From assembly GCA_004297775.1 (NCBI GenBank), contig SCUE01000033.1, positions 29,085-93,084 of the forward strand: a DNA stretch of 64,000 nt, read 5' to 3'. The translations under genes were made by a program, and so were the position numbers. This document shows positions 1 through 64,000 of the stretch, piece after piece; the first letter of the stretch is position 1; every line of letters starts with the position of its first letter. The notes below the pieces were generated by a model. It ran no database searches and had not been told where the DNA came from. It saw nothing but the letters and a program-made list of their open reading frames with translations. The stretch comes from Chloroflexota bacterium (GTDB taxonomy: Bacteria > Chloroflexota > UBA6077 > FW602-bin22).

Positions 1-5
1 TTCGC

Positions 6-2765
6 ATGGTCCTGAAGCGATCGGTCAACAATCTCAATCTGGTCGCATTCACGATCATCGGACTGATCGTGGCGGTAAGCTTGGTCGCCTCGGTACCGCT
101 CTACTCTGACGGTATCATCGAGAAGCTGTTGCGCACACGTCTCGACCAGCCGTCGACGACCGGTCGGCTACCGGGTTCGGTCCGGATTCGCCACCTCGAA
201 GACCAGGCGACGCCTAGTCGATACGAACAGTTCCAGACGATCGATCAGTTTGTGCTCGGCAATGCCGAGTGGGTGATGTCGCTGCCGCTGAAGAACATGG
301 TGCGATACCAGTCATCGGACACCCACCTGCTCCAGGGCGTCGGTGAAGAGGTCAAGACGAACCCACTCGCCAGCGAGGCGAAGTACGCCTACGTCTCGGC
401 AATGGAGGGTATCGAGAACCACATTCGGTTCATCGAGGGCGGTCCTCTTCCGCCTGGACCGGCGCCGGATAACGAGGTGCCGATCATCGTCTCGAGCGTC
501 GCGGCGGAGGATCTTCATCTTCAGCTCGGCGAGAAGTACTGGTACATCGGCGGCGATCGATTCCAACCTTTGGTCGTCACGTTGAAGATCGTCGGGATCT
601 GGGAGGCCACCGAGCCGAACAACACGACGTTCTGGCTGTACCACCCCGAGGTGATGACCAACACCCTGTTCACGACTGAGCGCGATCTGTTCGACATCGT
701 CTTACCGACGCTCGGGAACCGTGTCCACGAGTACTCGTGGTACATGATCTTCGACCACAGCGAGATTCATTCGACGAACGTCGATCGCGTGCGCGGAGGA
801 CTCCAGTTCCTCGAGACCCGCGTCGCAACGGTTATGCCGAATACGAAGATCGATCTCAGTCCGGGTGACACGCTGGAGGAGTTCAGTCGGCGCTCGTTCT
901 TCCTCCGGATTCTTCTCTTCGCCTTGTCGGTGCCCATGCTCGCGGTCGTTCTCTATTACATCGCGATTTCGCTCGGAATGGTGATTGAGAGTCAGCGTTC
1001 CGAGATCGCCGTCCTCAAGAGCCGTGGCGCGAGCACGCTTCAGGTCGTGTTCCTCTACTTCATCGAAGGTGTCATCAACGGCGGAATTGCGTTCATCGTG
1101 GGTCCAATCGTTGGCGTCGCGATCGCGCAGTTGATCGGCAAGACGTATGGCTTCCTCTTGTTTGCGGATCGTCCACCCTTGCCGATTTCGTTCACCGAGC
1201 AAGTCCTCCAGTATTCGTTGTTAGCGGCGGTTCTGGCTCTCATCGCCAGCCTGATTCCGGCCGTCAGCGCGGCTCGACACACGATCATCAGCTACAAGCA
1301 AGACGTCGCGCGTTCGACGCGCGCACCGGTCTGGCAACGATTCTTCGTCGATTTCCTTTTGTTGGGCGTTTCCGTGTACGGGTATCAGACGCTCAAGACG
1401 CAGCAGAACATCCTGACGTTCGGCGCCGCCGGCGAGATCGTCGTCGATCCGCTGATGCTGCTCATTCCCTCGGTGTTCATCTTTGCCCTGGCGCTGATCT
1501 TCCTGCGCGTGTTTCCGATCGTGACCGCGATCGGTGCGCGGATAAGCCTTTGGATTGGCGGCGCCTCCATTCTCCTGGCGTTGCGTCAGATTTCGCGCAC
1601 GCCGAACGCCTACAGCCCCCTCGTCCTGCTATTGACCCTGACCCTCGCGCTCGGAGCCTTCAGCGCTTCGGCGGCGCACACGATCGATCGTAATTTCACC
1701 GAACGCGTCCGCTTCGGGATTCCGGCGGACTTGATGCTCAGCGAAGTCTGGGAGTTCGACGAGGTCGAGAGCGCGTATCTTGAGCCGCCGTTCAGCGCGC
1801 ATGACGTGCCAGGCGTTCTTGGCGCGGTCAGGACTCGCGTGTTCACGGCGAAGCCAAACATCGGCCGGGGCGTCCAGAAGGACGTTCAGATCCTGGGCAT
1901 CGATCGGGCCGACTTCGCGCGAATCTCGTGGTGGCGCAATGATTTCGCCAGTCGTCCGCTCGGGGCGCTCGTAAACGCCCTGTCGATTCATGAATCGGCC
2001 GTCGTGGCGTCACCGGGGTTTCTTCAGCAGTACCAGGTTCGCATCGGCGACACGGTGTCTCTCGCATTCAACCAGAACTTGGTTGACGTACGTGTGGTCG
2101 AGGTCGCTGATCTGGTGCCAACGCTGTATCCAGATAAGGGGTACCACTTCCTGGCGAATCTCGACTATTTGCACGATCAACTCGGTCTCGCGCCGTATGA
2201 CGTCTGGCTCAAGATCGATCCAACGGTGAGGAGCCGCGATGTCGTCGACGCGATCGAGGAGAACGGCGTCAAGATCGTTCGCATACGCGACAGCCGGACG
2301 GCGATCAACTTCGGGCGAACCGACCCTCAACGGACCGGCTTGTTCGGCATCCTCTCGATTGGATTCATGGTCGCCGCGGTCCTCACCGTTCTGGGGTTCT
2401 TCCTCTACTCGTTTCTGTCGTTCCAGCGACGCCTGTTGCAGATGGGCATCCTGCGCGCGATCGGGTTGTCGAGTCGTCAGTTGTTCGTCCTCTTGATGTT
2501 CGAGCAGGTGTTCCTGATCGTGCTCGGAATCGTCGCCGGCACCGGGTTTGGCGTCTGGGCGAGTGACCTCTTCATCCCGTTCCTTCAGGTGAGTGCCGAC
2601 GCCCAGGGACAAGTACCGAAGTTCATCGTTGAAACTGCCTGGCTCGATCTTGGCCGCATCTACGTCGTACTCGGCGCGATGCTCGGCGTCGGGCTTTTGA
2701 TCATGGTTGCGCTTCTCCGTCAGATGAAGGTCTACCAAGCGGTCAAGCTCGGCGAACAGGCGTAG
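6..2765 (+). CDS. FtsX-like ABC transporter permease
   Basis: 919-aa ORF; N-terminal TM, large extracellular region, then repeated TM blocks (LYYIAISLGMVIESQRSEIAVLKSRGAS; QMGILRAIGLSSRQLF) typical of FtsX/MacB-type permeases. Confidence 0.85.
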   Translation: MVLKRSVNNLNLVAFTIIGLIVAVSLVASVPLYSDGIIEKLLRTRLDQPSTTGRLPGSVRIRHLEDQATPSRYEQFQTIDQFVLGNAEWVMSLPLKNMVRYQSSDTHLLQGVGEEVKTNPLASEAKYAYVSAMEGIENHIRFIEGGPLPPGPAPDNEVPIIVSSVAAEDLHLQLGEKYWYIGGDRFQPLVVTLKIVGIWEATEPNNTTFWLYHPEVMTNTLFTTERDLFDIVLPTLGNRVHEYSWYMIFDHSEIHSTNVDRVRGGLQFLETRVATVMPNTKIDLSPGDTLEEFSRRSFFLRILLFALSVPMLAVVLYYIAISLGMVIESQRSEIAVLKSRGASTLQVVFLYFIEGVINGGIAFIVGPIVGVAIAQLIGKTYGFLLFADRPPLPISFTEQVLQYSLLAAVLALIASLIPAVSAARHTIISYKQDVARSTRAPVWQRFFVDFLLLGVSVYGYQTLKTQQNILTFGAAGEIVVDPLMLLIPSVFIFALALIFLRVFPIVTAIGARISLWIGGASILLALRQISRTPNAYSPLVLLLTLTLALGAFSASAAHTIDRNFTERVRFGIPADLMLSEVWEFDEVESAYLEPPFSAHDVPGVLGAVRTRVFTAKPNIGRGVQKDVQILGIDRADFARISWWRNDFASRPLGALVNALSIHESAVVASPGFLQQYQVRIGDTVSLAFNQNLVDVRVVEVADLVPTLYPDKGYHFLANLDYLHDQLGLAPYDVWLKIDPTVRSRDVVDAIEENGVKIVRIRDSRTAINFGRTDPQRTGLFGILSIGFMVAAVLTVLGFFLYSFLSFQRRLLQMGILRAIGLSSRQLFVLLMFEQVFLIVLGIVAGTGFGVWASDLFIPFLQVSADAQGQVPKFIVETAWLDLGRIYVVLGAMLGVGLLIMVALLRQMKVYQAVKLGEQA

Positions 2766-2771
2766 GAGCGG

Positions 2772-2800
2772 TTGCCCGGCCGTCTGCTTGGCCGTATAAT
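2772..2800 (+). promoter_or_regulatory. Predicted sigma70-type promoter of parA: TTGCCC-17 bp-TATAAT
   Basis: TTGCCC 2772-2777, 17-nt spacer, perfect TATAAT 2795-2800, between the FtsX stop and parA. Confidence 0.7.
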
Positions 2801-2810
2801 GCGGCGGGCG

Positions 2811-2828
2811 CACAACGGTTCCGTTGTG
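2811..2828 (+). promoter_or_regulatory. 8-bp perfect inverted repeat CACAACGG-TT-CCGTTGTG at the predicted transcription start of parA
   Basis: Read directly; begins 10 nt after the -10 box. Confidence 0.5.
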
Positions 2829-2866
2829 TCGTTATACGGTTGCACGATGGGACGCGGGAGGCGGAC

Positions 2867-3631
2867 TTGAGCCGGTGCATCGCGATCGCGAACCAGAAGG
2901 GTGGGTCCGGTAAGACGACCACGACGCGATCGCTCGCGGCGGCGCTCGCGGAGCGCGGCCGGCGCGTGCTGCTGGTCGATTTGGATCCGCAGGCGTCGCT
3001 ATCGGAGGGCAGCGGGCTCGAACTGCATCGCCTTGAGAATACGACCTACCACGTCCTCATTGGCTCGGCCCGACTCCAGAATGTGATCGTTCCAATCGAG
3101 GAGCGGGTCGATCTCGCGCCGGCGAATATCCATCTCGCGGCGGCCGAGCTGCAGCTCGTCAACATGAATCGACGCGAGGACAAGTTGCGCAACGCGCTCA
3201 AGCCGGTTCGCGATCAGTACGACTACGTCCTCATCGATTGTCCGCCGTCATTCGGACTGCTGACCGTGAACGCCCTCTCCGCGGCGGACTCGGTGCTCAT
3301 TCCGATGGCCTGCGACTACTACACGATGCTGGGCGTGCGCTTACTCCTGGACACCGTGCGCGAGATTCAGTCCGAGGTGAATCCGGAGTTGACCATCGAA
3401 GGGTTGCTACCGACACGGTTCGACGCGCGCACCCTCCATGCCCGCGAGATCCTGGAGCAGACACGCACTGCACTCGGCGGCGGCGTGCGTGTCTTCGATA
3501 CCGTTGTCCGCGAGAGTGTCCGCTTCAAGGAATCGCCGATCACAGGCCGCTCGATTCTGTCGTACGCTAGCGGCAGCGCCGGCGCGCGCGCGTACCGAAC
3601 GCTTGCCGAGGAGATAGACCGACGTGACTAG
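2867..3631 (+). CDS. ParA/Soj family ATPase
   Basis: Deviant Walker A KGGSGKTTTTRSLA, VLLVDLDPQASLS, DYVLIDCPPSFGLLTVNAL. The ORF opens at 2840; TTG at 2867 has an upstream GGGAGG and is the preferred start. Confidence 0.93.
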   Translation: MSRCIAIANQKGGSGKTTTTRSLAAALAERGRRVLLVDLDPQASLSEGSGLELHRLENTTYHVLIGSARLQNVIVPIEERVDLAPANIHLAAAELQLVNMNRREDKLRNALKPVRDQYDYVLIDCPPSFGLLTVNALSAADSVLIPMACDYYTMLGVRLLLDTVREIQSEVNPELTIEGLLPTRFDARTLHAREILEQTRTALGGGVRVFDTVVRESVRFKESPITGRSILSYASGSAGARAYRTLAEEIDRRD

Positions 3632-3929
3632 AAGGGCATCTGTTCCCGAAGGCAAGGCGCTGTTTTTCCGTCGCCCCGAGGATGCGCCGGCCGAAGAGCG
3701 GGCTTCCAGTCCGACTCGGCAATCGGCCGTGTTCCTCGAAGAGCGGCACATCGATTGGCTCGAGGACAAGTGCCGCGAAGCTCGTCGGAACGGTGGCAAG
3801 GCAATTCGGAAGGCGGCGATCATTCGCGCGTTGCTCGACGTCGCTATGGACGGGTCGATCGACCTAACCGGCCTCCACCGCGACGCAGAGGTGGCCGAGC
3901 GAATTCGGCGGGGTATTCGCGGCGCGTAG
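3624..3929 (+). CDS. Small basic protein coupled to ParA; possible ribbon-helix-helix ParA partner
   Basis: GTG start overlaps the parA stop by 8 nt; C-terminal half VFLEERHIDWLEDKCREARRNGGKAIRKAAIIRALLDVAMD resembles an RHH fold. Confidence 0.6.
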   Translation: MTRRASVPEGKALFFRRPEDAPAEERASSPTRQSAVFLEERHIDWLEDKCREARRNGGKAIRKAAIIRALLDVAMDGSIDLTGLHRDAEVAERIRRGIRGA

Positions 3930-3979
3930 ACGATCGCGCGAATTGCCGCTCCCGTGATGGCGAGTCATACACTTTTCGG

Positions 3980-5125
3980 GTGAAGAAGCGCGCGATTGTT
4001 GCCATGAGCGGCGGCGTCGATTCGTCGGTCGCGGCCGCGCTGATGGTGGAAGCCGGCTACGAAGTCATTGGCGTGACGCTCAATGTCGAGCCGAGAGAGA
4101 TCGCGCTCGAAACCATTGCGCGCGAGGATGCATGCTGCTCGATCACCTCGGTCGAAGACGCCCGGCGCGTGGCCAGTCACCTCGGCATCGCCCACTACGC
4201 GCTGAACTTCCGCGACGTCTTTCGAGAACGGGTCATCGATGATTTTTCGCGTGAGTACACGCGGGGGCGAACGCCGAACCCGTGCGTGCGCTGCAACGAG
4301 TACATCAAGTTCGAGGCCGTGCTCGACCGTCTCACCGCGCTTGACGCGGATGTGATCGCGACCGGTCACTACGCGCGCGGTGACACGTGCCAGGTAACTG
4401 GGCGGCCGCGGCTGCTGCGCGGCGCCGATTCGTGGAAAGATCAGAGTTACGTGTTGTATCCGATCAAGACGGATCTGCTGGCGCGCGTCGTCTTTCCCCT
4501 GGGCGGAATGACGAAGGCCGAGGCACGGCAGGCCGCGCGTGCGCGCGGGTTGTTGACCGCCGATAAGCCGGAGAGTCAGGACATTTGCTTCGTGCCAGAC
4601 GGTGATTACGGCGCCCACGTGGCCCGTCAATACGGCGCAGCCGCGCGTCCCGGCGCGATCCGCGATACCGATGGGCGAGTCATCGGCGAGCACCGAGGCA
4701 TCGTGTACTACACGATCGGACAGCGACGAGGGTTGGGCATTGCCGCGACCGAGCCGCGATTCGTCATCCGTATCGATGCGGACGCGAACGAGGTCATCGT
4801 CGGAGTGGCAGACGATCTCCTCGCGACAACCTTCTCCGTGTCGGCAGTGAATTGGGTCTCGATCGAGCGTCCATCCGATGTTCTCCGCGCTGAGACGAAG
4901 ATTCGATCGCGTTCGGCGGTCGCTGCATCGGAGGTTTGGCCGGGCGGCGATGGTGGCGCGTTCGTCAGATTCTCATCGCCACAGCGGGCGATCACGCCCG
5001 GCCAGGCAGCGGTCTTCTATCAGGGCGACATCGTGCTGGGTGGCGGCACGATTGAGTGCGTGGATCCGCTCGCGCACGCCGCGGTCACACGCGACGCCGA
5101 GTTCGCGTCAGTCGGAGCGCGATAG
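3980..5125 (+). CDS. mnmA: tRNA-specific 2-thiouridylase MnmA
   Basis: VKKRAIVAMSGGVDSSVAAALM PP-loop; TPNPCVRCNEYIKF; ATGHYAR; KPESQDICFVPDGDY. The ORF track extends upstream in frame; GTG at 3980 is the likely start. Confidence 0.95.
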   Translation: MKKRAIVAMSGGVDSSVAAALMVEAGYEVIGVTLNVEPREIALETIAREDACCSITSVEDARRVASHLGIAHYALNFRDVFRERVIDDFSREYTRGRTPNPCVRCNEYIKFEAVLDRLTALDADVIATGHYARGDTCQVTGRPRLLRGADSWKDQSYVLYPIKTDLLARVVFPLGGMTKAEARQAARARGLLTADKPESQDICFVPDGDYGAHVARQYGAAARPGAIRDTDGRVIGEHRGIVYYTIGQRRGLGIAATEPRFVIRIDADANEVIVGVADDLLATTFSVSAVNWVSIERPSDVLRAETKIRSRSAVAASEVWPGGDGGAFVRFSSPQRAITPGQAAVFYQGDIVLGGGTIECVDPLAHAAVTRDAEFASVGAR

Positions 5126-6561
5126 TCGCTCGGACAACAGCCGATTGACGACGGCTGGATTGGCATGGCCCCGCATCGCTTTCATCACCTGGCCGACGAG
5201 GAAGCCCATTGCTTGCGATCTCCCGGCGCGGAAATCGGCGACGCTCTTCGGGTTTCCCGCGATCGCGGCCTCGATTGCCGCGCCGATCGCGGACTCATCC
5301 GACACCTGGCGGAATCCGCGTTCGTGCGCGATCTCGGCGGCATCACCACCGCGCTGGCAGAGGACCTCAATGATCGCCTGCGCCTGGCCGCGATTAACCT
5401 CACCACCGTCGACGAGCTTCACGAGCGACGCCAGAGAGCCTGGCGAGATTGCGCTCTCCTCGATCGTGCGTTCTCCGAGAAGTCGCCGTAGGTCGCCATT
5501 CATCCAGTTCGCAACACCCTTGGCATTCGAGCACTCCTGGATCGCAGCGTCGAAGAACTCGGCATATTCGCGCTCGCCAGACAGCAACGCGGCATCGTAG
5601 GGGCTGAGGCCCAGTTCCTGGACATAGCGCCGACGGCGCGCCGCCGGCAGCTCCGGCATCGCCTGCCGAATCTCATTCACCCAGGTCGCGGATGGTCGGA
5701 TCGGCGGAAGATCGGGCTCAGGGAAGTAGCGATAGTCGTGCGCGTACTCTTTCGATCGCTGTCCGACGGTGACGCCGCGCGTATCGTCCCAACCACGCGT
5801 CTCCTGTGTGATCGAGCCGCCGGCCTCGATGATGGCAATCTGGCGTCCGATCTCGAAGGCGACTGCACTCGACACCGAGCGAAATGAGTTCATGTTCTTG
5901 ATCTCGACCTTCGTTCCGTAGGTCGACTGCTCATGACGACGAACGGACACGTTCGCGTCGCACCGAAGCGCACCCTCATCCATGTTCCCGGTCGAGGCGC
6001 CGATGTATCGTAGGATGCCGCGCAGGGCGCGCAGGTATTCGCGGGCCTCATCCGGCGCGCGGAGGTCCGGTTCGCCGACGATTTCGATCAAGGGCACACC
6101 GGCGCGATTGACATCGATGAGGCTGAAGGCGCCGCCTTCGCCGTCGCGATCCGAGTGTTTGGCCGTGTCTTCCTCGAGATGGACGCGCGTAATCCCGGCA
6201 GTTCGATCCTCGCCGCCGAATACGAAGGGAAGCCGTCCACCCACGCAGAGAGGAAACTCGTACTGCGAGATCTGGTAGCCCTTCATCAAGTCAGGGTAGA
6301 AGTAGTTCTTCCGATCGAAGCGGGTGAAGTCGGCGATCTCGCTGCCCAGCGCAAGGCCGGTCCGGATCGTCAACTCGATCGCCTTGCGGTTGATGACGGG
6401 CAGCGCGCCAGGAAGTCCGAGGCAGACCGGGCAAACTCGCGTGTTTGGCGCGGCCGCGGCGTAGTCCGCGCCGCATCGGCAGAACATCTTTCCCCGCGTA
6501 AGGAGCTGGGCGTGTACCTCGAGGCCGATCACGGCCTCCCATCCGGTGGGGATCGCGTCTG

Positions 6562-6565
<4 letters not shown>
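5108..6565 (-). CDS. gatB: Aspartyl/glutamyl-tRNA(Asn/Gln) amidotransferase subunit B
   Basis: WEAVIGLEVHAQLLTRGKMFCRC; VCPVCLGLPGALPVIN; YFYPDLMKGYQISQYEFPL. GTG start at 6565 overlaps the upstream stop codon. Confidence 0.95.
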
Positions 6566-7743
<1,178 letters not shown>

Positions 7744-7748
7744 GGCGA

Positions 7749-8258
7749 TCAGGGAGTTATCGGCAGGCGTTCAGCCTGCTCGCTCGAGACGAGGATGTCG
7801 CCATCTTCCTTGTAGCGCCGAAGCATGAAGTGCGTGACGGTGCTCTGCACACCATCGAGCGGCGCGAGTTTCGAGGCGACGAACGACGCGATGTCCTGCA
7901 TCGACCGCCCGTGGACCTGCACCGCCAGATCGTAGGTGCCAGAGACGAGATAGACCGATCGCGCTTCGGGAAAGCGATAGATCCGCTCGGCGATCGCATC
8001 GAACCCAGTCTCTCGCTGCGGCGTAACCTTCACTTCGATGAGCGCCAGAACGTACGGATCGCCGGCGCGCTCCCAATTGATGACTGCCTTGTGACGAACG
8101 ATCGTTCCGTGCGCCTGCGCGGCCGCGATGATCGCGGCGACATCGGTTTCGTCCGTGCCAAGCATGATCGCGATCTGTTTCGGGTCCGTCAGGCAGTCCC
8201 GTTCGAGAATGCGCAGCACCTTGCGGATTGTTTCGCGAGTCTCGTTTGTCTCTGTCAT
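7749..8258 (-). CDS. Lrp/AsnC family transcriptional regulator
   Basis: 169 aa; N-terminal HTH, C-terminal RAM-like domain (VYLVSGTYDLAVQVHGRSMQDIASFVASKLAPLDGVQSTVTHFML). Confidence 0.85.
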   Translation of the reverse strand: MTETNETRETIRKVLRILERDCLTDPKQIAIMLGTDETDVAAIIAAAQAHGTIVRHKAVINWERAGDPYVLALIEVKVTPQRETGFDAIAERIYRFPEARSVYLVSGTYDLAVQVHGRSMQDIASFVASKLAPLDGVQSTVTHFMLRRYKEDGDILVSSEQAERLPITP

Positions 8259-9244
8259 TCCAGTGTCACCTGTCCGTGGTCGGAGACGTTCAGATTTCCG
8301 CGCGCACCGCGCACCTGCGTTCGCTCGCCTATGAGGCTATCGCGAATCGCTGATTCGTGAATCTCGCAGTGTCCACCCACGATGCTCATCGCGATATCCG
8401 ATCTCGAAATCTTCGTCCCGGCGCCGATCGACGCGAATGGACCAATCGTCGACTGCTCGATCATCGCGCCTTCACCGACGAAAACCGGTGGAATGAGCGT
8501 GACGCCCGATCCGATTGTTCCGCGGATGTCGTTGCCCGACCGGCCCAGAAGCGTGGCGTTCGTCTCCAGGACCGCCTCGATGGTCCCGCAATCGGCCCAT
8601 AACGGCGTCGGACCGACGCGAAAGCGCGCACCGCGAACGATCATTTCCTGAAGGGCATCGGCCAGGTAGAACTCCCCCCCGACGCGCTGATCGCGCGCGA
8701 CGATGTGATCGATGGCGGCGAACAGGTCGTTCGGCCGAGTGACGTAGTAAACGCCGACAACGGCCAAATTCGACACCGGTTCCGGTGGTTTCTCCACGAG
8801 ACGTGTAATCAGATCGTCCTCAACGACCGCGACGCCGAAGCGACGCGGATCATCGACCTCTCGGACGAAGAGCAGACCATCCGCGTCGAGGTTCTCCAAT
8901 CCCGAAAGATCGGCGTCAAAGATCGTGTCGGCAAAGATGATCAGCATCGGGTGCGTGATCAACTCGCGCGTCAACGCTATTGCGGGTGCCTGTCCGCGTA
9001 ATTCGCGCTGGATGACAAACCGGCAAGGGAACGGGCAGGACGTGGCCGCCCAGGCCTCGACCTGTTCGCCGAGATGACCGGTTATGAATATCACTTCCTC
9101 GACCGAGAGACCGATCAACCGATCGAGAATGTGGGCCAGCATCGGCTTACCCGCCACCGGAATGAGGGGCTTCGGTCGAACGAGCGTGTGAGGCCGAAGC
9201 CGAGTTCCCAGTCCCGCGAGCGGAATGACGACCTGGATTCCCAA
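8255..9244 (-). CDS. Sugar-phosphate nucleotidyltransferase with left-handed beta-helix-like tail
   Basis: VVIPLAGLGTRLRPHTLVRPKPLIPVAGKPMLAHIL signature; hexapeptide-like C-terminus. Confidence 0.9.
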   Translation of the reverse strand: MGIQVVIPLAGLGTRLRPHTLVRPKPLIPVAGKPMLAHILDRLIGLSVEEVIFITGHLGEQVEAWAATSCPFPCRFVIQRELRGQAPAIALTRELITHPMLIIFADTIFDADLSGLENLDADGLLFVREVDDPRRFGVAVVEDDLITRLVEKPPEPVSNLAVVGVYYVTRPNDLFAAIDHIVARDQRVGGEFYLADALQEMIVRGARFRVGPTPLWADCGTIEAVLETNATLLGRSGNDIRGTIGSGVTLIPPVFVGEGAMIEQSTIGPFASIGAGTKISRSDIAMSIVGGHCEIHESAIRDSLIGERTQVRGARGNLNVSDHGQVTLE

Positions 9245-10684
9245 TTAGGCCATCCGTTCGAGTGCGTCGGCGACACGGAATAGGAGTGGCTCGCCAAGAG
9301 CGGGTCCGATCAACTGAAGACCGACTGGGAGACGGTCGACTTCGTCGGCGGGCACAACCAGCCCGGGCAGGCCGGCGCAATTCAGAGTCACGGTCAGCAC
9401 GTCCGCCAGATACATCGAATATGGATCGCTCGTCCGCTCGCCGAACCGAAACGCGACCGTCGGGCAGGTCGGCGTCGCCAGCAGGTCGACGGACTCGAAC
9501 ACGGTGTCGAAGTCAGCCCGCACGAGCGAGCGCACTTTTTGCGCCTTGACATAATACGCATCATAGTACCCGGATGAGAGAGCATAGGTTCCGATCATGA
9601 TGCGACGCAGCACCTCGGGGCCAAACCCCGCGGCGCGACTTTCGGACACCATGGTCCAGAGATCCCGGCCGCCGCGCTGCGACAGCCCGTATTTGACTCC
9701 ATCGTAGCGGGCCAGGTTCGCTGATGCCTCAGCCGGCGCAATGACGTAGTAGGCTGCCAGGGCGTAGCGCGTATGGGGAAGTGAGACATCGTGAATCGAT
9801 GCCCCCAGCCGGTGCAGACGGTCGATCGATCGTTCGATCGAGGCGGCGACGCCGGCGTCGATTCCTTCCCCGAAGTATTCGCGCGGCACGCCGATCCGCA
9901 AGCCATCGAGGCGCGATTCGGACGCGCGCTCGAATGTCGGAACGGGACCCGGAAGGGTCGTCGCGTCGTGGGGATCGTGGCCGGCAATCGCGGTCAGTGC
10001 CGTCGCGCAATCTTCGACCGTTCGGGCGAGTGGGCCGATCTGGTCGAGGGACGAGCCGTAGGCGACCAAACCGTACCGACTGACGCGGCCGTAGGTCGGT
10101 TTCAGTCCGACCACGCCGCAGAACGATGCCGGCAGGCGAACGGACCCACCGGTGTCCGATCCGAAGGCGATCGGCACCTGACCCGACGCGACGGCCGCGC
10201 CCGATCCCCCGCTGGATCCTCCCGGAACGCGCGATACGTCACGCGGGTTTCGCGTCGGGCCGAAAGCGGAAAATTCGGTTGACGAACCCATCGCGAATTC
10301 GTCGAGGTTCGTTTTGCCAACGATCACAGCGCCGGCCGCGTGAAGGCGACGCGTCACCGTCGCGTCGTATGGTGGCAGGTAGCCTTCGAGAATCCGCGAT
10401 CCGCAGGTCGTCGGTTGATCGCGCGTCGATATGTTGTCCTTCAGTGCGACCGGGATCCCATCGAGTCGCGACCGGCACTCGCCGCGGTCGATTCGCTCGT
10501 CAGCCTCGTGAGCCTGTCTGAGCGCGCCATCGGCATCGACGTGCAGGAACGCGTGGATTGCTCCATCCGTCTCGGCGATGCGGGCGAGCGCGGCCTCGGC
10601 TAGCTCGGTCGGGGTGATGGCGCGAGAGGCGAGCAAGTCGGCCATCTCGGTCGCGGAGAGAGCAGCGTAGCGGTCCGAATTCAC
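9245..10684 (-). CDS. gatA: Asp/Glu-tRNA amidotransferase subunit A
   Basis: Amidase signature: [81 protein letters not shown]. Confidence 0.96.
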
Positions 10685-11001
10685 TGATCCTCGAAGACCG
10701 GCGGAACCTGAAACTGACCGTCGATAACGGCCGGCGCATTGCGCAGCACGTCCGTCGATGACAGACCGGCCATCACGACATCATCCGCCATCACGCTGTC
10801 GAGCGGAACGACCGTCGTCGCGGGCGAAATCGCGGACGTGTCGAGTTCATCCAGCGCCGCGACGTGCTGGAGGATCGAGGCCAGGTCGGAGCGAAGGGTC
10901 TCAATCTGTGGCGCGGTCAAAGCGAGGCGGGCCAGGACCGCGACACGCTCGACATCGGCGACGGTCAGCGTGCCGGGATCGCCTGAGTTGTGCGAGGTCA
11001 T
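10681..11001 (-). CDS. gatC: Asp/Glu-tRNA amidotransferase subunit C
   Basis: [16 protein letters not shown]...[17 protein letters not shown]; 4-nt overlaps with asnS and gatA. Confidence 0.92.
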
Positions 11002-12290
11002 GGATACAGGCGATCGAGCGTGCGCGCGAAGGGGATCGTCTCGCGCAGGTGATGGAGTCCGCAGATCCACGCGACCGTGCGCTCGATACCGAGTCCAAAG
11101 CCGCTGTGCGGAACGCTTCCGTAGCGGCGCAAGTCGAGATACCAGTCAAATTGTTCGCGCGAAAGCCCGTGTTCATCGATCCGATGCTCGAGGAGCGCAA
11201 GGTCGTCGATGCGCTGGCTCCCGCCGATGATCTCGCCGTACCCCTCGGGCGCGAGGAGATCGGCGCAGAGCGCGAGCTCCGGTCGAGCGGGATCGGCCTT
11301 CATATAGAAGGCCTTGATCGAGGATGGGTACCGGTGCACGAACAATGGTCGATCGAACTCGCTGGCGATCACCGTTTCGTGACCGCCGCCGAAGTCGTCA
11401 CCCCAGGTAATCTCTTCACCGAGCGCGCGGAGCTTCTCGATTGCGTCGTCGTATGTGATGCGCGGGAATGGCGGTGTGACGCGTTCAAGCGCGGTCGTAT
11501 CGCGTTCGAGCACGGCAAGGTCATCGCCGTTTCGATCGAGAACTGTCGCGACGATATGCGTAATCAGGCGCTCCTGGAGCGCCATCGAATCGTCGAGATC
11601 GAAGAACGCCATCTCCGGCTCGACCATCCAGAACTCGGTCAAATGGCGGCGTGTCTTGGATTTCTCGGCGCGAAACGTGGGTCCGAAGCAATACACGCGT
11701 CCGAGTGCCATCGCGGCCGCTTCGACGTAGAGCTGGCCGCTCTGTGACAGATAGGCCGTCTGATCGAAATACTGTGTCGAAAACAGGGTTGTCGTTCCCT
11801 CGGCGGCGTTCCCGGTCAGGATCGGCGAGTCGATCACGGTGAATCCCTCGCTATCGAGGAAGCCTCGTATCGCCCCGATGATCCGAGCGCGAATCCGCAT
11901 GATCGCCTGCTGGCGCGAGGATCGAAGCCACAGGTGGCGATTCGACATCAAGAAGTCGACGCCGTGGTCTTTCGGCGTAATCGGATACTCGTGCGCTTCG
12001 TGAATGACCGTGAGACCAGACACAGTCATCTCGAAACCACCCGGCGCGCGTGAATCGGCGCGCACGTGGCCCGAGATGCGGAGCGATGACTCCTGCCCGA
12101 TCCGACCCGCGAGGGCAAAGAGTCCCGGGTCCACATCGCGGGCCGACACGATGCCTTGAATCGACCCGCTGCCATCGCGAACGATCAAGAAATGCAGACG
12201 ACCGCTCGATCGTCGGGCCTGAAGCCAGCCCGAGACTTCGACATCCTGATCGACGAATCGTCCGACATCGACGATACGCGCAGTCGCCAT
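10998..12290 (-). CDS. asnS: Asparaginyl-tRNA synthetase
   Basis: Class II motifs [66 protein letters not shown]. Confidence 0.93.
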
Positions 12291-12365
12291 AATCACAAAA
12301 AGTCTAGCAGAGCCTTCGGGGCCGCCCTACCAGTCGGATCGGTCACGGCATTCTATTACGCTTCG

Positions 12366-13058
12366 CTAATGGCCCTGTTCGAGTGAAGCGCGCGTGGCGG
12401 TCACGCCGAATACCGACGCGGCGCCAGCCTGTGAGAGCGCCGCCGCGCACGCAAACAGCGTTGCGCCCGTCGTGCAGACATCATCGACCAGGAGAACGAC
12501 CTCGCCCTTCGCGGCGGGGTGCGCCTTGAATGCGCGACGCACGTTCGCGAGACGAGCCACGCGTGATGAGCCGGCCTGCGGCGGCGTCGGTCGAGTGCGC
12601 GTCAACAACCGACGCATGGGAAGACGCATCGTCGCGGCCACGTCGCGAGCCAGGAGCTCGGCCTGATTGAATCCGCGTTCGCGCTTGCGCTCCGGATGCA
12701 GAGGAACCGGTACGACGACTGTCGCGTGCGCAGTGACCGTCGCCGCCATCGCTGGCGCCAGGACGTGGGCCAAGTGGCGATGGCCGCGATACTTCATGTT
12801 CAACACCATCGTCCGAGCGAGTTCCCGGTGCTCGAATGGGGCGGTGATCCCGGCGATCGGTGGGTGCTCGCGGTAGCAGTCTGGGCAGAGAGTCGAGCGA
12901 GCACCCGGCGCGGCACAGACCCGGCAGTGGTGCTCGTCCAGACGGGGCAGGCGCTCGGCGCACGCACTGCACAACCACGTACCACGTATGGCGCAGCGGG
13001 CGCAACGAGGTGGGCTGATGAGATCGAGGATGAGCGCAATTGGGTTGAGAGTGACCAT
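12366..13058 (-). CDS. comF: ComF family protein (phosphoribosyltransferase-like)
   Basis: N-terminal Cys-rich zinc ribbons (CARCAIRGTWLCSACAE, CRVCAAPGARSTLCPDC); PRT motif VVLLVDDVCTTGATLFAC. Confidence 0.9.
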   Translation of the reverse strand: MVTLNPIALILDLISPPRCARCAIRGTWLCSACAERLPRLDEHHCRVCAAPGARSTLCPDCYREHPPIAGITAPFEHRELARTMVLNMKYRGHRHLAHVLAPAMAATVTAHATVVVPVPLHPERKRERGFNQAELLARDVAATMRLPMRRLLTRTRPTPPQAGSSRVARLANVRRAFKAHPAAKGEVVLLVDDVCTTGATLFACAAALSQAGAASVFGVTATRASLEQGH

Positions 13059-13258
13059 CCCTGCCGCAGCGACTTGAAGTCGTGGACGAATCCCCGCAAT
13101 CGTCGCGCCAGTTGACGATATGTGAGCGCGCGCGCGACGCGCAACCTTCCGCGGGTTGGCGCCGGCGGGTCGTCGTACGATTGTTAGGTTGCGTGATTGT
13201 GCGTGCGTACGCCAGTTCGTCTGCTATCCCGCGGGAGGAGTTGGCAGCGGGCGTCGGT

Positions 13259-13936
13259 CTAGTTGCTCGGCGCGGCGTGGGCAAAGGCGAAGCGCGGCGT
13301 TTCCGCGACTGCCGGAATCTGCAGCGCTTCGACGCGCGTGAGCATCAGTCGACCGCCCGGGTACGTATTCTGTAAATACGAAAGCAGACCACCTTTGCGC
13401 GTCAACGCCCGGTCGAGCGTTTCGGGGGCCCCAATTGCCGCGAACCGATACGGCGCGACGACGAGACGGCCGTTCACGACCAGGCGTCCACGATCCGACG
13501 CGACAAACGTCCGTCCACCGATGCGGTCACCGTTGAGCGCGAGCACTTCGGCCCCCGCATTGCGAAACTCGTTGATCAGGTCCTGAACATCCTCGACGCG
13601 GATATCGGCCGCGATCTCCAGTTCGATACCCGGCCCCGCAATTGCGACGGTGCCGTTCATTGTCCGCAGCTTAGCGAGGTCCGACGCAAGCTCCGCTGCC
13701 CGCGCGGCGCCATATTCATCGCGCTGTTTCTCGATTTGCGCCGTCAAGTTCTCGACTTCAGAACGAAGGGCGACATTCGCGTCGTACAGATTGCTGACGA
13801 TCTGCGCCTGATCGGCGGTCGTCTCAGCCTGCTTCGTCGAAACAATCTTGCCCTGCGTGCGAATCTGAACCATCAAAAGGATGCCGAACGCCGCGCAAAC
13901 CGCGGCCAGGACAATTCGTCCGGCCGGACCTCTCAC
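13259..13936 (-). CDS. DUF881 family protein
   Basis: N-terminal TM, coiled coil, then IAGPGIELEIAADIRVEDVQDLINEFRNAGAEVLALNGDRI. Confidence 0.82.
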   Translation of the reverse strand: MRGPAGRIVLAAVCAAFGILLMVQIRTQGKIVSTKQAETTADQAQIVSNLYDANVALRSEVENLTAQIEKQRDEYGAARAAELASDLAKLRTMNGTVAIAGPGIELEIAADIRVEDVQDLINEFRNAGAEVLALNGDRIGGRTFVASDRGRLVVNGRLVVAPYRFAAIGAPETLDRALTRKGGLLSYLQNTYPGGRLMLTRVEALQIPAVAETPRFAFAHAAPSN

Positions 13937-14847
13937 TTCGGCACCGCCGTCACCTGCGTCGTGGACGACGCCGTAGCGCCGGCCGCGTCCGCCCGCGCAT
14001 ACCGGATGTCGAAGCTTCCCGAGAAGGCGGAAACGGTCGCCTCTCCGCGAATTCTCTGATACGAGAATTGGAGGCCGTACGCTTTGACACGGTTCTTGAG
14101 CGACTTCAGAGCGGTCGAATCGGCTAAGGCGCCCTCGATCCGCGCCTGATCACCGATCACGATGAACTCATAGGGCGGCGAGGTCCGGGTATCGTTGACC
14201 AGAATTGTTGAGCCGACGCAGTAGATCGACGTTGGCGACACGATCCGTTCGCCGTTCACTGAGATCGCCTCGGCGCCGGCCGCCCAGAGTGAATTGACGA
14301 TGTCCCGCAACTGGTACTCGTGAACGATGTACAGCGCAGGGTCGTCCTTCGCCGGAATCGATTTCGTGGCGCTGTCGTCAACGACGACTCGAACTCCCGG
14401 TCCGCGGACCGCAACCGCGCCGGCGAGCAGTCTCTCTTCGTCGATCGCGTGTGTGAGGTCGGCCAGTTCGCGCTCGCCCGACGCCGCGGCTTGCCGCTGA
14501 GCGGCCAACCGAGGCCGGAGGTCCGCGATCAGACGCTTGAGGTCGGTCTGCTCGGCTTCGAGCCGTTGAATCGTCGTCGCGGCGATCTCACGCCGGTACT
14601 CGGGTGATGATGCGGCCAGTCTTGGTTTGCTCTGCCACTGCGCCGTGATGTAGACGCCGAGCAAGATTGCCAGGACGGTCAGGCCGAGTGTCTGTCGGCG
14701 AACCCGCGGAACGGTTCGCCGCTGGCGCATTCTCGCCCTCGGCTCGGTCGCCGGCGGTGATGCCGAAGCGTTGGGCGATGGTGCCGCGACATCGGGCGCC
14801 GGCATGATGACGCCCAACGCCGCGTCGTGCCGAACGGCCGTGCTCAC
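13933..14847 (-). CDS. DUF881 family protein (paralogue of the neighbour)
   Basis: VRGPGVRVVVDDSA...LRDIVNSLWAAGAEAISVNGERI; GTG at 14847 overlaps the upstream stop. Confidence 0.8.
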   Translation of the reverse strand: MSTAVRHDAALGVIMPAPDVAAPSPNASASPPATEPRARMRQRRTVPRVRRQTLGLTVLAILLGVYITAQWQSKPRLAASSPEYRREIAATTIQRLEAEQTDLKRLIADLRPRLAAQRQAAASGERELADLTHAIDEERLLAGAVAVRGPGVRVVVDDSATKSIPAKDDPALYIVHEYQLRDIVNSLWAAGAEAISVNGERIVSPTSIYCVGSTILVNDTRTSPPYEFIVIGDQARIEGALADSTALKSLKNRVKAYGLQFSYQRIRGEATVSAFSGSFDIRYARADAAGATASSTTQVTAVPK

Positions 14848-15524
14848 CGCGCGGCCCCAATGCGAGCCCGACTCACCGCGAAGCCTCCGATTCCCACGAC
14901 CAATGCAAATAACACCGCGCGTACCGCAACCGTGACGGCGGATTCGAACCAGAACCCGAACGGAAAAATCCGGATGAGGTTGTCGGTCCGTGGGTCGAGG
15001 AGCCACATGTCGTTGTCGAATGACAGGAGATGGAAGCGGAGGAAGAGTGACTCGAAATCAACCGCCGCCAGCAGGCCGAACGCGGCGATGAGCCCAATCG
15101 TGAGACCTGCGCCAATCGCCTCCAGGCGACCGATCCAGACGAGCCCGTCACGACGCCGAAAGAACACCCGCGCGAAGAAGATCAGCCCGAGTGTCACCAG
15201 CGACAGCCACTTGGCTTGCGAGACGCGACGGACGATTTCGCGGACGTCGTTCATATGCCCAATCTCGCGCTCGTTGAAGACATCGACCGGGGCACCGGCC
15301 GCGCCGAGCGAGGCAATGAGCGACTCGTTTGAGCCGAAGAACGCGACGATTGCGCCGTTAATCGGCGCCAACTGCGCTTCGTTGAATTCGGTCGTGCGAC
15401 CGATCGCGTGTTGTCGCTGTCCACTGGCGTAGAAGGCCGCGTCGAAGAGGAGCGTTTCGATGCTCAGGGCGATCAGAAAGATGGGAACACTGACGATGGC
15501 GACCATCGACGCACTCGCCCACAC
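14844..15524 (-). CDS. Integral membrane protein, DUF1461-like
   Basis: Multiple TM segments; NEREIGHMNDVREIVRRVSQAKWLSL and FHLLSFDNDMWLLDPRTDNLIRIFPFGFW. Confidence 0.75.
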   Translation of the reverse strand: MWASASMVAIVSVPIFLIALSIETLLFDAAFYASGQRQHAIGRTTEFNEAQLAPINGAIVAFFGSNESLIASLGAAGAPVDVFNEREIGHMNDVREIVRRVSQAKWLSLVTLGLIFFARVFFRRRDGLVWIGRLEAIGAGLTIGLIAAFGLLAAVDFESLFLRFHLLSFDNDMWLLDPRTDNLIRIFPFGFWFESAVTVAVRAVLFALVVGIGGFAVSRARIGAAR

Positions 15525-15617
15525 TTGCCCCGTTGCCCCCGGCCGCGCGCCAACTCCCGGCTGACATAAAGTGTAACTTGCGCGGCGCCATCACGGTGCT
15601 AGTTCGTTCGCCAGCCA

Positions 15618-15623
15618 TATAAT
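15618..15623 (+). promoter_or_regulatory. -10 box TATAAT, 9 nt before the mazG GTG start (predicted leaderless mRNA)
   Basis: TATAAT-N9-GTG read directly. Confidence 0.55.
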
Positions 15624-15632
15624 CGGTCGGGA

Positions 15633-17114
15633 GTGGCGTCCCTCACGATTGTCGGACTTGGTCCGGGTCGTCTGAGCGACTTGACGCGCGACGCCGAGGT
15701 GATTCTTCAAGGGGCCGACGAGGTCTGGCTGCGGACCCGGCGGCATCCGCTTTTCGCCTGGCTGCGGGAGCGCCGGCGGGTGCACACGTTCGATCACATC
15801 TACGCGCGCGCCGCGTCGGTCGAACATGTGTATCCGCGTATCGTCGAGCGCATTGTCACGCTCGCGAAGCGGCGCCGAGGTGTCATCTATGCCGTCCCAG
15901 GCCATCCGCTCGTCGGCGAGCGCACGGTTCGTCTCGCAATTGGGCGCGCGCGCACGCTCGGAATTGCGACTCAACTGATCTCGGGCGTGTCGTTCATCGA
16001 CCACGTCCTGGCGTTGACAGGCCTTGACGCCCTGGAGTGGGAGACGCAAATCATCGACGGACATCGCCTCGGCGAACAGATCGGATCGGATGGGCGACAC
16101 GATGTCTTTGGCGATCGTGCCTCGTACGTTGATCCGACCCGTCTTGTGATCGTCGGCCAGGTCGATTCTCAACGCATCCTATCCGGCGTGAAACTGGTGC
16201 TGCTTCGGGCGTATCCCTCGACTCATATCGTCCACGTCGTGGATGGTGAGTCGGCCACGCCGATGCCTCTCGTCGAAATCGACCGGCGCCGAACCGACCA
16301 TCTCGTCAGCCTCGCAATCACGCCGATATCGCGTCTCGATGCGCGACGCGATATCGAAACTCTGCGACACGTCGTGGCGCGCTTGCGCGCACCGGACGGA
16401 TGCCCGTGGGACCGCGAGCAAACTCCCACCTCGCTTCGGAGGGCACTGATCGAAGAGGCATACGAGGCGGTCGACGCGATCGATCGCGGAGCGGCGACCG
16501 ACAATTGGGACGATCTGGCCGAGGAGCTCGGAGACCTCCTCATGAACGTCTTCCTGCAGGTCCAGATTGCCGACGAGTCCGCCCGTTTCGATCTCGGCGA
16601 GGTCATCGAGGGCATCGTGACCAAGCTGATTCGGCGACATCCGCACGTCTTCGGCGACCTGGAACTCAAGACCGCTGACGCGGTCCTGGCGAACTGGGAC
16701 CGTATCAAGCTTGCCGAAAAGCGCGATGATGTCGAGGCAAGCCGACTCGGTCGCGTTCCGGCTTCATTGCCCGCGTTGGCGCGCGCCCAAACGCTCCACC
16801 GGCGGGCATCGCGGACAGGATTTCGGTGGCACTCGATCGAAGATGTCTGGCAGAAGCTGGCCGAGGAGATCGGCGAACTGCGGCACGCCGAGCCGGAAGA
16901 TCGCCTCGATGAACTCGGTGATGTCTTATTCGTGGGAGTGATCCTGGCGAACTGGCTTGGCCTGGATGCCGAAGACGCGCTGCGTCAGTCCGGCAGCAAG
17001 TTCGAGTCGCGCTTCCGTGCGATGGAGAGGCTTCTTGCGCGCGACAACGTCGATCCCGCGACTCTCGCCACGCCGGAATGGCTCGCCTACTGGACTCGGG
17101 CAAAGGCGGAATGA
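15633..17114 (+). CDS. mazG: Tetrapyrrole methylase-like / MazG nucleotide pyrophosphohydrolase fusion (YabN type)
   Basis: N-terminal SLTIVGLGPGRLSDLT methylase fold; C-terminal CPWDREQTPTSLRRALIEEAYEAVDAID...EELGDLLMNV, with a second MazG half. Confidence 0.92.
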   Translation: MASLTIVGLGPGRLSDLTRDAEVILQGADEVWLRTRRHPLFAWLRERRRVHTFDHIYARAASVEHVYPRIVERIVTLAKRRRGVIYAVPGHPLVGERTVRLAIGRARTLGIATQLISGVSFIDHVLALTGLDALEWETQIIDGHRLGEQIGSDGRHDVFGDRASYVDPTRLVIVGQVDSQRILSGVKLVLLRAYPSTHIVHVVDGESATPMPLVEIDRRRTDHLVSLAITPISRLDARRDIETLRHVVARLRAPDGCPWDREQTPTSLRRALIEEAYEAVDAIDRGAATDNWDDLAEELGDLLMNVFLQVQIADESARFDLGEVIEGIVTKLIRRHPHVFGDLELKTADAVLANWDRIKLAEKRDDVEASRLGRVPASLPALARAQTLHRRASRTGFRWHSIEDVWQKLAEEIGELRHAEPEDRLDELGDVLFVGVILANWLGLDAEDALRQSGSKFESRFRAMERLLARDNVDPATLATPEWLAYWTRAKAE

Positions 17115-18100
17115 ACTCTGCCGCGGTCCGGCTCGACAGGCCGGACGTCGACGTCATCATCGTGAGCCGCGATACGCGCGAGTTGCTTCGCGTGTGTCTT
17201 GCCTCGATCGAGATGGCTCGGCCAGCGTACGGCGGCGAGATTCATATCATCGTTGTCGACTGCGCTTCGTCGGACGACACGGTTGGCGCGCTCACGCCAG
17301 GGTTTCCACGCGTGCGATGGCTGCCGTCCAGCGAGAACCTCGGATTCACGCGGGGTAACAATCTGGCGCTTCGGGCGACTCGCTCACCACTGGTTCTGTT
17401 TCTCAATCCGGACACCGTCATCCAGCCAGATGCCCTGCCGAGAATGACCGCGAGCCTGCTGGATTCGTCGCGGCGAGGTCTGGTCGGGCCGCGGCTCCTG
17501 AATCCGGACGGCACGACTCAATCGTCCCGCCGCCGCTTCCCAAGCGTGTGGACGGGATTCATCGAAAGCACGGTCTGGCAACGGTGGGCGGATTCGTGGA
17601 ATGTCGTGGCCGATTTCTTCGTGCGCGATCGGTCGAGCGATGAAGATCAGTCGGTCGATTGGGTCGTAGGCGCGTGCATGCTTGCGCAGCGTGACGCGTT
17701 GTCCGACGTCGGTCTGTTCGACGAATCGTTCTTTATGTATTCGGAAGAAGTCGATCTCTGCCGCCGCCTGCGCGATCGCGGCTGGGCGATCGGCTATGTC
17801 GCGGGTGCACGGGTGACCCACCACGAAGGGCAAAGCAGTCAGCGGAATCTCGTTCGGCGCGATCTGCTCTTTCACGAGAGTCGGGTGCGCTACTACGAGA
17901 AGCATTTTGGAGCCTGGCCGGCGGCACTGCTTCGACTTGCCACGCTTGTGCATTTCGCGATTCTCCTGGGCGAGGAGTCGATGCGAGCATTGCTCGGTCG
18001 CGGCCCCGCCGACGAACGCTGGCCGCGCGTTCGTGCACACTGGACCGTGGTCTCGACGTTCGCGCGCCAGTCGCTACGTGCGCTGAATCGGGCGCCGTGA
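17111..18100 (+). CDS. Glycosyltransferase family 2
   Basis: DVDVIIVSRDTRELLRVCLASIE; LGFTRGNNLAL; LFLNPDT; MYSEEVDLCRRLRDRGW. ATG at 17111 overlaps the mazG stop. Confidence 0.9.
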   Translation: MNSAAVRLDRPDVDVIIVSRDTRELLRVCLASIEMARPAYGGEIHIIVVDCASSDDTVGALTPGFPRVRWLPSSENLGFTRGNNLALRATRSPLVLFLNPDTVIQPDALPRMTASLLDSSRRGLVGPRLLNPDGTTQSSRRRFPSVWTGFIESTVWQRWADSWNVVADFFVRDRSSDEDQSVDWVVGACMLAQRDALSDVGLFDESFFMYSEEVDLCRRLRDRGWAIGYVAGARVTHHEGQSSQRNLVRRDLLFHESRVRYYEKHFGAWPAALLRLATLVHFAILLGEESMRALLGRGPADERWPRVRAHWTVVSTFARQSLRALNRAP

Positions 18101-19365
18101 ATCCCATCGCAATCCGTCGCATAGCGCTAATCACGGGCGAATACCCACCGGTGCCTGGCGGCGTCGGCGACTACACGGCGTGTCTGGCCGAGGCGTTGGG
18201 TCATCAGAGCATCGCCATCTCGATCCTGACGACGGCGGCCGCGAAGGATGAACCAACCGCGGCACCAAGCGGACTGACGCCATCCGCGTCGGTGGTCCAC
18301 CGAATCATGCCAGGGTGGGGGTTGCCTGACGCGGTCCGATTCCTGCGCTACGTCGCTGCGAGTCGCCCAGACGCGATCGTGATCCAATATCAGACCGGCG
18401 CATACGGGATGAAGCCGTTGCCGAACCTGATCCCGGCGCTGCTGAGGTTGCTCAAGAGCCGCCCACGGGTCGTGGTGGTATTTCACGATCTGAACGAGCC
18501 CTGGCTGGCGCCGAAGAGCCCGTGGCTGGGCCGGCTCGCCAACAGGCTGCTCGCCCGCCTGTCCGACGTCGTCGTCGTCACCAACCACGAGGACCGTACG
18601 AAGTTGCAGACACGTTACGGTACTATTAGATATGAAGAACTCATTCCGATCGGAAGCAATATCGCGGATGTCGGTCTGGGTGGCTCGGCTCGTGACGACG
18701 CGCGCCATGCACTTGGCATTGCGCCAAGGGTGATCGCGGCTGGATTCTTCGGATTCATCAACGAGTGGAAGGGTGTCGACACGCTGGTCGAAGCGTTCGC
18801 GCGTGCCCGGGACCGCGATCCGCGACTTCGGCTGGTATTCATCGGGGGCAGCCATCGGCCGGGCGCGGCCTATAGCTTCGGCTACGCGGATCGCATTCGC
18901 CACCGCATCGCCGCGCTTGGGCTCGACTCCGAGGTGACCTGGACCGAGTTTGGCGACGCCGATGTGATTTCTGGCTGGCTCCACGCGATTGATTTCATCG
19001 TCCTGCCGTTCGTCGGCGGCTATTCGTATCGTCATGGAACGCTCATCGCGGCGATTACCCACGGATTGCCGATTATCACCACCGAAACCGCGGTCGCGGC
19101 TGACGGGCGGGATTGTGATTCTCTTCCGCCTTTGCGCTCCGACGAGACGGCCGAATTGGTCGCGTCGGGCGATGTCGACGCTTTGGCGGCGTCGATGCTC
19201 CGCCTGGCCAGCGATCCCGCCTATCGCGAACGGTTGTCGCGGGCGGTTGTCAAGCTGTCGCCCATTTTCTCGTGGGATGCCATCGCCAAACAAATGGTGC
19301 GCGCGATCGTGCACGATGCGGCGGCGGCACGGTATCCACCGCGATCGGCCGGCGCCCCGCCGTGA
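18097..19365 (+). CDS. Glycosyltransferase family 4
   Basis: ALITGEYPPVPGGVGDYTACLAEAL; FGFINEWKGVDTLVEAFARARDRDPRLRLVFIGG. Confidence 0.9.
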   Translation: MNPIAIRRIALITGEYPPVPGGVGDYTACLAEALGHQSIAISILTTAAAKDEPTAAPSGLTPSASVVHRIMPGWGLPDAVRFLRYVAASRPDAIVIQYQTGAYGMKPLPNLIPALLRLLKSRPRVVVVFHDLNEPWLAPKSPWLGRLANRLLARLSDVVVVTNHEDRTKLQTRYGTIRYEELIPIGSNIADVGLGGSARDDARHALGIAPRVIAAGFFGFINEWKGVDTLVEAFARARDRDPRLRLVFIGGSHRPGAAYSFGYADRIRHRIAALGLDSEVTWTEFGDADVISGWLHAIDFIVLPFVGGYSYRHGTLIAAITHGLPIITTETAVAADGRDCDSLPPLRSDETAELVASGDVDALAASMLRLASDPAYRERLSRAVVKLSPIFSWDAIAKQMVRAIVHDAAAARYPPRSAGAPP

Positions 19366-21581
19366 TGGCGTTCGGCGCCGCGCTCGGTCGCCTGCCACGC
19401 GTCGTGCGCGACGGTGGCACTTTCGTCGGTTTTCTCGGCTTGGCGATGGTCTACTTCTGGCGGCTCTTCGCGATCGATCCTGGCGACCGGCGGTGGATCC
19501 AGCGCGGCGATTTCACGGACCAGTTCTATCCCTGGGCGCGATTCGCGGCCGACGAATTGGGTGCCGGACGCCTGCCGCTCTGGAACCCGTACGTGCTCGG
19601 CGGGCATCCGTTCCAGGCCGATCCACAAACGGCGACGCTCTATCCCGTATCGCTGCTGATCGCGTTCGTGTTTGGGTCGGGCGGCCTCGCGTTTCGCGAA
19701 CTCGAGCTCGAGATTCCGCTGCACCTGGCCCTGGCTGCGTTCGGCGCATTCCTCTTCGCGCGCCGCGTCTACGGCAATGGCGCGGCCGGAATCGTCACCG
19801 GCATTTCCTATGGGTTCGGTGGATTCCTGACGTCCTATCCCGTTCAGCAGTTGGCGATCTTGCGGTCAGCCGCCTGGATTCCCTGGCTGCTTTACTGCGT
19901 CGAGCGATCGATCGGGCCGAAGAGGTCGCCGCGGGCGGCCGTTGCGCTTGCGATCATCGCGGCGTTGTCGATCGTGGCCGGCCACAGCCAGACATCGATG
20001 TTCGGGCTGTATCTGAGCGCGGCGTATCTCGTCGTCCGTGGTCGCCAATCCGGCCGTGGTTGGGGCGCAATCGCGCGGGCTGGCGTCGTCGGTCTGGGCG
20101 GTGGAGTTGCTCTGGCGGCAGTTCAGATCGTGCCGACGATCGAGTTCGCGGGTGTGTCGACTCGCGCCAGGCTGTCGTTCGATGACGCGGCCTACGGCTA
20201 CGAATTGAAGGCGCTTCCGGGGATTCTCCTATCGTCGTGGCGCGGCGAGCGGGCGCTCTACGCGGGATACGTTGGTTACGCGCTCGCTCTCGTACAGGTG
20301 TGGCGTCGTGGGCCGACGACCCATTTCTGGTTGATCGTGGCGGTTCTCGCGTTGTTGTTGTCCGTCGGTGGCCACACGTTCGCCTTCAACATCGTCTATT
20401 GGTTGCTACCGGGGTGGGCGACGTTTCGAGATCAGGAACGCCTGGCCGTCCTCTGGAGCCTCGCGATCGCGATGATGGCCGGGGGCGGGCTGGTCGCCGT
20501 GCGGCACCTCTCCACAACTGAGCATCGGGTGATCTCGCGCTTCAGCCGCCTTGCCGCCGTCGTCGCGATCGTCATCGTTGTGGAAGTCGTCGTTGCGTGG
20601 AGTTTTCGCCGCGATCGCATCCCAAACCCGGTTGATTCGCTGCTCGACTCGGCGGTGTACCTGGCGTTGATTGCATTGGCGTGGGCGGCGGCGCATTGGT
20701 ACGCGCGGCGGCGTGGCGCGGTCGTCACGGTGATCGTGGTGTGCGGAATCGTTTCGCTCGACCTCTTCTCGACCGGAATCGACGCGAACCTGTCGCGCGA
20801 GGATCCCAACGCCATTGGCGCGCGATCGCCGCTCTTCGATGTTGCACGGCAAGAGCGCGAGCCGTATCGCGTACGGTCCGATGATGACCGGCAATTCCCT
20901 CCGAACTGGGCCGCGATCTGGCAAACGCCCACGATGACCGGCGACAGTCCAATCCAGATTCGCAGAATTCGCGAGCTCGTAGCGTCAGGCGCCGAGTGGC
21001 GACTGTGGCAACTCTTCAACGTCAAGTACCTCGCTAGCGCGGTCGAGCGCAATGACGCCGGGTTGGAACTTGTTGCTCGAGACGGCGAGTCACGCCTCTA
21101 TCGCGTTCGATACTCGCTGCCGCGCGCGTGGGCCGTCACCGATGCGCGAATCCTACCGAACGGCGGCCGGATCGAGGACGTGCTGGATTTGCAGATCCAC
21201 CCTGGCGATGTCGCGATCGTCGAGGAAGAACCTTCGATTCCGATTCGGCCAGGCGCTGCGAGATCGGACGTCGCAGTCACGTTCGAACGTCCCGGCGAAA
21301 TGACGGTGCACATCGATGGCGCCGCGAATTCGCTGCTCGTCGTCGCCGACGCGTGGTACCCGGGTTGGAACGCCTGGATCGACGGGATGCCGGCGCCGAT
21401 TCTGCGCACGAACTACGCGTTTCGCGGCGTTGCTGTCTCGGCCGGTCGGCACGTCGTCGAGATGCGGTTCGAGCCGCGTTCGCTGCGCCTTGGCGCGGGG
21501 ATATCCGCGTTGGCCTCCTGCCTCCTGATCGCCGTCTTGTTTGTCCCGCGGCGCCGCGCTTCGACCTCCCACGTCACGTGA
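19365..21581 (+). CDS. YfhO-like multi-pass membrane protein
   Basis: RRWIQRGDFTDQFYPWARFAADELGAGRLPLWNPYVLGGHPFQADPQ; many TM; C-terminal beta-rich region NSLLVVADAWYPGWNAWIDG. Confidence 0.85.
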   Translation: MAFGAALGRLPRVVRDGGTFVGFLGLAMVYFWRLFAIDPGDRRWIQRGDFTDQFYPWARFAADELGAGRLPLWNPYVLGGHPFQADPQTATLYPVSLLIAFVFGSGGLAFRELELEIPLHLALAAFGAFLFARRVYGNGAAGIVTGISYGFGGFLTSYPVQQLAILRSAAWIPWLLYCVERSIGPKRSPRAAVALAIIAALSIVAGHSQTSMFGLYLSAAYLVVRGRQSGRGWGAIARAGVVGLGGGVALAAVQIVPTIEFAGVSTRARLSFDDAAYGYELKALPGILLSSWRGERALYAGYVGYALALVQVWRRGPTTHFWLIVAVLALLLSVGGHTFAFNIVYWLLPGWATFRDQERLAVLWSLAIAMMAGGGLVAVRHLSTTEHRVISRFSRLAAVVAIVIVVEVVVAWSFRRDRIPNPVDSLLDSAVYLALIALAWAAAHWYARRRGAVVTVIVVCGIVSLDLFSTGIDANLSREDPNAIGARSPLFDVARQEREPYRVRSDDDRQFPPNWAAIWQTPTMTGDSPIQIRRIRELVASGAEWRLWQLFNVKYLASAVERNDAGLELVARDGESRLYRVRYSLPRAWAVTDARILPNGGRIEDVLDLQIHPGDVAIVEEEPSIPIRPGAARSDVAVTFERPGEMTVHIDGAANSLLVVADAWYPGWNAWIDGMPAPILRTNYAFRGVAVSAGRHVVEMRFEPRSLRLGAGISALASCLLIAVLFVPRRRASTSHVT

Positions 21582-21603
21582 TCGCGCTCGGTTTGCGACT
21601 CCC

Positions 21604-24426
21604 ATGATCAGCGCGAGTGTGAACGTCGAACCGCGAATCGACTCGGCCAGGCGATTCGAGGTGTCGCGGACCGCGCACATCGCGATCGCGACTCTGACCG
21701 TCATTGGGCTGCTGCTGCGCTTCTGGGACCTGGGCGCGGAGAGTCTCTGGCTCGACGAGGGCATCAGTGCGACGTTCTCGGCGTCGCCGCTCCCGGTCCT
21801 CTTCCAGACGCTGATTGAGCGAGACCTGCATCCGCCGCTCTACTACTTGATCTTGCACGGCTGGATGTGGATTGCCGGAGCGACTGAGTACGCCGTCCGC
21901 GTGCCGACGGCGCTCTTCGGGACGGCCATGATACCGTTGGTCTACCGACTATCGCGCGATCTCTATTCGCATCAGCCGCGTGGGAACGCGATCGCGCTCT
22001 TCGCGGCCACGCAAATCGCCGTGTCGCCATTTCTCGTCTACTACTCGCGCGAAGCGCGCATGTACGGTCCACTGGTCGCGCTGTCGACGCTGGCGACGAT
22101 TTGTCTGTGGCGGGCCGTGGCGCGGCCGGAGCGTTCCGGCCGATGGGTGGCGTACGTCGTCTCGGCCGCTCTCGTGCCTTACACGCATCATTTCGGTTGG
22201 CTCGTCCTCCTGACGCACGGGGTGTTCGTCTTCGCGGTCGGCGGGCGAGTGGCGATTCGCCCGTTCGCCGTTGCGCTGATCGGAGTGGGCCTCAGCTACA
22301 CGCCGTGGGTGTGGCCGTCCATCCTTCAGATCACGCGGCTCCGGAACACCCCCGATTTCTGGCAGGGCGCGGTGTCCCTCTGGTTCGTCGTCTCACACGC
22401 ATTCACAGGGATCGCGGTTGGGTTCGGCGGCGCGATCGATCGGCAGGGACCGGTTCAGATTCTCTTCGTCTCGGCATTCGGGATCGGTCTGGCGCTCGTT
22501 TCCTGGCGCGCTTTAAGGCGGCGCGAGCGCGCCGACACCCTCGTCGTGCTCTCGATTGTGATCCCAGTGCTGGTGATCTATGCGCTCGTCGCGAACAACC
22601 CGAAGTTCGCGGATCGATACCTGATCGTGGCTGTGCCCGGGTTCTCGATCATGATCGCGCGCGGCATCGGCGCGATCATGGGGCCGACCCGCGGCACCGG
22701 CGTCCCACGTGCGGGAATCCGCGTCGCTCGCCCGGCACTTGGCACGGCTCTGGCGTTGGCGATCATCATCGTGACGGCACGCGAGACCCAGCGAGTGTTC
22801 ACCGATGACGCGTATCGCAAGGACCAGAATCGGCACGCCGTCGATTTCCTGATCGGCAATTGGCAGGAAGGCGACGCCGCAATCCTCCTCATCGACTGGT
22901 CGCCGGTCTTCGACTACTACGCCCACGGTTTGCTCACGCGCTACGGCTTCGGCCCGACCGACGACACGCAGTTCATCGCTCGGAACTTGAATGAGATCAT
23001 CGATCGCGGGCACGGACGGCTCTGGGTGGCGTTCTGGAATCCCGAGTGGGCAGATCCGACCGGAACGATCCGAGAGATGCTCGACGAAACGCTGACGGCG
23101 ATGCCGTTTCGCGACCCCCGACCGCGTGGATTGACACTGCGACTGTACCGCGTCGAGGAGGGGACTCGATTCGATGGCGCGGATGCGCCTTCGCGGTCGG
23201 AACCACGCACCTACGAAGGCGGCTTGGAACTCCTTGGTTTCGATTTGCCGGCCGATATCGCGGTCGTCGATGGCGACATCGTTCGCGGTCGCGCCTACTG
23301 GCGCCTGGCACAGTCAACCGACCGAGACCTTGGTCTGGCCGTCCGTCTCGTCGGCGGCGGGCACGAATGGTCGAGTGCCGATCAGAGGCTTGCCGCGTTC
23401 ACCCATCCGACCACGGCGTGGCGCCCAACGCGGATCGTCCGTGGGCGTTTCGACATCGCGATTCCGCCAGGAGTGCCGCCGGGTGAGTATGACATCCAGG
23501 CGCGCGTGTACGACCGGCGCGACGGGCGTGAGCTCATTCAAAGCGGCGCGACGAGTCCGCGACCGGCGCGAATCGCGCGCGTGGCCGTGGCACGACGATC
23601 ACCGCCTTCGGTCGTCCCCGCGTTCGGCGACTGTCCAAGCGCCGGCGTCGATTTCCTGACGCTTATCTGCGACGCGGGTTTTCCGGCACGTGCGCGACCG
23701 GGCGATCGCGTGACGCCGACATTGTCGTGGTCGCGCAACCGAATGGTTCCGGTTCTCGACGAGCGAGCCCGGATCGGGTATCGCGATGGGGCCGGAATCT
23801 ATTGGTCGCTGTCGACCGAGACACCGGGCACGTCGCGGTTTCCGCCGTCGGCCTGGGCGACTAATGATGTCGTGCTCGACCGGCGAGTGATGCGACTACC
23901 GGCCCGGGTCGCCTCGGGCGCTGGCTCTTTCGTGGTTGCGGTGACGAACACGGAGATTTCGCTCGGCGCAACTACGATCGAACCGATTGCCCGCGTCACG
24001 GTGGCGCCAGTGGCTGATGGTGCCTTTCGGTTTAGGTTCGGCTCCTTCGCGGCGCTCGCGGCGGTCGACGTGACCGAGACCGTGCGATCGTCCGGCACCG
24101 TTCGTGCCCGATTGATCTGGCGAGTTCTTGCCGACACGAGCGATGACGCGCGGATGTTCGTCCACGTCGCGGACGAGGTGGGACGTCCGGTCGCTCAGGT
24201 CGATCGGACGCCGGGCGGCGGCGAGCGACCAACTCCGGGTTGGGTCGAAGGCGAGTATGTTTTCGACGATGTCGAAGTACCACTGGGCACCGCCGTCGCG
24301 CCCGGGATTTACCGCATACGTATTGGTCTATACGACATGACAAACGAACAACGATTGTCCGTGACAACGTCCGCCGGCCTGATGAGCGACGTGGCTGAGA
24401 TCGGCGTCGTGCGCGTGACACCGTGA
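21604..24426 (+). CDS. GT39-family (ArnT/PMT-like) membrane glycosyltransferase with long C-terminal beta-rich extension
   Basis: GLLLRFWDLGAESLWLDEGISATFSASPLPVLFQTLIERDLHPPLYYLILHGW, multi-TM; soluble C-terminal ~380 aa. Confidence 0.85.
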   Translation: MISASVNVEPRIDSARRFEVSRTAHIAIATLTVIGLLLRFWDLGAESLWLDEGISATFSASPLPVLFQTLIERDLHPPLYYLILHGWMWIAGATEYAVRVPTALFGTAMIPLVYRLSRDLYSHQPRGNAIALFAATQIAVSPFLVYYSREARMYGPLVALSTLATICLWRAVARPERSGRWVAYVVSAALVPYTHHFGWLVLLTHGVFVFAVGGRVAIRPFAVALIGVGLSYTPWVWPSILQITRLRNTPDFWQGAVSLWFVVSHAFTGIAVGFGGAIDRQGPVQILFVSAFGIGLALVSWRALRRRERADTLVVLSIVIPVLVIYALVANNPKFADRYLIVAVPGFSIMIARGIGAIMGPTRGTGVPRAGIRVARPALGTALALAIIIVTARETQRVFTDDAYRKDQNRHAVDFLIGNWQEGDAAILLIDWSPVFDYYAHGLLTRYGFGPTDDTQFIARNLNEIIDRGHGRLWVAFWNPEWADPTGTIREMLDETLTAMPFRDPRPRGLTLRLYRVEEGTRFDGADAPSRSEPRTYEGGLELLGFDLPADIAVVDGDIVRGRAYWRLAQSTDRDLGLAVRLVGGGHEWSSADQRLAAFTHPTTAWRPTRIVRGRFDIAIPPGVPPGEYDIQARVYDRRDGRELIQSGATSPRPARIARVAVARRSPPSVVPAFGDCPSAGVDFLTLICDAGFPARARPGDRVTPTLSWSRNRMVPVLDERARIGYRDGAGIYWSLSTETPGTSRFPPSAWATNDVVLDRRVMRLPARVASGAGSFVVAVTNTEISLGATTIEPIARVTVAPVADGAFRFRFGSFAALAAVDVTETVRSSGTVRARLIWRVLADTSDDARMFVHVADEVGRPVAQVDRTPGGGERPTPGWVEGEYVFDDVEVPLGTAVAPGIYRIRIGLYDMTNEQRLSVTTSAGLMSDVAEIGVVRVTP

Positions 24427-24471
24427 GTGCGATAGGCTGGCTGATCGTCGCCTGGTCCACGGGCGCCGACC

Positions 24472-25956
24472 TTGGCATGTGACGTGACGCTGAACCCCTC
24501 GAACGCTTCGCGTCTTGAGTCGTTCGCCGCGAACGCGGTTGTTCGGGTACTCGTAACCACTGTGGTTGTCATCGCACTCGGCGCGGCTGTCGCGATCGCG
24601 ATGACCTACGCTGGCCCGCTGTTTGCGATCGGCGGTCTGGTCGCGGCAGTGGTCGGGTTCGTCCTGATCGGGAGTCAGCGGCTTACCTTTCTGGCATTCC
24701 TCCTGACCGTAACGGTCCTGCCATTCGGCGTCATTCCGATCGGAGTCGGTGGGGTTCGACCGACATTCATCGATGCGACGCTGGTACTCCTTCTCGCTTC
24801 CACGATGGGCGGGGTCCTGTCCCGGCGCGTGGCGTGGCGACCTCCGACACCAATCGACATCCCGATTGCCGCGTTCATCATCGTGTCACTTGCGGCGTTT
24901 ACGCTTGGAACGGCGTATGCGTTCAATTCGGAAGCCGCTCGGCAATATGCAAAACTCATCAACAGCGTCGTCTTCTTCTTCGTGGTGACGCAGATTGCTC
25001 GCGAATCGGCATTTCGCGAGTGGATTGTGGCCGTCTTGGTGTTCGGCGGCGCGGCGGCCGGGGCGATTGGCGCTGGCCTCTATCATCTGCCGACCGAGAC
25101 GGCGTCATCGATCCTGCGCGCTCTGCGTCCGCTTGGATATCCGTCCGGCGACGTCCTTCGGTACATCGAGGACGCCGGTGTGCGTACCGACACCATGCGC
25201 GCGATCGGAACGTCGATCGACCCGAACGTCTATGGGGCGCTTCTACTCGTGTGCGGCGTTCTGGCTCTCGGCCAGGCGTATGAGAGCCGGGGTCAGCGAC
25301 GAGCGGTGGCCGTGCTCGCGCTGGCGCCAATCCTCTACGCGCTCCTCCTGACGCTTTCTCGCGGCTCGTGGCTCGGATTTGCCTCGGGCGCGTTGCTCTT
25401 GACCATGCTGCGCCGACCGCGCCTTCTCTGGCTGATCCCAATCGTCGGATCGTTCGGCGTGGTCCTCTTCTCGACTCAACTGGCGCGATTTGCCGAGCAT
25501 TTCATGAAAGCCGTGTTCGCGCGCGATCAGGCGACGGGTATGCGTCTCGGCGAATACAAGGACGCGTTCAACCTGATCCAGCAGAATCCGCTCCTTGGAG
25601 TCGGGTTCGGCGGCGCGCCATCAGTGGATCTGTACATCGGCGTGTCGAGCACCTACCTATTGGTTGCCGAGGAGATGGGGCTGATTGGGCTGGGCCTTCT
25701 CGCGCTCATCCTGTGGCGGACGCTGAGCGGGGCGTGGCTGGCGTATCGGTCGTCATCGAACGCGGTTGCCTCGGTAGCAACCGTCGGATCGGCGCTGTGC
25801 GGAATGCTCGTCGCGGCGGCGGTCGATCGACACTTCTTCGACCTGCGATTTCAGAACATTTCGGCGTTGTTCTGGATGATTGTGGCGTTGGTCGTGGTAT
25901 CCTCGACTCGCGATCACGCAGATGATCGCTTGGGTGGCTTGGGTGGTGGGACGTAG
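24472..25956 (+). CDS. O-antigen ligase family protein
   Basis: Multi-TM; LLLTLSRGSWLGFASGALLL; LGVGFGGAPS Wzy/WaaL-like loop. Confidence 0.85.
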   Translation: MACDVTLNPSNASRLESFAANAVVRVLVTTVVVIALGAAVAIAMTYAGPLFAIGGLVAAVVGFVLIGSQRLTFLAFLLTVTVLPFGVIPIGVGGVRPTFIDATLVLLLASTMGGVLSRRVAWRPPTPIDIPIAAFIIVSLAAFTLGTAYAFNSEAARQYAKLINSVVFFFVVTQIARESAFREWIVAVLVFGGAAAGAIGAGLYHLPTETASSILRALRPLGYPSGDVLRYIEDAGVRTDTMRAIGTSIDPNVYGALLLVCGVLALGQAYESRGQRRAVAVLALAPILYALLLTLSRGSWLGFASGALLLTMLRRPRLLWLIPIVGSFGVVLFSTQLARFAEHFMKAVFARDQATGMRLGEYKDAFNLIQQNPLLGVGFGGAPSVDLYIGVSSTYLLVAEEMGLIGLGLLALILWRTLSGAWLAYRSSSNAVASVATVGSALCGMLVAAAVDRHFFDLRFQNISALFWMIVALVVVSSTRDHADDRLGGLGGGT

Positions 25957-26914
25957 AAGGCTCGGCAGTGCGCGTCTAGTACTCGCGCTGGTCGTTCTGG
26001 TGACTGCGACGTTCTCGGGCGCGAACGTGGCCGACGCGGCACGCTATCGCCGCGCGCTTGTGACATGGTCGACGACTGCCGCCACTGATTGCGTGCCCGA
26101 CCCTCGCTCGGGCGCCAGCGCAGTGCGGTACTACGTCCTTTGCGCGCAGATCGAACCGGGCGGGGAAGTAACCGAGCAGGTGACGTTTCGGGTTTCCGAG
26201 GACGTCATCAAGCCAACGATCCTTCGGCAGACGTCGAACGGTTTGAAGGTCGTGTCGAAGGAGTTCCCGTCGATCGTCGATCCGCTCGGGGCCAATGTCG
26301 AGGTCACGTTCGATCTGAAGATGAGTGTGCCGCCGCGATTCAGAGCGGCTCGAGTCAGCGCCCGCATCTACCTCGCGGACAAGAAGGCGGTTCTCGTCCC
26401 GCCGCTGAACGTGCGGGTTGACGTACTGCGCCCGACACCGGAGGAGGTCGCGCGAACGCCGATCGTCGTGCCGACGAATCACATCCAACTTGTGTCGCGT
26501 TCGGCCGCGTCCGATCTCGTCCGCCTCAACATCCGGGATCTCAACGTGACCAGCGGCACACACGTCACGTTCACGAATAACCACACGCGCACCCATACCG
26601 TGAAGGGGACACTCTGTGATCCCACGAACCGCTTTTCGCGTGGTTTGCGCTGCGCGCCGCACCAGGATGTGGCGGCGAGGTGCACACTCGCGGTCGGCGC
26701 GTCCGAGGCGAGCCTTCCGAAAGATACTGATGGCCGCGTACTCTGCTTCATCTCCCAGACAATGGTGCCGGGGAGCCACTACGTGTTCACCCCCGTGCGC
26801 CCGACGCCGCGCGAGATGCTCGCGTACTTCATCGAGGATCTCGTCGATGGTCCAACCTCGCTCGTCGAGCGTATCGGCGGCGCCAACCACTACCCGTATT
26901 TGATCGTGAAATAG
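25922..26914 (+). CDS. Secreted protein of unknown function, cupredoxin-like C-terminus possible
   Basis: Signal peptide LVLALVVLVTATFSGANVADA; LNIRDLNVTSGTHVTFTNNHTRTHTVKGTLC. Confidence 0.6.
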   Translation: MIAWVAWVVGRRRLGSARLVLALVVLVTATFSGANVADAARYRRALVTWSTTAATDCVPDPRSGASAVRYYVLCAQIEPGGEVTEQVTFRVSEDVIKPTILRQTSNGLKVVSKEFPSIVDPLGANVEVTFDLKMSVPPRFRAARVSARIYLADKKAVLVPPLNVRVDVLRPTPEEVARTPIVVPTNHIQLVSRSAASDLVRLNIRDLNVTSGTHVTFTNNHTRTHTVKGTLCDPTNRFSRGLRCAPHQDVAARCTLAVGASEASLPKDTDGRVLCFISQTMVPGSHYVFTPVRPTPREMLAYFIEDLVDGPTSLVERIGGANHYPYLIVK

Positions 26915-26996
26915 GGCGACGCGCCGCGCGTTCACAGCGTCGGCGCCGAACGATTGCAGTCAGGCGCGTGACAGACGCCCCGACCGCGATCGGGCA

Positions 26997-27566
26997 TCAC
27001 CCACCCAGCGGAATTTGGAACTCCCAGTTGCCGGTCGTCACGCGAGACTGCCCCTCTCGCAGGCGCTGCCCAAGCGCGATGACATTCGGCACCAACAACC
27101 GCAGTGTCTTGGCCTCTGCCGGTGGCGCGGGTGTAAACGCGAAGGCGCCCGTGGTCAGACCGGCGGACAGAGATGAAGAACTACCGACCGGCGAGAGCGA
27201 ATAGACGGTCCCGCGATCGTCGCCCAACGACACCCCATCCGATTCGAGTGTGGCCGGGGAAGCACCGACGCTGGATGCAATCGCGTATGAAACGGCGACA
27301 CCGTCGCGGTAGATCTCGAGTGTGTTCAACCGCAAAGTCACGCCGGATCGTTCCTGCACGCTGTTGATCAGTGCGACGCGCTGCAAGATCGCGGCGGTGA
27401 ATCGTCCCGGACCGGAACTCGTGACCGGGGTTGGAGTTGCCGATACAAACGGAATGGATGCCAAGATCCCTGGCAGGACATAGATCTGCCCGGCGATGGT
27501 GCCCGCCAACCCGAGGATGAGTCCGACGACGAGATACAGCATTCTGGCCGGTGTTGGTCGTGGCAT
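26997..27566 (-). CDS. Membrane-anchored hypothetical protein
   Basis: N-terminal TM ARMLYLVVGLILGLAGTIAGQIYVL; beta-rich remainder. Confidence 0.6.
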   Translation of the reverse strand: MPRPTPARMLYLVVGLILGLAGTIAGQIYVLPGILASIPFVSATPTPVTSSGPGRFTAAILQRVALINSVQERSGVTLRLNTLEIYRDGVAVSYAIASSVGASPATLESDGVSLGDDRGTVYSLSPVGSSSSLSAGLTTGAFAFTPAPPAEAKTLRLLVPNVIALGQRLREGQSRVTTGNWEFQIPLGG

Positions 27567-27576
27567 AGCGAAGCTC

Positions 27577-28182
27577 CTAGGTGATGCTGAGAACGCGTCC
27601 GGACGGATCGAGCGTAAAGACGAAGTACAGCTCTTCGCTCGCGCCGGCGGCCGAGAATCCGGTTCGGGTTACAATGTAGAACACATAGCGGCGCCCGTCT
27701 TGAATCGGGATGTTGGCCAGGCGACGAGCCTCCACAAGCCTAGCGCCGCGGCCGCTGGCATCGTCGAGCGATTGCTGTAGTCGCTCGACGCTTGCGCCGC
27801 GCGCCAGCATGTCGTCCCGCACCGACGGGTGGTAGACGGCCATCATTCCGGCCGCGTCGAAGCGGCCCACGGCACGAAAGTATGCGTCGGTCGCACTGGA
27901 CGGCTCGTTGATGACCGATCCATCTGGGCTCGTCTCGAGCATATTGACGATTGCGAGCGATTCTCGCTTCGGCTGGGGAAACAGCGGAGCGAGAGGGCCG
28001 ACGCGGAATGCGAAGATCATCAGGACCGCCACCACGGGCGCGAGGCAGCCAATCGCGCGATGGCGAATCGTGAATCGAACGTATTGCGCCAGCAACGAGA
28101 GGGCGGTATTCGCGGCACGCGCGATCGGCGTGCCGGGTCGAGATCCGGCCTCGCCCCCGCCGATGCGCGCTTCATCCGCCAT
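27577..28182 (-). CDS. Membrane-anchored hypothetical protein (possible NTF2/SnoaL-like extracellular domain)
   Basis: ATG at 28182; MADEARIGG...; single TM; SSATDAYFRAVGRFDAAGMMAVYHPSVRDDMLARG. The longer upstream ORF portion overlaps the 28366 gene and is a shadow. Confidence 0.6.
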   Translation of the reverse strand: MADEARIGGGEAGSRPGTPIARAANTALSLLAQYVRFTIRHRAIGCLAPVVAVLMIFAFRVGPLAPLFPQPKRESLAIVNMLETSPDGSVINEPSSATDAYFRAVGRFDAAGMMAVYHPSVRDDMLARGASVERLQQSLDDASGRGARLVEARRLANIPIQDGRRYVFYIVTRTGFSAAGASEELYFVFTLDPSGRVLSIT

Positions 28183-28365
28183 CGCGGAACATGATCGTGC
28201 CGCGACCGAGCGCGACGCCACGTTCGGTCCGAAATGGGTGATCGTCGCCCCGTCGTTGACGCGGCGTCGGCGCCCGATTGAAGTGGGGGCCGCGGAAAGC
28301 ACAGAGAAGCGACGGTCGGCGAAGGGAGGGTGTTTCCTCGGGTCTAGAATCGGCGGCGAATCGAT

Positions 28366-29463
28366 ATGAACGATATCGCCGTTGTTGTGGACTTGCGTCT
28401 GTCCGGATATCAACGAGCCGGGATCGCGACTTACGGTGCCCGACTGGCCGAAGCGATCGCCGAGCACGACCTCGCTGACATTCAGGTGATCACGACCGCC
28501 CACCGGCCGACCGATCCCGAACTCGAAGGATTTCGGCAGATTCGCTCGTGGACGCCGCCGCACCATCGGATGGAGCAGTTCGGCCTCGCCTGCGAGTTGG
28601 CAAACTTGCGGGTGGACGTCGTGCATTTCCCGGATTTCATTCCGGCGCGCGTGCTGGGACCGCCTTCGGTTATCACGGTGCATGACCTTGCGTTTGCGCG
28701 CTTTCCACGGTTCTTGACTGCGACGAGCGCGCGCTACTACGGCCAGCTTTCCTGGGCAGTGCACGCGGCCGAGCGCATCATCGCCGTGTCGCGGACCACG
28801 GCCGACGACTTGATCGATCTGTACGGTGCTTCGCCGGGCAAGATCGACGTGGTGTACGAAGCGCCGGATCCGATCCTGCGGGACGTGGCACCGCATTCGG
28901 TCGGGCCGAACCCGTGGGGACTCGGCGGCGGATACCTCTTGTTCGTTGGAACACGCGAGCCTCGGAAGAATCTTACCGGCCTGCTTGATGGCTACGCGCG
29001 GGCTCGAAACCACCGGAGAATGCCGCCGCTCGTCATCGCGGGGCGGCGCGGCTGGCTCGTCGACGATCTTGAAGAACGCGCGCGGACGCTCGGTATCGCC
29101 GATGCCGTCCATTGGATCGGAGGAGTCGCGCGCCATCAGATGCCCGGTCTGTTTGGCGGCGCTCTCGCGTTGATTCTGGCGAGTCACTACGAAGGATTTG
29201 GCCTGCCGGTCGTCGACGCGATGGCCATGGGAGTGCCGTGCATCGTTTCGCGCCGCGGCGCATTGCCGGAAATCGCTGGGAACGCGGCCCTGTACGTCGA
29301 CCCGGACGACACTCAGAGTATCGCGACGGCACTGCGGCGGATCGTAGATGAGCCTCGATTGCGTGACGACCTCAGCCGCCTCGGCCATCAGCGAGCCGCG
29401 ATGTACACGTGGCAACGTGTCGCGGAGGAGACCATCGAGGTCTATCGTCGAGCGAGCGCGTAG
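28366..29463 (+). CDS. Glycosyltransferase family 4
   Basis: LLFVGTREPRKNLTGLLDGYARARN; ALILASHYEGFGLPVVDAMAMGVPCIVSRRGALPEIAGNAALYVDPDD. Confidence 0.93.
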   Translation: MNDIAVVVDLRLSGYQRAGIATYGARLAEAIAEHDLADIQVITTAHRPTDPELEGFRQIRSWTPPHHRMEQFGLACELANLRVDVVHFPDFIPARVLGPPSVITVHDLAFARFPRFLTATSARYYGQLSWAVHAAERIIAVSRTTADDLIDLYGASPGKIDVVYEAPDPILRDVAPHSVGPNPWGLGGGYLLFVGTREPRKNLTGLLDGYARARNHRRMPPLVIAGRRGWLVDDLEERARTLGIADAVHWIGGVARHQMPGLFGGALALILASHYEGFGLPVVDAMAMGVPCIVSRRGALPEIAGNAALYVDPDDTQSIATALRRIVDEPRLRDDLSRLGHQRAAMYTWQRVAEETIEVYRRASA

Positions 29464-29466
29464 CGA

Positions 29467-30705
29467 TTGCGGATTCTCTTCGTCGCGCCTCAGGTGCCGT
29501 TTCCACCCGACAAAGGCACCAAGATCCGCAATCTTGGTCTCATCACCACACTAGCCCGTGATCATGAGGTCGGTCTGATCGCGCTATCGGATCGACCGGA
29601 CGCCCCGTTGGCAGCCGAATTGGCAAGAACCTGCACGTATACCCGGGTCGTTGCGACGCCGACGCCGCGAGGGGTGAGGCGTCGCGTGGTCGATCTGTTG
29701 CGCGATAACCGACCGGACCTCGCGCTGCGCCTCTACACGCCGGCACTCCGGAGCGCGATTCGCGATGCGACCGTTCGCGGCGCCTGGGACATCGTGCAGT
29801 TCGAGGGACTCGAGACCGCGCATCAAGGGATCGGCGCTGTCTCCCCGGGCGCAAGCGTGGTTTACGACGCGCACAACGCGGAGTGGCGCTTGCAGGCGCG
29901 TGCCGCGACCAGCGACGCGCGGCAAGGGCGCGTGATTGGCGCGCTCTATTCGATGATTCAAGCGTCGCGCTTGCGTCGCGCCGAGGGTGCGATCGCGACC
30001 AGTGCGAGCGGCGTGGTCGTCGTGTCGCGGGAGGATGCCGCGTCCATTCGCGCCGTCGGCTCGCCGCGCCACCTACACATCGTTCCGAACGGGGTCGACA
30101 CTGAAGCGCTCCGCGAACGCTTGGGACAAGGCGACGACGGCCGGTATCTCTTCACCGGGACGATGGATTATCGACCGAACATCGATGGTGTCGTGTGGTT
30201 TGCTCGCCACGTCTGGCCTGAAATCAAGCGCCGAGATCCATCCGCTGTGTTCGACGTCGTGGGCCGAAGTCCGGTCCGGACCGTGCGCGACCTTGAGAGG
30301 GTGGCTGGCATCGTGGTTCATGGAGAGACTCCCACCACGCGGCCATTCTTCGAGCGCGCGCGCGCCGTGGTCGTACCGCTCCTCGTCGGCGGTGGCGCGC
30401 GGCTCAAGGTCCTCGAAGCATTCGCCCACGGCGTGCCCGTCGTATCAACGAGCCTGGGAATCGAGGGCATCAACGCACTCGATGGCACCCATTTCGTCGC
30501 GGCGGACACACCGCGCGCGTTCGCCGACGCGGTCGTCAGACTCAATGGCGACACCGAGTTTCGTGCGCGTCTCCGAACGGCCGCGCGCGATCTCGTCGCG
30601 ACGCAGTACGACTGGCGCGCGATCGTTCCAGGGATCCAAGACTTCTATCGCATATGTATTATGGGCATGTTGAATTCTCCAGGCAACATCACAAGTGAAG
30701 CGTGA
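29467..30705 (+). CDS. Glycosyltransferase family 4
   Basis: RILFVAPQVPFPPDKGTKIRNLGLI; YLFTGTMDYRPNIDGVVWFARHVWPEIKRRDP; VVPLLVGGGARLKVLEAFAHGVPVVSTSLGIEGI; TTG start. Confidence 0.9.
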   Translation: MRILFVAPQVPFPPDKGTKIRNLGLITTLARDHEVGLIALSDRPDAPLAAELARTCTYTRVVATPTPRGVRRRVVDLLRDNRPDLALRLYTPALRSAIRDATVRGAWDIVQFEGLETAHQGIGAVSPGASVVYDAHNAEWRLQARAATSDARQGRVIGALYSMIQASRLRRAEGAIATSASGVVVVSREDAASIRAVGSPRHLHIVPNGVDTEALRERLGQGDDGRYLFTGTMDYRPNIDGVVWFARHVWPEIKRRDPSAVFDVVGRSPVRTVRDLERVAGIVVHGETPTTRPFFERARAVVVPLLVGGGARLKVLEAFAHGVPVVSTSLGIEGINALDGTHFVAADTPRAFADAVVRLNGDTEFRARLRTAARDLVATQYDWRAIVPGIQDFYRICIMGMLNSPGNITSEA

Positions 30706-32404
30706 GTTGACGAGAGGTCGCGGCGACGACGCTCTGGTGAGACAGCGTGCGCGCTTCGTCCCATTCGTCTGTCTCGTCGTGTTGATGGGAGCCGCGATTG
30801 CGATCGGTAGCGACGAGAGTCGAGTCATCCGACTGCGTCATACGCTCGTCGCGGCCTATTCGCTGCTCTTGCCACAGCCGACCGGCCTCGACGATCTCGC
30901 GCCGGTTCGCCGAATGGATGGCAATCCGATCGGGGTCAACGTGTTCCTGGAGCAAGAGGTCGAGGAATGGAAGATTCGCCGGAGTCTTCAGTTGATCCAA
31001 AGCGCGGGATTCGGCTGGATACGGCAGCAGATGCTGTGGGCAGAAATCGAACCCGATGCGCCGGGCCGCTTCGTTGACCGTGCGACCGGTGGGAGTTCCT
31101 GGCAGAAGTACGATCGCATCGTCCGGCTCGCGCGAGAGCACGGACTGCGAGTCCTGTTCCGAATCGACACGTCCCCGGCCTGGACGCATGCGAGTTCGTC
31201 GAAGCTCGAATCGCCGCCTGACGACGTGGAGCAGTTTGGGCGCTTCGTCGGCCTCGTCGCGGATCGGTACCGCGGCCAGATCGAGTACGTTCAGATCTGG
31301 AACGAACCGAATCTACCGTTTGAATGGGGAGATCGCGCGCCGAACGCGGCGGCCTATACGCGAATGTTAGAAGCCGCGCGGCTCCACGCTCGACGGGCGA
31401 ACATCGATATCAAGATTGTCAGTGCCGCTCTGGCGCCGACAACCGAGTTCAGCGAGAAGGGCCGCAACGATCTTCTCTACCTACAGGAGATGTACGACGC
31501 CGGTGCTCGCCACGCGTTCGATGTACTCGGCGCGAACGCGTATGGTTTGCGATCGGGGCCGGATGATCGCCGACTCGCCGTCGACCGCGACGTGAATTTC
31601 TCACGGCCAGTCCTGACGCGACAGGTGATGGTGCGAAATGGCGATTCCAGCAAGCCGATCTGGGCGGCCGAGGTTGGCTGGAGCGCGCTCCCAGAGGATT
31701 GGCCGTCGAAGAGTCTGTGGGGTCGCGTCGATCGCGCGACTCAGGCTTCTTACACCGCCCGCGCGATCGAGCGTGCGCGCAGCGAATGGCCGTGGCTAGA
31801 TGGCGCGTTCATCTGGCATTTCCGGATCGTCGCGCCGGAAGGGAGACAACTTCAGCAGTACTACTTCAACATGGTTGACGACGCGTTTGAGCCGTTGCCG
31901 GTGTACGAGGCCGTCCAACGCGTTTTGACCTCGCCGCGTATCGCCGGACGCGGCGCGCGCTCGCAGGATGATGCGGCCGTCTGGTACGATGATTACTGGA
32001 GTGCGACGAACGATGGACGAGCCGAAGGCGGCTCGTACCGTCGTGCAACAGAGCCGGGCGCCACGGCGCGCCTCCGGTTTCGCGGAAGTGATCTCGCGAT
32101 CCAGGTTGGTGGGATTCCTGGTCGCGGTCGGATTTCCTGGCTTGTCGACGGCGGAGTCGCGCGCGGCGAATGGATCAGTGCGAGCGATCGGGAACGGTTC
32201 TCGGCGCCTCTGTCGGTCGCGACTGGACTAGCCGACGGGGTTCACGTCCTCGACGTGGTGGCACTCGAACCGGACACGCGCCTCGACGGATTCGTCGTCG
32301 ATCAGGCCCTCGGGTGGCCCGGGAACGAAGCCTCGACAGCACTTCTCATCGGAGGGATCGCCGTCATTCTGGTGAGCGTCGGTGTCGGGCGCCGAGCCGG
32401 CTAG
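30695..32404 (+). CDS. Clan GH-A glycoside hydrolase-like protein, membrane-anchored
   Basis: TIM-barrel hallmarks VQIWNEPNLPFEWG (acid/base NE) and PIWAAEVGWSALP (candidate nucleophile E); N- and C-terminal TM segments. Confidence 0.78.
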   Translation: MKRELTRGRGDDALVRQRARFVPFVCLVVLMGAAIAIGSDESRVIRLRHTLVAAYSLLLPQPTGLDDLAPVRRMDGNPIGVNVFLEQEVEEWKIRRSLQLIQSAGFGWIRQQMLWAEIEPDAPGRFVDRATGGSSWQKYDRIVRLAREHGLRVLFRIDTSPAWTHASSSKLESPPDDVEQFGRFVGLVADRYRGQIEYVQIWNEPNLPFEWGDRAPNAAAYTRMLEAARLHARRANIDIKIVSAALAPTTEFSEKGRNDLLYLQEMYDAGARHAFDVLGANAYGLRSGPDDRRLAVDRDVNFSRPVLTRQVMVRNGDSSKPIWAAEVGWSALPEDWPSKSLWGRVDRATQASYTARAIERARSEWPWLDGAFIWHFRIVAPEGRQLQQYYFNMVDDAFEPLPVYEAVQRVLTSPRIAGRGARSQDDAAVWYDDYWSATNDGRAEGGSYRRATEPGATARLRFRGSDLAIQVGGIPGRGRISWLVDGGVARGEWISASDRERFSAPLSVATGLADGVHVLDVVALEPDTRLDGFVVDQALGWPGNEASTALLIGGIAVILVSVGVGRRAG

Positions 32405-34691
32405 GCCGACCTTCGACGTGGCTCGCGGCACACTTCTGGCCGCGATCGCCGTCGCGGCGGCCGCGCGCCTGATCGGACTCGATGCCCAGAGCCTGTGGTA
32501 CGACGAGGGGACGACCGCCGCACTCGCGACTCGCTCGATCCCGGAGATCATCCGTGCCGCCGCGGCCGACATCCATCCGCCGCTGTACTACGTTCTCGTC
32601 TCCCTGTGGTCGGCCGTCTCCGGAACGTCGGAATACGCGCTTCGTCTGCCGTCCGCCTTCTTCGGCGTCGTGACCGTGGCCGGATCGGCCTGGCTAGCGC
32701 GGAAGGCACAATCCGAAACCGGTGGCATCGCGGCGGCGATCCTGGTCGGGCTATCGCCGTTGACGATCTGGTACGGACAGGAAGCGCGCATGTACGCGCT
32801 GGCCGCGATGCTCGGAGTGCTGTCCGCGACCGCGCTGACTCGCGCCATTGATGGCGGAAGTCGCTCTGGGTCGGCCTGGTTCGCGATGCTCAGCGTGTTC
32901 AACCTATACGCCAGCTACGTCGCGGCTGTTCTACCGGTCGCGCAGGGACTGGGCGCAATCGCGGCTCGGTCGCGATCCGGGTCGGTCCGGACAGTCGTCG
33001 GTGTGGTCGTCTCGGGATCCGCGGTTGCCGCGGCGTTCGCACCGTGGTTGTTCGTCGCCGGACGGCAGCTTTCCGAGTGGCCCGCGCAGTCGGAACCGAT
33101 TGGTCTGGGTGCCTTCTCCGCGCGAGTATCCGGATTGTTCGTCTCCGGACCGGCGTTCGGGCAGGCGCCCGCGCTGCTCGTACTGGCGGTGGTTGCAATC
33201 GCGACGATCGCCGGTGCGCGCCTGGTGGCGGGACGCTCCGTGGTTGGACTCGTCGTCGTGTTTGGCTGCGTCGGGATACCAGCCGCGCTGTTCGTCGCGT
33301 CGCTTACGCGACCCTTCTTCCACGCGAAGTTCGTATCGCTTGCGGCGCCGTTCTTCGATATTGCGCTCGCGGTGGGGATCGTCGCGCCGATGACCTTCGG
33401 ACGCGGACGAGTGCGATCGGCACTCGGCGCGGCATGCATCATCGTGGCGGTTTTCCTCGGCGTATGGAGGTACAGTTTTGTCGCAGTCGCGGCGCGGGAT
33501 CCCACGCTGGCGCGCGATGACTACCGCGGCCTGGTGCATTGGATCGGCACGCGATCGGTACCGGGCGACGCGGTCGTCTTGAATGCGCCCGGACAGGCCG
33601 AGATCTTCGGCTACTACTATCGCGGCGATTTGCCCGTGTATCCGCTGCCTCAGACGCGTCCACCCGATCGCGCCGAGACCGAGAGCGCACTGACTGAGAT
33701 AGCCCGTCGCCATGGACGCGTTTGGCTGGTCTCGTGGGCGAGCGCCGAGAGCGATCCGGCCGCCATCGTCGAACGGTGGCTCGATCGCGGTATGTTCAAG
33801 GCGACGAGCGATTGGTTCGGTGGCGTGCGACTCTCTGGATATCTGAATCCGGATTTCATCGCGACGCCGAAACGCACGATAGATACGGCCACGTCATTCG
33901 ATGGCGTCGGCGTTCTCGAACGAATCGAGGTTGCGGATGTTGGCGTCAAGCCTGGCGATGTCCTGCCGTTGACGCTCACTTGGGTCGCCCAAGGTTCAAC
34001 ATCAATCGCATTGAAGACGTTCGTACAACTGATCGACGCTGATGACTACCTGTGGGGACAACGTGACACCGAACCAGGTTCCGACGCGCGTTCAACGACG
34101 ATCTGGTCCGATGGCGAGTCGATCGTCGACCGCGTCGGCGTTCCCGTCGTCGCGGGAACACCTCCGGGCACATACGACCTGATCGTCGGCCTCTACGATC
34201 CGGTAAATGGACGCCGGGTCCGTACGACCAGCGGAATCGACCACGTCCGGATCGGCCGTGTCGTGATCCTGCCGTACGTCGGCGGACCCATCGGCACGCC
34301 GCGCCGGGCAATCGGTCGCGACATCGGCTCTCTACGATTGGTCGGCGTCGATCTTCATCCTCTCGGGAACGATCAAGCCGAACCACGCGTGAAGGCAGGG
34401 CAGACTCTGTTGTTGGCAATGCACTGGCTCGCGCGTGCGCCGGGCACGTCGGTCGTCTCCTGGCGCGTCTCGGCGCGTCGCGCGGAAGACCGTGAGGTGA
34501 AGCAGTGGGACATAGAGTTCGACCGATACCCGACGGTGAAGTGGCTGCCCGGCGAAGCGGTCCGCGTTCCAAAGAAGCTCGCGACTGACGGACTGCTGTC
34601 GGGTATTTATCGACTCACATTGACGGCCCGTGATTCGTCCGGCGACGTCGTCGCGACGGTCGACGATATTGGCGAGGTCGCGATTGACTGA
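32382..34691 (+). CDS. GT39-family membrane glycosyltransferase with beta-rich C-terminal extension
   Basis: RLIGLDAQSLWYDEGTTAALATRSIPEIIRAAAADIHPPLYYVLVSLW; ISPLTIWYGQEARMYAL-type motif; multi-TM. Confidence 0.85.
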   Translation: MSGAEPARPTFDVARGTLLAAIAVAAAARLIGLDAQSLWYDEGTTAALATRSIPEIIRAAAADIHPPLYYVLVSLWSAVSGTSEYALRLPSAFFGVVTVAGSAWLARKAQSETGGIAAAILVGLSPLTIWYGQEARMYALAAMLGVLSATALTRAIDGGSRSGSAWFAMLSVFNLYASYVAAVLPVAQGLGAIAARSRSGSVRTVVGVVVSGSAVAAAFAPWLFVAGRQLSEWPAQSEPIGLGAFSARVSGLFVSGPAFGQAPALLVLAVVAIATIAGARLVAGRSVVGLVVVFGCVGIPAALFVASLTRPFFHAKFVSLAAPFFDIALAVGIVAPMTFGRGRVRSALGAACIIVAVFLGVWRYSFVAVAARDPTLARDDYRGLVHWIGTRSVPGDAVVLNAPGQAEIFGYYYRGDLPVYPLPQTRPPDRAETESALTEIARRHGRVWLVSWASAESDPAAIVERWLDRGMFKATSDWFGGVRLSGYLNPDFIATPKRTIDTATSFDGVGVLERIEVADVGVKPGDVLPLTLTWVAQGSTSIALKTFVQLIDADDYLWGQRDTEPGSDARSTTIWSDGESIVDRVGVPVVAGTPPGTYDLIVGLYDPVNGRRVRTTSGIDHVRIGRVVILPYVGGPIGTPRRAIGRDIGSLRLVGVDLHPLGNDQAEPRVKAGQTLLLAMHWLARAPGTSVVSWRVSARRAEDREVKQWDIEFDRYPTVKWLPGEAVRVPKKLATDGLLSGIYRLTLTARDSSGDVVATVDDIGEVAID

Positions 34692-35664
34692 CACGCGTCC
34701 GATCATTGTTTCGGTCATCTGCCCGGTCTTGAACGAGGGCGCGAGCATCGAGGCTCTCATCGACTCTCTGCTCGATCAGTCGCGGCCCCCAGACGAGATC
34801 GTGATCGTCGACGGCGGGTCGAGCGACGACACCGTCGCCCGCGTCCAGCGCTACGCGGCGGCGACTCGGTCGATGCATCTCGTGATCGCGCCAGGCACGA
34901 ACATTGCCGCGGCTCGGAATGTCGCGGTCGGCGCGGCGCGAGGCACCGTGATTGCGGCAACGGATGCTGGATGCCGAGTCGATCGGCGATGGCTCGAGTT
35001 TCTGACTGATCCCTTCCGCGGAAGTGACTCGGTCGATGTGGTCGGGGGCGCATTTCGCTCGGATCCGCGAAACGCGTTCGAGCAATCGCTTGGCGCGACG
35101 ACATTACCGCGGCCGGACGAAGTCCGGGGAGATGACTTCCTGCCGTCGAGTCGTTCGATCGCATTCCGGAGGGAATGCTGGGAGGCTGTCGGGGGATATC
35201 CGGAATGGCTCGAGCACTCGGAGGATGTCGTCTTCGATCTCGCGCTGAAGCGGGCCGGCTATCGATTCGCATTCGAGCCGCGCGCCATCGTGCACTTTCG
35301 TCCGCGTTCGACGCCGAGGTCCTTCTTTCGACAATACTTTCTCTATGCCCGTGGCGACGGCAAGGCCGGGCTTTGGCCGGCCCGGCACGCGGCCCGCTAC
35401 GCCGCGTACGCGGTTGGCGCCATCATCGTGATCGCCGGATTGCGCGCGCATCGACTTTGGGCCGCCGGCGCGATCGCGGGCGCGCTATACGTCGCGCGAC
35501 CGTACGCTCGTCTTCTGGCCGAGGCTCGTCAGGACGGGCGTCCACCGTCGCCGATTGCGCTTGCCCTCGTTCCAGCCTTGCGCTTGATCGGTGACATCGC
35601 GAAGATGGCGGGATACCCCACCGGAGTGGCCTGGCGGTTGTCACGGAGACGAGCGCGCAATTGA
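34684..35664 (+). CDS. Glycosyltransferase family 2
   Basis: PIIVSVICPVLNEGASIEALIDSLLDQSRPPDEIVIVDGGSSDDT; TTG at 34684 overlaps the upstream gene. Confidence 0.9.
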   Translation: MTDTRPIIVSVICPVLNEGASIEALIDSLLDQSRPPDEIVIVDGGSSDDTVARVQRYAAATRSMHLVIAPGTNIAAARNVAVGAARGTVIAATDAGCRVDRRWLEFLTDPFRGSDSVDVVGGAFRSDPRNAFEQSLGATTLPRPDEVRGDDFLPSSRSIAFRRECWEAVGGYPEWLEHSEDVVFDLALKRAGYRFAFEPRAIVHFRPRSTPRSFFRQYFLYARGDGKAGLWPARHAARYAAYAVGAIIVIAGLRAHRLWAAGAIAGALYVARPYARLLAEARQDGRPPSPIALALVPALRLIGDIAKMAGYPTGVAWRLSRRRARN

Positions 35665-36569
35665 GCGGAAGTCATCGGCCTTTGACCGGCGTCGTCATTG
35701 TCAGCTACCGCGTACCGGGGTTGCTGGAAGCGTGTTTGCTGTCGCTGCGAGCGGCGCGCACTGCCGATGACTTGCGCGTCGTGGTCGTCGACAACGCATC
35801 GAACGACACGTCCGAGAACATCGTCCGGCGCGCGTTTCCGGCGGCGGAGTTCATTGGCCTGACGCGCAACATCGGCTACGGACGAGCAAACAACGTTGGC
35901 ATCGACCGGCTTCGGGAGACGTGTGCGCCTCGATCGTACTTGTTGCTGAATCCCGACACCGTTGTTCCCGGGACGGCGATCGAGCGACTTCATCGGACGC
36001 TGGCCGAGTTCCCAACGATCGGCGCGGTCGGTCCGCGTCTGGAATTGAAGAATGGAGAGATCGACCCCGCGTGCCGCCGCGGGTTTCCGAGTCCGCTGAC
36101 GGCTCTCTTCCATCTCGGTGGTATCGCCCGGATTGCCCCGCGGTCCAGGATCGCGGGGCGGTACCGCCTGACGTTCCTCGATGAGCGCGCGGTCGCTGAT
36201 GTCGACTCGTTGGTCGGCGCGTGCATGCTGGTTCGCGCGGAGGCGATGGACGCGATCGCGGGGTTCGATGAATCCTTTTTCTTGTACGGTGAGGATCTCG
36301 ATCTCTGCTGGCGCATCCGGACGGCTGGCTGGCGGATCGTCTACGACGGTCGGGTTGATGTGATGCACCACAAGCGTTCGAGCGCCGCTCGCAATCCGCG
36401 GTCGTTGATCGAGTTCTATCGTGCGATGCGTCTCTTCTATCGGAAGCATTACGATGCTACAACGCCACCATTAGGGCGTATCGCGGTCGAAGTCGCGATT
36501 TCGAGTTTGATCGCGATTGCGGCGCTGATGCCGAAGCTCCGCAATCGACTGCCGGGGGCTGCCACGTGA
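35661..36569 (+). CDS. Glycosyltransferase family 2
   Basis: TGVVIVSYRVPGLLEACLLSL; VVDNASNDTSENIV; YLLLNPDTVV; LYGEDLDLCWRIRTAGW. Confidence 0.9.
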   Translation: MSGSHRPLTGVVIVSYRVPGLLEACLLSLRAARTADDLRVVVVDNASNDTSENIVRRAFPAAEFIGLTRNIGYGRANNVGIDRLRETCAPRSYLLLNPDTVVPGTAIERLHRTLAEFPTIGAVGPRLELKNGEIDPACRRGFPSPLTALFHLGGIARIAPRSRIAGRYRLTFLDERAVADVDSLVGACMLVRAEAMDAIAGFDESFFLYGEDLDLCWRIRTAGWRIVYDGRVDVMHHKRSSAARNPRSLIEFYRAMRLFYRKHYDATTPPLGRIAVEVAISSLIAIAALMPKLRNRLPGAAT

Positions 36570-37966
36570 AGCGTCGGATTGGGACAATCGCGATCGTCGC
36601 GCTGATGCTCGCAGACCTATTGACCGCGAATGCGGCCCTGTTCGTCGCCCATTACATCCGTTTCGTATCTGGCGCGATTGGCTACGAGGAACTCCATCCG
36701 CTCCGGAGTTACCTCGGTATGGGCATTATACAGATGGTCGCGATACCGGCCGTCTTCGCGGCGCATCGCCTCTATCGCCTGCGCCGGCACGTGGCGCCAC
36801 TCGATCAGTTGTACGGCGTGTTCTCGGCGTACTCGATCACCACGGTCTTGGTGATGGTCGTGAGCGCGCTCATATGGCGTGATTTTGGGCCTTCGCGCCT
36901 CCTTGTCGCGATTCTGTGGGCGCTGGGGATCGCGTTCGTCTTTGCCGGACGACTCGTGACATTCGCGCTCCTCAGCGTCGTGCGCGCTCGGGGCATTTCT
37001 GAGGAGCGCCTGTTGGTTGTTGGCGCCGGCGACGCCGCTCGCTTGGTGATCGAGCGGATTCGCCACCGACCGCGTCTCGGCTATCGGCCCGTCGGCTGCC
37101 TGATCGCTTCGGAGTTCGAGCGAGATGCCGCGCCGGCGCCGGTCCTTGGGTCGATCGCCGATCTGGCTGAGGTGATTCCCGCTCATCGGGTCGACGAAGT
37201 CATCGTTGCGATGCCGTCGCTATCGCACGAACAACTCGTCGAAATCGTGTCGTACTGTCAAGGCGAGCGCGTGAACATTCGTGTCTATCCCGATCTCTTC
37301 CAAATGCTGAGCGCCGGCGTCGAGACGCTCGATCTCAGCGGCCTGCCGCTTTTGACGATACGCGATAGCGCGTTACGTGGCTGGAACGTGATCGTAAAGC
37401 GCGCGATGGACATCGTTGGGTCGGCGGCGATTCTCATCGTTCTGTCGCTGCCGATGCTTGTGATCGCGCTTCTGGTGCGACTCTCTTCGGCTGGCGGCTC
37501 CGTCTTCTATATCCAGGAGCGCGTTGGACTCGACGGGCGTCCGTTTCACTGTCTCAAGTTCCGCAGCATGCGTGCCGATGCCGAAACCGCGTCGGGTCCG
37601 GTCTGGGCGAGCACGGACGATCCACGACGCACGACGATTGGCGCGATGCTGCGTCGCTTCTCGCTCGATGAACTGCCGCAGTTCATTAACGTCTTGATTG
37701 GCGAGATGAGCCTGGTTGGCCCACGCCCGGAGCGCCCGTACTTCGTCGATCAGTTTCGTCAGTCCGTTCCAAGGTACTGGGATCGTCATCGTGAGAAGGC
37801 CGGAATCACCGGCTGGGCGCAGGTGAATGGCTTGCGAGGCAACACTTCGATCGAGGAGCGCACCACATACGATCTCTGGTATGTCGAGAATTGGACTCCG
37901 TGGCTCGACATAAAGATTCTTCTTCGTACACCGTTCGCGGCGATCAGTGATAAGAACGCGTACTAA
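36566..37966 (+). CDS. Exopolysaccharide polyprenyl glycosylphosphotransferase (bacterial sugar transferase)
   Basis: KRAMDIVGSAAILIVLSLPMLVIALLVRLSSAGGSVFYIQERVGLDGRPFHCLKFRSMRADAE; LPQFINVLIGEMSLVGPRPERPYFV; GITGWAQVNGLRG. Confidence 0.95.
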   Translation: MKRRIGTIAIVALMLADLLTANAALFVAHYIRFVSGAIGYEELHPLRSYLGMGIIQMVAIPAVFAAHRLYRLRRHVAPLDQLYGVFSAYSITTVLVMVVSALIWRDFGPSRLLVAILWALGIAFVFAGRLVTFALLSVVRARGISEERLLVVGAGDAARLVIERIRHRPRLGYRPVGCLIASEFERDAAPAPVLGSIADLAEVIPAHRVDEVIVAMPSLSHEQLVEIVSYCQGERVNIRVYPDLFQMLSAGVETLDLSGLPLLTIRDSALRGWNVIVKRAMDIVGSAAILIVLSLPMLVIALLVRLSSAGGSVFYIQERVGLDGRPFHCLKFRSMRADAETASGPVWASTDDPRRTTIGAMLRRFSLDELPQFINVLIGEMSLVGPRPERPYFVDQFRQSVPRYWDRHREKAGITGWAQVNGLRGNTSIEERTTYDLWYVENWTPWLDIKILLRTPFAAISDKNAY

Positions 37967-38924
37967 TCCGCTGGTCAGTGGCGCCGGAGTTGTACTGGTG
38001 TTATGCGTACTTGCCGCGTTGTCGGTCGGTGGCGCGGGTGCTCAAGCGCCGCCAACGTTTACGCCGCCGGGTGTTCAGCCGGGCGCAACGACCACGCCAT
38101 CGCCTTCGGTCGGTGGCGCGGGTGCTCAAGCGCCGCCAACGTTTACGCGGCCGGGTGTTCAGCCGGGCGCAACGACCACGGCATCGCCTCAGGTCACCGC
38201 TGAGCCGTCGCCGACAATGACACCGATGCCGACACCGACAGCGACGCTTACGCCAACGATCACGCCGAGCGCGACGGCCACGTCAACACGGACCGCGACG
38301 CCTTATCCGACCTATGAGCCACGCGTGACGCCAACGCTCAGTTGGCCGACGCCGGGTCCGAGCGCCTTCTTTACCAGTCGATACGTCGCGTCAACGATCG
38401 ACCCGACGCCGATTCCGCGTGGCGCGGGCGCACTACGGGGCCGAGTCATCGATTGGCGAGGTATCGGGCTTCAGGGTTTTCGCGTGCAAGTTCACGGCGA
38501 TGCCGCCCAGGCCGACGCCGTGAGCAGTGCCGACGGTCAGTACACCATCTCGGGCATTCCACCGGGCCCGTACGAGATTGCGTTGCCCGACTATCGCTCG
38601 GAGCCGGCGCGGAGCATTCCCATTCTGGCTGGAGCGGTGACGACAGTCGACTGGATCGAGACAGGGCGCGGTGTTTCGCCTCTGGCCGAAAGCGGAACAC
38701 CAACGGTCATACCGAATGCGTTGGTCATTCCAACGCCGAAACAGGTTCTGGTCGAACGTCCGCCTGACAGTCCGGCGCGTCCGTCGCCACCGGAATTGGC
38801 AATTCTCAAGGCGGTCGGCTTCGCGATCGATCGGTCGGGAGAGGCATTCACGCGTGGCGCCATCGTCGTCGTCGTGGTCGCGACCATTGTCGGGACTGCG
38901 CTCTGGGTGCGATTGCGATTGTGA
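37947..38924 (+). CDS. Secreted, C-terminally membrane-anchored protein with Thr/Pro-rich linker and a carboxypeptidase-regulatory/CnaB-like domain
   Basis: Signal peptide; 84-bp coding tandem repeat; TPTATLTPTITPSATATSTRT linker; LRGRVIDWRGIGLQGFRVQVHGDAAQADAVSSADGQYTISGIPPGPYEIAL; C-terminal TM. Confidence 0.7.
   Translation: MIRTRTNPLVSGAGVVLVLCVLAALSVGGAGAQAPPTFTPPGVQPGATTTPSPSVGGAGAQAPPTFTRPGVQPGATTTASPQVTAEPSPTMTPMPTPTATLTPTITPSATATSTRTATPYPTYEPRVTPTLSWPTPGPSAFFTSRYVASTIDPTPIPRGAGALRGRVIDWRGIGLQGFRVQVHGDAAQADAVSSADGQYTISGIPPGPYEIALPDYRSEPARSIPILAGAVTTVDWIETGRGVSPLAESGTPTVIPNALVIPTPKQVLVERPPDSPARPSPPELAILKAVGFAIDRSGEAFTRGAIVVVVVATIVGTALWVRLRL
38022..38189 (+). repeat. Tandem repeat, 2 copies x 84 bp (28 codons), 2 mismatches
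   Basis: tcggtcggtggcgcgggtgctcaagcgccgccaacgtttacg... at 38022 and 38106; encodes SVGGAGAQAPPTFT(P/R)PGVQPGATTT(P/A)SP. Confidence 0.93.
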
Positions 38925-39484
38925 TCCTGGTCATGGGGCTCGGCAATCCGGGACCGGAGTACGCGAATCATCGACATAACGTTGGATTCATGACCGTGGA
39001 CTTGCTGGCGCGGCGGCACAACATCTCGTTCCGACGGACCCGGTGGCGCGGTCAGGCCGGGAGCGGGTCCATCGACGGGGCGCGGGTCGATCTTCTTAAG
39101 CCAATGACGTTCATGAACGAGAGCGGCTTCGCGGTCCGTGGGTACGCCTCGTTCACGAACGCCTCGATTACCAGCATCGTTGTCATTCACGATGATCTCG
39201 ATCTTCCCCTGGGACGCCTGCGTTTTCGCGAGTCGGGCAGCGCCGGCGGGAACAGGGGTGTGCGTTCGATCATCGATCATCTGCGGACCGACAACTTCCA
39301 TCGACTGAAGCTCGGCATCGGACGGCCGCCGGAACCGATATCCTCGGCAAGCTATGTTCTCTCGCCATTCGCGCCGTCCGAACGCGAATCGGCTGCCGCG
39401 ATGATCGAGCGGGCGGCCGACGCGATCGAGTTGTTTGTGCGTGAAGGTCCTACCGCGGCCGCGAATCAATACAATCGATCGTGA
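38921..39484 (+). CDS. pth: Peptidyl-tRNA hydrolase
   Basis: ILVMGLGNPGPEYANHRHNVGFMTVDLLA; LLKPMTFMNESG; VVIHDDLDLPLGRLRFRESGSAGGNRGVRSI. Confidence 0.96.
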   Translation: MILVMGLGNPGPEYANHRHNVGFMTVDLLARRHNISFRRTRWRGQAGSGSIDGARVDLLKPMTFMNESGFAVRGYASFTNASITSIVVIHDDLDLPLGRLRFRESGSAGGNRGVRSIIDHLRTDNFHRLKLGIGRPPEPISSASYVLSPFAPSERESAAAMIERAADAIELFVREGPTAAANQYNRS

Positions 39485-39487
39485 GGG

Positions 39488-39505
39488 CTGGTCCGTTTGG
39501 ACCAG
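39488..39505 (+). other. Hairpin CTGGTCC-gttt-GGACCAG in the pth-mfd intergenic region
   Basis: 7-bp perfect stem, 4-nt loop; no strong T tract. Confidence 0.4.
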
Positions 39506-39533
39506 TCCGTTTCGGCGTTGGAGTTGATCGGTC

Positions 39534-42500
39534 GTGCATTTGCGCGGTGTTCTTGCGGCCGTCACCGCCGCTCCCGGGATGCGCCGCGCCCTCGCGCGTA
39601 TGGAGTCGGGCGGCGCGCGTGTCACGGTCGTTGACGCCCTGCACGGACCGTTGTTGGCCGCGTTCGCGCGCGACTACGAGGGCCGAGTCCTTGGGATCGC
39701 GCCGAGTCTGAGCGCGGCAAGGTCGCTGGTCGATCAACTCCGCGCCTGGCTGGGTGACGCCTGCCCGATCGAACTGTTTGCCGAGCGCGATTCGTTGCCG
39801 TACGACCGCGTTCCGACCGACGCGGGCACCCGTTCCGATCGAATTCGGGCTCTGGAGCTTCTCGCGAACGCACCACGAGGCATCGTCATTAGCTCGGGAC
39901 GAGCCTTGATTGATCGGATCGCCGAGCCGGCCGCGTTCCGTGAGCGAACGATCGCGGTTCGGCGCGGCGATCGCGTCTCGCCCGGCACTGTCATCGAGCG
40001 CCTGATCGCGGCAGGGTACCGCCTGACCGGCCTCGTCGAACAACCCGGCGAGGCGAGCCGACGGGGCGACATCCTGGATGTGTTCCCCTTCAGCGCCGCT
40101 GGTCCCGCGCGCATCGAATTCTTTGGCGACGACATCGACGACATACGCTCATTCGATCCGATTACACAGCGGTCGGCCGAGCACATCCAGGCGACGCTGA
40201 TTCCGCCAGCGAGCGACCTGTACATCACGCCGGAGAGCGCGCTGGCGGATCTCGCACGCATCGACGTCTCGACGCTCGACACCGAGTTCGAACAGAGTTG
40301 GTCGCACGTGCGGGCCATGATCGAGTCCGGCACACTGCCCGACTCGCCGGAGATCCTGGCTGGCTATCTCGCTCGCGCGACGCTTCTCGACTACTTGGCG
40401 TCCAACGATCGAATCGTTGCCTTCGATTGGTCGGCGATTGAGGCGGCCGTCGAAGCGATCGAGCACCAGGCCAATGAGTCGCGCGCGAGCGCGGAATCTC
40501 GCGGCGTGATTCCCCGTGACCTCGTTCCGCCAGTAACGACGTGGACCGACATCGCGGTCGAACTCAATCGCCGCGGTCGCGTCGACGTTGGCGCTGACGA
40601 TGACGAGTCGTCGGTGTCGAGCGCTAGACTTAATGGGTTCCACCCGGCCCAGCCATATGGCGGCCGTCTACGCGTCTTCTTCGACGACGTGGTCGCGGCA
40701 CGCGAGAGCGGGGATCGCGTGGTCATAATCTCACAACAGGATAATCGTCTCTCTGAACTGCTAGACGAACGTCGAATTGAACACACACGTGGCAGTGTCG
40801 GGGAGGAAGAGCCGTCGCCGGGATCGGTAGCGCTGCTGCACGGCGCGGCGATCGTGGGATTTCGTCTCGATCGTTCGGCTGATGGTGGGCTGATTGTCGC
40901 GACCGACGGTGACATCTTTGGTTGGACCAAACCCCGGCGCGCCACGCGACCCCGGTCCAGTGCGCGCGACACCTTCGTCATCGATCTCGAGGTCGATGGT
41001 CTGGTCGTCCACGTCGAACACGGCATCGGGCGATATCGCGGCCTCGTTCACATGTCGCGCGACGGCGTCGATCGCGAATACCTGGCGATCGACTACGCGG
41101 ACACCGACAAATTGTTTGTTCCGGTCGAGCAGGCCGATCGCGTCAGCAAGTACATCGGGTTTGGTGATGGCGCGGCGAGTCTGCATCGACTGGGTGGCAC
41201 CGAGTGGGCACGTGCCAAGTCGCGCGTCAAGGCGGCCGTACAGGAGATGGCGCGTGAACTGCTGGAACTGTATGCCGCGCGCCAGGTCGCGCCTGGTCAT
41301 GCGTTCATGCCGGACACGAGTTGGCAGGCCGAGATGGAGGCGGCGTTTCCGTATGTGGAAACAAACGACCAGTTGACCGCGATTCAGGACGTCAAGCGGG
41401 ACATGGAGACGAACCGCCCAATGGATCGTCTCTTGTGTGGCGACGTCGGATACGGCAAGACCGAAGTTGCCCTCCGCGCCGCGTTCAAGGCGGTGATGGA
41501 TGGTAAGCAGGTTGCCGTCCTCGTGCCGACGACGGTGCTGGCGCAGCAGCACTTCGCGACGTTTCGCGAGCGCCTACAAGCATTCCCGATCAAGATCGAG
41601 ATGCTTTCGCGGTTCCGATCCGATCGCGATCAGCACGCGGTCGTCGCGGGCCTGAAGGCGGGCTCGGTCGATATCTGCATCGGTACGCATCGCGTGGTCC
41701 AGAAGGACGTCGAGTTCAAGGATCTGGGATTGGCGATCATCGATGAAGAGCAACGCTTTGGCGTCGTGCACAAGGAGCGACTGAAGCAGCTCCGCCGTGA
41801 GGTGGACGTCCTGACGCTAACCGCGACGCCGATCCCGCGGACGCTGCATATGTCGCTCGCCGGTGTCCGCGATATGAGCACGATGGAGATTGCCCCGGAG
41901 GATCGTCTGCCCATTCGGACGAGCGTGGAACCGTGGGATGATGGGTTGATCCGAGAGGCGATCTTGCGAGAGATCGACCGCGGCGGTCAGGTGTTCTTCG
42001 TTCACAATCGCGTTCAGTCGATCTACGCGATGGCGCAGCGTTTGCGAAAGCTCATTCCAGAGGTGACGTGTCTCATCGGTCACGGGCAGTTGCCAGAAAA
42101 CGATCTCGAAGAAGTGATGGCGCGCTTCGCGGCCGGCGACGCCGATGTCCTAATGTGTACGACGATCATCGAGTCCGGACTCGACATTCCTAACGCAAAC
42201 ACGATCATCGTGAACGACGCGGACCATTTTGGCCTGGCGCAGCTGTACCAGTTGCGCGGTCGCGTCGGCCGTGGCGCGAATCGCGCCTACGCGTACTTCC
42301 TTTACAAGCGTGATCGCGTCCTCGGCGAGATCGCCGAGAAGCGTCTCAAGACTATCCACGAGGCAACCGAATTGGGAGCGGGCTTTCGCATCGCGATGAA
42401 GGATCTCGAGATCCGCGGCGCGGGCAACCTCCTCGGATCCGAGCAGAGCGGACACGCATCGGCCGTCGGTCTCCAGTTGTACACCGATCTACTGGCTGAG

Positions 42501-42971
42501 GCAGTGGCCGAGCTTCGCGGCACGCAGGCCGAGAAACGGCCAGACGTGAGCGTGGATCTTCCTCTAGAGGCGAGCATCCCTCGTTCGTACGTGCCCGATG
42601 AGGGTACGCGCCTGGCGCTGTACCGGCGCCTAGCCAAGGTGACGCGCGACGAGGAACTGGCGAAATGCCTCGACGACGTCCGCGACATGTACGGCGCACC
42701 GCCCGAGCAATTCCTCGCCCTCGTCTGGCTCGTTCAGACGAAGATTGCGGCGGCGGCGGCGGGCGTGGAGCAAATCAACGCAACCGCGACCGAGTTCATC
42801 TTGCGTTTCCGACGCGAGCAACCGGAACGTTTGCGGCTGCTTGAGCCAGCGTTCGAACCATACGTGCGCGCCGGTCGGGCGTACCTCTATCTCGATCGCG
42901 TCGGCCTGGGGGGCCGGTGGCAGGCCACGCTCGATGGCGTCCTGAACCGGTTGAAGCCGGCGGCCGCGTGA
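39534..42971 (+). CDS. mfd: Transcription-repair coupling factor
   Basis: CarD-like RID DLEVDGLVVHVEHGIGRYRGL; GDVGYGKTEVALRAAFKAVMDGKQVAVLVPTTVLAQQH; DEEQRFGV; LTLTATPIPRTLHMSL; GRVGRG. Confidence 0.97.
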   Translation: MHLRGVLAAVTAAPGMRRALARMESGGARVTVVDALHGPLLAAFARDYEGRVLGIAPSLSAARSLVDQLRAWLGDACPIELFAERDSLPYDRVPTDAGTRSDRIRALELLANAPRGIVISSGRALIDRIAEPAAFRERTIAVRRGDRVSPGTVIERLIAAGYRLTGLVEQPGEASRRGDILDVFPFSAAGPARIEFFGDDIDDIRSFDPITQRSAEHIQATLIPPASDLYITPESALADLARIDVSTLDTEFEQSWSHVRAMIESGTLPDSPEILAGYLARATLLDYLASNDRIVAFDWSAIEAAVEAIEHQANESRASAESRGVIPRDLVPPVTTWTDIAVELNRRGRVDVGADDDESSVSSARLNGFHPAQPYGGRLRVFFDDVVAARESGDRVVIISQQDNRLSELLDERRIEHTRGSVGEEEPSPGSVALLHGAAIVGFRLDRSADGGLIVATDGDIFGWTKPRRATRPRSSARDTFVIDLEVDGLVVHVEHGIGRYRGLVHMSRDGVDREYLAIDYADTDKLFVPVEQADRVSKYIGFGDGAASLHRLGGTEWARAKSRVKAAVQEMARELLELYAARQVAPGHAFMPDTSWQAEMEAAFPYVETNDQLTAIQDVKRDMETNRPMDRLLCGDVGYGKTEVALRAAFKAVMDGKQVAVLVPTTVLAQQHFATFRERLQAFPIKIEMLSRFRSDRDQHAVVAGLKAGSVDICIGTHRVVQKDVEFKDLGLAIIDEEQRFGVVHKERLKQLRREVDVLTLTATPIPRTLHMSLAGVRDMSTMEIAPEDRLPIRTSVEPWDDGLIREAILREIDRGGQVFFVHNRVQSIYAMAQRLRKLIPEVTCLIGHGQLPENDLEEVMARFAAGDADVLMCTTIIESGLDIPNANTIIVNDADHFGLAQLYQLRGRVGRGANRAYAYFLYKRDRVLGEIAEKRLKTIHEATELGAGFRIAMKDLEIRGAGNLLGSEQSGHASAVGLQLYTDLLAEAVAELRGTQAEKRPDVSVDLPLEASIPRSYVPDEGTRLALYRRLAKVTRDEELAKCLDDVRDMYGAPPEQFLALVWLVQTKIAAAAAGVEQINATATEFILRFRREQPERLRLLEPAFEPYVRAGRAYLYLDRVGLGGRWQATLDGVLNRLKPAAA

Positions 42972-43038
42972 GCCGTTTGCTAGGCTACGGTCCGTCGATG
43001 CTGACGCGCGGTGAGTCGCGTCGAGTTGGAGTTGACCA

Positions 43039-43566
43039 GTGACGATCGCAGGACAGGAACTCGCCACCCAGATTCGGACGATTCCGGATTTCCCGATCCC
43101 GGGGATTCAGTTTCGCGACATCACGACGCTACTCAAGAGTTCCATTGGGCTGCGGCGCGCGGTCGATGCGATGGTGGAGCCGTTCCTCGGTCGCCACATC
43201 GATCTCGTGGTTGGCGTTGAGTCGCGTGGCTTCATCTTCGCGACGCCGGTCGCCTACGCGCTGAACGCTGGCTTCGTACCAGTACGGAAGATGGGGAAGC
43301 TACCAGCCGACGCAATCCGGGTCGAGTACGAGCTCGAGTACGGCACGAACACGCTCGAGCTGCACCGCGACGCCATCGCACCCGGCCAGCGCGTGCTGGT
43401 CGTCGACGACTTGCTGGCGACTGGTGGAACCGCCGCGGCCGCGGTCGACCTCGTCAGTCGGCTGGACGGCGTCGTTATCGGCCTAGCGTTCCTGGTCGAG
43501 CTCAGTGACCTGCTCGGGCGAGATCGCCTCGTCGGTCACAACGTCCATTCGGTTGTGCGGTACTAA
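43039..43566 (+). CDS. apt: Adenine phosphoribosyltransferase
   Basis: IRTIPDFPIPGIQFRDITTLLK; GVESRGFIFATPVAYALNAGFVPVRKMGKLP; VLVVDDLLATGGTAAA. Confidence 0.96.
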   Translation: MTIAGQELATQIRTIPDFPIPGIQFRDITTLLKSSIGLRRAVDAMVEPFLGRHIDLVVGVESRGFIFATPVAYALNAGFVPVRKMGKLPADAIRVEYELEYGTNTLELHRDAIAPGQRVLVVDDLLATGGTAAAAVDLVSRLDGVVIGLAFLVELSDLLGRDRLVGHNVHSVVRY

Positions 43567-43638
43567 CTCGGACCGCTCGCGACCGGGAATATCAGCGTTC
43601 CACGAGTCCCATGGCTGAACGCGCGCCTCCAGGGCGCT

Positions 43639-43644
43639 TATACT
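43639..43644 (+). promoter_or_regulatory. Candidate -10 box TATACT upstream of tRNA-Gln
   Basis: TATACT ends 17 nt before the mature tRNA 5' end; weak CTGAAC -35 at 43615-43620. Confidence 0.45.
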
Positions 43645-43661
43645 TTCTGGCGCGCCGCCGA

Positions 43662-43736
43662 TGCCGGATGGTGTAGTGGTAACACGTCTGATTCTGGATC
43701 AGAAGACCCTAGGTTCGACCCCTAGTCCGGCAGCCA
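43662..43736 (+). tRNA. tRNA-Gln (anticodon CTG), CCA encoded
   Basis: Acceptor TGCCGGA/TCCGGCA; anticodon arm TCTGA-TTCTGGA-TCAGA (CTG); T arm CCTAG-GTTCGACC-CCTAG region; G discriminator + CCA. Confidence 0.92.
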
Positions 43737-43781
43737 CCATTCAATCTCAGAATTGCTGGCGAAGGCTGGCGGGCAGACGCC

Positions 43782-43801
43782 AATGACAGTGGAATGACAG
43801 T
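43782..43801. repeat. Two direct 9-mers AATGACAGT with 11-bp period, 46 nt after the tRNA
   Basis: caATGACAGTggAATGACAGTaa. Confidence 0.6.
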
Positions 43802-44017
43802 AAACCCCTACTTGTTGGGCGTTCCAAGAAGCGCGCCGACGGCCTGGGCGGCGGACGCCTCGCCCGCGCGATCGTCGTCCGGTTGCCATCTTCGGGCCGT
43901 CCAAAGCCCGAAATCGGAGGGACGGCGATCGTACCTCAGTCACCCGCAAGAATGACGCGCGACGTTGCGAGAAAGTGATTCAGGCCGTCGCTGGTGTTGC
44001 CGCTCGGCGATGCCATC

Positions 44018-44045
44018 CGCGCATCAGGGGAAACCCTGATGCGCG
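44018..44045 (+). other. Perfect 12-bp hairpin with GAAA tetraloop upstream of the GRE operon
   Basis: CGCGCATCAGGG-GAAA-CCCTGATGCGCG; no following T tract. Confidence 0.7.
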
Positions 44046-44081
44046 TCGACGCGACGCTGCTAGCCTGCGGCAAGCGATCGA

Positions 44082-45179
44082 GTGACGGAGGGAGGGAGCA
44101 CAGAATGCGCGCGCGTCGCTCCGGCGCCCTATGTTGAGTTGACCGCGCGAGAAGCCATCCCGCGAACGGTCGGCGGTGTCCGTGAATTGGCGTCCGTCGA
44201 TGCAGCGGCCACCGGTGATGCCCTCGATCCGACTGTCGTCGGATTGGTCCTCGACATCGACACATTCGCCGTCCACGATGGACCCGGCATTCGCACGGCC
44301 GTGTACCTGAAGGGCTGCCCGCTAAGTTGTGCCTGGTGTCACAGCCCTGAGTCGCGGGGTCTCCGGCCAGAGCTCCTGTATATGGATCGAAAATGCACCG
44401 GCTGCGCGGCATGCGTAGCCGAATGCCCGGAGAATGCGATCCATCTCGTTGCGCCGTCCCACGATGCGGATGATCTCCGGTCAGCCGAACTGCCGCCCCA
44501 GATCGCCGCGGTTGATTGGGCGCGGTGCACCGACTGTGGGCACTGTGTCGCGGTGTGCTACCCGGGTGCGCTGAAGATTGCCGGTGAGTCGCGATCCGTC
44601 GCCGACGTGGTCGCCGAGATCGCGGCGGATGCGCCGTTCTTCGAGGCGTCGGGCGGCGGCGTAACCCTCACTGGCGGGGAAGTGACTTTGCAGCCGCGCT
44701 TCGCCTATCAGGTACTGGCTGCCTGCCGCGCGCGCGGGATCCACACCGCGGTCGAGACGACCGGGTATGCGGCGTGGCCGGTCGTCCGGCGCCTGGCCGA
44801 GATGACCGACCTGTTCTTGTACGATCTCAAACTGATAGATGACGCGGACCACCGGCGCCTCACCGGCGTCCGGAACGGACTCGTCCGGAGGAATCTCGAG
44901 CGGCTCGTTGCGTTCGGCGCGACCGTGATCCCGCGCCTCCCGTGCATTCCCGGCCTCACCGACACGAATGAGAATGTCGCTGCCTGTGCCGATATCACCG
45001 CCAGGCTCGGTCTCACGGTGATCCACTTGCTTCCGTACAACAACGCTGCCGGCGCCAAGTACCGGTGGCTGGGGCGTGACTACGCGCTCGATGCGCTCGT
45101 CACACAGACCGCCGAGCGGATGGAGGAGTTGGCGTGCATCTGTCGCTCGCGCGGCTTGGAGGTTCAGGTCGGCGGTTAG
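44082..45179 (+). CDS. Glycyl-radical enzyme activating enzyme (radical SAM, with inserted 2x[4Fe-4S] ferredoxin domain)
   Basis: VHDGPGIRTAVYLKGCPLSCAWCHSPES (CX3CX2C); CTGCAACVAECPENAI and CTDCGHCVAVCYPGAL; GGVTLTGGEVTLQPRF. Start codon uncertain (GTG 44082 or TTG 44139). Confidence 0.92.
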   Translation: MTEGGSTECARVAPAPYVELTAREAIPRTVGGVRELASVDAAATGDALDPTVVGLVLDIDTFAVHDGPGIRTAVYLKGCPLSCAWCHSPESRGLRPELLYMDRKCTGCAACVAECPENAIHLVAPSHDADDLRSAELPPQIAAVDWARCTDCGHCVAVCYPGALKIAGESRSVADVVAEIAADAPFFEASGGGVTLTGGEVTLQPRFAYQVLAACRARGIHTAVETTGYAAWPVVRRLAEMTDLFLYDLKLIDDADHRRLTGVRNGLVRRNLERLVAFGATVIPRLPCIPGLTDTNENVAACADITARLGLTVIHLLPYNNAAGAKYRWLGRDYALDALVTQTAERMEELACICRSRGLEVQVGG

Positions 45180-45188
45180 GAGGCGAAC

Positions 45189-47528
45189 ATGGCGATCACG
45201 GTCTCGCGCGAGACTGACAGAGAAGGCGGACAGAAGCAGGCGGGCTCGACTCCGCGGGTGAGACGGCTCCACGCCCGGCTGCAAGACGCAATGCTGTGCC
45301 GCCAGGAGGTTTGGCGACCGGGATCGATTCTTGACGACCCGACGCTGGCAACCCTGCCGCTGGTGCTGCGGCGTGCCCACGCGTTCGGCCGGGTCCTTGA
45401 CACGATGCCGATCGAGATCGCGCCGGACGAATTGATCGTCGGCAAGAGCGCAGTCGACGGCGTCGTACAGCGCACGTCCCTGCCCGAGTTCGCCTCCTCG
45501 GAGGAGCACGCCCGGGCGCGCGCCGAGGGTATGGGTATAACCAGCAGCCTTTCCCACAAGACACCCGACTACCCGCCCCTCGTTCGACGCGGGATGCGCG
45601 CAATCATCGCCGAGACCGAGGCCAGGTGCGCCGCGCTCGAATGCGAGCCGCCGACCCAGGAGCGCGAAGCCCAGATCCTCTTTTTCCGGTCGGTGGCCAT
45701 CGAGTGCAAGGCGTTGGTCCGCCTCGCCAATCGTTTCGCCGATCTGGCCGATCGACAGGCGCTCGATGCTCCCCCTCCTCGCGCGGCCGAGCTACGGCAC
45801 ATCGCCGCGGTATGCCGGCGCGTGCCGGAGTTTCCGGCCCGTGGCTTCCACGAGGCGGTCCAGAGCGTCTGGTTCGCGCATTTCTCGTTCTTCTCGACCG
45901 GTACTGGACTGGCGCTCGGCCGCTTCGACCAGTACTGTTGGCCGGCGCTGCGCCGCGACCTCACGACCGAACGCCTGTCGCTCGATCGCGCGCGCGAGAT
46001 CCTCGAGTGCGTGTGGCTGAAGTTCAACGACCGCGCCCAACTGGCGCGCGAGAATTTCGCCGATCGTTACCAGGACGGACCGTGGGTCGCCGGTGACCGC
46101 GTGCGCACGATTACGGGTTTCGATCGGGCCGATGCGATCAATCATTTCGGCCAAAACATCGTGCTCAGTGGACTGACGCCGTCAGGTGTCGATGGGACGA
46201 ACGATCTGACCCACCTGTGTCTGGATTGCCTGGAGCACTTCGAGTTCACGAGTCCCGTCGTTACTGTGCGGCTTCACCGCGGGTCACCCGATCGACTGGT
46301 CGAGCGCTGCGCCGAGGTCCTCAAAACCGGCGGCGGAATGCCGTACATCTTCAACGATGAAGCGATCGTCCCGGCCTACCGGAAGCTCGGCGTTCCCTCC
46401 CGGGACGCCCGCGACTATGCGAATTCCAATTGTTGGGAGACCATGATCGCCGGGAAGTCCGATCAGGAATTGATCCGGGGCGTGAACTTCCCGCTGATTC
46501 TCGAGTGGGTGCTCAATCGGGGTGTCACTCGTTGCCGCGATATCCAAGAAGGGATCGACACCGGCGATCCGCGCGAGTTCGCACACTTCGACGACCTGCT
46601 CGAAGCGTGGAAGCGACAACTCGACGCGTACGTCGCGCGGAATATCGACTATGTCGGCGAGGCCTACGCGCGCGGTGACCTCTTCCATTCGGGCCACGGC
46701 CGCTACTCGTACAACCCGCTGTTGTCGGCTTTGATCCGTGACTGCCTGGTACGGGGTCAGGATGTCATACGCGGCGGCGCCCGCTACGTTATCTGGCACC
46801 TCATGGGTGAGGGAGTGGCGAACTGCGTCGACGCACTTGTGGCCATGAAGTGGCTCGTCTTCGACCAGCGCGCGGTCGCGATGGACGAGGTTATCGTCGC
46901 GCTAGAGCGGAACTGGCAGGGGCACGAGCAGCTGCGCCAGCGTATGATCGCTCGCGCGCCGAAGTTCGCCAACGACGAACGCGAGGCGGATTCCATCGCG
47001 GCTGATCTCATGCAGTGGTTCACCGCGCGCGCTCAGTACCACGCTCAACGCTACCCGTCGATCCTCTTTCCCTGTGCAGTCGGAACCTTCTCCTGGTACC
47101 ACTCCATCGGCCGCGAAGTGGGAGCCTCGTGCGACGGGCGCTTCAATGGAGATCCGGTGACGCCGAATTTCAGTCCTTCCGTCGGCATGGATCTGAAGGG
47201 CCCGACCGCGGCGATCCGGTCTTACTGCAAGATGCCTTCGACCGACCTGGCCGGTGGCGGGCCGATGGACCTGCGCTTCGCTGGCAGTCACCTCCGCGGC
47301 GAGGCGGGGACGCACCGTCTTGGAGGTTTCCTGCGCGCGTTCGTCGCTCTCGGCGGGAACATGACCACGGTCACGATTACCGACGCGGAGCTCCTCAAGC
47401 GGGCAATGCGGGAGCCGGACAAATACCGCGGACTGCGTGTCCGGATGGGCGGCTGGTCGGCCTACTTCGTCGCGCTCAGCCCCGAGCAGCAGCGGCTCCA
47501 CATCGCCAAGGTCGAGCACGGGCTCTGA
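45189..47528 (+). CDS. Glycyl-radical enzyme, pyruvate formate-lyase-like family, substrate unknown
   Basis: LGRFDQYCWP; candidate thiyl Cys NSNCWETMIAGKS; C-terminal glycyl-radical loop RVRMGGWSAYFVALSPEQQ; adjacent activase. Confidence 0.88.
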   Translation: MAITVSRETDREGGQKQAGSTPRVRRLHARLQDAMLCRQEVWRPGSILDDPTLATLPLVLRRAHAFGRVLDTMPIEIAPDELIVGKSAVDGVVQRTSLPEFASSEEHARARAEGMGITSSLSHKTPDYPPLVRRGMRAIIAETEARCAALECEPPTQEREAQILFFRSVAIECKALVRLANRFADLADRQALDAPPPRAAELRHIAAVCRRVPEFPARGFHEAVQSVWFAHFSFFSTGTGLALGRFDQYCWPALRRDLTTERLSLDRAREILECVWLKFNDRAQLARENFADRYQDGPWVAGDRVRTITGFDRADAINHFGQNIVLSGLTPSGVDGTNDLTHLCLDCLEHFEFTSPVVTVRLHRGSPDRLVERCAEVLKTGGGMPYIFNDEAIVPAYRKLGVPSRDARDYANSNCWETMIAGKSDQELIRGVNFPLILEWVLNRGVTRCRDIQEGIDTGDPREFAHFDDLLEAWKRQLDAYVARNIDYVGEAYARGDLFHSGHGRYSYNPLLSALIRDCLVRGQDVIRGGARYVIWHLMGEGVANCVDALVAMKWLVFDQRAVAMDEVIVALERNWQGHEQLRQRMIARAPKFANDEREADSIAADLMQWFTARAQYHAQRYPSILFPCAVGTFSWYHSIGREVGASCDGRFNGDPVTPNFSPSVGMDLKGPTAAIRSYCKMPSTDLAGGGPMDLRFAGSHLRGEAGTHRLGGFLRAFVALGGNMTTVTITDAELLKRAMREPDKYRGLRVRMGGWSAYFVALSPEQQRLHIAKVEHGL

Positions 47529-47563
47529 GCGCGCGACCGGTGTCGGCCCCGATCGCGCGGCGC

Positions 47564-48739
47564 CTACGGCGTCGGCGCCGTGACGCCCTTCAGCGTCAGT
47601 TCGCGCGCCCGATGGCAGCGCACCCAGTGCCCTGCCTCAATCTGCTCCCAAATCGGCGCTTCGGTCTTGCACACGACCTTCGCGTACTGGCAGCGAGGGT
47701 GGAAGTAGCAGCCGCTTGGAGGCGCGGCGGGATTGGCGACCTCGCCCTGAAGCACGATGCGATCCCGGTAGCGTTGGGGTCGCAGGTAATCTTGCGAATC
47801 CGGACTCGGGATTTCCCCCGGCAGAATGACCCGGCCGGAGTGCCCGGCTTCGGCGCCGTCCGTCGATCCGCCCCGACGCGGCCGCAGGCGCGGATCGGGT
47901 TCGGGAATCGAGGAGAGCAGCGCCTCCGTATACGGGTGCCGCGGGGTCGCGAAGATGCGGCGGTTCTCGGTCAGTTCAACCATCTGCCCGACGTACATCA
48001 CGGCGACGCGATCGCTGATGTGCTTCACGACGCTCAGATCGTGCGCGACGAAGAGGTAGGTCAGGCCGAGATTCTCCTGGAGTTCGAGCATGAGATTCAG
48101 AATCTGCGCCTGTACCGACACGTCGAGCGCCGAGACCGGCTCGTCGGCGACGATCAACCGAGGATTCAGCGCCAGCGCTCGTGCGATGCCGATCCGCTGA
48201 CGCTGGCCGCCACTGAACGCGTGCGGGTAGCGGCGCAAGAACTCCGGGCGCAGGCCGACCAGCCGCAACAGATCAGCGACGCGGTCTTCGCGCTCGCGCC
48301 GATTCCCGACACCGTTCACGAGCAGCGGTTCGCCGACGATATCGAGAAGCGTCATGCGCGGATTCAGCGACGAGAACGGATCCTGGAAGATCATCTGCAT
48401 CTCGCGGCGCAGAGGACGCAGACGACCGCGCGGCACCGTTCCGACGTCGACGACCTCGCCGGATACCGTGCGGAAGTGGATCTCGCCCGACGTCGGGTCG
48501 ATCGCGCGCAGGATACAGCGTGAGGTCGTCGTCTTGCCGCAGCCCGATTCGCCGACGAGCGCAAGCGTCTCACCCCGTCGCACTACGAACGACACGTCAT
48601 CGACCGCGCGTACGTGCCCCACGAGCTTGCGCAACATGCCGCGCCGAATCGGGAAGAACTTGCGCAGGCGCCGCACGTCGAGCAGCACGTCTTCGGCGAC
48701 CGCCGCGCCGCCCACGGTGTCGGCGATGTGGTCGATCAT
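47564..48739 (-). CDS. Oligopeptide-type ABC transporter ATP-binding protein (OppF/DppF-like)
   Basis: [58 protein letters not shown]-terminal Cys-containing oligo_HPY-like tail. Confidence 0.93.
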
Positions 48740-49812
48740 GTCCGACTCTCGGCCGGCAACGGGACTTCGCTGCCCGGGTACAGGAAGCAACTGGCGAGGT
48801 GATCCGTGCCAACCTTCGTCAGGACCGGCTCGGCGCGCTCGCACGTCCCGGCGATCGTCCGCGAACAGCGCGGGTGGAACGGACAGCCGGAAGGTCGGTT
48901 GTACGGGTGCGGGATTGAGCCGGAAATCGTCGGTAGCCGTACTCGCGGCTCGGCCCGAATGCTCGGAATGGACTCGAGAAGCGCACGGGTATACGGATGC
49001 TTTGCGTTGTGGAAGATGTCGTCGACCGCGCCGTACTCGACGACTTTTCCGAGATACATCACGGCCACTTCGTCGGCCATCTCGGCGACGACGCCTAGGT
49101 TGTGCGTAATCAGCATGATCGCCATGCCGTTCTGTTCCTGCAGTTCCCGGAGTAAGTCGAGGATCTGCGCCTGCGTCGTCACGTCGAGCGCGGTTGTCGG
49201 CTCGTCGGCGACGAGGAGCAACGGATCGCACGACAGCGCCATCGCAATCATTGCCCGCTGCCGGAGGCCGCCGCTCAATTGAAACGAGTATTCGTCCAAA
49301 CGCGCTTCGGCGCGCGGGATGCCAACCTGCCGCAAGAGCTCGATTGCGCGATCGCGTGCTTCGCGCTTGCTGACGCGCCGGTGGTAGCGGATCACTTCGA
49401 TGATCTGGTTGCCAACCGTGTGCACCGGGCTGAACGATGTCATCGGTTCCTGGAATATCAGCGAAATGACGCCACCGCGAATCATGCGCATCTGACGGCT
49501 TTCGGAATCGAGCCGAACGAGGTCGAGCTCACGCGCGCGACCGAGCGCAGCCTCGAGGTCGGCGTCGTCGCGGCCCTCCGGATGGCGGAGGATGATCTCG
49601 CCGGCAATCGTCCGACCAGGATGCTCGACGATCCCAAGGATCGAACGCGCGGTCACGCTCTTGCCGCAGCCCGACTCCCCGACGACACCGAGCGTCTTGC
49701 CGGGAAAGATGTCGAACGTCACGCCATCGACGGCGCGAACGATGCCTTCATCGGGATAGAAGTAGGTCTTGAGGTCGCGGACGGACAGGAGCGGCTCGGT
49801 GCCAGCGGTCAC
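48736..49812 (-). CDS. Oligopeptide-type ABC transporter ATP-binding protein (OppD/DppD-like)
   Basis: [60 protein letters not shown] start at 49812. Confidence 0.93.
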
Positions 49813-50948
49813 GAGGCGTACGGATCGGCCGCGTCGCGGAGGCCATCTCCCAGGAAGTTGAAGGCGAGAATGACGATGATGACCGGGACCGCCGGCAAGA
49901 GTAGCCACGGCGTGATCGCGACCGTCTGGACGTTTTGCGCCTGCTGAAGGAGAACGCCCCAACTGATTGCTGGCGGCCGCAAGCCGAGGCCGAGGAAGCT
50001 CAGCGACGTCTCGGCCACGATCATTGCGGGGAGCGCCAGCGTCGTCGCGGCGATGATGTGGCTAAGGAACGAGGGCACCATGTGGCGGAAAATGATGCGG
50101 AATTGGCTGCAGCCGCTCAGCTCGGCAGCCGTCACGAAGTCCTCTTCGCGCAGGCTCAGGAATCGGCCGCGCACGACCCGCGCCAATTCGGTCCAGCCGA
50201 TCAGCGAGATGATCAGCGTGATGACAAAGTAAACTTGCAAGACGTCCCAGTCCCTTGGCATCGCTGCCGCAAGCCCCATCCAGAGCGGGATCGTTGGTAT
50301 CGAGCGCAGGATCTCGATCACGCGCTGAATCACGGTGTCCATCATCCCGCCGTAGTAGCCGGAGATTCCCCCAAGCAAGATGCCGAGAAACAGGCTGAGC
50401 GCCACCCCGACCAGGCCGATGACAAGCGAGATTCGCGTCGCGTGCATCAAGCGCGACCACATATCCCGCCCCTGTGGATCCGTGCCAATAAGGAACAGCG
50501 ATTCCTCGGCTGCGCCAGCGTCGACGCCGACGATGTGTCGATCGGTCGGGATTACGCCGAAGAGCTTGTACTCGTAACCGCGAGCGAAGAACTGGATGGG
50601 GACCTTCTTGGCCGGATCCGGCTCGTAGACGCGCTTGAATGTGACCGGATCGCGCCTGCCGCTCAGGCCGAGGACGTGGGGTCCGAATGAGCCGTCGGGA
50701 TAGAAAAAGTAGATCGACTGCGGCGCGATCAGCCCCCGCTGAGCTTCGGAGGCGAGCGGATCGGCGTAGGCGAGGAAATCGCCGAACGGGACGATCAGGT
50801 ACGAGAGCAGAATGACGACGCCGCTGACCATCGCGACTTTGTGCTTTCGGAAGCGCCACCAGGTGAGCTGCCATTGCGTGGCGACTGATATGCGTTCCTC
50901 GGCCGCGCCTTGAGCTTCGGCTGTCAATGCACCGACGGACACGCTCAC
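49809..50948 (-). CDS. ABC transporter permease (OppC/DppC-like)
   Basis: GTDPQGRDMWSRLMHATRISLVIGLVGVALSLFLGILLGGISGYYGG; EAA-like loop. Confidence 0.92.
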   Translation of the reverse strand: MSVSVGALTAEAQGAAEERISVATQWQLTWWRFRKHKVAMVSGVVILLSYLIVPFGDFLAYADPLASEAQRGLIAPQSIYFFYPDGSFGPHVLGLSGRRDPVTFKRVYEPDPAKKVPIQFFARGYEYKLFGVIPTDRHIVGVDAGAAEESLFLIGTDPQGRDMWSRLMHATRISLVIGLVGVALSLFLGILLGGISGYYGGMMDTVIQRVIEILRSIPTIPLWMGLAAAMPRDWDVLQVYFVITLIISLIGWTELARVVRGRFLSLREEDFVTAAELSGCSQFRIIFRHMVPSFLSHIIAATTLALPAMIVAETSLSFLGLGLRPPAISWGVLLQQAQNVQTVAITPWLLLPAVPVIIVILAFNFLGDGLRDAADPYAS

Positions 50949-51935
50949 CTAACCCTCGAACCGAATGCGTGGATCGATCCATAGGAGGAGGAGGTCGGAG
51001 AGGAACGTGCCGACGACTGTCATCAGCCCGATCAGAAGAACGATCGTGCCCGCCAGGAACATGTCCTGCGCAATGAGCGACTTCAAGAGCAGCGGTCCGA
51101 CGGTCGGCAAGCTCAGAACCAGCGACACGATGATGCTGCCGGACACGACATACGGCAACGAGTAGCCAACCGTGCTGGCGAATGGATTGAGGGCTACGCG
51201 AACGGGGTACTTCAAGACAACGCGTGACCACGGAAGACCCTTGGCCCGCGCCGTCACAACGTATGGCTTGCGAAGCTCATCGAGCAGATTGGCGCGCATG
51301 ACACGCATCGCCTGCGCGGTCGTCGCGAGGCCGATGATGAGCGCTGGGATCGGCAGATGCGCGAGCAAGTCCTGAGCTCTTCCCACGCTCCAAGGTGCGT
51401 CGGCGTACTCAACCGAGAAGAGTCCACCGATGTTGGCGTCGAAGAGGACGAATCCGAAATACAGGACGAGGAGCGCCAGGAGAAAACCTGGCACCGCCAC
51501 GCCGATGAAGCCGATGAACGTGAACACGTAGTCGAAGAGGGAGTACTGCCGAACGGCCGAGTAGACGCCGATCGGCAAGGCGACGACCCAGGTGACGAAG
51601 AGGGCAGCGATTGAAACCACCATCGTCAGGGATAGCCGGTCTCCGATGACCTCGGAGACCGGCCGGTTGTACTCCATCGCCATACCGAAATTGCCCGTCA
51701 ACGCCAGACCCGCCCAGCGAACGTACTGGACATACACCGGTTGGTCGAGGCCGTACTGCGCGCGAAGGTTTTGCGCCTCTTCCTGCGACACAAGGCTACC
51801 GGAGGCCGTCAATTGCGCGATGTACGCGTCAACGTAGTCCCCCGGCGGCAAAAGGATAATCACGAACGACAGGAGCGAGATCGCCCAGACCGTGAAGAGG
51901 GAGAGGAGCAGCCTTCGCGCGATGTACGTAACCAC
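50949..51935 (-). CDS. ABC transporter permease (OppB/DppB-like)
   Basis: MVTYIARRLLLSLFTVWAISLLSFVIILLPPGD; multi-TM; RVALNPFASTVGYSLPYVVSGSIIVSLVLSLPTVG. Confidence 0.92.
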   Translation of the reverse strand: MVTYIARRLLLSLFTVWAISLLSFVIILLPPGDYVDAYIAQLTASGSLVSQEEAQNLRAQYGLDQPVYVQYVRWAGLALTGNFGMAMEYNRPVSEVIGDRLSLTMVVSIAALFVTWVVALPIGVYSAVRQYSLFDYVFTFIGFIGVAVPGFLLALLVLYFGFVLFDANIGGLFSVEYADAPWSVGRAQDLLAHLPIPALIIGLATTAQAMRVMRANLLDELRKPYVVTARAKGLPWSRVVLKYPVRVALNPFASTVGYSLPYVVSGSIIVSLVLSLPTVGPLLLKSLIAQDMFLAGTIVLLIGLMTVVGTFLSDLLLLWIDPRIRFEG

Positions 51936-51947
51936 GAATTCGAGACG

Positions 51948-54155
51948 TTAGCTCTTGAAGTAGAAATGCTCTGGGCGCGCGTTCCCTGGCGTCTGGCCCG
52001 GCGTGCTGCCGACGACGCTATCCGGAACGTTCCCCATTCGATTACTCTGGATGACGATGCCGAGCAGCGCCGGTGAGACGCCAACCGTGCCGATGATCCA
52101 GAGGTTCTCGGCCATGAGTTTGTTCAACTCCTTCGCCAGAACGACGCGTTCGGCCTCAGGCGTGCTCTTCGCCTTCTCGAAGATCTCGATTTGCTTGAGA
52201 ATGTCGCCTTCCGGCTTCTTGCCGATGGTACCGCCCGACTGATACCACTGACCGAACGCCGGTCCGATCGCGCTGTCGATCGCGAACGCCATCGCGTGAT
52301 TCGGGTATGTGAACGGAGTGTCCGAACCATCGTTCGACCAGACGCGAATCTGCAGCTCATTTGCCTCGAGCCGCTTAGTCATCAGGCTGCGCTCGACCTG
52401 GACAACGTTGCCTTTGATCCCAATCTTGGTCCAGTGCTGGGCGGCCATCTCGGAGATGCCGGTCCAGTTGACGAACGCGGCGCCGACGGTCGTGACTTCG
52501 AGAACGAGCGGACCCTTGCCGTCCGTCCGAAGCCGGAATCCCTGTGCGTCCTTCTTGTCGAGGCCGATCTTGTCGAGGAGATCATTCGCCTTCTTGAGGT
52601 CGAGTACTGAATTGAGCGTTCGGTACTCTGGTCCCGGGCTCGCCGGCGAGTCCTTGGACGGTGATGGTCCACCAGGGTCGCCCTGGCCGAGCCAGAAGAC
52701 CTCGTTCATCTGCTTGCGATCGATACCACTCGAAAGCGCGATCCGGAAGTCCTTGTTATGGAGCCATTTCGCGATCTCAGGATCCGCGTCATAGCTCATG
52801 TTGACGAAGAATCCCGCGTCGGTGCCGTGAGGCCAGTTCCAGAATTTGACGGTGTAGTTGCCCTTCTTCTCGTTCTCTTTGAAGGCCGGAAGCTTGGCGA
52901 TGTCCATGTGGCGCACCTGAAGATCGTATTCACCGGCGATCGCGCGCAGGTTCGCGACTTCCAGGTTCTCGGCCAATGTAAACGTGATCTTGTCGATGTA
53001 CGGGAGCTGGTTGCCAGCCGTGTCGACCTCAAAGTAGTACGGATTGCGTTCGCACGTGACCGTGGGCTGTGTTACAGCCGTCTTATAGACCCACGGTGCC
53101 AGCGTCGGACAATCGACGTTGCGGGCAGTGTCGTTGCGATTCTTGAAGTAGAGGCCCCAGTTGTCGAACTTGGCGTCCTTCGCCTTCTTCTCGGCCTCAT
53201 CCTTGCCAATGTACTTGGCGTGGAATTGCTGCATGTAATGCTTCGGCGCGTACATTCCCATCGCCTGGCGACCACGTGTCTGGTGGCCGGCGACGTTCAG
53301 CGATGCGACAAGATCAAGGAAGAGGTAGTAGGGGCCGTCGAACTTGAACGCGACGGACGTATCGGAGAGTTTTTCGACTTTACCCTGCTTGCCGCCAACC
53401 GCCATGAATGACGCCAGGCTGGGGTTGAGATCCTTGTTGAGGTACAGATCCTCGTACCAGAACAGAATGTCGTCGGCGGTGAACGGTTTGCCGTCCGACC
53501 ACTTGTGGCCCTTGCGGAGATTGATGATGAAGGTCTTGCCTCCGTCCTGAATCTCCCAGCTCTTCGCGACGTGGGGCACGACTTTCTCGACCTTTGCGTC
53601 GTAGTAGACGAGGTGGTCGTGGAAGTGGCGCTCCATATTCTGCGTATCGGCCGGTCCGGTAAATCCCATCCGCCAGTTGCCACCGTACTTTCCGACCTCG
53701 CCGGCCGGCTTCAGCACGAGCGGCTCGCTTGGGAGTCGCTGCTCGACGGCCGGCAGTTTGCCATCCTTCACGAGGGCGTTCAGCGTCGGCGCCTCCGCGA
53801 ACTGCTTCGGCATCGCCGCTGGGTCGGTGAGGACGACCGGAAGTCCGACCGGGCCAGACACCGCTGGCGCGGCGGCGGCGGGCTTCGAGGCCGCGGCCGG
53901 CGCTGGCGCAGCGGCGGCTGGCTTCGGCGCCTCGGCCGGCTTGGCCGGTTCGGCGGGCTTTGGGGCCGCGGCCGGCGCTGGCGCAGCGGCGGCTGGCTTC
54001 GGCGCCTCGGCCGGCTTGGCCGGTTCGGCGGGCTTGGCCGGCGCCGCTGTCGGTGCGGCGGGAGACGCGCACGCGGCAATCAGTGCCGCGAGCGAGGCTG
54101 TCCCCAGCCCACCGAGGAAACGACGGCGACTCAGGGCATTCGGGAATCGCATCAT
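51948..54155 (-). CDS. ABC transporter substrate-binding protein, family 5 (lipoprotein)
   Basis: SRRRFLGGLGTASLAALIAAC (RR plus lipobox), Ala/Pro/Lys linker, then SBP_bac_5-like body; ATG at 54155 with upstream GGAGGA. Confidence 0.9.
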   Translation of the reverse strand: MMRFPNALSRRRFLGGLGTASLAALIAACASPAAPTAAPAKPAEPAKPAEAPKPAAAAPAPAAAPKPAEPAKPAEAPKPAAAAPAPAAASKPAAAAPAVSGPVGLPVVLTDPAAMPKQFAEAPTLNALVKDGKLPAVEQRLPSEPLVLKPAGEVGKYGGNWRMGFTGPADTQNMERHFHDHLVYYDAKVEKVVPHVAKSWEIQDGGKTFIINLRKGHKWSDGKPFTADDILFWYEDLYLNKDLNPSLASFMAVGGKQGKVEKLSDTSVAFKFDGPYYLFLDLVASLNVAGHQTRGRQAMGMYAPKHYMQQFHAKYIGKDEAEKKAKDAKFDNWGLYFKNRNDTARNVDCPTLAPWVYKTAVTQPTVTCERNPYYFEVDTAGNQLPYIDKITFTLAENLEVANLRAIAGEYDLQVRHMDIAKLPAFKENEKKGNYTVKFWNWPHGTDAGFFVNMSYDADPEIAKWLHNKDFRIALSSGIDRKQMNEVFWLGQGDPGGPSPSKDSPASPGPEYRTLNSVLDLKKANDLLDKIGLDKKDAQGFRLRTDGKGPLVLEVTTVGAAFVNWTGISEMAAQHWTKIGIKGNVVQVERSLMTKRLEANELQIRVWSNDGSDTPFTYPNHAMAFAIDSAIGPAFGQWYQSGGTIGKKPEGDILKQIEIFEKAKSTPEAERVVLAKELNKLMAENLWIIGTVGVSPALLGIVIQSNRMGNVPDSVVGSTPGQTPGNARPEHFYFKS
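53889..54035 (-). repeat. Tandem repeat, ~2 copies x 75 bp (25 codons) in the SBP linker
   Basis: 53889-53960 and 53964-54035 read as identical; period 75. Confidence 0.9.
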
Positions 54156-54261
54156 GGGTCCACGTCCTCCTTCAAGGTAGTTCCGCATAGTACACATCTT
54201 GAGCGGTTCGTTGTTGCGCGCCTTCCGGGCGGCGCCAGCGCGAGAACGAGAGTTGGTGCCG

Positions 54262-55956
54262 CTACGGAGCGCTGATCACGCGGACCGTGCCCTCAGTCCC
54301 GTTCACTTCGATGAGTTCGCCGTCGCGAATGCGTGTCGTCGCGCCAGCCACGCCGACGACCGCCGGAATGCGGTATTCGCGGGCCACGATCGCGCAATGG
54401 CCCAGCATCCCGCCCGACTCGGTGACGACCGCGCCGACCGATGCGAACAATGGCGTCCACGCGGGTGACGTGCTCTCAGCAATGAGGATCTCGCCCGGTT
54501 GAATGCGCGACGTGTCGCCGAGGCGACGCGCGATCCGTGCTCGCGCTCGGACGATGCCAGCCGAGGCGCCGACGCCACGCATCATCGTCTCATCGCCCGC
54601 CAATGCTTTGGCAGAGCGGAAACGCGCCGAGGCGCGGCCAACCGCGTCGAGGGGTGGCGGCGCGGGTGGCGCCGGTGTTCCGAGTTCCATCGGAGGGCGG
54701 ATGCTTGCGAATCGGTCCATCTCCGCGCGGCGTTCCGCGATGATTTCGCGATGATCGGATGACGTGTCGGCCGCGACCGCGGCAAGAGCCTCATCTGGCC
54801 AAAGCATAAAGACGTCGTCCGGCCGTTCGATCGTGCCCCGCCGGGTTAGGCGATGCCCGATTTCGACGAAGACGCGGCGCACTTTGTACGTGCCACGCGT
54901 ATCGATCCAATACCCGTGATCCTCGGTCAAGACGACGCCAAGTTGCGCGGCCGGTAAAAGGAACTCAAAGCGGGCCCGGTCGGATTCGGGCAGTGCCGCC
55001 AGCCGAGCCCGAGCTCGCGCGGTTGCCTCCTCACGCTCGTTGGCCAGCCGGGTCAGCCGCGCGTCAGGGTCGGCGTCGGGGCGCCAAAGCATCTCGCGTA
55101 GACTCTTGACGGCCGGGGTCGGGTCCTCGACCCATGATGGATTGCTCGGCAGCCAGTTCTCGTAGCGCTGGCCGTACTCCGCGATCGCGCGATCGAACGC
55201 CTGGACAAACGCCTCGGCGGCTGGCATTGCGCGCAGGCGCGGCATCACGTTGGACGGGTCCATTTCAGCCAGGATGCGCGCGACCTCGGGGATCGTCTCC
55301 GCGACCTTGGCGACGTGCCAGAGCGCACGCCCGGTCTCGGTCGTCTTGTTGGTGAAGCCCTGCAGAAATACCTGCAACTCGAGGTGGGGTGTGTCGCCGA
55401 AAAGATCGACGTACAGCTGCTGAAAAAGCGCGATCGCGGCGTATCCCGGCGTGAGAATCAGGAAATGCAGATTCCAGAGGCGCGCCATACGACGGATCGA
55501 TTCCTCGCCATGCATCGCCAGGGCCGCGTCGGTGGCGGACGCGCGGTCGAATGCCTCCCACCATGCGTGGTGGCCGCGCAGCTCGGGGAGCCAGTCGTTC
55601 TCCCAGGTTGGGCGTTGTGTCGCGATCGCCGCCTCGATGCGCGCGTCGCTCTCGCGCGCGATCCGCGCCCGCTCGTCTTCCGACAGAGGCAAGGGATTCT
55701 GCGCCAGGTAGTAGTAGGTGTTGATCCGTCGGACTTCGGTCCTTTGCGCCGCTTGACCGTAGTGCCGCCGCGCGGCGTCCATGCCCTGCCAGACCATGCG
55801 TCCATCGATCGTAAAGTCGAACGGCGTCATCTGGGTGAACCAGTGTGACTGGCCGAACCGCCAGTGCAGAAACGCGTCCGACGGGTCGTCCCACCGAACC
55901 GGGAAACCCGCGGGGATCGGGAACGGCGCGCGGGGATTCGTGTTTGCGGTCGACAC
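54262..55956 (-). CDS. PEP-utilising enzyme swivel (phosphohistidine) domain protein lacking an ATP-grasp domain
   Basis: C-terminal GEILIAESTSPAWTPLFASVGAVVTESGGMLGHCAIVAREYRIPAVVGVAGATTRIRDGELIEVNGTEGTV; no PPDK_N signature in the N-terminal 440 aa. GTG at 55956 has SD AGAAGG; ATG alternative at 55974. Confidence 0.82.
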   Translation of the reverse strand: MSTANTNPRAPFPIPAGFPVRWDDPSDAFLHWRFGQSHWFTQMTPFDFTIDGRMVWQGMDAARRHYGQAAQRTEVRRINTYYYLAQNPLPLSEDERARIARESDARIEAAIATQRPTWENDWLPELRGHHAWWEAFDRASATDAALAMHGEESIRRMARLWNLHFLILTPGYAAIALFQQLYVDLFGDTPHLELQVFLQGFTNKTTETGRALWHVAKVAETIPEVARILAEMDPSNVMPRLRAMPAAEAFVQAFDRAIAEYGQRYENWLPSNPSWVEDPTPAVKSLREMLWRPDADPDARLTRLANEREEATARARARLAALPESDRARFEFLLPAAQLGVVLTEDHGYWIDTRGTYKVRRVFVEIGHRLTRRGTIERPDDVFMLWPDEALAAVAADTSSDHREIIAERRAEMDRFASIRPPMELGTPAPPAPPPLDAVGRASARFRSAKALAGDETMMRGVGASAGIVRARARIARRLGDTSRIQPGEILIAESTSPAWTPLFASVGAVVTESGGMLGHCAIVAREYRIPAVVGVAGATTRIRDGELIEVNGTEGTVRVISAP

Positions 55957-56113
55957 TTTGACCCTTCTATCCATCGTGAGGCTGTGCCTCGACCGGTCGC
56001 CTCGTCGCCGCCGGGTCAGGGGCCGCGTATGTTAACGCTCGCACGGTCGGCACGCGGTCGCCGTGTCTGGGCGACGCGACTGCGTCCACGGCACGCGCGG
56101 CACGGCCATCTGG

Positions 56114-57346
56114 TTATGCGGTCGTCTTCTCCGATGACGACGATCCGCGGAGCGACCAGGCGATCCACGCTCCGGCGGCGCTCAATGCGCAGGCAGTCAC
56201 CAGGAATGAGGCACGGAATCCGAAGACCGCCGCCGCCGCCGACCCGATCAGCGGTCCGGTCGCGTTGCCAAGCGCCATCGCGGACGCCGTGAGACCAAAG
56301 ACCCACCCTCGACGATCCGGCGGCGCCAGGAGCCCAATCATCGCCATCGAGACCGGCATGATGGCGCCGGCGAACGCGCCGGTGATGGCCCGGAGCACAA
56401 GCAACTCCCACGGAGATTGAACGAGTGCCTGCGGCAGATACAGGATTCCCGAGGCAAGCGCCGCGAAAGCAAGAACGCGCCGGTGGCCGACTCGGTCGCC
56501 CAGGCGGCCACCGATCGCGGCGGCGGCGGCGCCCGAGACCGCGGCCGCGCCCAGGATGGTGCCGGCGATCGATGCCGCGGCCGTTTCAGAATCGATGAGT
56601 TGAACGATGAACAGCGGCAAGACCGGCGCGATCGCGGTTTGGCCCGTTTGCGCGACGAAGATGGAGATAACGACCGCCCGGACGCGCGGGAAATCACGCA
56701 TCACCGCGAGGTTGGCGCGCCAGGTCGGTCGTTCGCGTGTCGGCGGCCGCTCGAAGCGCTCGTGCACGAAGAACACGACCGACACGCCGGACAGGAAAAG
56801 TAACCCGCCCGTGACGAGGAAAGAGGCGCGGAATCCATAGGTATCCGCGACGAAGCCGCCGAGAACCGGGCCAAACGACGCGCCCACGAACGCGCTGGTC
56901 GCCATCAGACCCATCGATTGCCCGAGCTTGCTTGGTGGAACGATTGCCGCGACCAGCACCCGTGTGGCCGATAGCGTACCCGCGAAGATGCCCTGGACCG
57001 CGCGCGCGACCAGGAGTTGCCGAACGTCGTCGATTGCCGCCATCGCCGCGACAACCACGCCGCCACTCAGGATCGAGCGGGATACCATCGGCTTTCGGCC
57101 GTATCGGTCGGCCCAGGTTCCCCAAACCGGGGCCATCACTGCCTGCGTCAACGCCGCGATCGAGGCGATTGCGCCGGCCCACACGGCCGCCTGGCTCGGA
57201 TCGGTCACGCCGAGCACGCGGACATACAGGGGCATGAACGGGAGAACGGCCGCGAAGCCAATCATCGCGATCGCCTGACTCAACCAAAGGACCGCGAAGG
57301 TTCGCTGCCACCCGGGCTGCCCGCCATCGTCGGGTGACTGACTCAC
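56114..57346 (-). CDS. MFS transporter
   Basis: 12-TM pattern; PVWGTWADRYGRKPMVSRSIL; GGRLGDRVGHRRVLAFAAL. Confidence 0.9.
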   Translation of the reverse strand: MSQSPDDGGQPGWQRTFAVLWLSQAIAMIGFAAVLPFMPLYVRVLGVTDPSQAAVWAGAIASIAALTQAVMAPVWGTWADRYGRKPMVSRSILSGGVVVAAMAAIDDVRQLLVARAVQGIFAGTLSATRVLVAAIVPPSKLGQSMGLMATSAFVGASFGPVLGGFVADTYGFRASFLVTGGLLFLSGVSVVFFVHERFERPPTRERPTWRANLAVMRDFPRVRAVVISIFVAQTGQTAIAPVLPLFIVQLIDSETAAASIAGTILGAAAVSGAAAAAIGGRLGDRVGHRRVLAFAALASGILYLPQALVQSPWELLVLRAITGAFAGAIMPVSMAMIGLLAPPDRRGWVFGLTASAMALGNATGPLIGSAAAAVFGFRASFLVTACALSAAGAWIAWSLRGSSSSEKTTA

Positions 57347-57467
57347 CGTGGGCAGGATATCAGTCTCGCATGCGCGCCACGCGCTCGGGGCCGACAAGCC
57401 GGGTTCCTGTCATGCGCGAGCGGTGTGATTCTGTGAGGTTGTATGGTTACTGAGGAGAAAGCTGAGC

Positions 57468-58307
57468 CTAGACGGCGGCCCCGACCGGAACGGTGTCGGT
57501 CGGCTGGTACGCCGGTAACCCGCAGAAGGCGTCGTAGTCGATGAGCTCAGTGATCGTCGGCGAGTCGCCACACATCGGGCACATCGGATCGCGCCGAATC
57601 TTGACCTCGGAGAACTCCATCGCCATCGCGTCGAAGATGAGGAGCCGACCGATCAATGGATCGCCCTCGCCGAGGATCAACTTCAGGACTTCGACCGCTT
57701 GAATCGAGCCGACGATGCCCGGGAGGACACCGAAGACGCCGGCTTCAGCACAGTTGGGCACCGCGCCGGCTGGCGGTGGCGACGGGAACAAGCAGCGATA
57801 GCACGGTCCGTCCTTCGGCTTGAAGACCGTGACCTGACCGTCGAACTGGAAGATCGAGCCATGCACGACCGTCTTGTCGAGCATCACCGCCGCGTCATTG
57901 GTCAAGTAGCGTGTCTGAAAGTTGTCCGTACCGTCGACGATGATGTCGAAGTCACGAAAAACGTCGAAGACGTTGTCGGAATACAGTCGCTGCTGAAACG
58001 GCACAACCTTCACGTCCGGATTGATCGACGCAATCGTGCGCGCCGCCGATTCGACCTTTGGCAAACCGACAGTGTCGACGCGATGGAGGATCTGGCGCTG
58101 CAGATTTGACAGGTCGACCGTGTCGAAGTCCACGATCCCGAGCGTGCCGACCCCGGCCGCGGCGAGGTACAGCGCCGCCGGTGAACCCAATCCTCCCGCG
58201 CCAAGCAGGAGAACGCGGGCGTTCATCAGCTTCTTCTGGCCCATCGCGCCAACCTGCGGCAGCAATATGTGCCGGCTGTATCGGCGAATCTGCTCTTCGG
58301 TAAACAT
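57468..58307 (-). CDS. moeB: ThiF/MoeB/HesA-family E1-like adenylyltransferase, no rhodanese domain
   Basis: RYSRHILLPQVGAMGQKKLMNARVLLLGAGGLGSPAALYLAAAGVG; DGTDNFQTRYLTND; zinc Cys pairs CYRC and CPMC; ends at 279 aa. Confidence 0.92.
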   Translation of the reverse strand: MFTEEQIRRYSRHILLPQVGAMGQKKLMNARVLLLGAGGLGSPAALYLAAAGVGTLGIVDFDTVDLSNLQRQILHRVDTVGLPKVESAARTIASINPDVKVVPFQQRLYSDNVFDVFRDFDIIVDGTDNFQTRYLTNDAAVMLDKTVVHGSIFQFDGQVTVFKPKDGPCYRCLFPSPPPAGAVPNCAEAGVFGVLPGIVGSIQAVEVLKLILGEGDPLIGRLLIFDAMAMEFSEVKIRRDPMCPMCGDSPTITELIDYDAFCGLPAYQPTDTVPVGAAV

Positions 58308-58390
58308 GCCCTTCTACTCCTCCGTAATGACACACACGCTTCGTGTTTGCTTGCAAACCGTGCTCGGGTGCGACGGCGTGGTCGTCGCCA

Positions 58391-59074
58391 TCACCGCACC
58401 TCCACCGGCACCTCAGAAATGACGCTGTCGACGATGCGAAATGCGCGCGCGACCGGCGCGGCGCGATCGCTCAGCGACACGATCAGATAGATCGAATCCG
58501 GGTAGTACGCCAGCCGCACATCGGTTGGCGACGGATACGCCTCCGTGTGCGTGTGGGAGTGGTAGATGGCGATCAGATCCTCGCCCTGCTGGTCGATGTC
58601 GTCGAACACGCGAATCTGTTCGCGTGGATCCATCACATAGAGGACCGGGCTCGCCTCGGTGTTCGTCATGCGATGGATGCGCTTCGCGACGAGGCCGGAT
58701 CCGGAGAGAAGGCCGCAGCACTCGTTCGGGTACTCGGCGTCCGCGTGCGCGACCATGTCATTGAGGTGGATGCGCTCGATGACGAGGCTGTCCGATCCAC
58801 CGGCCAGCATTGGTACGAACGCGACTTCATCGTTGTTGGTGAGCGCGGTATGCTTGCCCGCCATGGCGCGCGCTTCCTCTCCGTTGACGTAGACATTGAC
58901 ATAATTCTTGAAGTCGTCGTCGGCCCAGATCTCGGCTTTCATACCCGGGTGCAGCGCGTCGAGCGTATCGATGAGGTCGAGCAATTGGGCGCCCTCAGCG
59001 AGCGTGACCGCAACGTGCGTCGTGCCGGACGTCAAGCGTCGGTACGGTGTCGGGATGTAGACGTTTACAGTCAT
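58391..59074 (-). CDS. Fusion: N-terminal MoaD/ThiS/CysO-like ubiquitin-like carrier + C-terminal JAMM/MPN+ (Mec-like) metalloprotease
   Basis: Ubiquitin-like part ends NDEVAFVPMLAGG; JAMM part ECCGLL...HSHTHTEAYPSPTD (HxHx7SxxD); GG codons at 58796-58801. Confidence 0.92.
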   Translation of the reverse strand: MTVNVYIPTPYRRLTSGTTHVAVTLAEGAQLLDLIDTLDALHPGMKAEIWADDDFKNYVNVYVNGEEARAMAGKHTALTNNDEVAFVPMLAGGSDSLVIERIHLNDMVAHADAEYPNECCGLLSGSGLVAKRIHRMTNTEASPVLYVMDPREQIRVFDDIDQQGEDLIAIYHSHTHTEAYPSPTDVRLAYYPDSIYLIVSLSDRAAPVARAFRIVDSVISEVPVEVR

Positions 59075-60000
59075 GTGATCGTCCTGAAGTTCTGGGCCAT
59101 GCTCAGGTACCGCTCTCCGGTATCACACAGGAGTGTGACAACTGTACTCCCCGGGGGCATTGACTCGGCGATGCGACGGGACGCCCAGACGTTGGCGCCC
59201 GACGAAATTCCGACGAGAAGACCGTTCTCCTTGGTCAGGCGCCGCGCGGTCTCATAGGCATCTTCGTCGGTCACGGTGATGATGTCGTCGATGATCGAGC
59301 GATTCAGAATGCCGGGTATGAATCCGGCGCCAATGCCATGGATGCGGTGAATACCTGGCCGTCCGCCGGAGAGCACCGGGGCCCGCGCCGGTTCGACCGC
59401 GACGATGCGCGTGTCCGGCCATCGCGCCTTCAGGATCTCGCCGACGCCGGTGATCGTCCCGCCGGTGCCGACACCGGCGACGAACGCGTCCACTCGGAGT
59501 CCGCGCGAACTGACCGCATCGACAATCTCAGGGCCCGTCGTGCGCCGATGAGCCTCCGGATTGGCCGGATTCGTGAACTGCTGCGGCATGAAGTAGCCGT
59601 TCTCGCGCGCGAGACGCTCGGCCGCAAACACCGCCCCGGACATGCCTTCGATTGCCGGCGTCAACACGAGATCCGCGCCAAAGAGCGTCAAGAGCGCGCG
59701 TCGTTCCTGGTTCATGTCATCCGGCATCGTCAGGACGAGCCGGTAACCGCGCACCGCGCTGACGAGTGCGAGGCCGAGCCCGGTGTTGCCGCTCGTCGGC
59801 TCGACGAGAGTATCTCCGAGCCGGATCTGGCCGGCGTCCTCGGCCGCCGCGATCATAGAGAGCGCGATGCGATCCTTTACGGACCCGCCGGGGTTGGCGG
59901 ATTCCAGTTTCGCCCAGATCCCGGTCCGGCCAACCCGCGGTTGGTCGACGCACACAAGCGGGGTATTGCCGATCAAGGCGACAGCGTTGTCACGAATCAT
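59071..60000 (-). CDS. cysM: O-phosphoserine/O-acetylserine sulfhydrylase-like cysteine synthase (CysM-like)
   Basis: ALIGNTPLVCVDQ; GGSVKDRIALSMI (PLP-Lys); EPTSGNTGLGLALVSAVRGY; GTGGTITGVGEIL. ATG at 60000; 4-nt overlap with the fusion gene. Confidence 0.92.
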   Translation of the reverse strand: MIRDNAVALIGNTPLVCVDQPRVGRTGIWAKLESANPGGSVKDRIALSMIAAAEDAGQIRLGDTLVEPTSGNTGLGLALVSAVRGYRLVLTMPDDMNQERRALLTLFGADLVLTPAIEGMSGAVFAAERLARENGYFMPQQFTNPANPEAHRRTTGPEIVDAVSSRGLRVDAFVAGVGTGGTITGVGEILKARWPDTRIVAVEPARAPVLSGGRPGIHRIHGIGAGFIPGILNRSIIDDIITVTDEDAYETARRLTKENGLLVGISSGANVWASRRIAESMPPGSTVVTLLCDTGERYLSMAQNFRTIT

Positions 60001-60023
60001 GACTGAACCGATCGTATCAATTA

Positions 60024-61112
60024 ATGGGTGAATTGGCGAAAGGCGCCGCCGACATTCTGCGCGCCCGGATCGCCGAACGCGGACCGATTTCGTTCTCGGA
60101 ATTTGTGGAGATTGCACTCTATGACCCGGAATGGGGCTATTACAGCCGCGTCGCGGTCGGGCGCGACTTCGTGACGTCGCCGCGAACCTCGCCGGCGTTT
60201 GGCCACCTGCTCGGTCGCTTTGTCGCCGACGCATGGCACGCGCTCGATCGACCGAACCCGTTTTTCGTCGCCGAATTCGCGGCTGGTGACGGGACGCTTG
60301 GCGCCGACATCCTTGCCTGGTTGTCGGCGCGCGAACCCGGCTGCGCGGCGGCCACCCGGTACCTGGCCGTCGACCGCCAGGCTGTGAGTGACGCGAGCGG
60401 ACCGCTATTTCGTGTCCGCGGAGATGCCGCGCATCCCCCCACTAACCCATTCGATGGCGTCGTACTGTCGAACGAGCTGTTCGATGCCCTTCCGTTTGAC
60501 CGCATTGTCAGCACCGAACTGGGTTTGCGCCAGACGATGGTCGATTGTCTGGGGCGCGATCTGGTGTCACGGGTCGGACCGGCCGTGACCGACGCAATCC
60601 TGCGGCATTTCAACGCCCTCGCCATCAGGCCGTCGATCGGTCAGTTACTCGATGTTTCGGTGGTGGCGCCACAGGTCTACCGGGCATTGGCGCGATCGCT
60701 TCGGCGTGGCTTCATTGTCACGATTGATTACGGCGCCGAGGCGACCGATCTCTATGGAAGTCGGCACTTCGCGGGAACGGCGCGCGGATACTCTCGTCAC
60801 GCCGCGGTCGACGATCTCCTGGTCCGGCCGGGCGAACAGGACCTCACGTCGCACGTGGATTTCACGACCCTTCGCCGGGTGGGCGAGGAGGCTGGCGCGC
60901 AAACCGTCTGGTCTGGTGCGCAGGCTGATTTTCTGCGCGCCCTCGATCTGGCCAAATGGATCGAGCGACTTGATCCGCGCCACCTGAGTCACGTCGACTA
61001 TCACAATGCACGCTTCGGCGCGCTCGAACTCGTGAATCCATCCGGCACAGGGCGATTCCGCGTGCTCGTCCAGTCGCGCGGCGCGCCGGGGCGACTCGAC
61101 CGGCTGGTATAG
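60024..61112 (+). CDS. SAM-dependent methyltransferase, MidA/NDUFAF7-like
   Basis: GPISFSEFVEIALYDPEWGYYSR; GRDFVTSPRTSPAFGHLLGRF; VVLSNELFDALPFDRI. Confidence 0.9.
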   Translation: MGELAKGAADILRARIAERGPISFSEFVEIALYDPEWGYYSRVAVGRDFVTSPRTSPAFGHLLGRFVADAWHALDRPNPFFVAEFAAGDGTLGADILAWLSAREPGCAAATRYLAVDRQAVSDASGPLFRVRGDAAHPPTNPFDGVVLSNELFDALPFDRIVSTELGLRQTMVDCLGRDLVSRVGPAVTDAILRHFNALAIRPSIGQLLDVSVVAPQVYRALARSLRRGFIVTIDYGAEATDLYGSRHFAGTARGYSRHAAVDDLLVRPGEQDLTSHVDFTTLRRVGEEAGAQTVWSGAQADFLRALDLAKWIERLDPRHLSHVDYHNARFGALELVNPSGTGRFRVLVQSRGAPGRLDRLV

Positions 61113-61113
61113 T
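61108..61113 (+). promoter_or_regulatory. -10 box TATAGT, 9 nt before the GTG of the next gene
   Basis: TATAGT-N9-GTG; overlaps the upstream stop codon. Confidence 0.45.
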
Positions 61114-61122
61114 GCCGGCTTC

Positions 61123-61851
61123 GTGGGTAGGGCATTTCGCGCGTACTTCTCGGGCCTTGCCGATACTTACGGCGAGCTTTTCCCCGTCGTGGGGATGAAC
61201 GTTCTCTGGATTGCCCTCTCGACGCCGCTTCTGGCGCTGGGTGCGGTGTTCATCCTCGTCGGAGTGGGCGTTGGTGGGCCGACGAACGAGATGCGCGACG
61301 CGCTCCAATCGACGCTCGCGATCCTCCTGATCGTGGCACTCGCGCTCGGCCCCAATCCAGCCGCGGCTGGCATCTATCTCTGGGCAAATTATCTGGTGCG
61401 CGACGAGCGCGTCGAGTTCTCTCTGGTATGGCGTGGCCTTCGTGAGTACTGGTGGCCAGCCGCGAAGCTGTTCGGAATCAGCGTCATCGGCTACGCGCTG
61501 CTGATCGCAAACGCCGCTTTCTACCTTGCGAGTGACCAGATCGCCTTGAAGATCTTCGGCATCGTCTGGATCTACGCGATCTACTTCTGGACCTCAATGC
61601 AGATGTACCAACTCCCGCTGTTGATCGAGCAGGACGACAAGCGAGTTCGCCTCGTCCTCCGCAATGCGTTCTTTCTCGCGTTCGCGAACGTTCTCGACAC
61701 GTTGGCCCTGACAATCCTAGTTGTCGTCACGCTCGCACTCAGCCTGGTGATCGCAATCCTGATCGCGCTCGTCGCCGGCGCGATGATCGCGATCGTTAAC
61801 ACGCGCGCCACCCATCTCCTGCTCGAGCGCCATCGCCCGGCGACGACGTGA
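61123..61851 (+). CDS. DUF624/YesL-like membrane protein
   Basis: GELFPVVGMNVLWIALSTPLLALGAVF; several TM segments. Confidence 0.65.
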   Translation: MGRAFRAYFSGLADTYGELFPVVGMNVLWIALSTPLLALGAVFILVGVGVGGPTNEMRDALQSTLAILLIVALALGPNPAAAGIYLWANYLVRDERVEFSLVWRGLREYWWPAAKLFGISVIGYALLIANAAFYLASDQIALKIFGIVWIYAIYFWTSMQMYQLPLLIEQDDKRVRLVLRNAFFLAFANVLDTLALTILVVVTLALSLVIAILIALVAGAMIAIVNTRATHLLLERHRPATT

Positions 61852-62810
61852 TCCATCTCGTCGTCACCGGAATCGCCGGCGGGGCACATCTCGATCGGCT
61901 GAAGGCGGCGCTCGGCGACCCAGCGACGGCCGCATTGAACACGACCACGCTCGACGCCGATCGGTTGCAGACCTCGGACCTCGCCTCGGCGTGTGAATCG
62001 ATGCCGTTCCTGTCGAATCGTCGGCTGGTTCTCGTCCGCGGCATCGATGGCAAGGCGGCCGGCCGCGTCGACACGCTGGCCTGGCTCGTCGAGTACCTCG
62101 ACCGCGTTCCAGAGACGACCGACCTCGCGTTCCTCGTGGATGGCGCGGCGCCCGATGCGCTGGCCCCGGCGATTGCGCGCCTCGTCGAGGCAGGTCGGGC
62201 GATTGTGATACGCGACGCGATTCTCGATGAATCGAGCGCGATTTTGTGGTTACGTTCGCGGGCGCGTGAGCAAGGGGGCGCGATCGGTGCAAATGCCGCG
62301 GCCGCGCTCGTCCAGGCCGTCGGTGTTGATTCGCGCGCACTTGCTCACGAGCTGGACAAACTCATCTCTGCGTCCGGCGACGTTGAGATCTCTCCCGCCA
62401 TGGTCGGCGAACTCGTCGTCACCGCGTTCGATGCGCGGGTGTGGGACCTTACCGACGCGTTCGGCTCGCGCAATGGCTCAGCGATCGCGCGCGCTTGGCG
62501 CCGGCTCCGCGCGCAAGGCGAGGATTCGCACCGACTCCTGCCGTTGATTGCGCGCCAAGTGCGTCTGATAGTCCTCACACTCGACGCGGGTTCACGCGGC
62601 GTTCGGCCGGACAGCCTCGCGGGTTACCTCGGGGTTTCGCCCGGAATCGCCCGGAAAGCCGCGGACCAGTCGCGACGATGGTCGCCGGCGCGGGCTCGGT
62701 CCGCCTACGGCGCGCTCGTGGCGGCCGACTGGGCCGAGAAGTCGGGCCAAGGCGAACTCGACGACCGGCTCGAATCGCTGCTCGCGGAAATTGTGGGAAG
62801 CCGTGTTTAG
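61848..62810 (+). CDS. holA: DNA polymerase III delta subunit
   Basis: LASACESMPFLSNRRLVLVRGI; VGVDSRALAHELDKLISASG; LLPLIARQVRLIV; HolA-like length and layout. Confidence 0.88.
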   Translation: MIHLVVTGIAGGAHLDRLKAALGDPATAALNTTTLDADRLQTSDLASACESMPFLSNRRLVLVRGIDGKAAGRVDTLAWLVEYLDRVPETTDLAFLVDGAAPDALAPAIARLVEAGRAIVIRDAILDESSAILWLRSRAREQGGAIGANAAAALVQAVGVDSRALAHELDKLISASGDVEISPAMVGELVVTAFDARVWDLTDAFGSRNGSAIARAWRRLRAQGEDSHRLLPLIARQVRLIVLTLDAGSRGVRPDSLAGYLGVSPGIARKAADQSRRWSPARARSAYGALVAADWAEKSGQGELDDRLESLLAEIVGSRV

Positions 62811-62817
62811 GGGAGAG

Positions 62818-63453
62818 CTACGCCATCTGGCGAACGAGCGACACGACCTTGCCCTGGATACGAAGGTGGTCGGGTCGCACGTAGATCGGCGCCATGTCCG
62901 GGTTCCTCGGCTGCAATCGAATGCGGTTTGCCTCGCGATAGAACCGCTTGAGCGTCGCGGCACCTTCCGGTTGATCCCCATCGGTGATGAGAGCAACGAC
63001 GATGTCGCCGTTGGTCGCGGTCTCACGCGGTTCGATGATGACGAGGTCGCCATCGTCGATCAGATCCTCGATCATCGACAATCCCTTGACGCGCAGTGCG
63101 TACGCGCCGGCCGGCACGAGCGAGGCCGACAGCTCGATCGTGTCGTGATGGCCGATGGTGGCTTCGATCGGTGCGCCGGCCGCAATCTGTCCGATGATTG
63201 GCACCGACACGCCGGTTGTCGGCCGCCCCTCATCGCCGAGGACTTCGATACCGCGCGAGACCTCGCGGTCGCGGCGAATGATCCCGGCCTTCTCGAGGAT
63301 GTTGAGATTGTAGTCGACGACCGACGTCGAAGAAATGCCGGCCGCTCGGCCGATCTCGCGGACCGTTGGCGGATAGCCGCGCTGACCACGGAAAGAGCCG
63401 ATGAAATCAAGCATGCGTTCCTGGCGCGGAGAGAGGCGCGACATTGTGCCCAT
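62818..63453 (-). CDS. lexA: LexA repressor
   Basis: LSPRQERMLDFIGSFRGQRGYPPTVREIGRAAGISSTSVVDYNLNIL wHTH; Ala-Gly cleavage site QIAAGAP; catalytic Ser GLSMIEDLIDDGD; Lys ATLKRFYRE. ATG 63453 has upstream GGAG. Confidence 0.96.
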   Translation of the reverse strand: MGTMSRLSPRQERMLDFIGSFRGQRGYPPTVREIGRAAGISSTSVVDYNLNILEKAGIIRRDREVSRGIEVLGDEGRPTTGVSVPIIGQIAAGAPIEATIGHHDTIELSASLVPAGAYALRVKGLSMIEDLIDDGDLVIIEPRETATNGDIVVALITDGDQPEGAATLKRFYREANRIRLQPRNPDMAPIYVRPDHLRIQGKVVSLVRQMA

Positions 63454-63474
63454 TGGGCGGTACTCCAAATAAAA

Positions 63475-63486
63475 GAACTGGTGTTC
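63475..63486 (-). promoter_or_regulatory. LexA (SOS) box 1: GAAC-TGGT-GTTC
   Basis: Matches the GAACN4GTTC consensus of Gram-positive-type LexA. Confidence 0.85.
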
Positions 63487-63488
63487 GG

Positions 63489-63517
63489 ATCCTAATCCGA
63501 ACACCAGTTCGCGTCAA
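63489..63517 (-). promoter_or_regulatory. lexA promoter TTGACG-17 bp-TAGGAT
   Basis: Minus strand TTGACG 63517-63512, spacer 63511-63495, TAGGAT 63494-63489. Confidence 0.8.
63498..63511 (-). promoter_or_regulatory. LexA (SOS) box 2: CGAAC-ACCA-GTTCG
   Basis: Exact CGAACN4GTTCG lying in the -35/-10 spacer. Confidence 0.88.
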
Positions 63518-63535
63518 CCGGCACGCCGATGGGGT

Positions 63536-63811
63536 TTAGGTCGCCGATGCCGCCACGTGGAATCGCTTCATCAAGCGGGACTTGCGGCGCGCCGCGTTGT
63601 TCGGGTGGATTACGCCCTTGCTGACCGCGCGATCGAGTTTGCTGATCGCCTCACGAACTGCCGTGGCCGTAGTCTCGCCGGTCGCCGTCTCTTCGATCGC
63701 GGCCTGGGCACGACGAACGAACGTACGAACGCCGCTACGGATCGGTCGATTCCGCAATCGCCGCGTCTCGGCCACGCGGATCATCTTCTTGGCTTGTTTG
63801 GTGTTGGCCAA
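63536..63811 (-). CDS. rpsT: 30S ribosomal protein S20
   Basis: MANTKQAKKMIRVAETRRLRNRPIRSGVRTFVRRA...SKLDRAVSKGVIHPNNAARRKSRLMKRF; TTG start. Confidence 0.96.
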   Translation of the reverse strand: MANTKQAKKMIRVAETRRLRNRPIRSGVRTFVRRAQAAIEETATGETTATAVREAISKLDRAVSKGVIHPNNAARRKSRLMKRFHVAASAT

Positions 63812-63942
63812 CGCCTGTCTCCTGGCTAAGTGACGACAATAGTAGGCGAGGCGCCGGGTGGTTGTCCAAAGCGGGCGATCAACCGGGTCGTGTCCCTGGA
63901 CGTGTGTAGAAGCGGGTGCGCGGTCCGCGCGGCCATCGGCGC

Positions 63943-64000
63943 TCAGCCGACGGCGGGCAGTGGCAAGGGTATCACCTCCTCTGTGGGCTCGTAGAGCTTG
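63943..64000 (-). CDS. Possible C-terminal end of a CDS truncated by the window (...KLYEPTEEVIPLPLPAVG*)
   Basis: Open minus-strand frame from the window edge to TGA at 63945-63943; too short to identify. Confidence 0.25.
   Translation of the reverse strand, partial: KLYEPTEEVIPLPLPAVG

Follow-up and report, generated by a model that had tools for sequence, protein, structure and literature searches.

How could a ubiquitin-like sulfur carrier reach a working C terminus when the gene that encodes it runs on, through the diglycine, into a metalloprotease? The question is posed by an open reading frame in a 64,000-nucleotide stretch of a Chloroflexota genome (the window, by which we mean the whole stretch that was analysed), whose product joins a CysO/MoaD-type carrier to a Mec-type JAMM protease. 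The comparison system is the CysM-CysO-Mec cysteine pathway of Mycobacterium tuberculosis (PMC3227635).

Domains and predicted structure of the fusion

The reading frame lies exactly where it was first placed, in a prediction that gave no strand; the gene is on the minus strand (Table 1), and the plus-strand translation of the same interval is also an open frame, with a sequence unrelated to the fusion. As originally predicted, the N-terminal ~93 residues, ending AFVPMLAGG, constitute a MoaD/CysO-like carrier: Pfam ThiS matches residues 6–93 (41.7 bits; cut-off 22.5), and the fold matches described below agree. The chain then runs directly, in one frame without a stop, into a Mec/MPN+ domain, with Pfam Prok-JAB matching residues 103–214 (83.8 bits; cut-off 25). 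The zinc motif, expected to be intact, is complete from E118 through H172-S-H174-x7-S182-xx-D185; H172, S173, H174, P181, S182, and D185 are invariant across the 58 aligned homologues, as is the glutamate. The fusion thus combines the E...HxH-x7-S-xx-D motif and MPN fold of the JAMM/MPN+ proteins with the β-grasp fold ending in GG of the ThiS/MoaD/CysO family, the GG being internal, at residues 92–93, and encoded by the codons to which it had been assigned. As encoded, the carrier has no free C-terminal glycine; 134 further residues follow the GG, and the carrier is joined through this intact internal GG to a pathway partner, an arrangement of the MoaX kind.

Table 1. Features of the fusion gene and its operon, in window coordinates
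Feature	Position	Strand	Basis or detail
cysK-type cysteine synthase, upstream gene of the operon	59071..60000	minus	TIGR01139, PDB cysteine synthases
CysO/MoaD-type carrier + Mec-type JAMM fusion gene	58391..59074	minus	227 aa, ATG start
Ubiquitin-like (β-grasp) sulfur-carrier domain, aa 1–93	58796..59074	minus	Pfam ThiS; PDB 4n6e and 3dwg by sequence and fold; AlphaFold2
Gly92-Gly93 codons, predicted cleavage between Gly93 and Ser94	58796..58801	minus	GG in all five fusions
Linker Ser94–Ser96, differs between fusions	58787..58795	minus	Alignment with L002
Mec-type JAMM/MPN+ metalloprotease domain, aa 97–227	58394..58786	minus	Pfam Prok-JAB; Foldseek PfJAMM1
Catalytic glutamate E118 (PNECCG)	58721..58723	minus	Invariant in 58 homologues
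Zinc motif H172-S-H174-THTEAYP-S182-PT-D185	58520..58561	minus	Alignment of 58 homologues
MoeB/ThiF-type E1 adenylyltransferase, 279 aa	57468..58307	minus	Pfam ThiF 286 bits; NF004281 MoeB over cut-off

AlphaFold2 models the fusion as two well-folded domains (mean pLDDT 93, with the carrier mostly >90). The sole segment with a pLDDT <50 comprises residues 91–93 (Ala-Gly-Gly), and in the model the flexible hinge sits exactly at the GG; the pTM of 0.66 is consistent with free relative motion of the two modeled domains. The last carrier strand spans residues 83–88 and the first JAMM strand residues 97–99, leaving ~3 residues between the GG and that strand. In a Foldseek search with this model, CysO structures give TM scores of 0.85–0.90 (0.90 for 4n6e against the carrier of the fusion) and PfJAMM1 (JAMM1) gives 0.91–0.95, all target-normalised. 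Model and matches alike confirm the β-grasp fold of the N-terminal part, on which the original prediction had been made to depend. By sequence, the closest solved structures are 2kks, an uncharacterised JAB-fold protein from Desulfitobacterium, and 4n6e, the ThiS/MoaD-family CysO of Amycolatopsis, with Mycobacterium CysO (3dwg) ranking further down. A fusion from a second clade, described below, gives the same picture in AlphaFold2, its low-confidence segment (residues 89–95) again spanning the GG.

Operon, relatives, and the sequence around the junction

The carrier, the JAMM, a cysteine synthase, and an E1 are encoded together in an operon at 57468–60000 on the minus strand. The synthase, originally taken for a CysM, belongs to the CysK type, scoring 406.9 bits against TIGR01139 (cut-off 350.95) and falling below the cut-off of TIGR01138. 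The stop codon of this upstream cysK overlaps the ATG of the fusion by 4 bp (ATGA), which suggests translational coupling. The E1 that was expected to be co-encoded is of the MoeB/ThiF type and begins 83 bp downstream of the fusion on the same strand, with the ribosome-binding site GGAGGAG. A Pfam search of its 279 residues returns ThiF as the sole domain and no rhodanese domain, and the search of the window genome yielded no other strong MoeB-type E1 (two further matches score <80 bits versus 286). Fusions of the second clade have their E1 on a different contig rather than beside them. At the other end of the operon (60000–60024), cysK lies back to back with a plus-strand ORF whose start is at 60024; the ~23 bp separating the two start codons leave little room for separate promoters. 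In two relatives, a gene for an Rrf2-family regulator lies between mec or the fusion and moeB (L050:849-1244, by Pfam, and a similar ORF at L008:1926-2306); it is absent from the window.

The search for homologues with the same fused order, proposed along with the original prediction, found them in four further genomes, which brings the total to five, every one of them from the Chloroflexota: the window genome, G005, G006, G284, and G503. All 29 genomes of the window's class give a match, and in three the whole protein lies in one frame, namely the window genome, G005 from the same family (62% identity), and G006 from the same order (52%). The G005 MAG (L002/L049), assembled independently, likewise reads through the junction and keeps the gene order cysK-fusion-moeB. 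A phylum-wide search added G284 (L035/L073), and a genome scan covering 85,000 species contributed, among the best 80 loci that were kept, L080, which gives the same reading as G503. In a tree of carrier plus JAMM, the five fusions fall in two groups, a single group being rejected by the AU test (p-AU 1e-96). The second group is nested within relatives having separate genes, both in this tree and in that of the JAMM alone, and the first-clade trio is only tentatively one strict branch (support 79/63). The proposal that the fusion is lineage-specific was therefore not borne out, and its presence in two separate clades suggests that the arrangement is selectable.

Unfused relatives have cysO and mec as neighboring or overlapping genes; in G003 and other members of the order, cysK comes first and then cysO and mec, separate but arranged as in the fusion. 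A single genus holds both fused forms (G284 and G503) and overlapping separate genes in different frames (G109 and G179), which makes junction errors unlikely. A candidate third fusion, in G056 (match 13–224, no stop), was rejected, as only the JAMM domain is recognised and the preceding sequence is not a carrier. Matches in viral contigs were weak throughout and involved the JAMM part almost exclusively. Five records titled Bifidobacterium breve (L060, L065, L070, L118, and L122) have cysO/mec loci that resemble those of Thermoleophilia; L060 clusters with Actinomycetota MAGs in the tree, and the five are probably mislabelled MAGs.

The GG is retained in all five fusions and is followed by Ser, Ser, Ala, Ala, and Ala. 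Between the window and G005 (L002) proteins, residues 83–93 are identical at 11 of 11 positions and residues 94–100 at 2 of 7; the linker of G006 is longer than that of the window fusion. To judge from these alignments, a GG that is kept, with constraint lost right after it, is the pattern expected of a cleavage site that would make a functional C terminus.

Residues beyond the GG are also encoded in most unfused carriers of relatives (73 of 92, counting distinct carriers whose locus has a same-strand JAMM gene): 63 have 1–3 extra residues, 8 have 4–10, and 2 have more, and the remaining 19 end exactly at the GG. MoaD and ThiS from this class, inspected as controls, also have short tails or are fused to a downstream partner, which is MoaE for MoaD (by Pfam) and resembles ThiG, by eye, for ThiS. 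Because MoaD and ThiS share them, the tails are not special to mec operons, common as they are beside mec, and a JAMM-linked origin for them was rejected. A carrier C terminus blocked beyond the GG, as originally described, is thus real in the fusion but no peculiarity of it. If these proteins work as thiocarboxylate carriers, such widespread tails and fusions would call for general GG-directed trimming. An internal translation start that yields a separate JAMM is unlikely: no ATG, GTG, or TTG occurs between Gly93 and the first JAMM strand, and ATG89 lies before the GG, with no Shine-Dalgarno-like sequence seen upstream by eye.

Proposed cleavage after the GG and rival explanations

The best-supported reading is that the fusion is a precursor, in which the GG of a CysO-like carrier would be capped by a Mec-like JAMM protease. 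The Gly93-Ser94 peptide bond would be hydrolysed by the JAMM activity of the fusion protein, within one molecule or, more probably, between two, to give carrier and protease, the same reaction type as the Gly-Cys hydrolysis of CysO-Cys by Mec. The neighboring MoeB-type E1 would adenylate the freed carrier, which would become the thiocarboxylate; from this the adjacent CysK-type synthase would make carrier-cysteine, with O-acetylserine or O-phosphoserine as the possible acceptor, and the liberated JAMM would hydrolyse the product to cysteine and carrier. We regard this model as a whole, from the predicted cut after the GG to the action of both parts in a CysO/Mec-like cysteine pathway, as probable. 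It is favored because the GG is kept in both clades and the sequence after it drifts, because both domains are intact with the modeled hinge at the GG in both clades, because cysK and an E1 are co-encoded and unfused cysO and mec are adjacent in the same order, and because there are precedents for JAMM enzymes acting after a GG. With a spacing of ~3 residues, cleavage in cis may be sterically hard, and the short linker favors cleavage between molecules in the window protein; going by the model, cutting in trans is at least as plausible as in cis. If cut as predicted, the fusion would represent a natural case of a ubiquitin-like sulfur carrier made in one precursor with its protease, apparently new to sulfur metabolism in the texts covered, with a logic comparable to that of ubiquitin and SUMO precursors and, in addition, its own deubiquitinase-type enzyme.

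By profile search, the fusion appears to hold the only Mec-type JAMM of the five fused genomes: no other Prok-JAB match was found in G006, G284, or G503, and there is one other in the window genome and two weak ones in G005. The other JAB of the window genome adjoins an E1-E2 protein and a SAVED-endonuclease effector, a type II CBASS (PADLOC scores of 627 bits for E1-E2, 200 bits for JAB, and 265 bits for the endonuclease effector). This system, with its Cap3-like JAB and Cap2-like E2-E1 protein, is located at about 31750–35580 of G000:C9 (L308:1751-5581), and a similar ThiF/JAB pair is found on C29 of the sister genome G005.

Further carriers interrupted after a GG are present in the same genomes. 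MoaD-MoaE fusions with an internal GG occur in all five (identified by Pfam for the window and G503 copies and read from sequence for the others), and a carrier fused through ISGG to a complete family III CoA-transferase is encoded on the minus strand in G503 and G284 (L300:313-1719 and L302:313-1719; ThiS 38–45 bits, CoA_transf_3 >440 bits). The MoaD-MoaE junctions read SGG/QSR, SGG/STR, and SGG/AAR at L259 (G000:C31:124044 region) and L298/L299, loci of the window genome and of second-clade genomes, and many relatives have the like. G503 also has a carrier fused through ISGG to DUF4395 with a weak thioredoxin-like match (L305:775-1764, minus), and the window genome has a MoaD-like carrier with an internal GGG followed by a DUF1952 domain (L206:1216-1776, minus). 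Across 177 genomes of the second clade's class, a MoaD-MoaE fusion and a strong Prok-JAB are found together in 112, the fusion only in 16, the JAB only in 13, and neither in 36 (Fisher p 1e-14, with genomes treated as independent, phylogeny and completeness ignored, and ~18 of the 128 fusion matches partial). Most genomes of genus g60, in the class of G284, have neither, unlike the rest of the class.

As the only Mec-type JAMM detected in genomes with other internal-GG carrier fusions, the fusion is a candidate general maturase. Rather more speculatively, it may be a self-liberating master maturase that would free its own carrier and JAMM, the latter then cutting the other GG-blocked carriers of the genome; the substrates that this possible, though doubtful, extension names are MoaD-MoaE and the tailed carriers and, in the second clade, the carrier-CoA transferase and carrier-DUF4395 fusions. 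Were it true, one E1 and one JAMM would switch on the molybdopterin, cysteine, and other sulfur pathways together. A sole detected Mec-type JAMM among several GG-blocked carrier fusions also offers a compact test of bacterial carrier maturation, a step whose protease was not assigned for Mycobacterium MoaX in PMC4326299.

The case of MoaX, together with the short tails and carrier-partner fusions common in the class, leaves room for a general tail-trimming activity, such that the chain would be cut after the GG by another cellular protease and the JAMM would act on carrier-Cys only. Against this, it is JAMM enzymes that have been published as cutting linear carrier fusions after a GG, the fusion itself contains a JAMM with intact residues, and MoaD-MoaE fusions and strong Prok-JABs co-occur in the 177 genomes (kinship ignored), all of which makes an outside protease unlikely. 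It is rather improbable that the domains never separate, with the tethered carrier positioning or regulating the JAMM as a scaffold or by auto-inhibition and other carriers performing the sulfur or conjugation chemistry. Besides the fusion, the window genome encodes about ten ThiS-family carriers, and the fused form has proved sufficiently stable to persist in two clades, but a mere tether would not need the GG that is retained amid drifting flanks, and the occurrence of fused and overlapping-split forms within one genus indicates that the two are apparently interchangeable.

A role of the freed carrier as a sampylation-like protein modifier, with the JAMM as deconjugase and cysteine synthesis secondary, is suggested by the nearest NCBIfam matches, SAMP1 and a haloarchaeal desampylase, by the resemblance of the E1 to UbaA, and by the ability of SAMPs to serve in both roles (PMC4443979). 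The SAMP and desampylase matches nonetheless all score below the NCBIfam cut-offs (SAMP1, 51.2 versus 60 bits; desampylase, 80.1 versus 130), cysK is co-encoded with the fusion, the operon contains no E2-like gene, and PADLOC returns no match to the fusion, which sets it apart from E1-E2-JAB conjugation systems (CBASS Cap2/Cap3 and similar); we judge such a role to be distinctly improbable. As for an assembly or sequencing artefact that joined two genes, the source is a draft MAG with 7% contamination and the genes are split in relatives, but the same open junction recurs in separately assembled genomes whose proteins are 62% and 52% identical, and again in the distant clade, and an artefact is very improbable indeed.

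Relation to known systems

The locus brings together in one cluster the components known from the M. tuberculosis CysM-CysO-Mec pathway: a CysO-like GG carrier, a Mec-like JAMM, a cysteine synthase, and an E1. Carrier and JAMM form one chain in place of separate CysO and Mec proteins. With a synthase of the CysK type and an E1 devoid of the MoeZ rhodanese domain, the locus is not a copy of the Mycobacterium pathway; the original interpretation is thus partly supported, its domain reading being right and its precursor model the best-supported one.

Mycobacterial MoaX is cut between Gly82 and Ser83 (PMC4326299), and the Deinococcus MoaD-MoaE fusion DR2607 needs DRJAMM (DR0402) for activation (PMC8832034). 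In both, as here, a carrier is fused via an internal GG to a downstream partner, and the mycobacterial cut falls between Gly and Ser as predicted for the window protein; there, however, the partner is MoaE and the protease is separate, whereas here the partner is the protease. HvJAMM1 cuts linear SAMP1-MoaE exactly after the GG, thereby activating it (PMC4443979). That system likewise pairs a JAMM with a linear Ubl fusion bearing a GG junction (the cut being predicted here), but the fusion is engineered, the protease acts in trans, and the system is archaeal. The cleavage chemistry is thus already known from published JAMM enzymes that act after the GG of linear MoaD-MoaE and SAMP1-MoaE fusions.

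In the HcyS/HcyD pair of Wolinella and the QbsE/QbsD pair of thioquinolobactin biosynthesis, the JAMM reportedly trims residues after the GG of the sulfur carrier, and HcyD is said to release the amino-acid product as well; these pairs differ from the fusion in having short tails and separate proteins.

The operon type, with ThiS/MoaD-like, JAB, E1, and cysteine synthase genes, appears in a 2006 survey that names Chloroflexus as one of the organisms having it (PMC1779556, row 4c), and the text of that survey proposes that JABs could cut off fused Ubl moieties and reports one phage tail TAPI-JAB fusion (row 5). No sulfur-carrier-Mec chain appears in the running text of that survey or in a phrase search of mostly open-access literature. 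The present locus resembles both the phage TAPI-JAB protein and the ThiS/MoaD-JAB-cysteine synthase operons of the surveyed text in placing a Ubl beside or fused to a JAB, and the sulfur-metabolism operons described there consist of separate genes, unlike the single-chain fusion. It is this single-chain carrier-protease arrangement that is apparently new, in combination with a cleavage chemistry and an operon type that are already known.
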